Assembly (NCBI GenBank): GCA_031281555.1
Contig: JAITFK010000162.1
Span: 1-43,020, forward strand
Direction of reading: 5' to 3'
Length of the DNA stretch: 43,020 nucleotides
Source: Treponema sp.
GTDB taxonomy: Bacteria > Spirochaetota > Spirochaetia > Treponematales > Breznakiellaceae
The notes under the pieces: generated by a model
The model's input: the letters and a program-made list of their open reading frames with translations, nothing else
Told to the model about the DNA's origin: nothing
The model's database searches: none
Made by a program: the position numbers and the translations under genes
Shown: positions 1 to 43,020 of the stretch, one piece after another
Numbering within the stretch: the stretch's first letter is position 1
Layout of the letters: each line of letters opens with the position of its first letter

Positions 1-55
1 CCTCGGTCTTGAATTCCTTCGTATAAGACCGTCTTTCATTGTTTTTCTTTGCCAT
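1..55 (-). CDS. Transposase OrfA N-terminus (IS3-like), partial at window edge
   Basis: Reading leftward from the ATG at 55, the frame is open to the window edge and starts MAKKNNERRSYTKEFKTE. The pattern RR-S/K-Y-x-x-E-F-K is the usual start of IS3-family OrfA helix-turn-helix proteins. A strong ribosome binding site (AAGGAGAGGG) lies just upstream of the ATG. Only 18 residues are visible, so the family call rests on this short motif. The position, directly behind a toxin gene that loses its 3' end, supports an insertion sequence here. Confidence 0.55.
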   Translation of the reverse strand, partial: MAKKNNERRSYTKEFKTE

Positions 56-85
56 TTTCCCTCTCCTTACCATTGTATTTTGTGC

Positions 86-295
86 TTATTCTTTTGTTAA
101 CTGGTAGGGGTAAGGTTCAATACCAACCTCAACTTGGGTAGAAAAACCTCGGTAATTAGTGTAGACAGGGGCGCAAATTACAGAGGAGAAACTTTGATCG
201 ATAAGAGTTTGTCGGGAAACAACCAGAAAAACCCGATATTTCTTTGGGTCGTTTTTAGAACCTCGATAAACACGGTACAAATCACCCCGTTTCAC
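86..295 (-). pseudogene. MazF/PemK-like toxin, 3'-truncated by probable IS insertion
   Basis: The 69-residue product starts [12 protein letters not shown] and continues through a VFLVVSRQ segment and a [12 protein letters not shown] segment, the first strands of the MazF/PemK endoribonuclease fold. Family members are about 110 residues long and continue past the VEVGI strand with a conserved second half. Here the last residues (PYPYQLTKE) do not fit and are probably encoded by the end of the neighbouring insertion sequence. The start overlaps the antitoxin stop by 4 bases, the normal antitoxin-toxin coupling. An active nuclease is unlikely because the C-terminal half is missing. Confidence 0.7.
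101..119 (-). repeat. Candidate terminal inverted repeat end of the IS element
   Basis: On the minus strand the sequence TGAACCTTACCCCTACCAG begins exactly where the MazF-like reading frame stops resembling its family. IS3-family ends usually begin with TG and often carry a run of C a few bases in. The partner end lies outside the window, so this boundary is inferred from the toxin truncation point and the base pattern only. Confidence 0.35.
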
Positions 296-528
296 GGATC
301 GTCTTCCTCAAAGATCGACACTTGGTACAACAGCACGTCTTCAGCTTCGGCGTTAAGCTCGTCTGCATGGAGGCGGAATAGCTCCATTTCCTGCTCTTCT
401 GACATTATCTCCTTACCAGTTGAAGCCGGGAAGAAACGTATTTCAGCTCTCCCCGCAGGTACTTCAGGTGGCACATCAATAGTAAGCCGATGGTTTACAG
501 GTATTTCTACAGTTTGAGTAACGCTCAT
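292..528 (-). CDS. Antitoxin of a MazEF-like pair
   Basis: The 78-residue protein starts with a beta-rich segment ([27 protein letters not shown]), as in small DNA-binding antitoxin N-termini, followed by an acidic C-terminal tail (EEQEMELF, then EEDDP) of the sort that binds a toxin. It lies upstream of, and overlaps by 4 bases, the MazF-like frame on the same strand, so it should be the antitoxin that represses the pair. It looks intact although its toxin is truncated. The exact antitoxin family is not recognised from sequence alone. Confidence 0.6.
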
Positions 529-555
529 AAATAAAATATAGCATGATAAGGACGC

Positions 556-600
556 TTAAAACAAGCAACATAACATGCGGGAATATTTGCCTTGTTTTAA
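556..600. repeat. Inverted repeat in the antitoxin/GH3 intergenic region
   Basis: TTAAAACAAGCAA (556-568) is matched in inverted form by TTGCCTTGTTTTAA (587-600), with one inserted base. It lies in the 136-bp gap between the divergent antitoxin and beta-glucosidase genes. It could be an operator for either gene or a weak hairpin; nothing further decides this. No convincing full promoter was found in the gap. Confidence 0.4.
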
Positions 601-664
601 TGATTTTACGGTGTTACCATGAAAAGTATGATTTACGGTAAATAACTCTTGGGGAGGCGTCAAT

Positions 665-3160
665 ATGAAAAAAGTATGGACAAAAGCGGCATTAAGTAAT
701 GAGGTAACAAAGCGGGAACTTGAACATAGAGAACTTGCCAGGCAAATAGCGGCGGAGGGAATTGTCCTTTTGGCGAATGACGGAACACTGCCGCTTAAGG
801 CGGGCAGTATAGCTCTTTTCGGCGCGGGAGCGGCGTTTACCATAAAGGGCGGAACCGGAAGCGGCGAAGTAAACGGACGCTATACAGTTATGATTTGGGA
901 AGGCTTGAAAAACGCCGGGTTTACCGTAACAACAGAAAGCTGGCTTAACGAATACCTTTCTGCGCTTGATAGCGAGAAAGAAAAATATTACAAACAGTTA
1001 TTTAAGAAACTTCAAAAGGCTCTTTTAGGCGGGGACGAAACAATGATCAATATAATGTCCGACGCTTTTCATTACCCTGTCGGTAGGGTTATAACGGAAG
1101 CCGACATTACAAAAAGCAATACCGAAACTTGTATATATGTGATTTCCAGACAGGCGGGCGAATGCTCGGACAGGAAGTTCGAGAACTATGAATATACGCT
1201 TGAGCCTGACGAAATCAATAACATCAGGATTTGCGCCGTAAAATACAAAAAGACTGTCCTCGCTGTTAATATCGGCAGTTCTATTGATTTAAGCCCGTTA
1301 GACGAAATCGAAGGTATAAACGCTGTTATCTACTTCTGTCAGCAGGGCATGGAGGGCGGCAACGCTTTCGCTGATGTCGTTACGGGAAAAACGCCGCCGT
1401 CGGGCTGCCTCACAAATACCTGGGCTAAAAAATATGACGACCTGCCTTTCGCCGGGGAATACAGCTACCTGAAAGGCGCAATTGATAAAGAGTACTATAA
1501 GGAGGGAATCTATGTCGGCTACCGTTATTTTGACAGCTTCAACGCCGCTCCCCGTTATGAGTTCGGGTACGGTTTAACATACTCAGACTTTACGATTGAA
1601 TGCGCCGGAATAGACACGCAAAAATCATCTGTTACCGTAACGGCAAAAGTTACGAACACAGGTAAATCTTATTCAGGTAAAAAGACAGTTCAACTTTATG
1701 TAAGCTGTCCCGACGGTGAAATAAAACGTGAGTACCAGAGCCTTGCGGCGTTCGCCAAAACAAAGGTTCTCGCTCCCGGCGAGTCGGAAAGTCTGACGCT
1801 TGCTTTTGATTTGACAGACCTTGCGGGATACAAAGAAAGCTCGTCAGCGTACATTTTGGAAGCGGGCGAATACATTATTCGGCTCGGTTCTTCCTCACGA
1901 AAGACGCAGGTTGTCGGCGTCGTTTCACTTGACGAAACAGTCGTTACAGAGCAGTGCGAAAAAGTCTGCCCGCTTCAAAACAAATTGGAAGAGCTTACCT
2001 GCGCTTCAAAAGCTGAAATCCCCTCCGGTGTTAAGCGTGTTTTTGTTAAAGCGTCTGATATTAAAACGCAGACGCACGATTACAAAACTATACGGCAGAC
2101 AAACAATCCCAAAGCGGAAAAGTGGATGGCTCTTCTGTCCAAAGAAGACAGACTCAAATTCCTATTGGGAGCGGGCATGGCGGGCGCAGGCTTTTTTAAT
2201 GTTCCCGGAAACGCCGCTGTTACTACTTCGGATTTTACAGGTAAAGGAATAGTCAACATTTCTTTAGCCGACGGCCAGGCCGGTCTGCGGCTCCAGAGTG
2301 TATCGGTTATTAAAAAATCCGGCGTGATTAAAATGGTAGAACCTATGATGGAAATGTTCCGGTATACTAACGCTTTTTTCAAAAAGTATATGTTCGGCAC
2401 GCCGGAACAGGGACAGGTCGTGTACCAATACGCCACAGCTTTCCCTATCGGGACGGCTATCGCGCAGACATGGAACACGGAAATAATGGAGGCTTTCGGT
2501 AAAGCCGTGGGGACGGAGATGCTTGAATACGGCGTTACGTTCTGGTTAGCTCCGGGCATGAACATTCAGCGTAATCCGCTGTGCGGACGTAATTATGAGT
2601 ACTACAGCGAAGACCCTGTTCTTACGGGCAAAACCGCCGCCGCCGTTACGAGAGGCGTACAAAGCCATAGCGGCTGTTATGTGACACTTAAACATTACGC
2701 CGCCAATAATCAGGAACAGCTGCGCAATCATTCTGACAGCGTGATCGGCGAGCGGACATTACGTGAAATATACCTTAAGGGCTTTAAAATCGCCGTAAAA
2801 GAAGGCGCTAAGGGCGTTATGACAAGTTATAATCTGCTTAACGGCACATACACCGCCGACAACTTCGACCTGTGCACAAAATTGCTGCGTCAGGAATGGG
2901 GCTTTGACGGCGTTGTAATGACGGACTGGTTTTCCAGCGGAAAAGGAATGGCGAATAACGGTTTGGCGATCAAGGCCGGAAACGATTTGATTATGCCTGG
3001 CGGCAAAAAATATTTGAAAATGCTGAAAAAGGACATAAAGCTTGGGAAGGTTTCCGATGAGGAGATAAACCGCTCCTGCGCGAGAGTCCTTACAGCTATC
3101 GCCGAAAGCGACACGCAAAAAGAGTTCGAGAAAAGGGGAATGGGGAGTAGGGTTGTTTGA
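665..3160 (+). CDS. Glycoside hydrolase family 3 beta-glucosidase, permuted domain order
   Basis: This 831-residue protein hydrolyses beta-linked glucosides or short oligosaccharides. The domains occur in reverse of the usual GH3 order. Residues about 20-270 resemble the GH3 C-terminal sandwich domain (EGIVLLANDGTLPL; MEGGNAFADVVTGKTPPSG). Residues about 280-430 hold a fibronectin-III-like part (PRYEFGYGLTYSDF). The TIM barrel comes last, with GVMTSYN, then GFDGVVMTDW, whose Asp754 is the expected nucleophile. The same reversed arrangement is known from Ruminococcus albus and Butyrivibrio beta-glucosidases. No signal peptide is seen, so it is probably cytoplasmic. GGGGAGG stands 7 bases before the ATG. 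It stands alone, divergent from the antitoxin. Confidence 0.92.
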   Translation: MKKVWTKAALSNEVTKRELEHRELARQIAAEGIVLLANDGTLPLKAGSIALFGAGAAFTIKGGTGSGEVNGRYTVMIWEGLKNAGFTVTTESWLNEYLSALDSEKEKYYKQLFKKLQKALLGGDETMINIMSDAFHYPVGRVITEADITKSNTETCIYVISRQAGECSDRKFENYEYTLEPDEINNIRICAVKYKKTVLAVNIGSSIDLSPLDEIEGINAVIYFCQQGMEGGNAFADVVTGKTPPSGCLTNTWAKKYDDLPFAGEYSYLKGAIDKEYYKEGIYVGYRYFDSFNAAPRYEFGYGLTYSDFTIECAGIDTQKSSVTVTAKVTNTGKSYSGKKTVQLYVSCPDGEIKREYQSLAAFAKTKVLAPGESESLTLAFDLTDLAGYKESSSAYILEAGEYIIRLGSSSRKTQVVGVVSLDETVVTEQCEKVCPLQNKLEELTCASKAEIPSGVKRVFVKASDIKTQTHDYKTIRQTNNPKAEKWMALLSKEDRLKFLLGAGMAGAGFFNVPGNAAVTTSDFTGKGIVNISLADGQAGLRLQSVSVIKKSGVIKMVEPMMEMFRYTNAFFKKYMFGTPEQGQVVYQYATAFPIGTAIAQTWNTEIMEAFGKAVGTEMLEYGVTFWLAPGMNIQRNPLCGRNYEYYSEDPVLTGKTAAAVTRGVQSHSGCYVTLKHYAANNQEQLRNHSDSVIGERTLREIYLKGFKIAVKEGAKGVMTSYNLLNGTYTADNFDLCTKLLRQEWGFDGVVMTDWFSSGKGMANNGLAIKAGNDLIMPGGKKYLKMLKKDIKLGKVSDEEINRSCARVLTAIAESDTQKEFEKRGMGSRVV

Positions 3161-3210
3161 TAAGTTTTACGCTACGCTTACGAACTAAAACCCAACCTCT
3201 AAAACCTTAT

Positions 3211-4581
3211 TTACGATTTTGTCCATTTGCCGCCTTTGTTTGTGTATGTTCCTGTACCTCCGGTAAGGTACTTGTCGCGCAAGTCGCCGGGGAAGGTATC
3301 TGCAGGGCTGAAATTGTCGGAAGCAATGTTTCCTTCAAATGTTACGCTTGCAAGTTTGGCGCATTTCAGGAAAGCACCGTCGTCAATAGTGGTAACGTTT
3401 TTCGGAATGGTAAGACTGGTAAGCCCCGCAACTTGAAAAGACCATTTTCCGATATTTGTAACGCCGTTACCTATAGATACGCTTTTAAGAGCGGCGCAGT
3501 AAGCAAATGCATTCTCCCCAATGGTTGTAACGCCGTTACCTATTGATAGTGAAGTAAGTTTAGCGCATCTGAAAAAAGCGCCTTGCTCAATGACAATAAC
3601 ACTGTCCGGTATGGTTATGCTCATAAGACTTGCGCAGCCTTGAAAAGCATACTCCCCAATGGCAGTAACGCCGTTACTTATTGTTACGTTTTTAAGTTTT
3701 AAACAACTCATAAAAGCGTTGTTTCCAATGGTTTTAACACTGTCCGGTATAATAACATCAATAAGACTTGTGCAGTATTGAAAAGCGTTCTCTCCTATGG
3801 TTGTAACGCTGTTTCCTATTATTACAGAAGCAAGTTTCGCGCATCTATAAAAAGTGCCATCTCCAATGACTGTGACATTGTTCGGTATGATTATACTCGT
3901 AAGACTTGTGCAATCTTTAAAAGCCAATTCCTCAATGGTTGTAACACCGTTTCCTATGGTTATGCTTTTAAGTTTTGAGCAATTCATAAAAGCGCTAATC
4001 CCAATGGTTTTAACGCTGTCAGGTATAATTATGTCCGTAAGACTTGCGCATTTATAAAAAGCCTGTTCCCCAATATTGATTACGCCGTTTCCTATTGTTA
4101 TGCTCGACAGTTTTGCGCAACTCATAAAAGCGCCGAACTCAATGGTTTTAACGTTATCCGGTATTGTTATACTTTTAAGTGCGGTACAATTTGCAAATGC
4201 CCAACTTTCAATATTGGTAACTCCGTTCCCTATGGTTACGGATGCAAGGCTGGTACAACTGTCAAAAGCCTGCTCACCAATGACGGTAACGCTATCCGGT
4301 ATTGTTATGCTGGTAATTTTTGTTAGTTTGAAAGCTAATTCGCTAATGGCCGTTACCGGAAGATCATTGTAAACGGCAGGTATAACTACAATGCCTTTTG
4401 CTACTGTTCCTTTGCTTACACTGTACGCCTTACCATTGTTGATTAGTTCATAGTCAAGTCCGTCAGTTCCGCTTTGTGCATAGGCTGTAATAGAACCGGC
4501 TGTAATTAAAAGTATTATTAGAAATGCTTTGAAACTAATTAAAAGAACGGGGGATAAGAACTGATTCTTGCTACTTTTCAT
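3211..4581 (-). CDS. Secreted BspA-like leucine-rich repeat protein
   Basis: The 456-residue protein has an N-terminal hydrophobic signal peptide with a likely cleavage after AYA (residue 35). From about residue 75 it consists of about 15 repeats of 23 residues of the type LTSITIPDSVTVIGEQAF, the LRR_5 (BspA/TpLRR) pattern found in surface proteins of treponemes and oral or gut bacteria, often used in adhesion. The repeats are close to identical in DNA as well, so length variation by recombination is possible. AAGGAAAT precedes the ATG. It has no recognisable C-terminal anchor and stands alone in its orientation. Confidence 0.9.
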   Translation of the reverse strand: MKSSKNQFLSPVLLISFKAFLIILLITAGSITAYAQSGTDGLDYELINNGKAYSVSKGTVAKGIVVIPAVYNDLPVTAISELAFKLTKITSITIPDSVTVIGEQAFDSCTSLASVTIGNGVTNIESWAFANCTALKSITIPDNVKTIEFGAFMSCAKLSSITIGNGVINIGEQAFYKCASLTDIIIPDSVKTIGISAFMNCSKLKSITIGNGVTTIEELAFKDCTSLTSIIIPNNVTVIGDGTFYRCAKLASVIIGNSVTTIGENAFQYCTSLIDVIIPDSVKTIGNNAFMSCLKLKNVTISNGVTAIGEYAFQGCASLMSITIPDSVIVIEQGAFFRCAKLTSLSIGNGVTTIGENAFAYCAALKSVSIGNGVTNIGKWSFQVAGLTSLTIPKNVTTIDDGAFLKCAKLASVTFEGNIASDNFSPADTFPGDLRDKYLTGGTGTYTNKGGKWTKS

Positions 4582-4631
4582 GGTGATTTCCTTTTTTGTA
4601 AGAATTTTCGCTCACAAAGGCGATTGTTGTA

Positions 4632-4660
4632 ATATTGCGATTTGTTAGGTTATTTGTCAA
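4632..4660 (-). promoter_or_regulatory. Possible promoter of the BspA-like gene
   Basis: On the minus strand a perfect TTGACA (4660-4655) is followed after 17 bases by CAATAT (4637-4632), about 50 bases before the start codon of the LRR protein. The -10 match is weak, so this is a moderate call based on the perfect -35 and the correct spacing. Confidence 0.35.
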
Positions 4661-4662
4661 CG

Positions 4663-4822
4663 ATATCTTATAGGTGGCAGGGGAAAGTCACTGCGGCTGT
4701 ATTGGCGTGGATCGCCGATGCAGCCATGCCTCGCAAACGCCGTAGGCGTCTTGCGCAGCATGCGTAGACTAAGGCCACGACACCAACTGCCGCAGGGGCT
4801 TTCCACTGCCGCCGTAAGACAT
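4663..4822. repeat. Large imperfect palindromic intergenic element (about 160 bp)
   Basis: The outer arms 4673-4697 and 4789-4813 are inverted copies with about 4 mismatches in 25 bases, and weaker pairing extends to about 4663 and 4822. The interior also pairs partly (GCGTGG with CCACGA) and the centre holds ACGCCGTAGGCGT. The whole could fold into one long cruciform or RNA hairpin. It is more GC-rich than the flanking AT-rich sequence and contains no plausible gene. This resembles a REP/BIME- or MITE-like dispersed element; copy number elsewhere cannot be seen from one window. Confidence 0.6.
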
Positions 4823-4853
4823 AGATGGCGTATTGCAGGATAAGACAGCGTTT

Positions 4854-5921
4854 TCAGTTATGATTTCCCAATAGTTTTATCTTTGCGTGAATATAATCGA
4901 GCTTATTGTCATTAAGCACCGCGCGGCGGTAAGGTTTCCCATGCACGCCGTCTATTTTATAACCGCCTCTTGTTACAAACTTTTTGCTCTTGCCTTCGGT
5001 AAACCAGTATACAAGGGCAATATCCGTATTTGTAATTTCAATAGCGTTTATGCCTTTTCTGCCGAGCACGCTGCCCGAGTTAAAAAGGCACGGCACGGGA
5101 AGCTCGTCTCCGTAAAGACTTTGACGCAGCGTATCACGCTTTTCTTTTTTTCTCAGTTTGCCGAGTTCTTTCCTAAGTTCCGTAACTTCATTTTCTATCC
5201 GGGTACGGGCTTCTCCCTGTGAAAGAGGGTAGTCCTGACAAAGCCTTTCAATTTCAAATTTGATATAGTCGAAGCGGCTTAACGATTCAAAAAGAGGCCT
5301 GTGCGTATGACCTATTATTGAGAGGCAGTTGTTAGCGAGAGAGAAATCGTAGGCTTTTTTTTCTATGTGAAACTGTTTATGAGGATTGCGGGCAGCGGAC
5401 ATATTCTTTATTCCCAACGGTTTAATAATATACCTTATGCCAAACCCGATTAAATTATTGTATCTGTTGTAAATATTTGACAGTTGATGCCCGTGGTACA
5501 CGAAAGCCGACACGACGCCGGTTTCTATTTTTATCACTGTATGCAGGGGATAAGGGGAAGGGCTGTTTTTTTTTGCCAGAAGCGGTTCATCGTGATTGCC
5601 GATGATTTTGTAAAGCCTGTTTTCTTTAAAAAAAAGATTAAAGACCCTGTACATTTGCGCCCATTTTTCACGGATATAATCAAGCGAGTATTTTTGAAGT
5701 TCTTCGATGTCTCCGTTAAGGACTAAAATCCAGCCGTTCTTGAAGTAATATTCTTCAAGCATGCTTATCAGCATCTCTCCGTTACGGTTAAGGTCGTCTC
5801 TTGAGCCTGAACCCATGTGGAAATCGCTTATAATCAGAACTTTGCCGCCGTTTGAGATGTCCAGAACAGCGCTTGAAAATTCTTTTTCGGATAGGCGGTT
5901 TAAAAAAAGTTTATCCGGCAT
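4854..5921 (-). CDS. Calcineurin-like metallophosphoesterase
   Basis: The 355-residue protein shows the full metallophosphoesterase signature in order: ISDFHMGSG (metal Asp and His), VLNGDIEEL, IIGNHDEP, VYHGHQ and IIGHTHRP. These bind two metal ions and hydrolyse phosphoester bonds. The substrate cannot be told; UDP-diacylglucosamine hydrolases and general phosphoesterases share these motifs. A charged, probably helical segment (about residues 225-265, rich in E, K and R) follows the last motif. The ATG at 5921 has no clear ribosome binding site and lies only 10 bases behind the mature 3' end of a tRNA gene on the same strand, so it may be co-transcribed with the tRNA. Confidence 0.85.
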   Translation of the reverse strand: MPDKLFLNRLSEKEFSSAVLDISNGGKVLIISDFHMGSGSRDDLNRNGEMLISMLEEYYFKNGWILVLNGDIEELQKYSLDYIREKWAQMYRVFNLFFKENRLYKIIGNHDEPLLAKKNSPSPYPLHTVIKIETGVVSAFVYHGHQLSNIYNRYNNLIGFGIRYIIKPLGIKNMSAARNPHKQFHIEKKAYDFSLANNCLSIIGHTHRPLFESLSRFDYIKFEIERLCQDYPLSQGEARTRIENEVTELRKELGKLRKKEKRDTLRQSLYGDELPVPCLFNSGSVLGRKGINAIEITNTDIALVYWFTEGKSKKFVTRGGYKIDGVHGKPYRRAVLNDNKLDYIHAKIKLLGNHN

Positions 5922-5931
5922 AAATTTGTTT

Positions 5932-6004
5932 GGGCCTTCAGGGACTTGAACCCCGGACCTACAGATTATGAGTCTGCAGCTCTAACCGACTGAGCTAAAG
6001 GCCC
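5932..6004 (-). tRNA. tRNA with CAU anticodon (elongator Met or Ile2)
   Basis: The 73-base cloverleaf is complete. The acceptor stem GGGCCTT pairs with AAGGCCC, the D stem is GCTC/GAGC, the anticodon stem GCAGA/TCTGT encloses the loop CTCATAA (anticodon CAT), and the T arm is CGGGG-TTCAAGT-CCCTG. The discriminator base is A and CCA is not encoded. CAU anticodons serve elongator Met, or Ile after lysidine modification. Initiator tRNA is unlikely given the fully paired first acceptor base pair. Met versus Ile2 cannot be settled here. Confidence 0.93.
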
Positions 6005-6011
6005 TTTAGTA

Positions 6012-6041
6012 TAAATATCAGGAAAAATTAGTAAATGTCAA
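6012..6041 (-). promoter_or_regulatory. Probable tRNA promoter
   Basis: On the minus strand TTGACA (6041-6036) is separated by 18 bases from TATTTA (6017-6012). The predicted start of transcription falls at about 6005, immediately before the first base of the tRNA, which would leave almost no 5' leader for RNase P to remove. Confidence 0.45.
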
Positions 6042-6064
6042 TACTATTTTGGTCGGCAATTGTT

Positions 6065-6070
6065 TATAAT
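6065..6070 (+). promoter_or_regulatory. Consensus -10 box directly before the MCE operon
   Basis: A perfect TATAAT lies 9 bases before the ATG at 6080. The -35 region is poor. If used, it would start the transcript at about 6077, only about 3 bases before the ATG, and it would exclude the upstream alternative start at 6035. Confidence 0.3.
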
Positions 6071-6079
6071 ATAAATACA

Positions 6080-6850
6080 ATGCTAAATCCGGTTAATGCG
6101 CTGAATAAAATATTCTATAACTTGGGTTTTTTCGCAAGGACACTTGCCGGAGTCGGCAGTTTTATCCGTAATTCAAAAACATCTTTTAAAATACTTATCA
6201 TGCAGATACTTTTTACATTTGTTCACGCCCTGGGAATATCAACGCTTCTTGCTTTAGCGATAGGAGCCGCCGTTAATATTATAGGTATGCCGTTTTTATC
6301 AATGATATCCCAGCAAAGCTTAATTTACTCGCTTTTGATTCTCCTTATTACAAGGGAGTTGGGGCCGCTTTTAACGGCTTTTATAGTTATCGCCCGCTCG
6401 GCAACGGCAATCGCTACGGAAATTGCGGGAATGGTTGTCTCGCATGAAGTTGAAGCGTATATTTCTGTAGGTATTGATCCTATTGAGCATCTAGCGGTAC
6501 CCAGGTTTTTAGGAGTAACCATTTCACTTGTTTTGTTGAATATTTATTTTTCTGTTTTCGGGCTTGCCGGTTCGTACGTTATTGCTCAATTTTTTAACAG
6601 AATGTCTATAGAATCTTATTTTTCCGGTCTTCTTCAAAATTTAAGCCTGAAAAGTATATTGTTTTCAATAATAAAAAGCGTTTCATTCGGGGCGATTATT
6701 TCTATCGGCGCTGTGATAAATGGTTTTTCGGTAGAAAGAGCCAGTACCGAAGTTCCGGTAGCGGGATTAAAAGCGGTAACCAGCGCGTTCGCGCTTTGTA
6801 TAGTGGTTAATGTTTTTTTGTCGGCGTTGTATTATATTGTATTGGCGTAA
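6080..6850 (+). CDS. MlaE-like ABC transporter permease
   Basis: This integral membrane protein (256 residues from the chosen start, 271 if read from 6035) has about five hydrophobic segments. It also has the MlaE/YrbE family core: LLITRELGPLLTAFIVIARSATAIATEIAGM followed in part by EVEAYISVGIDP. Family members form the membrane part of MCE transporters that move phospholipids between inner and outer membranes. I prefer the ATG at 6080 because the 15 residues before it are atypical and a TATAAT lies inside them. Its stop overlaps the ATPase start (TAATG), showing translational coupling. Confidence 0.88.
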   Translation: MLNPVNALNKIFYNLGFFARTLAGVGSFIRNSKTSFKILIMQILFTFVHALGISTLLALAIGAAVNIIGMPFLSMISQQSLIYSLLILLITRELGPLLTAFIVIARSATAIATEIAGMVVSHEVEAYISVGIDPIEHLAVPRFLGVTISLVLLNIYFSVFGLAGSYVIAQFFNRMSIESYFSGLLQNLSLKSILFSIIKSVSFGAIISIGAVINGFSVERASTEVPVAGLKAVTSAFALCIVVNVFLSALYYIVLA

Positions 6851-7584
6851 TGACGGAAATTGTTAAATTAAAAAATGTCAGTTTCTCGGCTCAGGAAGGA
6901 TTTGTTGTTCAGAATGTTACAGTTGATTTTACAGCGGCAAAAACAACAGCGATTGTAGGTCCGTCAGGCGGGGGAAAAAGTACCGTATTAAAACTTGCCG
7001 CAGGGCTTTTAGTTCCCGATAATGGAGAAGTTTTATACAAAGGTAAGAACGTTGCACAGATGAATCGAAGTGAAAACCTTGATTTCCGCCGTGAAGGAGC
7101 GTTTGTTTTTCAAGATTCGGCTCTTTGGGCTAATCAGGATTTGTATCAGATACTGGAGCTTCCCCTAAAAATACATTATCCTGCTATGTCTAAATGGGAA
7201 CGCGCCAAACGTATAAGAGAGACTACTTCTAGGGTTGGTTATAAAAGGGAACTTGGAATAAGGCCGTCAAGGCTTTCAATGGGCGAGCAGAAACTTATCG
7301 CTTTTGCGCGGGCATTACTTTGTGAGCCTTCTCTTCTTTTTCTTGACGAATGGACCGAATCTCTGGATGAAACAGCCGCGGACAGGCTTATTGATATTGT
7401 CCGTCAAAAGCAAAGAGAAGGCTCTTCGATTATTTTTGTGAGCCATGATATGCGGTTAATCATGGATTTAGCCGATTTTGTAGTAATGGTAATTGACGGT
7501 AAAGTAACAATTAAGGCTCCGAAGGACAATATTATCAGCGATCTATTGCTCAATGATTTCTTAAAAATAGGAATAGCGTCATGA
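6850..7584 (+). CDS. MlaF-like ABC transporter ATPase
   Basis: The 244-residue ATPase carries Walker A GPSGGGKST (37-45), signature LSMGEQ (142-147), Walker B SLLFLDEW (161-168) and the switch SHDMR. It should energise the lipid transporter formed with the permease just before it and the MCE protein just after it. The signature has Met in place of the first Gly of LSGGQ, a mild deviation. It overlaps both neighbours by 1 and 4 bases, so all three are made from one message. Confidence 0.9.
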   Translation: MTEIVKLKNVSFSAQEGFVVQNVTVDFTAAKTTAIVGPSGGGKSTVLKLAAGLLVPDNGEVLYKGKNVAQMNRSENLDFRREGAFVFQDSALWANQDLYQILELPLKIHYPAMSKWERAKRIRETTSRVGYKRELGIRPSRLSMGEQKLIAFARALLCEPSLLFLDEWTESLDETAADRLIDIVRQKQREGSSIIFVSHDMRLIMDLADFVVMVIDGKVTIKAPKDNIISDLLLNDFLKIGIAS

Positions 7585-8531
7585 AATTTACAATACGTTA
7601 TGCGGATAAAATTGTCGGCGTTTTAGTTATACTCGCTCTGGCGATACTAATATTTGTTGTTTTTATGCTTGGAACAAGCCAACGCTGGTTTAAGCGGGAT
7701 CTTCAATATAAGACGTATTTAACTTCGGCGTCCGGATTAAGCCCCAATATGGCGGTTCTTTATAAAGGTTTTACTATAGGCCATGTTAAAAAGTTCAGTC
7801 TTTCCGAAGATGACAAAGTAGAAGTTCTTTTCACGATATTTGAGGAATACAAAGACAGGGTTAAAGAAGGTTCTGTAGTTGAAATATTAATAAGCCCGAT
7901 TGGTCTTGGAAATTCATTTGTTTTTTATCCTGGAAAAGGAAAAGACACTATTTCCGAAAGGACTGCAATCCCCGAGATTAATTCAGCGGAAGGCAGACGG
8001 CTAGTGTTGGAGAGACTGGTTGACCGGCAGGAATCAACTAGCGACGCTATAACCGTTATAGTGAATCAGGTAAGGAGTATACTCGGAGAGCTTAATATCG
8101 CTCTTTCAGGAGCGAAAGGATCAGAAGATACAGCGATTGGCAAAATAGTTAGAAATCTGGAAATGACAACGGAAGCTCTCTCTTCGCAATTATCTCCGAT
8201 TATGGGTAACCTTGAGGCGGTTACAGGACAGATATCCTCTCCTTCGGGAACTGTGATGTCGTTCCTGGATTCCGAGGGTCCTATATACACTGATCTTACT
8301 TCCTCTCTTAACTCACTTGCGGACATCATTGAAAATCTAAATAATATAAGTGAGTTTGTTCCAAACCAGCTTCCGCAGGTAGCGATCTTAATTAATGATC
8401 TGAGTGTCGCTCTTAGATCGGCTCAGGATGTGCTTACGGCAGCTTCGAATAATCCTCTGTTAAGGAAAGGTATACCGGTACGCGGAGAAACAGATCCGGG
8501 CGGAACAAACTTAAGAAACCTTGATTTTTAA
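7581..8531 (+). CDS. MlaD-like MCE-domain substrate-binding protein
   Basis: The 316-residue protein has one N-terminal membrane helix (about residues 11-32). One MCE domain follows (YKTYLTSASGLSPNMAVLYKG, then GHVKKF), recognisable from the SGLxxG-like turn. The long C-terminal region is predicted helical and rich in Ser, Leu and Ile. MCE proteins form periplasmic hexameric rings that pass lipids. The single MCE domain and the gene order permease-ATPase-MCE match Mla-type systems. The ATG overlaps the ATPase stop by 4 bases. Confidence 0.88.
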   Translation: MKFTIRYADKIVGVLVILALAILIFVVFMLGTSQRWFKRDLQYKTYLTSASGLSPNMAVLYKGFTIGHVKKFSLSEDDKVEVLFTIFEEYKDRVKEGSVVEILISPIGLGNSFVFYPGKGKDTISERTAIPEINSAEGRRLVLERLVDRQESTSDAITVIVNQVRSILGELNIALSGAKGSEDTAIGKIVRNLEMTTEALSSQLSPIMGNLEAVTGQISSPSGTVMSFLDSEGPIYTDLTSSLNSLADIIENLNNISEFVPNQLPQVAILINDLSVALRSAQDVLTAASNNPLLRKGIPVRGETDPGGTNLRNLDF

Positions 8532-8542
8532 ATGAGGTATTA

Positions 8543-9418
8543 ATGTATTTAAAAATAAACCCTATTTTCGCCGTAACGGCTTTTGTCCTTGTTATGCCTA
8601 TAATTTTTTCCTGTTCATCACAACCAAAAAATCAGGGAGATATTAACCAGTATCGGGTACAGGCTGAGATGCTGCTGGAATCAGGCAACAGGGAAACAGG
8701 AAAAGGTAATTATGATAACGCTCTTATTTTAATAGATGAGGGCAAGAGGCTAGCTACGTTAGCTGACGATCCTTCCCTTATTATCAGAACCAGTCTTTCA
8801 CGAGCCAATGTTATATATTCGCTTGGAAAAACAGATGAAGCGTTCGCCGAATGGCGGCAGGCTGTCGCCGAAGCGGAAAAATTCGGGGACATTGAGCTTA
8901 TATCTGCGGCTAAAATTTATCTTGCCAGGGGTGAGTTAATCTCGAAAAGAAATTCAGCGCAATCGGTATTGGACATTGTAAGCGGCGAACAGTCAAATAT
9001 CAGGACAAATCAGTTATATATCGCTGTTTCATGGCAGGTAAGAGGGCTCGCTTTGCGATCACTCGGTAAATTTAAAGACGCTGAAGAGGCGTTCACGCAA
9101 AGCGCCGCTATTCATGAGAAGAACCTGTTTTTCGAGAATGCTTCCTATGACTGGTATTCTATAGCTTCTTCCCGTTCTCTGTCGGGAGATTTTAACGGCG
9201 CTGTACAGGCGCTTGAGAAATCCATAGAAATTGACAGGCGCATTGAAAATTCATGGGGGCTCGCTGCAAGCTGGCGGGCAATGGGCGATGTCTACCGTAA
9301 AATGGGAAACGAGCAAAAGGCTCTTGAAGCGTACAACCGATCAATATCAATTTACAAAGCGATGGGAAATAGCTACGAAGTTTCTCAGACGGAATTAAAA
9401 ATTAAGGAGAAACAATGA
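8543..9418 (+). CDS. TPR-repeat lipoprotein of the MCE operon
   Basis: The 291-residue protein starts with a hydrophobic signal ending in IFSC, a lipobox with Cys24 as the expected lipidated residue. From about residue 35 it holds four or more tetratricopeptide repeats (for example the AEEAFTQSAAIHEKN and ALEAYNRSISIYKAMGN segments). It probably acts as a periplasmic or outer-membrane scaffold. Its place 11 bases behind the MCE gene suggests a partner of the lipid transporter, in the position where other systems carry an outer-membrane lipoprotein such as MlaA or a PqiC-like protein; that functional link is inference. Confidence 0.8.
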   Translation: MYLKINPIFAVTAFVLVMPIIFSCSSQPKNQGDINQYRVQAEMLLESGNRETGKGNYDNALILIDEGKRLATLADDPSLIIRTSLSRANVIYSLGKTDEAFAEWRQAVAEAEKFGDIELISAAKIYLARGELISKRNSAQSVLDIVSGEQSNIRTNQLYIAVSWQVRGLALRSLGKFKDAEEAFTQSAAIHEKNLFFENASYDWYSIASSRSLSGDFNGAVQALEKSIEIDRRIENSWGLAASWRAMGDVYRKMGNEQKALEAYNRSISIYKAMGNSYEVSQTELKIKEKQ

Positions 9419-10632
9419 GTAATTTTTTTATGAATACATATCACAGGCTTCCTGTTACATTCGCAAAAGGTGAAGGCTCGTGGCTTTACGATATCGACGG
9501 GAAAAAATATCTTGATTTTACTTCAGGTATCGCTGTAAATCTTTTGGGACACAATTATCCGCCGCTTGTACGGGCGGTAAGCGAGCAGGCGGCAAAGTAC
9601 CTTCATGTTTGTAATTACTATCAAAGCGACGCCAGCGACGCTTTCGCCGAGAAACTTGTGGAAGCCTGTGCTCCGGCGGGAATGAAAAACGTATTCCTTG
9701 CCAATTCGGGAGCGGAAGCGAATGAAGGAGCCTGCAAACTGGCAAGAAAATACTCGCTTTTAAAATACGGTCCGGGAAGACACACAATAGTAACATTACA
9801 GGGCAGTTTTCACGGAAGGACAATTACAACACTCGCTGCGACAGGACAGGAAAAATTCCACAGGGATTTCGGTCCTTTTACCGAAGGGTTTATCCATATA
9901 CAGGGCGGTGATATAAGCGCCCTTGAAAGCGTGCTTGACAGTAAGAGCGTGGCAGGACTTCTAATTGAAGCTGTACAGGGAGAAAGCGGCATTATCCCGC
10001 AATCACAGGAATTTATCGCCGCAGCTTCCAAATTGTGCGCCGAAAGGGACATTTTGTTAATGTTTGACGAAATCCAGTGCGGGCTCGGCAGGACGGGGAC
10101 TTTTCTTGCTCTTGAACAATATCAGGATTTTTTGGGCAATCCTTTAAAAGCCGATATTGTTACCCTTGCTAAGGGGCTCGCAGGCGGTATTCCCATCGGA
10201 GCGGTTCTCGCCGGGGAAAAAACCTGCGGTGTCTTTGGCATTGGGGATCACGGCAGCACGTTCGGGGGAAACCCTGTCGCCGCCGCCGCCGGTCTTGTCG
10301 TGTTAAAAACCGTAAACACGAACGAATTCCTTCAAGAAATCAAGAGGAAGGGTGATTTGCTAACGGCGGCGATAAAACAACTGCCTAACGTGAGGGAAGT
10401 TCGGGGAAGGGGTTTAATGATCGGGTTTGACATTGAAAACAATGCTTGGCCTGTTCTGGAAGCCGGTATTGCGAGGGCGGATTTGGGAAGAGAACAATGC
10501 GGGCTTCTTATGCTTTCCGCCGGAAACAATACGCTGCGCTTGCTGCCTCCGTATGTTTTAACTGACAGTGAGATAGAACAGGGAGTCGCTATTATTTCGG
10601 AACTGTTAAACAAAACAGTAAATAACAGTTAA
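9415..10632 (+). CDS. argD: Acetylornithine aminotransferase family (ArgD-like)
   Basis: The 405-residue class-III aminotransferase has the expected pyridoxal phosphate Lys253 in TLAKGLAGGIPIGA, Asp218 in MFDEIQCGLGRTG, and the phosphate-binding SGAEANEGACKLAR. Lengths and motifs fit ArgD (N-acetylornithine to N-acetylglutamate semialdehyde, reversible). Ornithine and succinylornithine aminotransferases are close relatives and cannot be excluded. It overlaps the TPR lipoprotein stop by 4 bases (ATGA), an odd operon partner for a metabolic enzyme. It ends convergently to thpR with a 68-base gap that holds only a weak imperfect hairpin. Confidence 0.82.
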   Translation: MSNFFMNTYHRLPVTFAKGEGSWLYDIDGKKYLDFTSGIAVNLLGHNYPPLVRAVSEQAAKYLHVCNYYQSDASDAFAEKLVEACAPAGMKNVFLANSGAEANEGACKLARKYSLLKYGPGRHTIVTLQGSFHGRTITTLAATGQEKFHRDFGPFTEGFIHIQGGDISALESVLDSKSVAGLLIEAVQGESGIIPQSQEFIAAASKLCAERDILLMFDEIQCGLGRTGTFLALEQYQDFLGNPLKADIVTLAKGLAGGIPIGAVLAGEKTCGVFGIGDHGSTFGGNPVAAAAGLVVLKTVNTNEFLQEIKRKGDLLTAAIKQLPNVREVRGRGLMIGFDIENNAWPVLEAGIARADLGREQCGLLMLSAGNNTLRLLPPYVLTDSEIEQGVAIISELLNKTVNNS

Positions 10633-10700
10633 CAAAGAGCAGTTTTAGCTAACTTATTACTTTCTTTTCAGCCTGCTTTGAATGTTTTTTATATTTTAAA

Positions 10701-11249
10701 TCAATCCGATAAATTTATGCCGGATATTTCCGTATATGTTAATACTCTGTTAACGTGTTCTGATTTCATGAGGCTTATACTGTTTACGGGGAAAATTATT
10801 TCCTGTTTCGGGATAATAACGGGTAATTCGTGTTTTATTTCTCTGCCGAGTGTTATGTGCGCCTTAAAAGGCCTGTTATCAAAACGGACGCCTTCCAAAG
10901 AAAGAGCGTTTGTTATTCGCTGTCTTATCGTTTTAAGAGTGTCAAGGCGAGTATCGTTATGATCCGTTCCTATCCACCATAGTTCTTTATTACTGTGTTT
11001 AAAACATCCTACCTCCGAGAAAGTAATCGTAAAGGGAGCGACAGGAGGCTTTAACGCTTTTTCAATTACTGAAGATATTAGCTGTATTTTATCGTCGGGA
11101 GTCTCGCCTATAAAAACAAGTGTTAGGTGCAGATTTTGAGGCAGTGAAAATTTCCCTTTTAATGACTGCGCTTTTATTTTTTCCTGAACGGAGAGAAGCT
11201 GTTTTTTTATTTTGTCATCACAATTAACTGCTATAAAAAGTCTTCGCAT
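10701..11249 (-). CDS. thpR: RNA 2',3'-cyclic phosphodiesterase (ThpR / 2H family)
   Basis: The 182-residue protein carries the two catalytic motifs of the 2H phosphoesterase family, HLTLVFIG (His41) and HITLGR (His131), spaced as in LigT/ThpR proteins. These enzymes open 2',3'-cyclic phosphates at RNA ends; the old name is 2'-5' RNA ligase. It is the last gene of the operon that runs from 16305 leftward, 22 bases behind the TtcA-like gene. Confidence 0.88.
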   Translation of the reverse strand: MRRLFIAVNCDDKIKKQLLSVQEKIKAQSLKGKFSLPQNLHLTLVFIGETPDDKIQLISSVIEKALKPPVAPFTITFSEVGCFKHSNKELWWIGTDHNDTRLDTLKTIRQRITNALSLEGVRFDNRPFKAHITLGREIKHELPVIIPKQEIIFPVNSISLMKSEHVNRVLTYTEISGINLSD

Positions 11250-11271
11250 AACAATTGTTTTTCCTTCGTCT

Positions 11272-12015
11272 TCATTTTTCCGTTAAGTAGTCAATATCAC
11301 CTGTTCCAAGAGCGTTTAAAATTTTCCTTTTTACATCACCGCTTTCTCCGGTAAAGGCAGCTATTTTTTCTCGTATTTTTTTTCGTTGCGAATTTTGTCC
11401 GTATGGGCAGGTACAGGCGGCTTTAAGGATATTTTTTTCCGTTGCGCATGCGATTATTTGTTTTTCTTCAAGAAGCGCGAGCGGCCTTATAAGGCTGACA
11501 GGGTATTTCCTGTACTTAAGCAGTACCGGCATGGCAAGCAGTATTCCTTTTGAACAAAGATTCATAAAAAAAGTTTCGATAATGTCGTCAAGGTGGTGAC
11601 CGAGCGCTATTTTATTAAAGCCGTTTTTAACAGCGTAATTTATAAGCTCAAGTCTGCGCTGGGTGGAGCACCAGTAACAGTTCATTTTTTTACCTTCTTT
11701 TAGCCTGTTTATTACAGGTACAAAAAGGTCTGTAAAAGGAATATTCCATTCCTCAAGTCTTTGGCTGAGAACCGATTTTTTACAGCATTCGCAAAAATCA
11801 GTTGAAATGTGAATGGCTAAAAGTTCATAGTTGATTTTTAGAGCCGGGCGTATTGAAGAAAGCGCCCAGGCAAGGACACTTGAATCCTTGCCGCCCGATA
11901 CGGCGATAAGGATTCTGTCTCCTTCACAGACAAGTGAGCGTTCCTTTACCGTTTTAACTGTAAGTTTATGCACAAGTTCGCCTACGCTTGTTCTGCGGAA
12001 AAATCTTGAACCCAT
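11272..12015 (-). CDS. ttcA: TtcA-like tRNA 2-thiocytidine biosynthesis protein
   Basis: The 247-residue PP-loop ATPase has SGGKDS (40-45), the paired cysteines CYWCSTQRR that bind the iron-sulfur cluster in TtcA, the LGHHLDD motif, and a late CTCPYGQ. TtcA thiolates cytidine 32 in tRNA. The TtcA/TilS superfamily contains other tRNA sulfur-transfer enzymes, so the exact base is inferred. The start codon overlaps the tcdA stop by one base, and the genes around it are also tRNA-modification genes. Confidence 0.78.
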   Translation of the reverse strand: MGSRFFRRTSVGELVHKLTVKTVKERSLVCEGDRILIAVSGGKDSSVLAWALSSIRPALKINYELLAIHISTDFCECCKKSVLSQRLEEWNIPFTDLFVPVINRLKEGKKMNCYWCSTQRRLELINYAVKNGFNKIALGHHLDDIIETFFMNLCSKGILLAMPVLLKYRKYPVSLIRPLALLEEKQIIACATEKNILKAACTCPYGQNSQRKKIREKIAAFTGESGDVKRKILNALGTGDIDYLTEK

Positions 12016-12740
12016 TATAACCCCGTAATATCACGTAACACGAGGCTTGCTAGCAGTAAACCGGCGCTTGCCGTAACGGTAACAATACTGCCGTTAGGCA
12101 ATTTTTCTTCGTTAGAAGCGGCACAGGCAGTTTGGGCGCGGATTGGCGTTTCGCTTGAATAGACTACGGTAAAATTTGACGAAAAACCACGTTTTCTTAA
12201 GCCCTGCCTTACAAGCCGAGCCAAAGGACAAATCCGGGTGTCCCAGATTGACGCTGTTTTTATCTGTGAAGGGTCCATCTTAAGCGCCATTCCCATTGAA
12301 GAATAAAGAGTAACATTCGCATTGCAGGTTTTTTCAATCAAATCAATTTTGTTATTAATTGTGTCGATTGCGTCTATTACATAATCCGCCTTTTCAATAT
12401 TAAAAGAAGATGAGTCTTCTTTACAAAAAAGTTTGTTTATCGCGGTAACTTCACATTCGGGGTTTACTTCTAAAAGAAGTTGTTTTAAAACGTCAACTTT
12501 AATTCGTCCGAGCGTGTTTACATTCGCTTCTGCCTGACGGTTAATATTGCTTTCGCATACCGTGTCAAAGTCAACTATTCCTATTTTGCCTATACCGCTT
12601 CTGACCAGCGCTTCCACGCACCAGCTTCCTACGCCGCCTGCCCCGAAAACAAGAACATTTGTTTTTTTTATTTTTTCAAGTCCGTCTTCGCCGGTGAGAA
12701 GGAAAACTCTGTGAAAAATCGGATTAATATCGTTTGACAT
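12015..12740 (-). CDS. tcdA: tRNA threonylcarbamoyladenosine dehydratase TcdA-like
   Basis: The 241-residue ThiF/E1-like protein opens with an ATP-binding Rossmann motif GAGGVGS (33-39), followed by VDFDTVCESNINRQ, which is typical of the TcdA/CsdL branch, and the dinucleotide-proximal DAIDTINNK. TcdA converts t6A37 to its cyclic form in tRNAs with ANN codons. It sits between queH and ttcA in a tRNA-modification operon, which favours this role over other E1-like activities. Confidence 0.85.
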   Translation of the reverse strand: MSNDINPIFHRVFLLTGEDGLEKIKKTNVLVFGAGGVGSWCVEALVRSGIGKIGIVDFDTVCESNINRQAEANVNTLGRIKVDVLKQLLLEVNPECEVTAINKLFCKEDSSSFNIEKADYVIDAIDTINNKIDLIEKTCNANVTLYSSMGMALKMDPSQIKTASIWDTRICPLARLVRQGLRKRGFSSNFTVVYSSETPIRAQTACAASNEEKLPNGSIVTVTASAGLLLASLVLRDITGL

Positions 12741-12754
12741 AAAAACCGCTCCGG

Positions 12755-13285
12755 TTATTTCACTAAAAAGCGCTTTTCTTCGCTGAAAATACAGCCGCAG
12801 TATTTTTGCATATAAAACCCCATTGAACGAGCTGTAGTCTGTCCTTCCCGGAACAGCGGGCGAAAATCCCTGTATAAAAACTCAATTCCGTGCCTCTTCG
12901 CAACCTCTTCGCCAACGAGCTTTATTGCGTCATGATCCTGATACGGGCTTATTAGTAAAGTTGTAGTGAAGGTGTCAAATCCCTCCTGCGCCGCTACGGA
13001 CGCGGTTTTTTCAAGGCGAAGAAAATAACATTTCTTGCATCGGTACTCCGTATCGGGAAATACCTCGTTTAAAAACAGGCGGAGGCCGTATTCATCAAGC
13101 ATTTTCAGTTCCAGTTTCTCGTTAGCCGCAAATAATGCCAGACTGTCACGGCGTAAAATATATTCTGTTGAGGGATGAATATTCGGGTTATACCAGAAAA
13201 GCAACGGTTCAATGTTTTCACCTTTAAGAACATCGACGCATTTAATTGTACACGGAGCGCAGCAGCAATGCAGAAGCACTTTCAT
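12755..13285 (-). CDS. queH: Epoxyqueuosine reductase QueH
   Basis: The 176-residue protein begins MKVLLHCCCAPC and later has CKKCYFLRLEKTA and CGCIFSE, the cysteine pattern of the DUF208/QueH family. QueH reduces epoxyqueuosine to queuosine in tRNA and replaces the unrelated QueG. Length matches the family. It overlaps the TSCPD-protein stop by 4 bases. Confidence 0.9.
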   Translation of the reverse strand: MKVLLHCCCAPCTIKCVDVLKGENIEPLLFWYNPNIHPSTEYILRRDSLALFAANEKLELKMLDEYGLRLFLNEVFPDTEYRCKKCYFLRLEKTASVAAQEGFDTFTTTLLISPYQDHDAIKLVGEEVAKRHGIEFLYRDFRPLFREGQTTARSMGFYMQKYCGCIFSEEKRFLVK

Positions 13286-13521
13286 AAATTCGCTTCAATT
13301 GCTCTCGCAAGTTGATCTCCGCATGAAGTTCCCCTTTTCCCGCAGCAAAGACCTTTAAGTTTTTGAGCGATTTCCCGCGCACCCATTCCCTCCGCGAGAA
13401 TACCTAACGCTTTAAGATTCCCGTTACAACCGTCTTCAAAATGAACAGAATGTAATTTTCCGTTTTCAATATCAAAACAAATTTTTTTGGAACAAGTTCC
13501 CTTTGTATAATATTCGTACAT
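13282..13521 (-). CDS. TSCPD-domain protein (TIGR03905 type)
   Basis: The 79-residue protein has the small TSCPD domain: GTCSKKICFDIENG, DGCNGNLKALGILAEGM and CCGKRGTSCGDQLARAI. Such stand-alone proteins resemble the C-terminal domain of vitamin-B12-dependent ribonucleotide reductase and have four or more conserved cysteines; their role is unknown. It is 13 bases behind priA and overlaps queH. Confidence 0.8.
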   Translation of the reverse strand: MYEYYTKGTCSKKICFDIENGKLHSVHFEDGCNGNLKALGILAEGMGAREIAQKLKGLCCGKRGTSCGDQLARAIEANL

Positions 13522-13534
13522 ACTTATAGAATAC

Positions 13535-15559
13535 CTATAACATACTTACAGGGTCTATATCCACTTCAAGGTATGTTTTTGCGTCTCTGCCTTTTTCATA
13601 ACGCGCCAGAAGCTCACGAGCCGCCGAATGGAGAGTGCCTATCGCAGGACTTCGAAGAATTAACTGCCGTCTGTAATTGTTATTAATAACGCCAATAGGA
13701 CACTCGGCCGGTCCTAGCATGTCGGCATCCTTGCCGATTAACGGTTTGGCAAGAGAGGCAAGCCGTTTAATCGCGGTATCCGCTCTGTGTTCATCTTTTG
13801 AGCGAACAATAAAACGGATCAACCTTGAGTATGGAGGAAAATTTAACGCTTTTCTCTGGTGTAGTTCCGCGTTGTAAAAACCGGTTACGTCAATCGCGCA
13901 GGAACGCTTGATTGCGGGATCGTCCATTCGCAGGGTTTGAACAATAACCTTACCGTCCGGGAAATAACGCCCTGCGCGCCCTGCGACCTGCACAATCAAG
14001 GAAAAAGTCCTTTCCGCCGCGCGGAAATCCGGCAAATGAAGCCCTGTATCGGCAAAGACAACTCCGACAAGTCGCACACCCGGAAAATTTAATCCCTTGG
14101 CAACCATTTGGGTTCCCAAAAGAATATCAATCATTCCTGTTTTAAAAAGAGTAAGTGTTTCTTCAAGGTTGTTTACGGAGCGTCCTCCGCTTTTTTTTAT
14201 GGTATCGGTATCGACACGGCGGACGCGCAAATCAGGAAAAGCGCGGTTAACTTCATCCTCGATCATTTCAGTTCCAAAACCCCGGTAACCGGCTTCTACC
14301 GAGCCGCATTTTGGGCAGGACGCAGGCGGAGGTTCGCTGTAGCCGCAGTAATGACAGACACAGCGGTTTCGGCTTTTGTGCCATGTCAATGAAACCGAAC
14401 AGCGACGGCAGGTTTGTTCCCAACCGCAGTCAGGACACTGGTAAAAATAGGCGAAACCCCTGCGGTTTAAAAAAAGGATTGTCTGTCTTCCCATTTGCGC
14501 TGTTATGCGGATTTCATCTTTCAATTCTTTTGTAAGGCAGCCTTCTGTTTTTGCGAGGCTGACAAGTTTTATTTCTGGCATTTTTCCGCCTGAAAGACGG
14601 CGCGACAGATCAAGACGTTTAATTTCGCTTTCCGACATAAGTTTCCACGCTTCAGCCGAAGGAGTAGCTGAGCCCATTACAAGACGCGCTCCCTCCAGCG
14701 AACAGCGGCGAAGCGCTACCTGCCTTGCATGGTAACGCGGCGTGTTACCGGATTTATAGGAGCCGTCGTGTTCTTCGTCAATTATGATAAGCCCGAGATT
14801 TTTTACAGGCGCGAATACGGCGCTGCGTGGGCCGACAACAATAGGCGCGTCCCCTCGGCGAATTCTCATCCATTCGGCAAGGCGCTGTGAGGGGGTCATA
14901 CCTGAATGTAAGGTCGCGGCCTGTGAGCCGAAACGGTTTCCAATCATTTTTGCTGTTTGGTTTGTCAGTGAAATTTCTGGTACAAGATATATGACGGATT
15001 TTCCGGCGTTCAGCATGAATTGCATAACACGGAGAAATACTTCAGTTTTTCCCGAACCTGTTATACCGTAGAGGTAGAACATTTTTGGCAGAGTAGAATT
15101 GGCAGTTTCATTTTCCGTTATAGTATCCGACGCTGTAATAGCGCTTAACGCCGCGGCTTGTTCATCGGAAATTGAAAGTGCAGTTTCGGTTTCTTCGCCG
15201 CTGTCAGGCAGGGTAGGGCGGATAATCCTTCTTCCTGAGGGAATCATGGCTGCCAGAGCCTGTCCCGTACTGCAAAGGTAATATCCTGCCATCCAGAGCG
15301 CGAGTTTTACATCATTTATGTCGAATAACGGCTCTGAATCAACCACACGGCGTATTTTTTTTATAGTTTTTTCATCTACCCCTTCAGGAGGTTTTTCCCG
15401 TTCCTCAATAATATAGCCAAGGCAGTCTCTTCTTCCCAACGGAACCATTGCCCTTTTTCCGAAAGCCGCTTCATCCTTGTCATCAAGCGAGTAAGTGTAA
15501 CGGTGATCAACAGGAAATCTGACAGGAATGTCAAAGACAATATCGAAGAAACGCGCCAA
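13535..15559 (-). CDS. priA: Primosomal protein N' (PriA helicase)
   Basis: The 674-residue helicase restarts stalled replication forks. It shows an N-terminal DNA-binding region, Walker A GITGSGKT (165-172), the DEEH box in IIIDEEHDGSYKSG, helicase motif LFLNRRGFAYF, and the eight-cysteine zinc region (CPDCGWEQTCRRC through CPKCGS) inserted in the helicase core. Length is close to the family norm of about 730, so it is complete. It starts 5 bases behind the uracil-DNA glycosylase gene. Confidence 0.95.
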   Translation of the reverse strand: MARFFDIVFDIPVRFPVDHRYTYSLDDKDEAAFGKRAMVPLGRRDCLGYIIEEREKPPEGVDEKTIKKIRRVVDSEPLFDINDVKLALWMAGYYLCSTGQALAAMIPSGRRIIRPTLPDSGEETETALSISDEQAAALSAITASDTITENETANSTLPKMFYLYGITGSGKTEVFLRVMQFMLNAGKSVIYLVPEISLTNQTAKMIGNRFGSQAATLHSGMTPSQRLAEWMRIRRGDAPIVVGPRSAVFAPVKNLGLIIIDEEHDGSYKSGNTPRYHARQVALRRCSLEGARLVMGSATPSAEAWKLMSESEIKRLDLSRRLSGGKMPEIKLVSLAKTEGCLTKELKDEIRITAQMGRQTILFLNRRGFAYFYQCPDCGWEQTCRRCSVSLTWHKSRNRCVCHYCGYSEPPPASCPKCGSVEAGYRGFGTEMIEDEVNRAFPDLRVRRVDTDTIKKSGGRSVNNLEETLTLFKTGMIDILLGTQMVAKGLNFPGVRLVGVVFADTGLHLPDFRAAERTFSLIVQVAGRAGRYFPDGKVIVQTLRMDDPAIKRSCAIDVTGFYNAELHQRKALNFPPYSRLIRFIVRSKDEHRADTAIKRLASLAKPLIGKDADMLGPAECPIGVINNNYRRQLILRSPAIGTLHSAARELLARYEKGRDAKTYLEVDIDPVSML

Positions 15560-15564
15560 TCAGT

Positions 15565-16305
15565 TTACCCCGTTTTATCTTTATCTAACATGGAACGTAA
15601 TAACTTTAAATCTTCCCACGCGGGACGTTTTAAATCTTCATTACGAAGGAGCGCGGCAGGATGATATGTGGCAATAAACGGCAATGTTATATTTCCGGCA
15701 GTGAGTTCCGTGAACTTACCGCGAAGCTTACCGATCGATTCGGTTGTTTTTAATAGAGTCTGAGCGGCGACTCTTCCTGCCGCAAGTATGAAGCGCGGTT
15801 TAAGAATGGTAATCTGCCGTTCAAGAAAATGCGCGCAGGCTGCGGTTTCTTCAGGATATGGATCGCGGTTATTGGGAGGCCTGCATTTTACGACATTGGC
15901 AATAAAACAATTACTGTTACGCGAAAGATTAATGGCTTCAAGCATTTTGTCCAATAGCTGGCCTGCGCGTCCGACAAAGGGGCGTCCTTGTGCGTCTTCT
16001 TCCGCTCCCGGCCCTTCGCCGATTACCATTACAAGCGGCTGTAACGATCCCTCTCCCGGAGCGGCGTTTTTCCTTGTCATACCTAGCGGACAATTTTTAC
16101 ATAGTCTGATTTCGTCTGCGATTTGCTCAATACTATCAGTATTACAGGATACTCTATCCTGAGGCAGCGAAATTTCCGATGAAGCGGTTGATGAAACATC
16201 ATCAGTAAAGCTGCAATCATTTACTTTGGTTTTATAACCGGAAGAAAGAAAATCCGACGTAATATCCAAAAAACACGCTATTGATTTTTTTTCTACGGCA
16301 GTCAT
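15565..16305 (-). CDS. Uracil-DNA glycosylase, family 4
   Basis: The 246-residue protein has the iron-sulfur ligands CKNC (69-72), the active-site GEGPGAEED (96-104), NVVKCRPPNNRDP and ATYHPAALLRN, the family-4 (thermophile-type) pattern. It removes uracil from DNA before base-excision repair. The N-terminal 60 residues are low in conservation and Ser-rich; the true start may be further in because no good ribosome binding site precedes 16305. It heads the operon with priA. Confidence 0.9.
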   Translation of the reverse strand: MTAVEKKSIACFLDITSDFLSSGYKTKVNDCSFTDDVSSTASSEISLPQDRVSCNTDSIEQIADEIRLCKNCPLGMTRKNAAPGEGSLQPLVMVIGEGPGAEEDAQGRPFVGRAGQLLDKMLEAINLSRNSNCFIANVVKCRPPNNRDPYPEETAACAHFLERQITILKPRFILAAGRVAAQTLLKTTESIGKLRGKFTELTAGNITLPFIATYHPAALLRNEDLKRPAWEDLKLLRSMLDKDKTG

Positions 16306-16356
16306 AATAATAAGTAAACCGCAAGTTTAAGATGAAGTAAAGAGAGAAAAAGTACA

Positions 16357-17460
16357 ATGTCAGGTTATTCAAATGAAAATTATTCAAAAGATAAAATAAA
16401 AGCTGTTGACGCCAAATTCGAAGCTCAAAAAATTGCGTTTGCACCGCTTGTTTTTCAGGCGATAAGAGCTCTTTTGGAACTTGGAATTTTACAGGCTGTT
16501 TCTGACTCAGGCGATAACGGATTAACTATTGAAGAAACTGTAAAAAAAACAAATGTTTCAAAATACGCGGTAAATGTTCTTTTGGAGATCGCTCTTGGTA
16601 TGAATCTGGTAAAGGTACTTCCTTCGGTAAAGCCTGAAAGTTTTATTATTGGAAAAATCGGTTGGTTCTTGCTTGAAGACAGAATGACAAGGGTTAATTT
16701 TAATTTTGTTAACGATGTTTGTTATAAAGGAGCGTTTGAGCTTACAAGATCTTTAAAAGAGGGAAAGCCGCGCGGTCTTGAAGTTTTTGATACCGAAAAA
16801 AAAACAATTTACGAAGCGCTTTCTACGCTGCCGCAGCAGGTAAAGGAAAGCTGGTTTTCGTTTGATCATTTTTATTCTGATATTAATTTTGAAGAAGCTT
16901 TGCCTATTGTATTTTCCGGTAAACCAAAAAAGATTATTGATATAGGAGGCAATACGGCAAAATGGGCAATATGCTGTTGTAAATACGACGCACAAGCTGA
17001 AGTGCTTATTGTAGATCTTCCGGGTCAAACAAAAGTTGCAGAAGAAAAAGCAGCTGAAGCAGGCTTTTCAGACAGGATTAAAAATTTTCCGTGCAATATA
17101 ATAAATAATGATACTTCAATACCAACAGGGGCTGACATAATATGGATGAGCCAGTTTTTAGATTGTTTTTCACTTGACGAAATTTCCCGTATTATGTCGA
17201 AAGTAAAAGCCGCTTCAGGACAAAAGACAGACGTGTTTATTCTGGAACCTTTCTGGGATATGCAGCGTTTTGAAGCAGCGTCTTTTTCTTTACAGGCTAC
17301 ATCCCTTTACTTTACCTGCATGGCTAACGGTAACAGTAAAATGTACAGGTATGAAGAGTTTGTTTCTGTTATAGAGAATTCAGGGTTTGAAATAATAAAT
17401 GTCAGGCATAATCTCGGCTCAAACGATTATTCCCTTATTCAATGCCGGAGTAAATCGTAA
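16357..17460 (+). CDS. SAM-dependent O-methyltransferase of the aryl-polyene cluster
   Basis: The 367-residue protein resembles plant-type and polyketide O-methyltransferases. It has an N-terminal winged-helix dimerisation part (AFAPLVFQAIRALLELGIL, then LTIEETVKKTNVS), a Rossmann fold with IDIGGNTAKWA and VDLPGQ, and a late MYRYEEFVSVIENSGF. Methyltransferases in aryl-polyene clusters modify the aryl head group, and that is the likely role here; the exact position methylated cannot be told. It is the first gene of the plus-strand block and its stop overlaps the next start (TAATG). Confidence 0.85.
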   Translation: MSGYSNENYSKDKIKAVDAKFEAQKIAFAPLVFQAIRALLELGILQAVSDSGDNGLTIEETVKKTNVSKYAVNVLLEIALGMNLVKVLPSVKPESFIIGKIGWFLLEDRMTRVNFNFVNDVCYKGAFELTRSLKEGKPRGLEVFDTEKKTIYEALSTLPQQVKESWFSFDHFYSDINFEEALPIVFSGKPKKIIDIGGNTAKWAICCCKYDAQAEVLIVDLPGQTKVAEEKAAEAGFSDRIKNFPCNIINNDTSIPTGADIIWMSQFLDCFSLDEISRIMSKVKAASGQKTDVFILEPFWDMQRFEAASFSLQATSLYFTCMANGNSKMYRYEEFVSVIENSGFEIINVRHNLGSNDYSLIQCRSKS

Positions 17461-18134
17461 TGGATGATATTTACATTGTCCGTTTTTCAGTATGGGCTTG
17501 CGGTATTAAAACCGCCGATGAATGGAGGCAATGGGCGGCAGGAGCGCGTGAAATGGTTTACGATAATGAAGGTCCTGATATTTCCTATACCGATTCAATG
17601 TTCAGAAGAAGATTAAGCCAAATTTCCAAAATGACCGTACAAGTTGTTCATGATCTTTTACCGTTAGGTGAAAATACAAAAATGTTCTTTCTTTCTTTTC
17701 GCGGTGAAATCTCAAAGCAGTTTAAAATAAACAAGATGGTGTTGGAGGAAAAATCTCTTACACCGGCAGTTTTTTCACTTTCTGTTTTTAACGCTCCTGT
17801 TGCGCTGGCCTCAATTGCTTTTAGATTAAAAGGAGGATATTCGGCGCTTTACCCTGGAAATAATTCACTTTCATCCGGTATAGCAGCGGTAAAAGCGGCC
17901 CTTCTCGGCGGAACAAATGAAAGAGTTGTCTTTATTTACGCGGATGAAGAAATACCGCAGGAGTATAAAAATATTATTACATATAACGCCCCGCCTTTTG
18001 CTTTCGCCATGCTTCTCAGCCGTTTTCCTGAGCCGAGTTCAGTCCCGTTTTCTGCAATTTCAGCCGATATAAATGAAAATCCTCAGGCTTTATTAAAAAA
18101 TCTGGTATTATGCAGGGAATTACATGCCTCCTGA
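17460..18134 (+). CDS. Ketosynthase-like protein without active-site Cys (PF13723 type)
   Basis: The 224-residue protein matches the short 'beta-ketoacyl synthase N-terminal-like' proteins that mark aryl-polyene clusters. It starts IYIVRFSVWACGIKTADEW and contains LSVFNAPVALASIA and NNSLSSGIAAVKAALLGG, where true ketosynthases place the nucleophilic Cys; here it is absent. Only the N-terminal half of a thiolase fold is present. It cannot condense by itself and may assist or shape a KS complex. It overlaps the acyltransferase start by 11 bases. Confidence 0.82.
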   Translation: MDDIYIVRFSVWACGIKTADEWRQWAAGAREMVYDNEGPDISYTDSMFRRRLSQISKMTVQVVHDLLPLGENTKMFFLSFRGEISKQFKINKMVLEEKSLTPAVFSLSVFNAPVALASIAFRLKGGYSALYPGNNSLSSGIAAVKAALLGGTNERVVFIYADEEIPQEYKNIITYNAPPFAFAMLLSRFPEPSSVPFSAISADINENPQALLKNLVLCRELHAS

Positions 18135-18336
18135 TCTGCCCCCCATACAAAATAGAATTGTTTATATTTACAGGGTTTTAATGAAGTGGTTTTCCTTTTT
18201 CTTTTTTGGGTTTTCTTCGTTGATTCTTATTGTTTTTTTTCTGCCTCCGATGAGGTTGTTTACACATCAGACAGAAAAATTTAAAAAAAAAGCAAGACAG
18301 CTTGTCTCAGATTCATTTCGTTTCTGTATTTGGTGA
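18124..18336 (+). CDS. Acyltransferase N-terminal membrane anchor, ended by in-frame TGA
   Basis: These 70 residues hold one strong membrane helix (about 20-46) followed by a basic stretch, and end at TGA (18334-18336). The next codon is ATG of the catalytic part in the same frame, so this is the N-terminal part of a single lysophospholipid-acyltransferase-like protein. A good ribosome binding site (AGGGA) precedes the ATG. TGA serves as a normal stop for several other genes here (for example at 9416, 18910 and 27020), so recoding to Trp genome-wide is not supported. Confidence 0.65.
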   Translation: MPPDLPPIQNRIVYIYRVLMKWFSFFFFGFSSLILIVFFLPPMRLFTHQTEKFKKKARQLVSDSFRFCIW

Positions 18337-18912
18337 ATGCATTTTCTTAAAATTGTAGACCTTAAAGCGGAAAACATAGAAACATACAGACAGTTTTCTT
18401 CAAAAATAATAGTCGCAAACCATCCTTCCATTCTGGATGTTGTTATGCTGTTTTCATTAATCCCAAATGCCGATTGTATTGTGGCGAGCCACCTTAATCA
18501 CAGTATTGTAAAGGGAATTATACGACAGCTCTATATTTTAAATTCACAGGATTTTGATAATATTTTAAAAGCCTGTGATGAATCTTTAAAATACGGAAAC
18601 TGTATTGTTATTTTTCCGGAAGGAACAAGAACGCCGAGAACCGGAAACCCAGTAGTAAAAAAAGGGGCAGCTCGTATCGCTCTTTCCTGCGGATGCGGAA
18701 TTATACCCCTTCATATCGGAGGAACGGATAAATACGGTCTTGGCAAAAAAGACCCATGGACCGCTTTTAATCCCAGAGAACGATATATCTATGAAATAAA
18801 AATGGGGACTGAAATTCTCCCTGAGAAATATATGAGCCTTCCAAAACCTGTAGCGGCGCGCGAGTTAACAAAGGATATTTCATCTTCAATTTTTTCGGCA
18901 AAAAATACATGA
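18337..18912 (+). CDS. Lysophospholipid acyltransferase-like (PlsC) catalytic part
   Basis: The 191-residue frame contains the PlsC signature: NHPSILD (HX4D), IVIFPEGTRTP, and an acceptor-site region around KKGAARIALSCG. Aryl-polyene clusters carry such acyltransferases, probably to build the lipid anchor that ties the pigment to the outer membrane. It starts directly behind the TGA of the anchor frame with no separate ribosome binding site, so it would rely on readthrough or coupled restart. Without the anchor it could still fold, but membrane binding would be weaker. Confidence 0.8.
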   Translation: MHFLKIVDLKAENIETYRQFSSKIIVANHPSILDVVMLFSLIPNADCIVASHLNHSIVKGIIRQLYILNSQDFDNILKACDESLKYGNCIVIFPEGTRTPRTGNPVVKKGAARIALSCGCGIIPLHIGGTDKYGLGKKDPWTAFNPRERYIYEIKMGTEILPEKYMSLPKPVAARELTKDISSSIFSAKNT

Positions 18913-19652
18913 AAAAAATATTGGTATTTTTTTATATTGTGACTCTTTTTTCCTCATGTATGAGTATAAACCGCAGCAGGGAAGAACTAAATGTACCTCT
19001 GTCTTATGTTATTTTCAGTTTTGATGACGGTCCGAATATTCACGAAGAAACCACAAACAGACTGCTTGACATATTAGAGTTATACGAAATTAAAGCCATA
19101 TTTTCCCTGCTTGGCGAAAGAGTAGACGCAAATCCGCAGATTGTAAAGCGTATGTATGATGAAGGTCACTGTATTGTAAACCACGGTTATTCAGATAAAT
19201 GGGCGCGAGGCATGAGAGAAGCTGAATTTCGTGAAAATCTTTTAAGGGGAGGGCAGGCCATTTCAAACGCCATCGGAAGGGAATTTGACCCAAAATTATA
19301 TAGACCGCACGGAGGCTATTACAATTCCAAACAGATAAATATATGCAATGAAGAAGGCTATTTAATAATTAACAGTAATATCAGAGTTTATGACGCTGTT
19401 TTACCAGGAACGAAAAAGGATAAAGTAGTTAAAAGCGTAATTGTAAAAGTCGAAAAACAGGGAGGAGGCATTGTACTTCTTCATGACGCGAGGGATTCAA
19501 ATTCACGTATGGAAGAAGAATTAACAAAAGCCCCAAACGGCGCTTTTAACCGCTCGTGGATTCCTGAAACTACGGAAAAATTGATTATATTACTTAAAGA
19601 AAGAGGGTATATGATCGGAAGTCCTGATATTGTTATTCAGAATAATCCTTGA
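18909..19652 (+). CDS. Polysaccharide deacetylase (NodB-like) lipoprotein
   Basis: The 247-residue protein has a signal peptide with lipobox FSSC (Cys17) and the NodB-fold motifs FSFDDGPN (catalytic and metal Asp), IVNHGYSD, RPHGGYYN and GIVLLHDA. The second motif is normally H-S/T-x-x-H; here the second His position is Asp, a known but less usual variant, so metal binding may differ. Its substrate is unknown. It overlaps the acyltransferase stop by 4 bases, so it belongs to the pigment transcript, though such enzymes are not standard in aryl-polyene clusters. Its 3' end overlaps the oppositely directed KS gene by 20 bases. Confidence 0.82.
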   Translation: MKKILVFFYIVTLFSSCMSINRSREELNVPLSYVIFSFDDGPNIHEETTNRLLDILELYEIKAIFSLLGERVDANPQIVKRMYDEGHCIVNHGYSDKWARGMREAEFRENLLRGGQAISNAIGREFDPKLYRPHGGYYNSKQINICNEEGYLIINSNIRVYDAVLPGTKKDKVVKSVIVKVEKQGGGIVLLHDARDSNSRMEEELTKAPNGAFNRSWIPETTEKLIILLKERGYMIGSPDIVIQNNP

Positions 19653-20859
19653 ATATCAATGACGTATTTATTCCGCCGAACGCGAAATTGTTTGACATAA
19701 TATATTGAGTTTCAATCTTTCGTCCTTCTCCTATAATATAATCAAGAGGTCCGCAACTAGTATCAATGTCATTCAGGTTAATATTGGGACAGAACCATTT
19801 TTCTTTCATCATCATAATTGAAATCCACGCCTCAATTGCGCCGCAGGCTCCAAGCGTGTGTCCGATATAATTTTTTAAAGTACTTACGGGAACTTTTCTT
19901 TGAAATACGTCAACTGTAGCCCAGCTTTCCGCGATATCGCCTGCGTCTGTCGCTGTTCCGTGAGTGTTGACATAACCTATAACAGACGGATCAACGTTTG
20001 AATCTTTTAAAGCAAGCTGCATGGCAACTCCCATTGTAGATCGATTAGGCTGTGTAATATGGCTGCCGTCCGTGTTTGTCCCAAATCCGACAACCTCCGC
20101 AATTATCCTTGCTCCGCGTTTTTTTGCGTGCTCATATTCTTCAAGAATAAAGGTTCCTGCTCCTTCGCCGACCACCAAACCGTCGCGTTTTTTGTCATAA
20201 GCGGCGGGAGTTTTTTCAGGAGTTTCATTTTTACAGCTTGCGGCAAACAAAGTGTCAAAGACAGCGGCGTCCGCAGCGCTTAATTCTTCCGCTCCGCCTG
20301 CCAGCATCAGATCCTGATGACCATGTTTTATGGTTTCGTACGCAAAACCAATTGCCTGGCTGCCGGATGTACAGGCTGTATTAGTTGTAATAATTCTCCC
20401 TGTTAATCCCAGAATAACGCCGATATTCGCAGCGCATGTCTGCGGCATCGCCTTTATGTAGGTTGTGGCGTTCATTCTGTTATTATCGTTAAGTATGAGC
20501 ATGCTGTAAAAATCAAGAAGGGAATCTATACTGCCCATTGAAGAGCCGTACGCAACGCCGCATCTGCCGTTTTTAAGCATTTGATCGTTGCGGCTAATAC
20601 CCGCGTCCGATAACGCTTTATCAGCTGAAGCAAAGGCAAGCTGCGCGACCCTTCCAAGTCCGCGAATTATTTTCCTGGGATAATCAGGCAGCGCGGAATC
20701 TACAGGAGCCGCGAGTCTTGTATTCATACGGGTATACTTATCCCAGTCATTCATGCGCCTGACACAGTTCTTTCTTGATTTCAAATTTTTCAATATATCG
20801 TTCCATTCACTGCCCAACGCGCTAATGACAGAACCGCCTGTTATGACAACACGCTTCAT
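19633..20859 (-). CDS. Beta-ketoacyl-ACP synthase (FabF-like), aryl-polyene KS
   Basis: The 408-residue ketosynthase has the complete Cys-His-His triad: Cys163 in NTACTSGSQ, His300 in NTHGTATDAGD and His334 in IGHTLGACG. It should condense malonyl-ACP with the growing polyene. The C-terminal NNFAFGGINTSLIF is typical of KAS II. It is the last gene of a minus-strand operon (lipoprotein, KS, dehydratase, ketoreductase, KS) and overlaps the ketoreductase stop by one base. Confidence 0.92.
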   Translation of the reverse strand: MKRVVITGGSVISALGSEWNDILKNLKSRKNCVRRMNDWDKYTRMNTRLAAPVDSALPDYPRKIIRGLGRVAQLAFASADKALSDAGISRNDQMLKNGRCGVAYGSSMGSIDSLLDFYSMLILNDNNRMNATTYIKAMPQTCAANIGVILGLTGRIITTNTACTSGSQAIGFAYETIKHGHQDLMLAGGAEELSAADAAVFDTLFAASCKNETPEKTPAAYDKKRDGLVVGEGAGTFILEEYEHAKKRGARIIAEVVGFGTNTDGSHITQPNRSTMGVAMQLALKDSNVDPSVIGYVNTHGTATDAGDIAESWATVDVFQRKVPVSTLKNYIGHTLGACGAIEAWISIMMMKEKWFCPNINLNDIDTSCGPLDYIIGEGRKIETQYIMSNNFAFGGINTSLIFKDYSE

Positions 20860-21587
20860 TAAACCATTCCTCCGTTTACGGATATTACCTGCCTTGTGAT
20901 ATAAGAGGCTTCTTCAGAAAGCAGGAATACTGCCAACGCGGCGACTTCTTCGGGTTTCCCGATTCTACCCATAGGTATGGACGGAAGAATTTTATCAAGC
21001 GGCGCTTCTCGGATCATATCGGTTTCGATTATGCCGGGCGCAATACAGTTTACTGTAATTGAACGGCTCGCAAGCTCAATCGCAAGCGCCTTTGTCGCCC
21101 CTATGATTCCGGCCTTTGCAGCACTGTAGTTCACCTGTCCGCGGTTTCCCGTAATTCCCGATACTGAAGAAATTGTAATTATTCTGCCCTTTTTTTTACG
21201 GCAGATCGGCATTATAAGAGGGTGAAGTACATTGTAAAAACTGTCAAGGTCGGTGCGAAGAACAGAGTCCCATTTTTCACCGCTCATACCGGGAAAAGAG
21301 TCATCCGCTGAAACTCCCGCGTTGCAAATAACGCCCCAGAAAGCTCCGTTTTCATCCTGCCATTTTTCAAGTTTTTCCCGGCATTCGTTTCTGTCTGAAA
21401 CGTCAAATTGAATTAATTCAATAATACCGCCCTTTTCATGAATTTCCTTTTGCAGGGATTCAGCTTGTTCTTTTCCTTTATTGTAATGAGCAGTAACAGA
21501 ATAGCCGGCGTTTGATACCGCTAGAACAATAGCTCTGCCTATACCTCCGCTTGCGCCTGTTATAAACACTTTTTTTTCTTTATTCAA
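20859..21587 (-). CDS. 3-oxoacyl-ACP reductase (FabG-like)
   Basis: This SDR enzyme reduces the 3-keto group during polyene elongation. It shows TGASGGIGR for NADPH binding, CNAGVS, and the catalytic Ser-Tyr-Lys in SSVSG and NYSAAKAG. I take the TTG at 21587 as start (242 residues): AAGGAG stands 8 bases before it, the family normally begins with a few residues before the KVFITGASG strand, and it lies 4 bases behind the dehydratase stop. A longer frame to 21632 would overlap that gene and add 15 unsupported residues. Confidence 0.9.
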   Translation of the reverse strand: MNKEKKVFITGASGGIGRAIVLAVSNAGYSVTAHYNKGKEQAESLQKEIHEKGGIIELIQFDVSDRNECREKLEKWQDENGAFWGVICNAGVSADDSFPGMSGEKWDSVLRTDLDSFYNVLHPLIMPICRKKKGRIITISSVSGITGNRGQVNYSAAKAGIIGATKALAIELASRSITVNCIAPGIIETDMIREAPLDKILPSIPMGRIGKPEEVAALAVFLLSEEASYITRQVISVNGGMV

Positions 21588-21591
21588 AATT

Positions 21592-22092
21592 CTAAGCTCC
21601 TTCAGTAATAGCTTTAAATTGTTTTTCATCATGAATTTCCATAACCATTAACTTGCCTTCCATTGCTTTTTTATTTTCTATAAATATTTCACCTTCAAAA
21701 GTGTATATTTGATCTGTGCGGTCGCATTTTTTCAAACGGATATCGGCAACGCTGCCTTCCTTCAAAACAGGTATATATATTTGCATTAACGGGACGCTGA
21801 GTATAAAACCGATTTTCGGTTTTATACCTGTAAACCTGCTGTGTAAACCTGAAAAAGCGGAAATGGTCTGAGCCATAAATTCAAAGCCGACCCAACTGGG
21901 TACGCCTTTTAATTCGGTATTATAAAACAGACATGCTTTTGTTATTTCATATTCCGCTTTGATGATTTCTTTTGAATCACATTCCGTGATTCTGTCAAGA
22001 AGAAGCATTTTACCTCTGTGCGGTACTAGTGTTTTTAGTTCTTCCTTATTGATTGGAAAACTATCGCCGGAAATATAATTGTTATTGAGCAT
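21592..22092 (-). CDS. 3-hydroxyacyl-ACP dehydratase (hotdog, ApeP-like)
   Basis: The 166-residue hotdog protein has LVPHRGKMLLLDRI, with the catalytic His of the FabZ/FabA fold, and WVGFEFMAQTISAFSGLH, with the acidic partner on the central helix. It dehydrates 3-hydroxyacyl-ACP to leave the double bonds of the polyene. It lies between the second ketosynthase (11-base overlap) and the ketoreductase. A second hotdog domain is fused to the ligase at 34000-36045. Confidence 0.87.
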   Translation of the reverse strand: MLNNNYISGDSFPINKEELKTLVPHRGKMLLLDRITECDSKEIIKAEYEITKACLFYNTELKGVPSWVGFEFMAQTISAFSGLHSRFTGIKPKIGFILSVPLMQIYIPVLKEGSVADIRLKKCDRTDQIYTFEGEIFIENKKAMEGKLMVMEIHDEKQFKAITEGA

Positions 22093-23290
22093 TTGGCTTA
22101 CTCCTTCCTAGTATCAAAGAGACATTACATCCGCCAAAAGCAAAATTATTGTTCATGCAAATTGACGGCGGTTCGCTATTCTGTGTGCGCGGGTAAAACG
22201 GAAGCTCTTCATCTTTTTCGCCGTCCCAGCAATGTAGGGGAAGCCCTTTTTTCATGTTTAAAGTCATCCAGCATATTGCGGTTTCAAGAGATCCTGCGGC
22301 TCCAAGGGTATGGCCTGTAATTGGTTTAATAGAGCTTGAAGGAGGCATCGAACCGGAAAAAACATCCTTCATGGCAAGAGCCTCCGCTTTATCATTAAGT
22401 AATGTACCTGTACCATGCAAGTTAACGTACCCTATCTGTGAAGGCTCAATTCCGGCATTAGCAAGAGCAGCCTTCATCGCATTTGCGGGCCCGGCGCCGT
22501 CAGTTCCGGGAGCTGTCATGTGATATGCGTCGCAGCTTTCACCATAACCCATAAGTTCAATAGCTTCTGATTTTGCAGAAGGTATTGTATCCAATACAAA
22601 AAACGCCGCTCCCTCGCCAAGATTAATGCCTTTCCTGTTTTTGCTGAAAGGATTTGCGAGATTTTCGGATAGCGCTTCCAGTGCGTGGAAACCAAGAAGA
22701 ACAGTTTCTGAGACAACATCCGCGCCTCCGGTAATTACCGCGTCACAAAACCCCGAACGTATAAGTTCGGCCCCTCTAATAATTGCGCTGGCTCCGGATG
22801 CACACGCCGTGGCGGTTGTAATAACAGGGCCTTGAAGGCCAAATTTGGCTGCGATAAATTCTGCGGCGAATGAAGCGCTTTGAAAACGTAAATTGTAATC
22901 AGCCGGAAAAGCTCCGTTTTCCAGCAGCTTTTTATGAGCAAGAAGTGAACCTTCCGAACCGTTGTCGCAAGAGCCGAGACAAACGCCTATTCTCTCTGCG
23001 CCGTATTTTAAAATTACATTTTCAATTTCTGCCCGTATTTGTTCCAAAGCCGTGTCAACGAGCTTGATAATTTTTGTGCCGCCTGCATAAGCTAACGGTT
23101 CTTGAACCGGCGAATAAGGTAAGTTTTGTTTTTCCGGCATCACAATCCCTGTAGGGAATTGCCTGCCGTCAGGTAATTCTCTCATTTTTAAGCCGCCTTG
23201 ATTACCTGTAAGGCAGGATGAGTACAGTTCATCTTTGTTTTGTCCGGCGCAGCAAATAAGACCCGGAGGAGAAAGATAAATTTTTTTCAA
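22082..23290 (-). CDS. Second beta-ketoacyl-ACP synthase of the cluster
   Basis: The 402-residue ketosynthase keeps all catalytic residues: Cys163 in TATACASGASA, His292 in NLHGTGTLLNDKAEA and His327 in ITGHTLGAAG. In other aryl-polyene systems one KS-like subunit pairs with another and sets chain length; nothing in the catalytic residues marks this one as an inactive chain-length factor, so either it condenses too or it pairs while keeping its triad. It diverges clearly from the KS at 19633. It overlaps the lipoprotein gene by 4 bases. Confidence 0.9.
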   Translation of the reverse strand: MKKIYLSPPGLICCAGQNKDELYSSCLTGNQGGLKMRELPDGRQFPTGIVMPEKQNLPYSPVQEPLAYAGGTKIIKLVDTALEQIRAEIENVILKYGAERIGVCLGSCDNGSEGSLLAHKKLLENGAFPADYNLRFQSASFAAEFIAAKFGLQGPVITTATACASGASAIIRGAELIRSGFCDAVITGGADVVSETVLLGFHALEALSENLANPFSKNRKGINLGEGAAFFVLDTIPSAKSEAIELMGYGESCDAYHMTAPGTDGAGPANAMKAALANAGIEPSQIGYVNLHGTGTLLNDKAEALAMKDVFSGSMPPSSSIKPITGHTLGAAGSLETAICWMTLNMKKGLPLHCWDGEKDEELPFYPRTQNSEPPSICMNNNFAFGGCNVSLILGRSKPNAQ

Positions 23291-23859
23291 CTAAAATCGC
23301 CTCCAAGCGCATAGCTGTATCCCCGCAGATTATTTTTAAGAATTACTGTATCTTGTTTTAACTCAATTTCAATTATTATATCATTTCCCTTTTGAATACG
23401 GCGAATCGTTTTGTCAATTTCAAGTACAAGCCCGCATTTTTCAAGCGCTTCGCTAAGAGCGTCGGTTTTGTAGAAACAAAGTTGAAAATCGGCTACAATG
23501 TACTCAGGCTGCAATGATTTCGGCAAAACTGGAGATGAAAAATAAAGAGCGTTCTCTTTATAGGAAAGGCTTCCCATATTTGCGCCAAGTTCATTAAATA
23601 ATGAGATTTCCATTCCGTTTTCATCTGCTTGGACCCATGCGTTTAAATAGAATTCACTGCCTTGCCATGAAGCTGAAATAAACTGAGCCATGTCCATTGA
23701 TTTTTCTATTTTTTCAGGAGGCAGTAACACAAATTTTGAATTGTTTGCGAGCCAGACATAATGTTGTTTTTCGTTTTTATCAGACTGAGAAAAACAGGAA
23801 CACAAGGATATGAGAATTAAAATGATTGCCGGATGTTTAAACCGGATTAATAAATTCAA
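23287..23859 (-). CDS. DUF3261-like lipoprotein of the aryl-polyene cluster
   Basis: The 190-residue protein has a signal peptide with Cys22 (LCSC) as the likely lipidated residue, then a beta-rich body (YVWLANNSKFVLLPPE; SLSYKENALYFSSPVLP; PEYIVADFQLCFY). The pattern of a PPE segment, an outer surface strand and a YI-x-AD-x-Q motif fits the DUF3261 lipoproteins regularly present in aryl-polyene clusters, probably in product transport or anchoring at the outer membrane. The start is TTG with GGAAG 7 bases before it. It is first in its operon. Confidence 0.75.
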   Translation of the reverse strand: MNLLIRFKHPAIILILISLCSCFSQSDKNEKQHYVWLANNSKFVLLPPEKIEKSMDMAQFISASWQGSEFYLNAWVQADENGMEISLFNELGANMGSLSYKENALYFSSPVLPKSLQPEYIVADFQLCFYKTDALSEALEKCGLVLEIDKTIRRIQKGNDIIIEIELKQDTVILKNNLRGYSYALGGDFS

Positions 23860-23877
23860 GATAACTTCCGTAAAATA

Positions 23878-24531
23878 ATGAGTATAGCCACATTTAACAT
23901 TGGATTATCGCTTATGTCAAGTAAAAAGCCTTCCCGCTTTGAGCAGAGCATCGAAGGAAGACGTATATTGTCGCTTCTTGAAGGCAGGCCGCTCCTTGAA
24001 AACGACATACAAAAAAATGAAAACGGAAGGCCGTATTTCACATGCGGTAATGCGGATTTTAACATTTCCCATTCGCGAAACATGGTTGCGGTTTCCCATA
24101 TTTCAGGCGTGGGTATGCATACAGCCTGCGATGTTCAGTTTGTAAAACCGCGTAAAAGTACAATGCAGATAGCGGAAAACTTTTTTACGGACAGCGAAAA
24201 TGAATATATTTTGCATAACGAAAAAAGGTTTTTTGAGATATGGACATTAAAGGAATGCTTCTTAAAATTGCGTGGTTTTTCAGTATTTGATATGAAAAAT
24301 ATTCCGTCTTTTATTTATGAAGGAAAATTTTCAGCCAGGCAGCTTTCAAACGATTTATCATTACCATTAACTTTTTTTCTTTATGAATTGGGAAATTATA
24401 TTGAAAATCAATATATGTTTGCAGTGTGTGTCGAAGGAGAAGAACAGTCTGCTCCTGAAATTAAGTGGTTTTCTCAGGTTTTTTTACCTTGCGGGAATAT
24501 AGCAAAAATTACTAAAATACAGAATTATTAA
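23878..24531 (+). CDS. 4'-phosphopantetheinyl transferase (Sfp-type)
   Basis: The 217-residue enzyme has FNISHSRNMVAV, CDVQFVKP (Asp85 for Mg binding) and FEIWTLKECFLKLRG (Glu120, Lys124, Glu125), the signature of Sfp-type transferases. It should convert the three cluster ACPs to their active holo form. No clear ribosome binding site precedes 23878; an alternative ATG at 23914 would drop 12 residues without touching any motif. It is divergent from the lipoprotein gene with only 18 bases between. Confidence 0.9.
   Translation: MSIATFNIGLSLMSSKKPSRFEQSIEGRRILSLLEGRPLLENDIQKNENGRPYFTCGNADFNISHSRNMVAVSHISGVGMHTACDVQFVKPRKSTMQIAENFFTDSENEYILHNEKRFFEIWTLKECFLKLRGFSVFDMKNIPSFIYEGKFSARQLSNDLSLPLTFFLYELGNYIENQYMFAVCVEGEEQSAPEIKWFSQVFLPCGNIAKITKIQNY
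23892..23920 (-). promoter_or_regulatory. Probable promoter of the KS/KR/DH operon
   Basis: On the minus strand a perfect TTGACA (23920-23915) is followed after 17 bases by TTAAAT (23897-23892), placing the transcript start about 25 bases before the TTG of the lipoprotein. It lies within the first codons of the divergent phosphopantetheinyl transferase frame. Confidence 0.5.
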
Positions 24532-24547
24532 ACAGGAGAATAATTAA

Positions 24548-25156
24548 TTGAACGTAATTGAAGCGATAGAAAAAAGAAGAAGTGTCAGGAAATTCAAAAA
24601 AAATGAAATTGATAAAGACATTTTGATTGGTATTCTCAAAGCAGGTATTTGCGCGCCGTCGCCGAAAAACAATCAGCCATGGAAATTTGTCGTATTAACA
24701 GATGGAAGCAAAAAAGAACTTGTCAAAATAATTGAAAACGGATTTGAAAATATCAAATCTTCTTTTGGGCTTATAATTGATGAAAAAAATTTTTTATCAT
24801 CCGCACAAGCAACATTAAAAATTATGGAAGAAGCGCCGGTTATTATTATTGTTATTAATACAGAAAATAAAAACGCGGATAGACAAACTCCGGTAAAAAA
24901 ATTTCTGGAAATGGCAAATGTGCAATCTATCGGAGCTTCAATAGAAAATATGCTGCTTGCGGCGCTTGAGTACGGAATAGGAAGTTTATGGATAAGTGAT
25001 ATATATTATACTGTCGATGAAATAAAAAAATGGCTTGAAACTGAAGGGCAAATTACAGCAGCGGTAGCATTAGGCTATCCTGATGAAAATCCGCCTCCTG
25101 TAAAAAGAAAGGAAATGGATGTTCTTGTAGAATGGAAAGAAAATTGCATATCCTGA
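24548..25156 (+). CDS. Nitroreductase-family flavoenzyme
   Basis: The 202-residue protein begins MNVIEAIEKRRSVRKF, then CAPSPKNNQPWKFVVLT, and later ALEYGIGSLWISDIYY and VALGYPDE, the nitroreductase (FMN-binding) pattern. The start is TTG with AGGAG about 8 bases before. Substrates of this family range from nitro compounds to quinones, enones and flavins, so the role is open; a redox step on the polyene or aryl head is possible but only inferred from its position 16 bases behind the phosphopantetheinyl transferase. Confidence 0.87.
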   Translation: MNVIEAIEKRRSVRKFKKNEIDKDILIGILKAGICAPSPKNNQPWKFVVLTDGSKKELVKIIENGFENIKSSFGLIIDEKNFLSSAQATLKIMEEAPVIIIVINTENKNADRQTPVKKFLEMANVQSIGASIENMLLAALEYGIGSLWISDIYYTVDEIKKWLETEGQITAAVALGYPDENPPPVKRKEMDVLVEWKENCIS

Positions 25157-25207
25157 AAATCACTCGACATTTTTAACAGATAATGTTATTGTTTTTACAA
25201 GGAAAGC

Positions 25208-27022
25208 ATGGACCTAAATGCCCGAAAATACGGCATGCCAGATATGTTTACTCTTTCATTTCTAGCTTCACCGTTGTATTCATCGTTAACAGCCATAAAA
25301 CGGCTGATAAACGCTTTAATTCCGACCTTAAATATTTTTATTACAGCCGCTTTTGTAAACACAGCGCTTGACATACTGGCAAATCGCGCTTCGCGCCAGG
25401 CGATATACGGGCCTATCGCTCTTATTCTTTCAGTAACTGCGTACAATATTTTATCCGGCGCAGCTGATAATTTCATAGTATGCCGGTGGATGATTCTGCT
25501 GCGCCGTAAACTGAGACCGTTAATGGTAAAAAAAGTTGCAAAGCTGGAATATAAACATATCGAAAACGCCAAAACGGCTGATCTCATTACCCGCGTTGCG
25601 CCGACATTTGACACGCAGGTACGGGAAATGTACCAGCGTATAATGGATGCGGCGGAAACTGTCCTGTTTATTGCGGGTATTCTGATAACACTATTTACTC
25701 AAGTTTGGTGGGCGGCGTTATGTATAATAACAATCAGCGTCCCTGTTATGATGATTGCGGTCAAGGCAGGGCAGCGCAGTTATGACACCGACAAAGAAAT
25801 GACTAAAATAGACAGGCGGGTCAATTATATTTGCGGGGTGTTAAGAAGCCGCGATTCCGCCGATGAACGCGCCATGTACGGTTACACGGACGAGCTTAAC
25901 AGGCAGTACTCGGATCAATACCACTTTGCGCGGAAATTCCGCCTTAAAGTTGATATATCCAATTTTATTAAAAATAAAATGGGCGGCGTTATATGCTCAT
26001 TAGTGGCGGTATTTACCATGCTGGCGATGTTAAAGCCAACTGCGTCAAGTTCGATTAACTACGGTATGTTTGTAGGTCTAATCGGCGGAGTGATGAATCT
26101 TTCCGGTCGTTTGTCCTGGGGAGTTAACTGGATAGTACAGGAAATCTCCCGCAAAAAAGAATATTTAAAAGACTTTACCGAATTTATGGCCTTGAGCGAA
26201 ATACCGGACGCGACGGACCTTCCCGCTAAAAATATTAGTTTTAATAAAATAGAATTTGATAACGTTTCATTTACCTATCCCGGTACAGAACAACCCGTTC
26301 TGAACGGCGTGTCGTTTGTAATTGAATACGGAAGGCATTATTCCTTCGTGGGAGTAAACGGAGCGGGCAAGACGACCGTCACCAAACTGCTTACAGGCTT
26401 GTACACAAATTATGAAGGCGGTATTTATGTGGACGGGCGTGAGTTGCGCGAATTCTCACAGGCTGAGTTAAGAGCCCTGTCCTCCGTTGTGTATCAGGAC
26501 TTCGCCAGGTATTTCCTGACTTTATATGAAAATATCGCCATAGCAATGCCCCATGATGAGGAGATTGCTAAACGCACCGGAGTGGAAGAAGCCGTTAAAC
26601 TGGTTGAATTGACGGAAACAGCCGCTAAACTAAAAAACGGAATGGATACCCAGCTTGGCAAAATACACGAGGACGGAGTGGATATTTCAGACGGCGAATG
26701 GCAGAGGGCCGCTATGGCGCGTTCGATAGTCAACAAGGCTCCGCTCTGCATATTGGACGAGCCGACAGCCGCACTCGATCCTGTCAATGAAAGCCGTGTT
26801 TACCGTAAATTTGAGCAAATCTCGCAGGGACGTACAACTGTCTTTATCAGCCACAGGCTGGGTTCCACCAAACTCGCCGACATAATATACGTGCTGGATA
26901 AAGGCAAAATCATTGAAACAGGCCCCCACGCCGATTTGATGGCGCATAACGGCCTGTATGCGGAAATGTTCAACGCCCAGGCGGGGTGGTACGCGCAGGA
27001 CAAGGAAACGCAATATGCCTGA
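25208..27022 (+). CDS. ABC exporter subunit A (TMD-NBD fusion)
   Basis: The 604-residue protein has an N-terminal membrane domain (about 1-320) and a C-terminal ATPase with Walker A GVNGAGKTT, signature DISDGEWQR and Walker B CILDEPTAALDP. The signature deviates from LSGGQ (ISDGE), as often in one half of heterodimeric exporters. GEWQR-type signatures are frequent in peptide or bacteriocin exporters of Firmicutes. It forms a pair with the next gene (8-base overlap). By eye its base composition is more GC-rich than the two genes before it, which would fit separate ancestry. AAGGAAAG precedes the ATG. Confidence 0.9.
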   Translation: MDLNARKYGMPDMFTLSFLASPLYSSLTAIKRLINALIPTLNIFITAAFVNTALDILANRASRQAIYGPIALILSVTAYNILSGAADNFIVCRWMILLRRKLRPLMVKKVAKLEYKHIENAKTADLITRVAPTFDTQVREMYQRIMDAAETVLFIAGILITLFTQVWWAALCIITISVPVMMIAVKAGQRSYDTDKEMTKIDRRVNYICGVLRSRDSADERAMYGYTDELNRQYSDQYHFARKFRLKVDISNFIKNKMGGVICSLVAVFTMLAMLKPTASSSINYGMFVGLIGGVMNLSGRLSWGVNWIVQEISRKKEYLKDFTEFMALSEIPDATDLPAKNISFNKIEFDNVSFTYPGTEQPVLNGVSFVIEYGRHYSFVGVNGAGKTTVTKLLTGLYTNYEGGIYVDGRELREFSQAELRALSSVVYQDFARYFLTLYENIAIAMPHDEEIAKRTGVEEAVKLVELTETAAKLKNGMDTQLGKIHEDGVDISDGEWQRAAMARSIVNKAPLCILDEPTAALDPVNESRVYRKFEQISQGRTTVFISHRLGSTKLADIIYVLDKGKIIETGPHADLMAHNGLYAEMFNAQAGWYAQDKETQYA

Positions 27023-28808
27023 AGATACTAAAAAAGCCGAACGTCCGAAAGTTCCGTTCAGCAAAATAATACGCTTTGGCCTGTCCATAACATTTAAAAC
27101 CATTCCGTTCCTATTTACATTCATTAACATTGTGGCTGTCGTGCACGGCATAAGTTACGGGTTTACGACTTTTATGATGCAGCGTTTTTATGATTCCGTA
27201 GAGGCTGTAATTACACATAACGGAATTATGCGAAACGCCTACTGGGCAATTGCCGCGCTTGGGTTGTCCATGATTCTGCGTGAATTGCTTAACGGTATAC
27301 ATAACTTTATGCATACCGTCTGTTTTAACAAAATGCACGGTGAAATGGCTAAAATAATAAACGCCAAGATGGCAAAAATAGACCCCTTATGCCTGGAAGA
27401 CACTACCCTGCATGATGACATTAACAAAGCGCAGGAAGGATCAGGCACGATCAGTTACGTCATTTTTATCGGAATCACGATCTTAACATTTTATCTGCCG
27501 TTTTTTGCATTTATGGCAGTGTATCTGTATTTTTTGAAGCCGCTGTTCATCATCTGCATGATAATGATTTTCATTCCGTCTCTGGCAGGACAGCTTATGC
27601 GCACTCATATCATTGAGAAATTCGAAGATAAAGCCGCGCCTATACGCCGTGAATTTGAAGCTCATGAACAAGCTCTTACGCACAAGACATGGTATAAGGA
27701 GACCCGGCTGCTTGGCGGATACGCTTATTTCATGCGCCTGTTTATGGATACCATGCGCCGTCTTAACAAGGCGGAATGGGAAGCAAACAGGAAAACCAAT
27801 CTGATAAATTTAGGCATGAATATTTTTACCCTATTGGGGCATGGCGGCATTATTTATATGCTGTTTGACGCTCTTTTAAAAGGTGAAATATCAGTGGGTG
27901 CGTTTGCTGCCGTCTATGGGGCTATTGGGATGCTCTTCTATATTATGGATGAGATAGTTCAAAATCATATAGGCAGCATAGCGTCATCGCTGGGAAAAGC
28001 GCATAACTTTATCCGTTTTATGGAACTGCCTGAGCGCGGCGGCGCTGCCTGTGAGCGAAAACCGGAAGCGGGAATTATTGTTGAAAACGCAAGTTTCAGA
28101 TACCCCAATGCAGAAACGGACAGTGTTAACGGAATTAACCTGACGATTAAGAGCGGGGAGACTATCGCAATTGTGGGTGAAAACGGGGCGGGCAAGACAA
28201 CGTTAGCGCGGCTTTTAACAGGAATTTACAAACCAAGCGAAGGCAGAGTGATATTGTACGGCATGGACACTTCCGCTACTGACGCGAAGTATCTTTTTAA
28301 CAATTTATCAGGTGTTTTTCAAAAATATCAGCGTTATCAGATGACGCTGCGCGACAATATACGGATCAGCGATTTTGACAACAACGCGGACATTGAAACG
28401 CCGCTGGAGCAGGCAGGCGTAGCGCTTGAAAGCGGAAGTTTTCCAAACGGCGCGGAAACAATGCTCTCACGTGATTTTGACGGCGTTGACCTTTCAGGCG
28501 GCGAATGGCAGCGAGTAGCTATTGCCCGAGGACTGTACCGAATCCACAATACAATTCTTCTGGATGAGCCGACAGCCGCTATTGATCCGCTGGAAGAGAG
28601 CCGTATTTATAAACAATTTATAGAAATGTCAAAAGAAAAAACAGCAATTATTATTACGCACCGTTTAGGTTCCACACAAATAGCAGATCGTGTATTGGTA
28701 ATGGATAAGGGACGTATTGCGGGTGACGGAACGCATGAGTCCCTGATGGCGGACTGCACTCTGTACAGGAACATGTACAACAGCCAGGCTGAATGGTACT
28801 CAGTTTAA
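27015..28808 (+). CDS. ABC exporter subunit B (TMD-NBD fusion)
   Basis: The second half-exporter has several membrane segments (about residues 20-320 from this start), then Walker A GENGAGKTT, a regular LSGGEWQR signature and Walker B ILLDEPTAAIDP. I chose the ATG at 27015 because AAGGAAA stands before it and the 19 residues of a longer frame from 26958 (mostly Arg and Thr) look like read-through of the other frame. It overlaps the partner's stop by 8 bases. Heterodimer with the preceding protein is likely; cargo unknown. Confidence 0.9.
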   Translation: MPEDTKKAERPKVPFSKIIRFGLSITFKTIPFLFTFINIVAVVHGISYGFTTFMMQRFYDSVEAVITHNGIMRNAYWAIAALGLSMILRELLNGIHNFMHTVCFNKMHGEMAKIINAKMAKIDPLCLEDTTLHDDINKAQEGSGTISYVIFIGITILTFYLPFFAFMAVYLYFLKPLFIICMIMIFIPSLAGQLMRTHIIEKFEDKAAPIRREFEAHEQALTHKTWYKETRLLGGYAYFMRLFMDTMRRLNKAEWEANRKTNLINLGMNIFTLLGHGGIIYMLFDALLKGEISVGAFAAVYGAIGMLFYIMDEIVQNHIGSIASSLGKAHNFIRFMELPERGGAACERKPEAGIIVENASFRYPNAETDSVNGINLTIKSGETIAIVGENGAGKTTLARLLTGIYKPSEGRVILYGMDTSATDAKYLFNNLSGVFQKYQRYQMTLRDNIRISDFDNNADIETPLEQAGVALESGSFPNGAETMLSRDFDGVDLSGGEWQRVAIARGLYRIHNTILLDEPTAAIDPLEESRIYKQFIEMSKEKTAIIITHRLGSTQIADRVLVMDKGRIAGDGTHESLMADCTLYRNMYNSQAEWYSV

Positions 28809-28828
28809 CTTTTTAGAATTGCGTTGTT

Positions 28829-31195
28829 TTAACCTTTTTTGACAGATAAGAGCATCGCGGAAATAAAAGCCGCGCTTAAGCCTGAAGAAACTGTTAAAGC
28901 AAAAATGTGAACCGGTATAAAACTACTGAAAACCAGCGCGCCGAAAGAAAGGAGTGTTGTTAAAAATGACAATGATACCGCGAGCCTTGTAAACGCTGTT
29001 TCTCCGCCGGCTGAATTAAGACTTCCTGTCATGTAAAAAATAAAATCAAGACCCAATCCAAAAACCATGATTAATCCTGCAACGGGGAAAAATCCGAGAG
29101 GAATACCGGATAATGTTAACGCGGCAAGGGCGGAGAGTATAAGGAAAAAGGGAACAGAACATATTTTAAGAATATCTCGTCCGGAATAAAAAACAAAAAC
29201 AAGGATAAATATAGAAACACATGCGGCAATGAAAAAATAAATCATTGTTCTTGTAAGCGTATCCAAATCACGGCTTATATCTTTCGCTTTATTAATAAAA
29301 TAAACAAAATAAAATTCTCCTGCTATTGATCTGTAAATTTCTTCATCTGCGGAATTAACAGGCAAGACACAGGAATAATAATTTCCGTTTATTTCACCTA
29401 TCCAAAAATTTGAAATTCCGGTAGCGACGGGCGCGTTTTCAGGAAAGCAGTATTGCGCGTTTAAAGCAAATTCATCGTAATATATTTCCATGTATTCAGG
29501 AGGAAAACCAAGATATTGATACTGGGTCTTTACAAGCGGCAACAAAGACTTCATCGCTTCGTAAGTTTCTTTCTGCTTTTTTACAGAAGGAACAAAAACA
29601 GAAGTCCCAAGAAAAGAGTCCGCTCTTTGTACGGAAGATTCTTTTTCAAGACGTTGAATTAATTTTTCTTCATTTTCGAGTGTTTCCTCAGGACTTCTTC
29701 CTGAAACAATAAAATACCAGAATGAAGAACTCTGCGCTAAAACACGAGCCCTGATTTTTTCTGATTCCAGCATGGAAGAAGACATTGTATAAAGTGATGA
29801 AACGTCATTTTTTATTTTTATGCCGCGCGGATGAATAAAAATAATAAACAAGCAGATTACACAAAGGATTACGATAATTACGATCCTTACGGCAGGCGGC
29901 AATGTAAATCTTTTAAAACAGGGAAAAAACTTGCCTGTAAAAAATTCAAGATTCCTTTTTTGGGGTACTTTAATACATGGGAAAAAACAATAGACGCTGA
30001 GAAAGGAACTGGCAAGCCCTGTCATGGAAAAAACCGCGAATTGTTTTAATATGGGAAACGGCGCAAGCAAAAAGGAAAAAAAACAAACCTCTGTTGAAAT
30101 AAAGCACATGATGATGCTTTTTGATATATGAGAGCGAATTTCATTTCCGTTTTTTAATGCAGTATTTCCTTTCCAGTGTATAAAAAAATGTATTGAATAA
30201 TCGACGCAGGTACCGATAAGCGTTGTGCCGAAAACAAAGGTGATAATATGTACTTCCCTGAAAACCAAAAGCGCCGCCGCTGTCGCTATAACTAATGATA
30301 ACAGCGTGTCAAAAAAAGATAAAAAAACAGGAAGAGGAGAGCGGAATATATAGATGAACAGCGCAAGTATAATTAAGAGCGCAATGGTACTGATAACTGA
30401 TATTTCCCTTTGCGCTTTTGAAGAGCTTTCGTAACTGTGAAAAGGAACTCCTGAAAAATAAAATTCAAGATCAGGCGTATTTTTTTTTATTTCATCCGCT
30501 GCCGCGTATATTTCTTTTATTATATTCCTGCCGCCGCTTACGGAAACTGCCTGCGGAGAAAGGGTCATACGTAAAAGCACATACCATTTCCCGTCGATGT
30601 TAGCGGATAAAACATCATCTTTAAGACCTAAACTGTCTCCTGATAACAGCGATGACGCAAGATCCTCCACTCGTCTTTGCGTAAGAAGAAAAGGGTCTTT
30701 ATCAATATTGTCCAATGAGACAAAATTGAACGCTCCGTAGGCGGCGGCAAGAGCGTCTTCTGCGATTTCATCCGCTCTGCCGTTTTCCAGAAAATAAAGA
30801 GTTTCTTTTCCTGTTATGACAAAACGGTACTTATAAAAAAAATCGTTTAGCTGTGCTATTACAGAAGAATCAAAAAAAAGCGAAAGTTGATTAACATTTG
30901 GTGATTTTTCAAACACAGTAAATAAAGAAACGGCGCCCTTTTTCGCGCTTTCAAAATCAGGTGCCGCAGCAAGAATAACCGCTTCACCTGCGTTTTTTTT
31001 ACTTAGAATGTTATCCGCTTTTACGGCTTCTTTTGACTGCGTCGATTGCGGAAGCATATCCTGGAGCAGGGTATTAACGCGTACAGGACCTTTCAATAAA
31101 ACGGAAAGTCCAAGTAACACGGGAATCGTGAAATGAAAAAACAGCCAAAACCGAATGGATTTAGTTTCAAGGTATTGTAAAATATGCTCTTTCAT
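28829..31195 (-). CDS. MMPL/RND-family exporter of the aryl-polyene cluster
   Basis: The 788-residue protein has the layout of MMPL-type transporters: one N-terminal helix, a large periplasmic domain, five clustered helices (about 270-400), one helix (about 440-460), a second periplasmic domain and a final helix cluster (about 650-780). Polar residues in FGTTLIGTCVDYSIHFFIHW and in VFGLGLDFIFYM match the proton-relay helix positions. Aryl-polyene clusters carry such a protein, presumed to export the lipid-linked pigment. It overlaps the LolA-like gene by 29 bases. Confidence 0.88.
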   Translation of the reverse strand: MKEHILQYLETKSIRFWLFFHFTIPVLLGLSVLLKGPVRVNTLLQDMLPQSTQSKEAVKADNILSKKNAGEAVILAAAPDFESAKKGAVSLFTVFEKSPNVNQLSLFFDSSVIAQLNDFFYKYRFVITGKETLYFLENGRADEIAEDALAAAYGAFNFVSLDNIDKDPFLLTQRRVEDLASSLLSGDSLGLKDDVLSANIDGKWYVLLRMTLSPQAVSVSGGRNIIKEIYAAADEIKKNTPDLEFYFSGVPFHSYESSSKAQREISVISTIALLIILALFIYIFRSPLPVFLSFFDTLLSLVIATAAALLVFREVHIITFVFGTTLIGTCVDYSIHFFIHWKGNTALKNGNEIRSHISKSIIMCFISTEVCFFSFLLAPFPILKQFAVFSMTGLASSFLSVYCFFPCIKVPQKRNLEFFTGKFFPCFKRFTLPPAVRIVIIVILCVICLFIIFIHPRGIKIKNDVSSLYTMSSSMLESEKIRARVLAQSSSFWYFIVSGRSPEETLENEEKLIQRLEKESSVQRADSFLGTSVFVPSVKKQKETYEAMKSLLPLVKTQYQYLGFPPEYMEIYYDEFALNAQYCFPENAPVATGISNFWIGEINGNYYSCVLPVNSADEEIYRSIAGEFYFVYFINKAKDISRDLDTLTRTMIYFFIAACVSIFILVFVFYSGRDILKICSVPFFLILSALAALTLSGIPLGFFPVAGLIMVFGLGLDFIFYMTGSLNSAGGETAFTRLAVSLSFLTTLLSFGALVFSSFIPVHIFALTVSSGLSAAFISAMLLSVKKG

Positions 31196-31820
31196 TTATA
31201 CTTAATTCCGAAGGATAACTGTGATTTGACAATATATATCCGGTGCTGTCTCCGTTTTGCTCAAATATAAGTATTGATTTAATTACCGAGTCTCCTTTCA
31301 TTACAATTTTTTCGGTAATGGAAGCAATAAATTTGTCTTTAGGGATTAGTCCCATTTCCCAGTTATTATTAACACCGATAAAATAAATATCAAAGTTTTC
31401 AGTTAATTTTTCAGTATTCCCCGTAAACACCGCGCTTATAACTTCCGCTAGACGGATAAACGTCTCATTTCCTTGCGCTGATAATACAGTTCTTTGGCTT
31501 CCCTTTGACTGTATTATGTAATCTTTACCGAGTGTCATTACGGAAGGGAAAGGTTTTAAAGTATCCCATACCATGCCTGATCCCGACACAATCAGAAAAT
31601 TGCCTGAAGAAACAAGGGCCCTGTTTAACCGGTTTATTTTTTTTTCCTGCTCAAAATTGCCTTTAGCAATACTATGTTCAGCTAACCTTGCTGATATTTT
31701 TGTAAAATGGTCCATTGTCAGCGGGCTTAAAGGATTGTCAAAAACAGAACTATTTTGTTCGTCAGCCCATGATGTTACCGCAAAAAAAGAAAGGCATAAA
31801 ATGAGAAGGAACTTTTTCAT
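31167..31820 (-). CDS. LolA-like outer-membrane lipid/lipoprotein carrier
   Basis: The 217-residue protein has a signal peptide (likely cut after SWA, residue 19) and a LolA-type beta half-barrel: KGNFEQEKKINRLNRALVSSGNF is the usual F-x-Q-x-K strand with the following S-G-x-F strand, and VWDTLKPFP corresponds to the W-x-x-x-x-P turn. It should carry a hydrophobic product through the periplasm. In aryl-polyene clusters a LolA-like protein accompanies the MMPL exporter, as here. Confidence 0.83.
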   Translation of the reverse strand: MKKFLLILCLSFFAVTSWADEQNSSVFDNPLSPLTMDHFTKISARLAEHSIAKGNFEQEKKINRLNRALVSSGNFLIVSGSGMVWDTLKPFPSVMTLGKDYIIQSKGSQRTVLSAQGNETFIRLAEVISAVFTGNTEKLTENFDIYFIGVNNNWEMGLIPKDKFIASITEKIVMKGDSVIKSILIFEQNGDSTGYILSNHSYPSELSINERAYFTIP

Positions 31821-32269
31821 GATTTTTTTCCGTTAATTAATGATTCAACTTTTTTAATTAATATTTCAGGACATTCAAAGCAGGATTTTTCTTTCTTTAA
31901 ATCATAAGCCATTTGAGTACTGACACCTTTTGTTATAAGCTGCCCTGTCCGTATATTACGGATTTCGTATCGTATTCTGAGAAGATTTTCATATTCAACA
32001 AGTATTGCTCTTACTATCGCGCGATCTTTATAATGAAGAGAGCCGATGTACTTAGCTGATATTTTTGTTACAGGAAACGCGAAACCGGATTCTTCCATTT
32101 TGTTGTAGTCATAACCTATTTTTTCAAGAAGACAACGGCGTCCAATTTCAAAATAATTAATATAGTTACCGTGCCAGACAACCTGTAAAGGATCGACATC
32201 ATAGAATTCAACGGTTATTTCTTCTTCCGCCCAAATGTTATAAGGCCCGTTGTTTTCTGTTGGTTCCAT
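31817..32269 (-). CDS. 4HBT-type thioesterase
   Basis: The 150-residue hotdog protein has YDVDPLQVVWHGNYINYFE, the catalytic Asp motif (Asp24 or Asp26) of 4-hydroxybenzoyl-CoA/YbgC-type thioesterases, with the VWHGNY helix. It probably releases or edits acyl chains on the cluster ACPs. It overlaps the LolA-like start by 4 bases and sits 2 bases behind the LpxL-like gene. Confidence 0.87.
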   Translation of the reverse strand: MEPTENNGPYNIWAEEEITVEFYDVDPLQVVWHGNYINYFEIGRRCLLEKIGYDYNKMEESGFAFPVTKISAKYIGSLHYKDRAIVRAILVEYENLLRIRYEIRNIRTGQLITKGVSTQMAYDLKKEKSCFECPEILIKKVESLINGKKS

Positions 32270-32271
32270 TA

Positions 32272-33258
32272 TTATACCCCTTTTGACCAGAAATTAAAAA
32301 AATTATACCACTGAAACGGATGTTTTTTACAGTACAATTCAAGAAACTCAACATAGGAAATTGCCAGATTCCGGCTGCGTGTAAGGCGTTCCCTTTTTGT
32401 ACAATCAAAAGAAATACTGCATTTATGTACATGCATGTCATATTCAGGTATAAGGGACAATTCTTTCCGCCGTAAAGCAAAGATGAAATATACTGACACA
32501 TTCATCAACGCTGCCAAATAAAATACTCCGTGCGAAAACGGCGCCTGTTCACCAAGAAAGGGGAGCATAAGGTTTTTTTCAGTATCGGAGACTGAAGTTC
32601 TGTCTCCCGCTATTACCGCAAGTTCCCCGGCTTTCAGTTTTTCTTCAAGAAGAATTACAGTATAAGGATCTATTGTTTTGGCGTTAATTGTATCCATACC
32701 TGCCTGAGGATTTAACTCTTTAAGTATTTTCTTAAAACGCGCGGTAACTTCCGTGTCTATTATTGACGTAATCTTTATATTCCGCGATACGCCGGTTTGG
32801 TTAAAACTTGCAAGTCCTCTTAAAAGCTCCATATTTCCGATATGAGAAATTATAATAAAAGCGCCGTTTTTATTTTCCAGTTCCTGAATAAGTTCTACTA
32901 TGTTGTCATCCTGAAAATGAATGTCTTTAAATCTGAACTTGCCGCCCCATGCCTGAAGTTTTTCAACCAGTGAAAGTGAAAATGAAATAATGTGGCGTAA
33001 CGCGCCTAAAGGAGATCGGCATTTTTTTACAAGAACCGAGTCTTCTATAAATGAAACTGCTTTTTCTAAAAAACGCCTTGATTCTGTTCTTCCTTTTTTA
33101 GAAAAAAGGAAATAGAAAAACCCAACAGGGAACGCAAAAACGCGCAGAATTATAACAGGAAATATCTTAAAAAGGGTGAGCAGAATCTGCGTTTGCCAAT
33201 AGGCCGCTTGTTCTTTTTGCCGCGACCAGTGAATTGAATCTTGTTCATCTTTTTTCAT
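32272..33258 (-). CDS. LpxL/HtrB-like acyltransferase
   Basis: The 328-residue protein has an N-terminal membrane anchor (about 25-50) and the lipid A late acyltransferase pattern: ISHIGNMELLRGL (HX4E), DRTSVSDTEK and FSHGVFYLAA. LpxL-type enzymes transfer acyl chains from ACP to a lipid acceptor. In aryl-polyene clusters this type is thought to move the polyene chain to its lipid or sugar carrier. It overlaps the GT2 gene by 14 bases. Confidence 0.86.
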   Translation of the reverse strand: MKKDEQDSIHWSRQKEQAAYWQTQILLTLFKIFPVIILRVFAFPVGFFYFLFSKKGRTESRRFLEKAVSFIEDSVLVKKCRSPLGALRHIISFSLSLVEKLQAWGGKFRFKDIHFQDDNIVELIQELENKNGAFIIISHIGNMELLRGLASFNQTGVSRNIKITSIIDTEVTARFKKILKELNPQAGMDTINAKTIDPYTVILLEEKLKAGELAVIAGDRTSVSDTEKNLMLPFLGEQAPFSHGVFYLAALMNVSVYFIFALRRKELSLIPEYDMHVHKCSISFDCTKRERLTRSRNLAISYVEFLELYCKKHPFQWYNFFNFWSKGV

Positions 33259-34003
33259 ATTTCTTTTTTCCGCGTTTTAGCTTTAAAACAATCAGCATTG
33301 GTAAACGTATCAGCATACCGATAAAAAGACGGCTGAACATCCAGCTTATGTGCAAATTGTCCTTTATCATTCTGAAATTGGAAAAACCGTTTTGAGGATA
33401 GTTTATTCTTACGTCATGAAAAACCGGAAATACCCCATTCCAGTACAGGCGTACCAAAATTTCAGTATCAAAACCCATGCGTTTGTCCATAAAAGGGTCT
33501 CTTGTAATTCGAAGCGATTCCTGTACTGGGTAAACCCTGTATCCGCAAAGTACGTCCTTCAATTCGTCTGAAAGAGTAACAATCGCTCCCCATAAGTTGG
33601 AAATCTTTCGGCCTGTTACTCTGCTTCCCGGAGCGGATTTATCAAATACCGGATAACCGCAGATGATTTTTTCAGGATGCTTCGCTGATTCTTCAAGAAA
33701 AAACGCGGCTGTTTCCAAATCATGCTGACCGTCAGCGTCTATCTGAAAAACATGGGTCAATCCAAGCTCAACCGCTTTTTCAAAACCATGAGCAAGAGCG
33801 CCTCCCTTGCCGATGTTTTTTTTCAAACTGACAAGAACGGTTTGAGTATTTTCCGCGGTTAAATTTTTCAGGAAAGCTTTATCTGAAGGACTATTTCCGT
33901 CATCAATAATTATTACTGGAATATTAAAACAGATAAGTTTTTTTATCAGTTGACCGACTGTACCGCAGTGACGGTAAACCGGAATTATAAACCCCTGTTT
34001 CAA
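33245..34003 (-). CDS. Family-2 glycosyltransferase of the cluster
   Basis: The 252-residue GT2 has FIIPVYRHCG, VIIIDDGNS, a nucleotide-sugar site with FQIDADGQHD (DxD-like) and LCGYRVYP. A C-terminal hydrophobic stretch (about 222-245) could touch the membrane. It probably glycosylates the lipid carrier of the pigment. It overlaps the ligase fusion stop by 4 bases. Confidence 0.88.
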   Translation of the reverse strand: MKQGFIIPVYRHCGTVGQLIKKLICFNIPVIIIDDGNSPSDKAFLKNLTAENTQTVLVSLKKNIGKGGALAHGFEKAVELGLTHVFQIDADGQHDLETAAFFLEESAKHPEKIICGYPVFDKSAPGSRVTGRKISNLWGAIVTLSDELKDVLCGYRVYPVQESLRITRDPFMDKRMGFDTEILVRLYWNGVFPVFHDVRINYPQNGFSNFRMIKDNLHISWMFSRLFIGMLIRLPMLIVLKLKRGKKKYEKR

Positions 34004-36045
34004 CTAACCTCCGAAATTATTATAGTTCCATATGAATAAGTTTTATTCTTTTCCGGTGAATAAATTTTAAAGGTAATTAATTTATCATTCTTTTCTATTT
34101 TTATAAATAAATGAGCGTCGGGCCGGATTAATCCGGTAAATTTGATTCTCTTAATATGCGAAAGACATATTCCGGTTCCAAAGTGTTTGGAAGCGCATTT
34201 CATAATCAGATCGATTTGACCTACAGCGGGAAGAATCTGAAACTCCGGAAAATGTCCGTCAAAATACGGACTTGTGCCAAGAATTGTAAATTCCAAAATA
34301 ACTGAATTATCCGTTTTTTCAATGACAGACATCCCGTCACTAGTAAATAAAGATTTTATTTCTTCTTTGTTTTTTTTCCCTTGTGTATTAACGGGCAGTG
34401 TTTCAAGGTAACGCCATTTTTTAGGGATAACTGTATTATCAAAATATTGTAAAAGGTATTCCTTCCAAAAATTATTTATCTTTTGTTTTTCTAAACATGA
34501 GAACTTTTCTTTGCCGTTATCATTAAAGACTACGGCGGCAGCAAGGTACTGGCGTCTTTCTTCCATGGCGATAATACATACATCAGCGGCAAGACCGGAT
34601 TCCAGAATACGGTTTTCCATTTCCAAAAGCGAAACACGTTTTTCTTCTATTTTTACAAAAGAATCAAGGCGTCCCTTTAAAATAAAATGTTCTTCATCAA
34701 TAATTTCCGCCAGGTCGGCTGTTTCAAAACCCGCCGGCTCCTTGATATACGGAGATTGGATTAAGAGGCAGCCTTCTTTATTACAGCTAATACGCGCGTT
34801 GTCAAATACTGTCCATTGCGATCCTTTATCTGAGCTTCGCCATGCGATGCCGGAAGTTTCCGTACTGCCGTAAATTTCAACCGGCCAAAAACCGAAAACC
34901 CGGGAGGTTTTTTGAGCGGTATCAAAATCAAGAAGTCCGCCGGAAGTAAAAATCCAAGGAGAAACAAGATTTAAATTTTCTGATTTTTCTATTTCTACGG
35001 CGCGTTTTAGAAAAGCCGGCACTGAAATGATCATATATTTTACATCGATTAATTTTTCAAATTCTTCAGGGAACAGGATTCTTTGTCTTCTGAAGGGAAT
35101 CCCTGAAGTAAAGGGCAGGAGTATTGAAAAAAGAAGACCGTAAATATGATGCTGGTTTACTGTTGAGCAAAGTTTACGATCAGGAAATTCTTCTCCCCAT
35201 TTTGAAAGTATAAAAAGATTGTCGTTTTCAAATTCGATAAGGCGCTGTTTAACAGCCTTAGGTTTTCCCGTACTTCCCGAAGTAAACATAATAATCGATG
35301 TCTCATCTCCGTTAATTGGCGGCAGTTCCCGCTCAATTCCCTTAATATTATCCGCGGTATTTTCCAGCATAGCGGAAATAAAAAAAGTATTTTCCGGTTT
35401 GCTGTCATTTGAAAATTCCAGATCTGTAAGAAAAGGAATTGTACCTGTATCTGTATTGCGGATTTCTGCGATATAGGAGGCTCCTGTATTCGCGCTGAGT
35501 AAAACTTCTTTTTTGCATTGAAGCAGGCTTGTAAAAGCAAGCAAAAAAAACCAATAATCGTCGCAATATAAAAGCCATTTGTCGCTTTTGACAGTTTCAA
35601 TCTGAGCGCGAAGTTTGGCAGTACCTTCAAGAAAATCCGCCCATGTCCTGTATTTATTATCGTTCCATGCGCCTTCATAACATAAAACATCAGAAAGATT
35701 ACGTGATTTTTTTTTGACAGCTGTCAGGGGAATTGCTTTTGGTATAGTTTTTTGCACTTTTTTCCTGACCATAAATTCTACGGCAAAAAGTATACCCATT
35801 AAAAGGTAAGAAATACCGCCGTTGTAGACAGACCAAAGTATATCCGAACCGGAAAAAATAGTCCAGATTGACAGATTTCCGTTAAAAATGAAAAAACTAA
35901 CCCAAATTACGGTTACTTTACGGCAATAATTCTCAATTTGTCTCTTTCCCGGTGAATAACGGATAGATTTATCCTGAATTACAGCAATTCTATAGATCAT
36001 TGACGGCGGTTTAACAAGAGTAATCCCGAACGAGCCGAGAAACAA
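34000..36045 (-). CDS. Aryl AMP-ligase fused to hotdog dehydratase, with C-terminal half of COG4648 membrane protein
   Basis: Residues 1-100 match the C-terminal half of the COG4648 membrane protein (PPSMIYRIAVIQ, VTVIWVSFFIFNG, SYLLMGILFAVEFMVR). Residues 115-570 are an adenylate-forming ligase: IIMFTSGSTGKPK (251-263), YGSTETSG (392-399), KGRLDSFVKI and LPVNTQGKK. It should activate an aryl acrylate and load it on an ACP. Residues 575-681 are a second hotdog dehydratase, with YFDGHFPEFQILP (His598). The frame stays open upstream of this ATG as far as the A10 tract at 36159-36168, where the N-terminal COG4648 half lies in another frame. A single A added there, or two removed, would give one three-part protein of about 790 residues starting at 36368. 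Confidence 0.88.
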   Translation of the reverse strand: MFLGSFGITLVKPPSMIYRIAVIQDKSIRYSPGKRQIENYCRKVTVIWVSFFIFNGNLSIWTIFSGSDILWSVYNGGISYLLMGILFAVEFMVRKKVQKTIPKAIPLTAVKKKSRNLSDVLCYEGAWNDNKYRTWADFLEGTAKLRAQIETVKSDKWLLYCDDYWFFLLAFTSLLQCKKEVLLSANTGASYIAEIRNTDTGTIPFLTDLEFSNDSKPENTFFISAMLENTADNIKGIERELPPINGDETSIIMFTSGSTGKPKAVKQRLIEFENDNLFILSKWGEEFPDRKLCSTVNQHHIYGLLFSILLPFTSGIPFRRQRILFPEEFEKLIDVKYMIISVPAFLKRAVEIEKSENLNLVSPWIFTSGGLLDFDTAQKTSRVFGFWPVEIYGSTETSGIAWRSSDKGSQWTVFDNARISCNKEGCLLIQSPYIKEPAGFETADLAEIIDEEHFILKGRLDSFVKIEEKRVSLLEMENRILESGLAADVCIIAMEERRQYLAAAVVFNDNGKEKFSCLEKQKINNFWKEYLLQYFDNTVIPKKWRYLETLPVNTQGKKNKEEIKSLFTSDGMSVIEKTDNSVILEFTILGTSPYFDGHFPEFQILPAVGQIDLIMKCASKHFGTGICLSHIKRIKFTGLIRPDAHLFIKIEKNDKLITFKIYSPEKNKTYSYGTIIISEVS

Positions 36046-36092
36046 TAAAGTGATTAGAACGGGATAGAATTTCAGGAAAATGCTGTTGTTTG

Positions 36093-36368
36093 TTAAAAGA
36101 CAGATAACGCCTGCGCCAAGAAGAAGCAGGGAAGACCAAGCGAAAGATTTGGTACGGCTTTTTTTTTTGAAGCGCCTGCGGTAGTACCGGCGGTACTACC
36201 TGCGGAAGTTCCGGCGATAAAGGTAAAAAGAGCAAGAGCAATAACGAAAAAGGAAAGTTGTTTAATCTGAATTTTTTGTATTACAAGAAAATAAAAAATA
36301 AGCAACGGATAAATTATTGATGCGGAATATAAAAGTATTCTGGTTATTAGCTTTAGTTTAGCTGACAT
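36093..36368 (-). CDS. N-terminal half of COG4648-like membrane protein, frame lost at A10 tract
   Basis: The 91-residue frame starts with two membrane helices (about 8-28 and 36-52), then a low-complexity loop of G-S/T-S/T-A repeats and Lys residues. After the A10 tract the frame gives a short unrelated tail and stops, while the adjacent frame continues with LLLLGAGVICLL and the rest of the family. It is therefore the 5' part of the gene whose 3' part is the ligase fusion. Its ATG overlaps the ACP stop (TGATG), so it is normally coupled in the operon. Confidence 0.7.
   Translation of the reverse strand: MSAKLKLITRILLYSASIIYPLLIFYFLVIQKIQIKQLSFFVIALALFTFIAGTSAGSTAGTTAGASKKKAVPNLSLGLPCFFLAQALSVF
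36159..36168 (-). other. A10 homopolymer at frame change
   Basis: Ten consecutive A on the minus strand mark the exact point where coding passes from the COG4648 N-terminal frame to the frame of the ligase fusion. A11 or A8 would restore one continuous gene. Such tracts are sites of replication slippage (phase variation), of transcriptional slippage, and of sequencing error; the sequence alone cannot tell these apart. Confidence 0.8.
36165..36212 (-). repeat. 12-bp imperfect tandem repeat with hairpin beside the A10 tract
   Basis: On the minus strand four 12-base units follow each other: GGAACTTCCGCA, GGTAGTACCGCC, GGTACTACCGCA, GGCGCTTCAAAA, encoding GTSA-GSTA-GTTA-GASK. At 36181-36199 the repeats form a perfect hairpin (8-base arms GTAGTACC/GGTACTAC, 3-base loop). 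It lies just before the A10 tract in the reading direction. Confidence 0.75.
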
Positions 36369-36616
36369 CAGGGTATGGCAATAAGAGGGTGGAGTATATC
36401 CACAACATCCTGAATGGTAATTGCCTTTTTAAACTGTTCAGGCTCAATTTTATCTTTTACATATTCTTTCATTTTTACCATTAGATCAACCGCGTCAATG
36501 GAATCAAGTTCCAAATCCGCGTAAAGTTTGGTATCCTTGTTGATAAAGTTTTCGTCTATTTCAAATTCTTTGCTTAATATTTCTTTTATCCTGACAAAAA
36601 TTTCTTCCTTGCTCAT
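36368..36616 (-). CDS. Acyl carrier protein 2
   Basis: The 82-residue ACP has the phosphopantetheine site DLELDSIDAVDLMVK with Ser39. It is closely similar to the divergently placed ACP at 36987 over its length (FxxIKxIL, LYxDLxxDS, F-K-x-A-x-x-x-Q-D-x-VDI), so the two are paralogues. It overlaps ACP1 by 4 bases (ATGA) and the membrane protein start by one. Confidence 0.92.
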   Translation of the reverse strand: MSKEEIFVRIKEILSKEFEIDENFINKDTKLYADLELDSIDAVDLMVKMKEYVKDKIEPEQFKKAITIQDVVDILHPLIAIP

Positions 36617-36876
36617 GAAGCTCCTCCCGCGGCTTCGATGTATGCCGCAAGAGCGTCTACTGAAGCAAAATGTTTTTTATTATCCGCATTTTCCGCTGAA
36701 AATTTAACGCCGAATTTCTTTTTTAAAGCTATTCCCAGCTCCAGGGCGTCTATGGAATCAAGCCCCAATCCCTCCCCGAAAAGAGACGCTGAATCAACAA
36801 TATTTTCAGGTTTTACATCTTCCAGTTCCAAAGCATTGATGATTAACTCTTTTATCTGCTGGTTTAAACTGCTCAT
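36613..36876 (-). CDS. Acyl carrier protein 1
   Basis: The 87-residue ACP has EGLGLDSIDALELGIALKK with Ser41 as attachment site. It differs from the other two ACPs of the cluster (FAS/type II PKS-like DSIDALEL, then KFGVKF), suggesting division of labour between starter loading and elongation. It is first in the eight-gene minus-strand operon. Its ATG falls 6 bases after a consensus TATAAT, so the transcript would begin at or next to the start codon; the normal ACP length supports this start. Confidence 0.92.
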   Translation of the reverse strand: MSSLNQQIKELIINALELEDVKPENIVDSASLFGEGLGLDSIDALELGIALKKKFGVKFSAENADNKKHFASVDALAAYIEAAGGAS

Positions 36877-36882
36877 AAAAAC

Positions 36883-36910
36883 ATTATAAATTTACTGTTT
36901 TTTTTGTCAA
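36883..36910 (-). promoter_or_regulatory. Consensus promoter of the ACP-ligase-exporter operon
   Basis: On the minus strand TTGACA (36910-36905), a 16-base spacer and TATAAT (36888-36883) give a fully consensus sigma70-type promoter. The predicted start of transcription is at about 36876, the A of the ACP1 start codon, implying a leaderless message. Confidence 0.75.
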
Positions 36911-36933
36911 CAGGCTATATTAATAGGCAATTA

Positions 36934-36962
36934 TTGACAAAAAAAGTAAATTTTGCTATATT
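36934..36962 (+). promoter_or_regulatory. Promoter of the divergent ACP3 gene
   Basis: TTGACA (36934-36939), a 17-base spacer and TATATT (36957-36962) lie 24 bases before the ACP3 ATG. With the opposing consensus promoter 24 bases away, this forms a compact divergent control region in the middle of the pigment cluster. Confidence 0.7.
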
Positions 36963-36986
36963 TTTAAAGTATTTTTTGCGGATAGA

Positions 36987-37244
36987 ATGGGGTTTTCCTT
37001 GGATAAAAATAAAATTTTTCTTGAAATAAAAGATATATTAGTTTCTGAATTCAAGTTAGAAGCTGATTCAATTAACTCTGAAAAAAGATTGTACGATGAT
37101 TTAGATATTGATTCACTTGATTTGGTCGATCTGGTATTATGCCTTAAAGAGCACATCGGTGAGAAAATCGATCCTGGTCTGTTTAAAGAAGCTTGTATTG
37201 TACAGGATTTGGTAGATATAGTTGACCCTTTTTGGAAAAATTAA
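36987..37244 (+). CDS. Acyl carrier protein 3
   Basis: The 85-residue ACP has DDLDIDSLDLVDLVLCLKE with Ser43 for phosphopantetheine. It is a paralogue of ACP2 but alone on the plus strand with its own promoter. Its stop overlaps the ammonia-lyase stop tail to tail by 4 bases. The ribosome binding site is weak (GCGGATAGA). Confidence 0.9.
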   Translation: MGFSLDKNKIFLEIKDILVSEFKLEADSINSEKRLYDDLDIDSLDLVDLVLCLKEHIGEKIDPGLFKEACIVQDLVDIVDPFWKN

Positions 37245-38800
37245 CAGCTTTCATTTTTAAAATGAAGCCGGAAATGCTTTTCTTCTATTAACGACAATGT
37301 TTTTCGTAAATCAGCTTCAAGCGGGCGATCGTCTTCAAGCGGTCTGAAAAAAGCGGAAATTTCATCAAAAGTTTCCTTTGTCTTTCCAAGATCGTCATGC
37401 TTTAATTCGCCGTTTTTCAATCTTAAATCAATAGCCTGAAAAGAGGCAAGCAGGGATGCTGCCATTACCTGCGCGGTTAATTTATTTACTCTAACGCAGT
37501 CACGGGCGGCGATAGTTCCCATACTTACCTTGTCCTGGTTATGACATTCAGTTGAACGGGAAAAAACGCTCATAGGCATCGTATTTTTTAACGCTTCGGC
37601 AGTCCACGCGGAGACAGCAATTTGTACCGCTTTAAAACCGTGATTGCAGGAAATATTATTTTTATTTCCTGTCAAATTTGCGGGAAGTCCGCGGTTGTAT
37701 TTTACGTCCACCAGCATGGCAAGCTGTCTGTCAATAAGGTCTGCAAGATTTGCGATAATGTTTTTTAATGAATCCATCGCGAAACAAATGTGTCCTCCGT
37801 AAAAATGCCCGCCATGGTAAACAGATCGCCTTTCGCTGTCAATCAGGGGATTATCATTGGCGCTGTTCATCTCGGTCTCAATAAAATTCCGTAGGGTATC
37901 GCTCATATCAAAAAAAAGCCCGATAACATGAGGGGCGCACCGTATTGAATAATTGTCCTGAATACGGGCAGGAGCAGTCTGTAAACCTTGTCTTTCTACG
38001 GGAAGGCTTTTTCGTATTTTTTCCGCGGCAAGCGCCTGTCCCAAGTGGGGTTTAAGCTCAAAAAACCGCTGGTTAAAATGGTAAGCGTTGCCCTTCAGTG
38101 CTATTGAATTCATCGCGGTAATACGGCAGGCGAGGTTCGCAAGATACTCAGCATCATGAAACGCGAGCGCTGCAACAGCGTTCATAACAGCTGTCCCGTT
38201 CATAATGGCAATTGCTTCTTTGGGACGAAATTTATAAGCCTGCTTTCCAAGTTCAGTAAGAACGTCAGCGGATGAGCGCTCTCTCTCCTTGTACATTACC
38301 TGCCGTTCTCCGATTAACGCCCCGGCGAAATATGAAAGAGGAGTAAGATCGCCTGACGCGCCGACAGAGCCTTCCTGCGGAACAAGCGGAAGAATGTCAT
38401 TTTCGATAAAAAACGCCATTAATTCCAGCAGTTCCATACTGACTCCTGAATAACCCTGCGCCAGGGTATTAAGCCGTACAATCATCAGCGCTCTGACTGT
38501 TTGCGCGTCAAAATAATCTCCCATTCCGCAGCCGTGAAAGCGTGTCAGGTTTACGGGAAGTTCGCTGTAGTGTTCAGAGCTTACCTGTTCGGCACATGAA
38601 TCACCGTACCCTGTTGTTACGCCGTATACACCGCCGTGTTTTCCCAAAGTTTCATCAAGAAAATCTGCGCCCGCTTTAATTTTTTCTTTGAATTCGACAG
38701 ATTGACAAAGAGTCACTTTAAGCTGTTTTTTCGCTGCCGAGGCAAGATTTTCTATCGTAAGACAATCACGGCCAATTTCAAGCGTATTCAGGTTCATCAT
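37241..38800 (-). CDS. Aromatic amino acid ammonia-lyase (MIO family) of the pigment cluster
   Basis: The 519-residue lyase has the Ala148-Ser149-Gly150 triad in GSVGASGDLTPLSYFAG that forms the MIO prosthetic group, catalytic Tyr59 in YGVTTGYGD, and MNSANDNPLID. It removes ammonia from His, Phe or Tyr. The substrate-selectivity pair, read by aligning the NLTRFHGCGMG segment with known enzymes, is Phe88-His89, which is neither the Ser-His of HutH nor the His-Leu or Phe-Leu of well-known TAL and PAL. Position next to an aryl ligase and ACPs points to making a cinnamate or coumarate starter rather than histidine breakdown; no other hut gene is near. No good ribosome binding site is seen. Confidence 0.88.
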   Translation of the reverse strand: MMNLNTLEIGRDCLTIENLASAAKKQLKVTLCQSVEFKEKIKAGADFLDETLGKHGGVYGVTTGYGDSCAEQVSSEHYSELPVNLTRFHGCGMGDYFDAQTVRALMIVRLNTLAQGYSGVSMELLELMAFFIENDILPLVPQEGSVGASGDLTPLSYFAGALIGERQVMYKERERSSADVLTELGKQAYKFRPKEAIAIMNGTAVMNAVAALAFHDAEYLANLACRITAMNSIALKGNAYHFNQRFFELKPHLGQALAAEKIRKSLPVERQGLQTAPARIQDNYSIRCAPHVIGLFFDMSDTLRNFIETEMNSANDNPLIDSERRSVYHGGHFYGGHICFAMDSLKNIIANLADLIDRQLAMLVDVKYNRGLPANLTGNKNNISCNHGFKAVQIAVSAWTAEALKNTMPMSVFSRSTECHNQDKVSMGTIAARDCVRVNKLTAQVMAASLLASFQAIDLRLKNGELKHDDLGKTKETFDEISAFFRPLEDDRPLEADLRKTLSLIEEKHFRLHFKNESC

Positions 38801-38840
38801 TATTAATTAATACTTACAGTAAAAAAAAACAAGACACAAA

Positions 38841-38872
38841 ATATAGCGTAGCCAATTGACGATACGCTATAT
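38841..38872. promoter_or_regulatory. Perfect inverted repeat between ammonia-lyase and nrdR
   Basis: ATATAGCGTA (38841-38850) is repeated perfectly in inverted form as TACGCTATAT (38863-38872), with 12 bases between. It overlaps the -35 region of the nrdR promoter and lies upstream of the divergent ammonia-lyase. It could be an operator for a dimeric regulator of either gene. Confidence 0.5.
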
Positions 38873-38884
38873 ATATGGTACTAT
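38856..38884 (+). promoter_or_regulatory. nrdR promoter
   Basis: TTGACG (38856-38861), a 17-base spacer and TACTAT (38879-38884) form a near-consensus promoter about 65 bases before the nrdR start codon. Confidence 0.65.
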
Positions 38885-38927
38885 ATATGCGAGAACATAC
38901 CGCTTTATATAGGGTACTATATATAGT
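38880..38927 (+). promoter_or_regulatory. Candidate NrdR boxes (autoregulation)
   Basis: ACTATATATAGT (38916-38927) is a perfect palindrome matching the NrdR-box core, and ACTATATATGCG (38880-38891) is a degenerate copy 36 bases upstream that overlaps the -10 element. NrdR binds paired boxes to repress ribonucleotide reductase genes and often itself. Usual box spacing is nearer three helical turns (31-32 bases), so the pairing is not ideal. Confidence 0.6.
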
Positions 38928-38952
38928 GGTACAAGCAGGAAGGTAACACAAT

Positions 38953-39417
38953 ATGCGATGTCCTCATTGCGGCACTGTTGAAGACAAAGTAGTAGAGTCT
39001 CGTACATTGGCTAATGGGGATGCTGTGCGTCGGCGCAGGGAATGTACTAACTGCGGTTACAGGTTTACAAGTTATGAACGGATTGATGAAAGGCAGTTCA
39101 TGGTAATTAAAAGGGACGGCAGACGGGAACCGTTTGAACGTTCCAAGCTTGAACGCGGAATAGTGAGAGCGCTTGAAAAACGACCGTTTTCGCAAATGCA
39201 AATTGAAAGCCTTGTAAACGAAATTGAAGATGAAACCGCAATTTTAAGCAAGGGAAGCCGGGAAATTTCAAGCACAATAATCGGAGATTTGGTTTTGGAA
39301 AGGCTTGGAAAACTGGACAATTTTGCCTATATCCGTTTCGCGTCTGTGTATAAGCATTTTAAGGATTTGGATGAGTTCATTGAAGAAATAAAAAAAGTTG
39401 GAACAGAAATGAAATAG
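38953..39417 (+). CDS. nrdR: Transcriptional repressor NrdR
   Basis: The 154-residue protein has the N-terminal zinc ribbon MRCPHCG...CTNCGYRFTSYER and the ATP-cone domain (VIKRDGRREPFERSKL onwards). It senses ATP/dATP and represses ribonucleotide reductase genes through NrdR boxes. AGGAAGGT stands 7 bases before the ATG. Likely self-regulated through the boxes in its promoter. It is the first ordinary housekeeping gene after the pigment cluster. Confidence 0.96.
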   Translation: MRCPHCGTVEDKVVESRTLANGDAVRRRRECTNCGYRFTSYERIDERQFMVIKRDGRREPFERSKLERGIVRALEKRPFSQMQIESLVNEIEDETAILSKGSREISSTIIGDLVLERLGKLDNFAYIRFASVYKHFKDLDEFIEEIKKVGTEMK

Positions 39418-39477
39418 GAAGTTTCTTGAGGTATATCGTCGGTTTTGGGAGGGGCTTTTTTACATAGAAAACCGGCG

Positions 39478-39547
39478 TCCCTTTATTAAAAGGGAGTGTT
39501 TTTGGCCGCGTTTAATCGTTTGCGAGAGATTAGGCGCGGCCTTTTTT
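39478..39547 (+). terminator. Tandem hairpin terminator after nrdR
   Basis: Two hairpins follow each other: TCCCTTT-atta-AAAGGGA (39478-39495) followed by GTGTTTTT, and GGCCGCGTTTAATC (39504-39517) pairing with GATTAGGCGCGGCC (12 of 14 as Watson-Crick), ending in TTTTTT (39542-39547). The second is a classic intrinsic terminator. The remaining sequence from 39418 holds a further weak inverted repeat (GTCGGTTTT/AAAACCGGC) and no gene. Confidence 0.8.
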
Positions 39548-39576
39548 CTGACATCGTTGTTTCTTCATGATATAAT
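39548..39576 (+). promoter_or_regulatory. Near-consensus promoter of the GT4 gene
   Basis: CTGACA (39548-39553), a 17-base spacer and TATAAT (39571-39576) stand 52 bases before the glycosyltransferase ATG, directly behind the nrdR terminator. Confidence 0.75.
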
Positions 39577-39628
39577 AACTTACTAAAGAGACACCGTATC
39601 ATTGATACAAAACATACGGAGGCATTAA

Positions 39629-40771
39629 ATGAAAATAGGGCTGGATACTTTTGCCTGTAACGGCGGCAAGTCCGGAGTAGGTATGTATTTAACCCATTTG
39701 CTGAAGCGAATAACTCCTTCACAGGCTCAATTTGAACTTTTTGGATGGGAATATGAAAAATATACCTATAATGATGTAGCTCCCAATATTGAATTTATAC
39801 CGCAGTGTTCTTTCCATGGAAGAACTTCAAACGCAATATGGCATTTGTACAAATATCCCAAATTCGCTTCATTGCGTAAATTCGACGCGTGCTTTTTTCC
39901 GGCAGCCCATAAACATCTTCCTCATAAATCTCCCTGCCCCACAATCGGCGTAGTTCATGATATGGCCGCTTACTGGGGTACGAGAAAAACGAGGGTTCAT
40001 CTTGGCGCTCTTTTACGCATGATTCTTCCGGATTCGCTGCGCCGCCTTGACAGAATAATTGCCGTAAGCGAATGGGTTAAGCGGGAATTGACAGAAAAAG
40101 CTCATATAAAAGAAAACAGAATTGAAGTTGTACCTAACGGAATTGATCATACGTCGTTTTATCCCAGGCAAAGAAACGAAGAAAGCGTATTATTAATTCA
40201 ACCGTTCAGTTTCAGAAGACCTTATGTGCTTTGTGTCTCGCGTATAGATTATCCGATTAAAAACCATATAAGGCTTATCGAAGCGTTCGGTATTTTTAAG
40301 GAAAAAACAAAATATCCGCACAGGCTTGTGCTTGCAGGCGGCGACAGTAACAATGCCGAACTTGTAAAAGAAGCTGCGGCCGCTTCTGTCTGGCGCAACG
40401 ATATTTTTTTTACAGGACATTTTCCTTTAAAAAGCCTGCCTGAACTTTATGCCGGCGCTGATTTTACGGTCATTCCTTCCATGTACGAAGGTTTCGGCAT
40501 GGGAGCGCTTGAAGCAATGGCTTGCGGAGTTCCGGTACTCTGCGCCCGCGCCGCTTCTTTACCTGAAACAGCGGAACATGCCGCACTTTATTTTGATCCT
40601 TATAACGCTGAGGATATGGCTGACCGTATGATTACTATCAGCACCAATCATGAAATTTACAATGAATCCAGACAGTTTGGTCTTGAAAGAGCTAAGTCTT
40701 TTTCATGGGATCGTTGTGTGGAACGCACGTTACAGATTATTTATGAAACGGCAGGGGTTGAAAGCTTGTAA
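39629..40771 (+). CDS. Family-4 glycosyltransferase (GT-B, group 1)
   Basis: The 380-residue protein has CNGGKSGVGMYLTHLLKRI at the N-terminus, VVPNGIDHTSFYP, the linker CVSRIDYPIKNHIRLIEAF and the EX7E-type motif in PSMYEGFGMGALEAMACGVPVL. Such retaining transferases use nucleotide sugars for surface polysaccharide or glycolipid building. It stands as a single gene with its own promoter and a GGAGG 8 bases before the ATG. The acceptor cannot be told. Confidence 0.9.
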   Translation: MKIGLDTFACNGGKSGVGMYLTHLLKRITPSQAQFELFGWEYEKYTYNDVAPNIEFIPQCSFHGRTSNAIWHLYKYPKFASLRKFDACFFPAAHKHLPHKSPCPTIGVVHDMAAYWGTRKTRVHLGALLRMILPDSLRRLDRIIAVSEWVKRELTEKAHIKENRIEVVPNGIDHTSFYPRQRNEESVLLIQPFSFRRPYVLCVSRIDYPIKNHIRLIEAFGIFKEKTKYPHRLVLAGGDSNNAELVKEAAAASVWRNDIFFTGHFPLKSLPELYAGADFTVIPSMYEGFGMGALEAMACGVPVLCARAASLPETAEHAALYFDPYNAEDMADRMITISTNHEIYNESRQFGLERAKSFSWDRCVERTLQIIYETAGVESL

Positions 40772-40781
40772 ACAGATTAAT

Positions 40782-40812
40782 AAAAAAGGGCGACATATTA
40801 CGTATGCTGCCC
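40782..40812 (-). terminator. Terminator of the membrane-anchored LRR gene
   Basis: On the minus strand GGGCAGCATA-cgtaa-TATGTCGCCC (40812-40788) forms an 8 of 10 stem followed directly by TTTTTT. It lies 90 bases behind the stop of the gene at 40903-41976. Confidence 0.7.
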
Positions 40813-40852
40813 TGTTGTGGAGTGGAGGATTCGCCTTCCAACCCTCTACAAA

Positions 40853-40890
40853 TAGCAGATAACAAAGTTTTTAGGCTTCGTTATCTGCTA
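40853..40890. repeat. 15-bp near-perfect hairpin without T-tract
   Basis: TAGCAGATAACAAAG (40853-40867) pairs with CTTCGTTATCTGCTA (40876-40890), 14 of 15 bases, with an 8-base loop. No T run follows on either strand. It lies between the convergent GT4 and LRR genes and 12 bases behind the LRR stop; it may protect a 3' end or be a dispersed repeat. Confidence 0.65.
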
Positions 40891-40902
40891 CGGCATTCCT
40901 CT

Positions 40903-41976
40903 TCATCTACTCTCCTTAAAATAACAATTCATTTCTTTGATAAAAACAGAATCGGGCTTTACCGACAAATAGTACGTACCTATATGTATTTTTTGATCTT
41001 TACTAATGTGAAAATTTTGTTTCTCATAAGCAGGAGTGTTTTCAAATGCGCCCTTTCCTAATCTTTTCAGGCTTTTTGGTAAATAAACATCGGTAAGATT
41101 TTCACAGTCTGAAAACGCATTGTTTCCGATGTCTGTTACTCCTTCGGGTATGATAAGCGACGTTAAGCCGCTTCCGTTGAATGCCGCTGATCCTATGCAT
41201 TTTAAATTTTTCGGCAATGTGATTTGCGTAATCTTTTTGCTCAACATAAAAATGTCGTCAATATACTCAACGGTGTCCGGGAATGTTACGGAAGTAATGC
41301 GAGGCTTTTTATTTACTTCACTAAACAGATTTCTGCCTTCAATCTTTACAACGGGAAGTCCGTCAAATTCCGCAGGGATTACGATGGCGCCCTTTTTTTT
41401 GCCTGTATAATTTATGATGATTACGCCATTTCCTTCTTCGTTTACCTTGTACCTGAAATCGTCAACCATGTTCGTATCATCAAAGTATTTCGGCTTATTT
41501 GAAATCCACATATAATCAGGTACGTCGATTACTTCTTTTTTAAGCATAAAAATCCACGCAATGGCGATTACGCCCATGACGCCCATAGGAATAAGGATTT
41601 GTTTTCTTTTTTTATTCCATGCTTTTAAACTTACAATGTAACCAACGCCGAATATAATCCACCATGCGTTGCCAACAGTTCCCATAAATGATGTCTTGGT
41701 TATCAGTCCGTAAGGAATACCGATAAAAGCGGCAACTCCTCCGGCTATTCCAAGGCAGGGTATGATGCCTTTTTTGATAAGCCATATGTACAGTTTAATA
41801 AAAAATATAGCAAAAAAGCCGACTGTAGCCGCTGTCTCCATAGCAATGTTTTCGTTGTCGCTGTCAGCATTGTAGTCATACCCATTTAACGCATCTTCAA
41901 GGGTAGCAAATCCAATTTGATTAGACGTGTCGTTTGTGTCACGCCAATAACCGTCTGGTTCTTGCTCTATACCCAT
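40903..41976 (-). CDS. Membrane-anchored BspA-like leucine-rich repeat protein
   Basis: The 357-residue protein has no signal peptide but four hydrophobic segments (about 49-68, 73-94, 100-120 and 129-145). An extramembrane domain follows, with LRR_5 repeats from about residue 190 (GAIVIPAEFDGLPVVKIEG, ITSVTFPDTVEYI, LTSLIIPEGVTDIGNNAF, LTDVYLPKSLKRLGKGAF). The repeat part resembles the secreted protein at 3211-4581 but is much shorter, and membrane helices before LRR_5 repeats are less usual. The AAGGAG for this ATG lies inside the end of the small ORF before it, which it overlaps by 10 bases. Function unknown. Confidence 0.8.
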   Translation of the reverse strand: MGIEQEPDGYWRDTNDTSNQIGFATLEDALNGYDYNADSDNENIAMETAATVGFFAIFFIKLYIWLIKKGIIPCLGIAGGVAAFIGIPYGLITKTSFMGTVGNAWWIIFGVGYIVSLKAWNKKRKQILIPMGVMGVIAIAWIFMLKKEVIDVPDYMWISNKPKYFDDTNMVDDFRYKVNEEGNGVIIINYTGKKKGAIVIPAEFDGLPVVKIEGRNLFSEVNKKPRITSVTFPDTVEYIDDIFMLSKKITQITLPKNLKCIGSAAFNGSGLTSLIIPEGVTDIGNNAFSDCENLTDVYLPKSLKRLGKGAFENTPAYEKQNFHISKDQKIHIGTYYLSVKPDSVFIKEMNCYFKESR

Positions 41977-42152
41977 AATAAACTCCTTAAATTTCCTAAA
42001 GGCAAATTCTTTGAGTATTTGGTTTTCGGGATTAAAAAATGCTCTTTTACCAAGGAAGAAGCAGCCATTTTAACGGCAATGGCTATTTCTTTGATTGCCG
42101 ATTTTTCCAGTTGAAATATTTTTCCTTTAATTGACATTTGCGATAGTTTCAT
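41967..42152 (-). CDS. Small ORF (61 aa) coupled to the LRR protein
   Basis: The 61-residue product has many Lys and Ile and no recognised domain. Support for it being real comes from AAGGAGGG 9 bases before the ATG, and from the stop overlapping the LRR gene start, with that gene's ribosome binding site inside this ORF. It may be a leader peptide for translational coupling or a small helical protein (central segment SAIKEIAIAVKMAASSL). Confidence 0.55.
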   Translation of the reverse strand: MKLSQMSIKGKIFQLEKSAIKEIAIAVKMAASSLVKEHFLIPKTKYSKNLPLGNLRSLLWV

Positions 42153-42183
42153 ATTGTATACCCTCCTTGTGGTTGATATACTT

Positions 42184-42260
42184 AAAGTCCCTGGGGTTAA
42201 CCGCAGCCGAACAACGTCCGGCGATCCGTCAAGATTAAGGTTTTAACCCCCAGGGGCTTT
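42184..42260. repeat. Inverted repeat between the zinc-ribbon gene and the small ORF
   Basis: AAAGTCCCTGGGGTTAA (42184-42200) and TTAACCCCCAGGGGCTTT (42243-42260) are inverted copies with one mismatch and one extra base. Within the 42-base loop GCCGGACG-TTGTT-CGGC adds a small inner hairpin. It lies just behind the stop of the zinc-ribbon gene, so it may end that transcript, but the T-tract is poor. It may be a dispersed element. Confidence 0.6.
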
Positions 42261-42270
42261 ATTCACAAAA

Positions 42271-42627
42271 TTATGTTTGTTGTTCCTCCTCTTTAGCGCA
42301 GCAGTCTTTACAAACGCCGCCGTGTTCTTTCTCTGCAATGTTGAAGCAATCATCGCATACACGTCTGTCGCAGATGGGGCAAAGATTAAAATGCAAATGT
42401 GCTTCCAAATTCGCTTCGTCAAAGGCGGCTCGGTGTTCGTTCCCCCACAGCAGTTTCAGAGCATCCTTGTTTTCTATGGTCGGGCTGTCCTCGCCTGTAA
42501 ACGGCTGTGAGGGGCTTGTCCATTCCTTTCCGCATTTATCGCAGAAAAAACTGAAGGAGAAATTACCTGAGTCGGAATGGTCGATTGATTTTTTTGTGAG
42601 AGCCCTTCGCAACATAAGGAAAAACAT
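42271..42627 (-). CDS. Small zinc-ribbon protein
   Basis: The 118-residue protein has three cysteine pairs or clusters: CDKCGKEW (about residue 29), CPICDRRVCDDCF (about 83-95) and CKDCC (about 106-110), followed by an acidic tail. It looks like a cytoplasmic zinc-binding protein of unknown role. Start choice is uncertain (ATG at 42627 or 42615); no good ribosome binding site precedes either. The 126 bases to the next gene on its right are AT-rich with no other feature seen. Confidence 0.7.
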   Translation of the reverse strand: MFFLMLRRALTKKSIDHSDSGNFSFSFFCDKCGKEWTSPSQPFTGEDSPTIENKDALKLLWGNEHRAAFDEANLEAHLHFNLCPICDRRVCDDCFNIAEKEHGGVCKDCCAKEEEQQT

Positions 42628-42753
42628 ATCACTTAAATTTGGTTTGACTACCTGTAAAAATTTCAGTTTGAGCTTTTTTTGACTATCAATATTATCAGTA
42701 TTAAGGAAATTAGATACTGTAAAAATTACAGTGTTTCATTTGAAATTAAATTT

Positions 42754-43020
42754 TTACTCTGAATCTGGTTTGCTTACGAATTTGGCTAATAGTTCTGTAC
42801 GGCTTTGTATACCGAGTTTACGGTAGAGGTTTTGAATATGAAAATTTACGCCTGAATAGGTTAATTCCAATTTTGACGCTATTTCTTTAGTGGATAGATT
42901 AGTTAATAGCAGATTGAAAATTTCTATTTCCCGGGCGGTGAGTTCCGAAAGATGAAGGGATTTGAGTTTCTTTTGCGCGTTGTAAAGAAGCAAAACTAAC
43001 GGTATAAATAATGCGGCAAG
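42754..43020 (-). CDS. LuxR-type regulator with membrane segment, C-terminal part
   Basis: The frame is open to the window edge. The first visible residues (LAALFIPLVLLLY) are a membrane helix, followed by a LuxR-type helix-turn-helix: LTAREIEIFNLLLTNLSTKEIA, SGVNFHIQNLYRKLGIQSRTELL. So the gene probably encodes a multi-helix membrane sensor with a C-terminal DNA-binding domain, a form common in gut bacteria. A start inside the window (TTG at 42993) would cut the helix and is not favoured. Confidence 0.8.
   Translation of the reverse strand, partial: LAALFIPLVLLLYNAQKKLKSLHLSELTAREIEIFNLLLTNLSTKEIASKLELTYSGVNFHIQNLYRKLGIQSRTELLAKFVSKPDSE

Follow-up and report, generated by a model that had tools for sequence, protein, structure and literature searches.

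Results

The window, by which we mean the whole stretch of 43,020 nucleotides analysed here, belongs to a Treponema sp. assembly of 212 contigs that is 83% complete. Between positions 19633 and 38800 it contains all components of an aryl polyene (APE) gene set, comprising acyl carrier proteins, ligase, ketosynthases, ketoreductase, dehydratases, thioesterase, LolA-like carrier, MMPL/RND exporter and DUF3261 lipoprotein, as identified by Pfam matches (those of the ApeI-like and LpxL-like domains being below the cut-off). On the minus strand, genes for an ApeE-like (36613..36876; PF00550) and an ApeF-like acyl carrier protein (36368..36616; PF00550) lie just upstream of a gene encoding a COG4648 membrane domain, and the stop codon of the second shares bases with the start ATG of the ApeG part (TGATG). 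On the downstream side, the same strand encodes a family 2 glycosyltransferase and an LpxL-like acyltransferase that represent the first and second halves of ApeJ (33245..34003, PF00535, and 32272..33258, PF03279, the latter just under its cut-off), a thioesterase (ApeK, 31817..32269; PF13279), a LolA-like carrier (ApeL, 31167..31820; PF03548), an MMPL/RND exporter (ApeM, 28829..31195; PF03176), a DUF3261 lipoprotein (ApeN, 23287..23859; PF11659) and, according to Pfam, ketosynthase ApeO, dehydratase ApeP, ketoreductase ApeQ and ketosynthase ApeR (19633..23290). The downstream acyltransferase and exporter genes, which a preliminary description suggested might be switched together with the ligase, each have their own ORF. 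An aromatic amino-acid ammonia-lyase, also encoded on the minus strand (37241..38800; PF00221), probably supplies the aryl starter, and a third acyl carrier protein gene (36987-37241, plus strand) is located between the acyl carrier protein pair and the lyase, divergent to the ape operon. The split gene described below is predicted to be an ApeG-H-I fusion within a complete aryl polyene cluster.

The gene is divided between two overlapping segments in different frames. The N-part ORF (36093..36368, minus strand; 91 aa), defined by ORF, half-domain HMM, dN/dS and hydropathy, comprises TM1-TM2 of COG4648 (the N half of ApeG), a loop rich in Lys and an out-of-frame tail that is not conserved, and is the product predicted without slippage. 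The C-part open frame (34000..36195, minus strand, stop to stop; 731 aa), defined by ORF, Pfam and half-domain HMM, comprises TM3-TM6 of COG4648, an acyl-ACP ligase (ApeH) and a hotdog dehydratase (ApeI). Within the Lys-rich linker between TM2 and TM3, the minus strand reads exactly ten As at 36159-36168, flanked as CTTC-A10-GCC, and this C-A10-G tract is the candidate slippage site. Stop codons alone confine the frame switch only to 36195-36093. Frame classes were assigned using HMMs of the two COG4648 domain halves trained on single-frame homologues; in the window these assigned the N and C halves to different frames, and one additional nucleotide at the A10 unites both halves into a full product of about 789 aa. 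A preliminary description of this locus had held that the frames meet exactly at the A10 and that one extra A restores an unbroken COG4648 match; the half-domain HMMs bear out the latter, and selection, which switches frame at the tract, the former. As in genes with programmed transcriptional slippage, an A/T run of at least about nine nucleotides lies where the two frames join. Adjoining the tract, at positions 36170-36207, imperfect repeats (GSTAGTTAG) make up a 24-nt insertion that the closest relative lacks.

By hydropathy, the Lys-rich loop containing the tract is preceded by two helices and followed by about four. The shorter product would thus be a membrane peptide of two helices, and the longer one a ligase/dehydratase anchored in the membrane. 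TM3-TM6 fall approximately at 35767..36147 (minus strand; hydropathy and C-half HMM match). They are followed on the same strand by an ApeH-like AMP-dependent ligase domain with approximate limits 34342..35718, supported by 4-coumarate ligase-like matches and by an AMP-binding match in the C part (PF00501, E 3e-15), and by an ApeI-like hotdog dehydratase domain (34066..34314; PF22818, 24.9 bits, under the curated cut-off of 28.5). For an intact homologue, AlphaFold2 yielded an unreliable model (mean pLDDT 51), of which only the helix break at residues 47-52, the site of the Lys loop, agrees with the hydropathy profile. The three-part COG4648/ligase/hotdog fusion, previously regarded as unusual, is common in this order, where single-frame fusions of approximately 790-830 aa are found in many relatives. 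Other arrangements also occur. One homologue (L037, G038:C4) has COG4648 fused in frame to the hotdog domain, with neither ligase nor tract. Four homologues (L012, L013, L014 and L016, in G007, G016, G021 and G034) encode a 629-aa membrane-ligase form with its own ATG, in which helices 1-2 are absent and the hotdog domain is a separate gene. In a further homologue (L069, G233:C335), COG4648 is apparently fused to the hotdog domain alone; this ligase-less form retains the A10 and the frame change, which indicates that the tract belongs to the membrane domain.

Homologues were searched in the genus and family of the window, their frames were sorted by the half-domain HMMs, and 40 linkers were compared. 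The family searched (f1) probably corresponds to the termite-gut Breznakiellaceae, and the genomes compared included the metagenome genome Nc150P3bin10, named 'Brevinematales bacterium'. The closest homologue, with 84% nucleotide identity, shared both the A10 and the frame change, and had a 24-nt (3n) indel just upstream of the tract that leaves the frame relation unchanged. An exact A10 at the homologous linker was present in 18 genomes, the window's and 17 others, representing 18 species and about a dozen genera that are not phylogenetically independent. Fourteen of these need +1 to join the halves, one (G029) needs -1/+2, and three (G189, G199 and G200) are in frame. In all 14 +1 cases, the tract is preceded by C or G and followed by G. 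The longest A-run per linker was A8 or shorter in 20 homologues, A9 in one, A10 in 18 and A11 in one (L011); the A9 and A11 homologues and all 20 with shorter runs are in frame. In a Treponema-like family of the same order (f3), matches lay in single long open frames, and the three linkers inspected base by base had runs no longer than A7. In the domain tree, most deep branches of the enzyme-fused COG4648 clade carry the tract, whose distribution requires at least eight gains or losses. No closed genome carrying the tract was found, and the tract is known from metagenome assemblies. Because many relatives and the Treponema-like family function without it, slippage is dispensable for the function of the enzyme.

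Runs of ten As are rare in these genomes. The window's genome contains 13 A10 tracts and one longer run in 2.49 Mb, and the 17 relatives contain other A10 runs at about 1.5 per Mb (2-9 A10 runs per genome); by chance, approximately 0.002 such tracts would be expected across the 40 linkers. All 18 genomes use AAA for each of the tract's three Lys codons, while AAG makes up 8-54% of the Lys codons in these genes (P ~1e-10, with kinship ignored) and is used at the tract's Lys positions in tract-free homologues. The slippery run is thus kept beyond what the codons require, as in programmed transcriptional slippage genes. Other coding A10/T10 runs in the window's genome and its relatives are in frame (e.g. 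L082, L086, L088, L089, L092, L095, L099 and L111), with L118 as a possible exception; runs of this length therefore seem to be assembled correctly, and a genome-wide habit of frame changes at A10 was rejected. L095 (G143:C86), a uracil-DNA-glycosylase-like gene with an in-frame A10 near its start codon, serves as a control. At L118 (G046:C279, near 10125), a T10 run separates two ORFs that are read in different frames: upstream, with 402 open codons, one resembling a phage portal gene, and downstream, with 491, one resembling a minor head gene. This run may be a second slippage site or merely mark overlapping genes. The sole run of at least 11 As in the window's genome (L093, C27:2888-2898) coincides with the overlap between the 3' end of an AbiEii-like ORF and the following ORF, which is in a different frame.

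Selection was estimated from three species pairs sharing the frame change, using the first 50 codons past the tract for the C frame. The dN/dS values were 0.11-0.36 for the N half and 0.08-0.30 for the C frame directly past the tract. The same post-tract bases read in the N frame gave 0.85-1.34, as expected for neutral sequence. This pattern indicates that the frame switches at the tract, that both frames are functional and that the tail of the truncated product is unconserved. Purifying selection thus acts on both frames up to the run in all three pairs, a further property of programmed transcriptional slippage genes. After the tract, the C frame lacks ATG, GTG and TTG for 113 nt in the window, 127 nt in G171, 187 nt in G143 and 154 nt in G142. 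Since this start-less stretch, which codes for TM3, is conserved in the C frame, independent initiation does not explain expression of the ligase part and was ruled out.

Discussion

Slippage of some kind at the A10 is strongly supported by the comparative data, and programmed transcriptional slippage is the best explanation of them, with a probability that we put at roughly 0.6. The preliminary description had proposed slippage or phase variation at the run; recurrence in 18 genomes strengthens the case for slippage, and its transcriptional form is favoured over phase variation. In this model, a minority of transcripts would gain one A through slippage of RNA polymerase on the A10. mRNA lacking the extra A would yield the short two-helix peptide, with a stop soon past the tract, and slipped mRNA the 789-residue membrane-anchored ligase/dehydratase; the ratio of the two would cap the amount of enzyme relative to the carrier proteins, whose genes lie immediately upstream. 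In species with an in-frame A10, slippage would instead yield a minority of truncated product. We infer transcription, not translation or DNA switching, to be the agent, and likewise infer the ratio of the two products and any role that the short one may have. Homopolymer indels are frequent, yet the A10 stays out of frame in 14 lineages, which suggests, as an argument and not a measurement, that low full-length output is favoured.

The tract exceeds the threshold for transcriptional slippage of roughly nine As (PMC1088944). On poly(A), insertions by E. coli RNA polymerase are at least twice as frequent as deletions (PMC6260861), in line with the 14 (+1) to 1 (-1/+2) distribution of frame classes. 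The suggestion that slippage is suppressed in Borrelia (PMC1088944) counts against slippage in spirochaetes, as do the many tract-free relatives and the unconserved tail of the short product. RNA structure beside the tract showed no excess either upstream or downstream (p 0.7), and a hairpin stimulator on either side was rejected. Among the papers searched, none connected aryl polyenes or Treponema with slippage.

A true length of A11, or a dead gene, now appears very unlikely, although the preliminary description took assembly error to be the main rival and every genome with the tract is a fragmented metagenome-like assembly. The same A10 and frame change recur in the 84%-identity relative next to its 24-nt (3n) indel and in 12 further genomes from close and distant genera, the assemblies do report A11 in L011, where that length is in frame, and both sides of the tract have dN/dS values well below 1. 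This recurrence, together with the in-frame A10 controls, led us to reject assembly error as the cause of the split. Ribosomes could also produce the full-length protein by -1 frameshifting on A_AAA_AAA while the mRNA remains A10. The direction required in 14 genomes is indeed -1, and A-rich Lys codons cause ribosome sliding (PMC4363877). We nevertheless consider this improbable: A_AAA_AAA is present in the zero frame at the tract but A_AAA_AAG, the best of the X_XXY_YYZ heptamers used in such frameshifting, never is, the tracts of the +1 class occupy phases 0 or 2 only, and neither a downstream stem-loop nor a consistent upstream Shine-Dalgarno sequence, the stimulators of dnaX-type -1 frameshifting, was found. 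Moreover, one genome requires the opposite direction and three require none, and all keep the A10.

Length changes of the A10 during DNA replication would produce ON (A11) and OFF (A10) cells, with the assemblies representing the majority OFF state. A run of ten is long enough for hypermutability, one A11 and one A9 homologue are both in frame, and the purifying selection on the C part would fit with ON cells being rare. Such phase variation is unlikely, however, as a contingency locus would be expected to show mixed lengths and many ON states. Among species the lengths are instead 18 A10, one A9 and one A11; the class that needs A11 comprises 14/15 with A10 and one with A11, with no A9 or A12, and the A10 is also retained where it is in frame. 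The tract might otherwise be a tolerated accident, in which an A-run arose by drift, indels put the gene out of frame, slippage rescued it and changes to AAG then became unacceptable for as long as the run stayed out of frame, with no regulatory benefit. Long A runs hardly escape slippage, tract-free homologues work and the truncated tail is neutral, all of which would suit such a history. With frequent indels, however, selection for full-length output should have brought back an in-frame A11 in most lineages; the A10 is also pure in the three in-frame genomes, and the length distribution is sharply peaked at 10. We regard an accident of this kind as improbable too.

Returning to transcriptional slippage, we tentatively propose a broader form, at somewhat less than even odds: a family-wide A10 transcriptional slippage site in a natural-product enzyme of gut spirochaetes would have been kept across about a dozen genera, with polymerase stuttering, not a regulator, setting the amount of membrane-anchored starter ligase and yielding a second product, a membrane peptide of two helices, and with length held at ten whatever frame results. 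To our knowledge, few slippage-dependent chromosomal genes are conserved across genera. If the proposal is true, it adds a cross-genus example from secondary metabolism, one whose length is constrained unusually sharply (to A10). The natural variants (+1, -1/+2, in frame and without a tract) form a ready comparative series on the purpose of such sites. In addition, annotation pipelines will call the ligase broken in many spirochaete metagenome genomes, so that aryl polyene clusters in abundant gut bacteria would be hidden.

A direct parallel is the tssM pair. Citrobacter rodentium tssM1 has an A11 with approximately 20% slippage, shown by western blot, GFP fusions and mass spectrometry, and in its in-frame counterpart, Yersinia pseudotuberculosis tssM3, slippage gives a truncated form (PMC4256274). 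These genes likewise have an A-run in an envelope-protein gene, with Lys codons AAA, that one homologue carries out of frame and the other in frame. They differ in gene and pathway and in having an experimentally studied A11, whereas the present site is an A10 at one place in 18 species, known from sequence alone. Thermus thermophilus dnaX (A9, in frame) and Shigella mxiE (a U run) are also cases of RNA polymerase slippage on a homopolymer, giving two products with a common N-terminus (PMC1088944), but neither encodes a biosynthetic enzyme. The aryl polyene cluster of E. coli CFT073 has the same order of ACP-ACP-COG4648-ligase-dehydratase-GT/acyltransferase-thioesterase-LolA-RND, but there apeG, apeH and apeI are three separate genes (PMC8253772), whereas here they form one fused gene split by a frame change. 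Finally, homopolymeric phase-variable (contingency) loci of host-associated bacteria resemble the present locus in having a hypermutable coding homopolymer in an envelope-modifying pathway; here, in contrast, the length is nearly invariant (A10) across genera.
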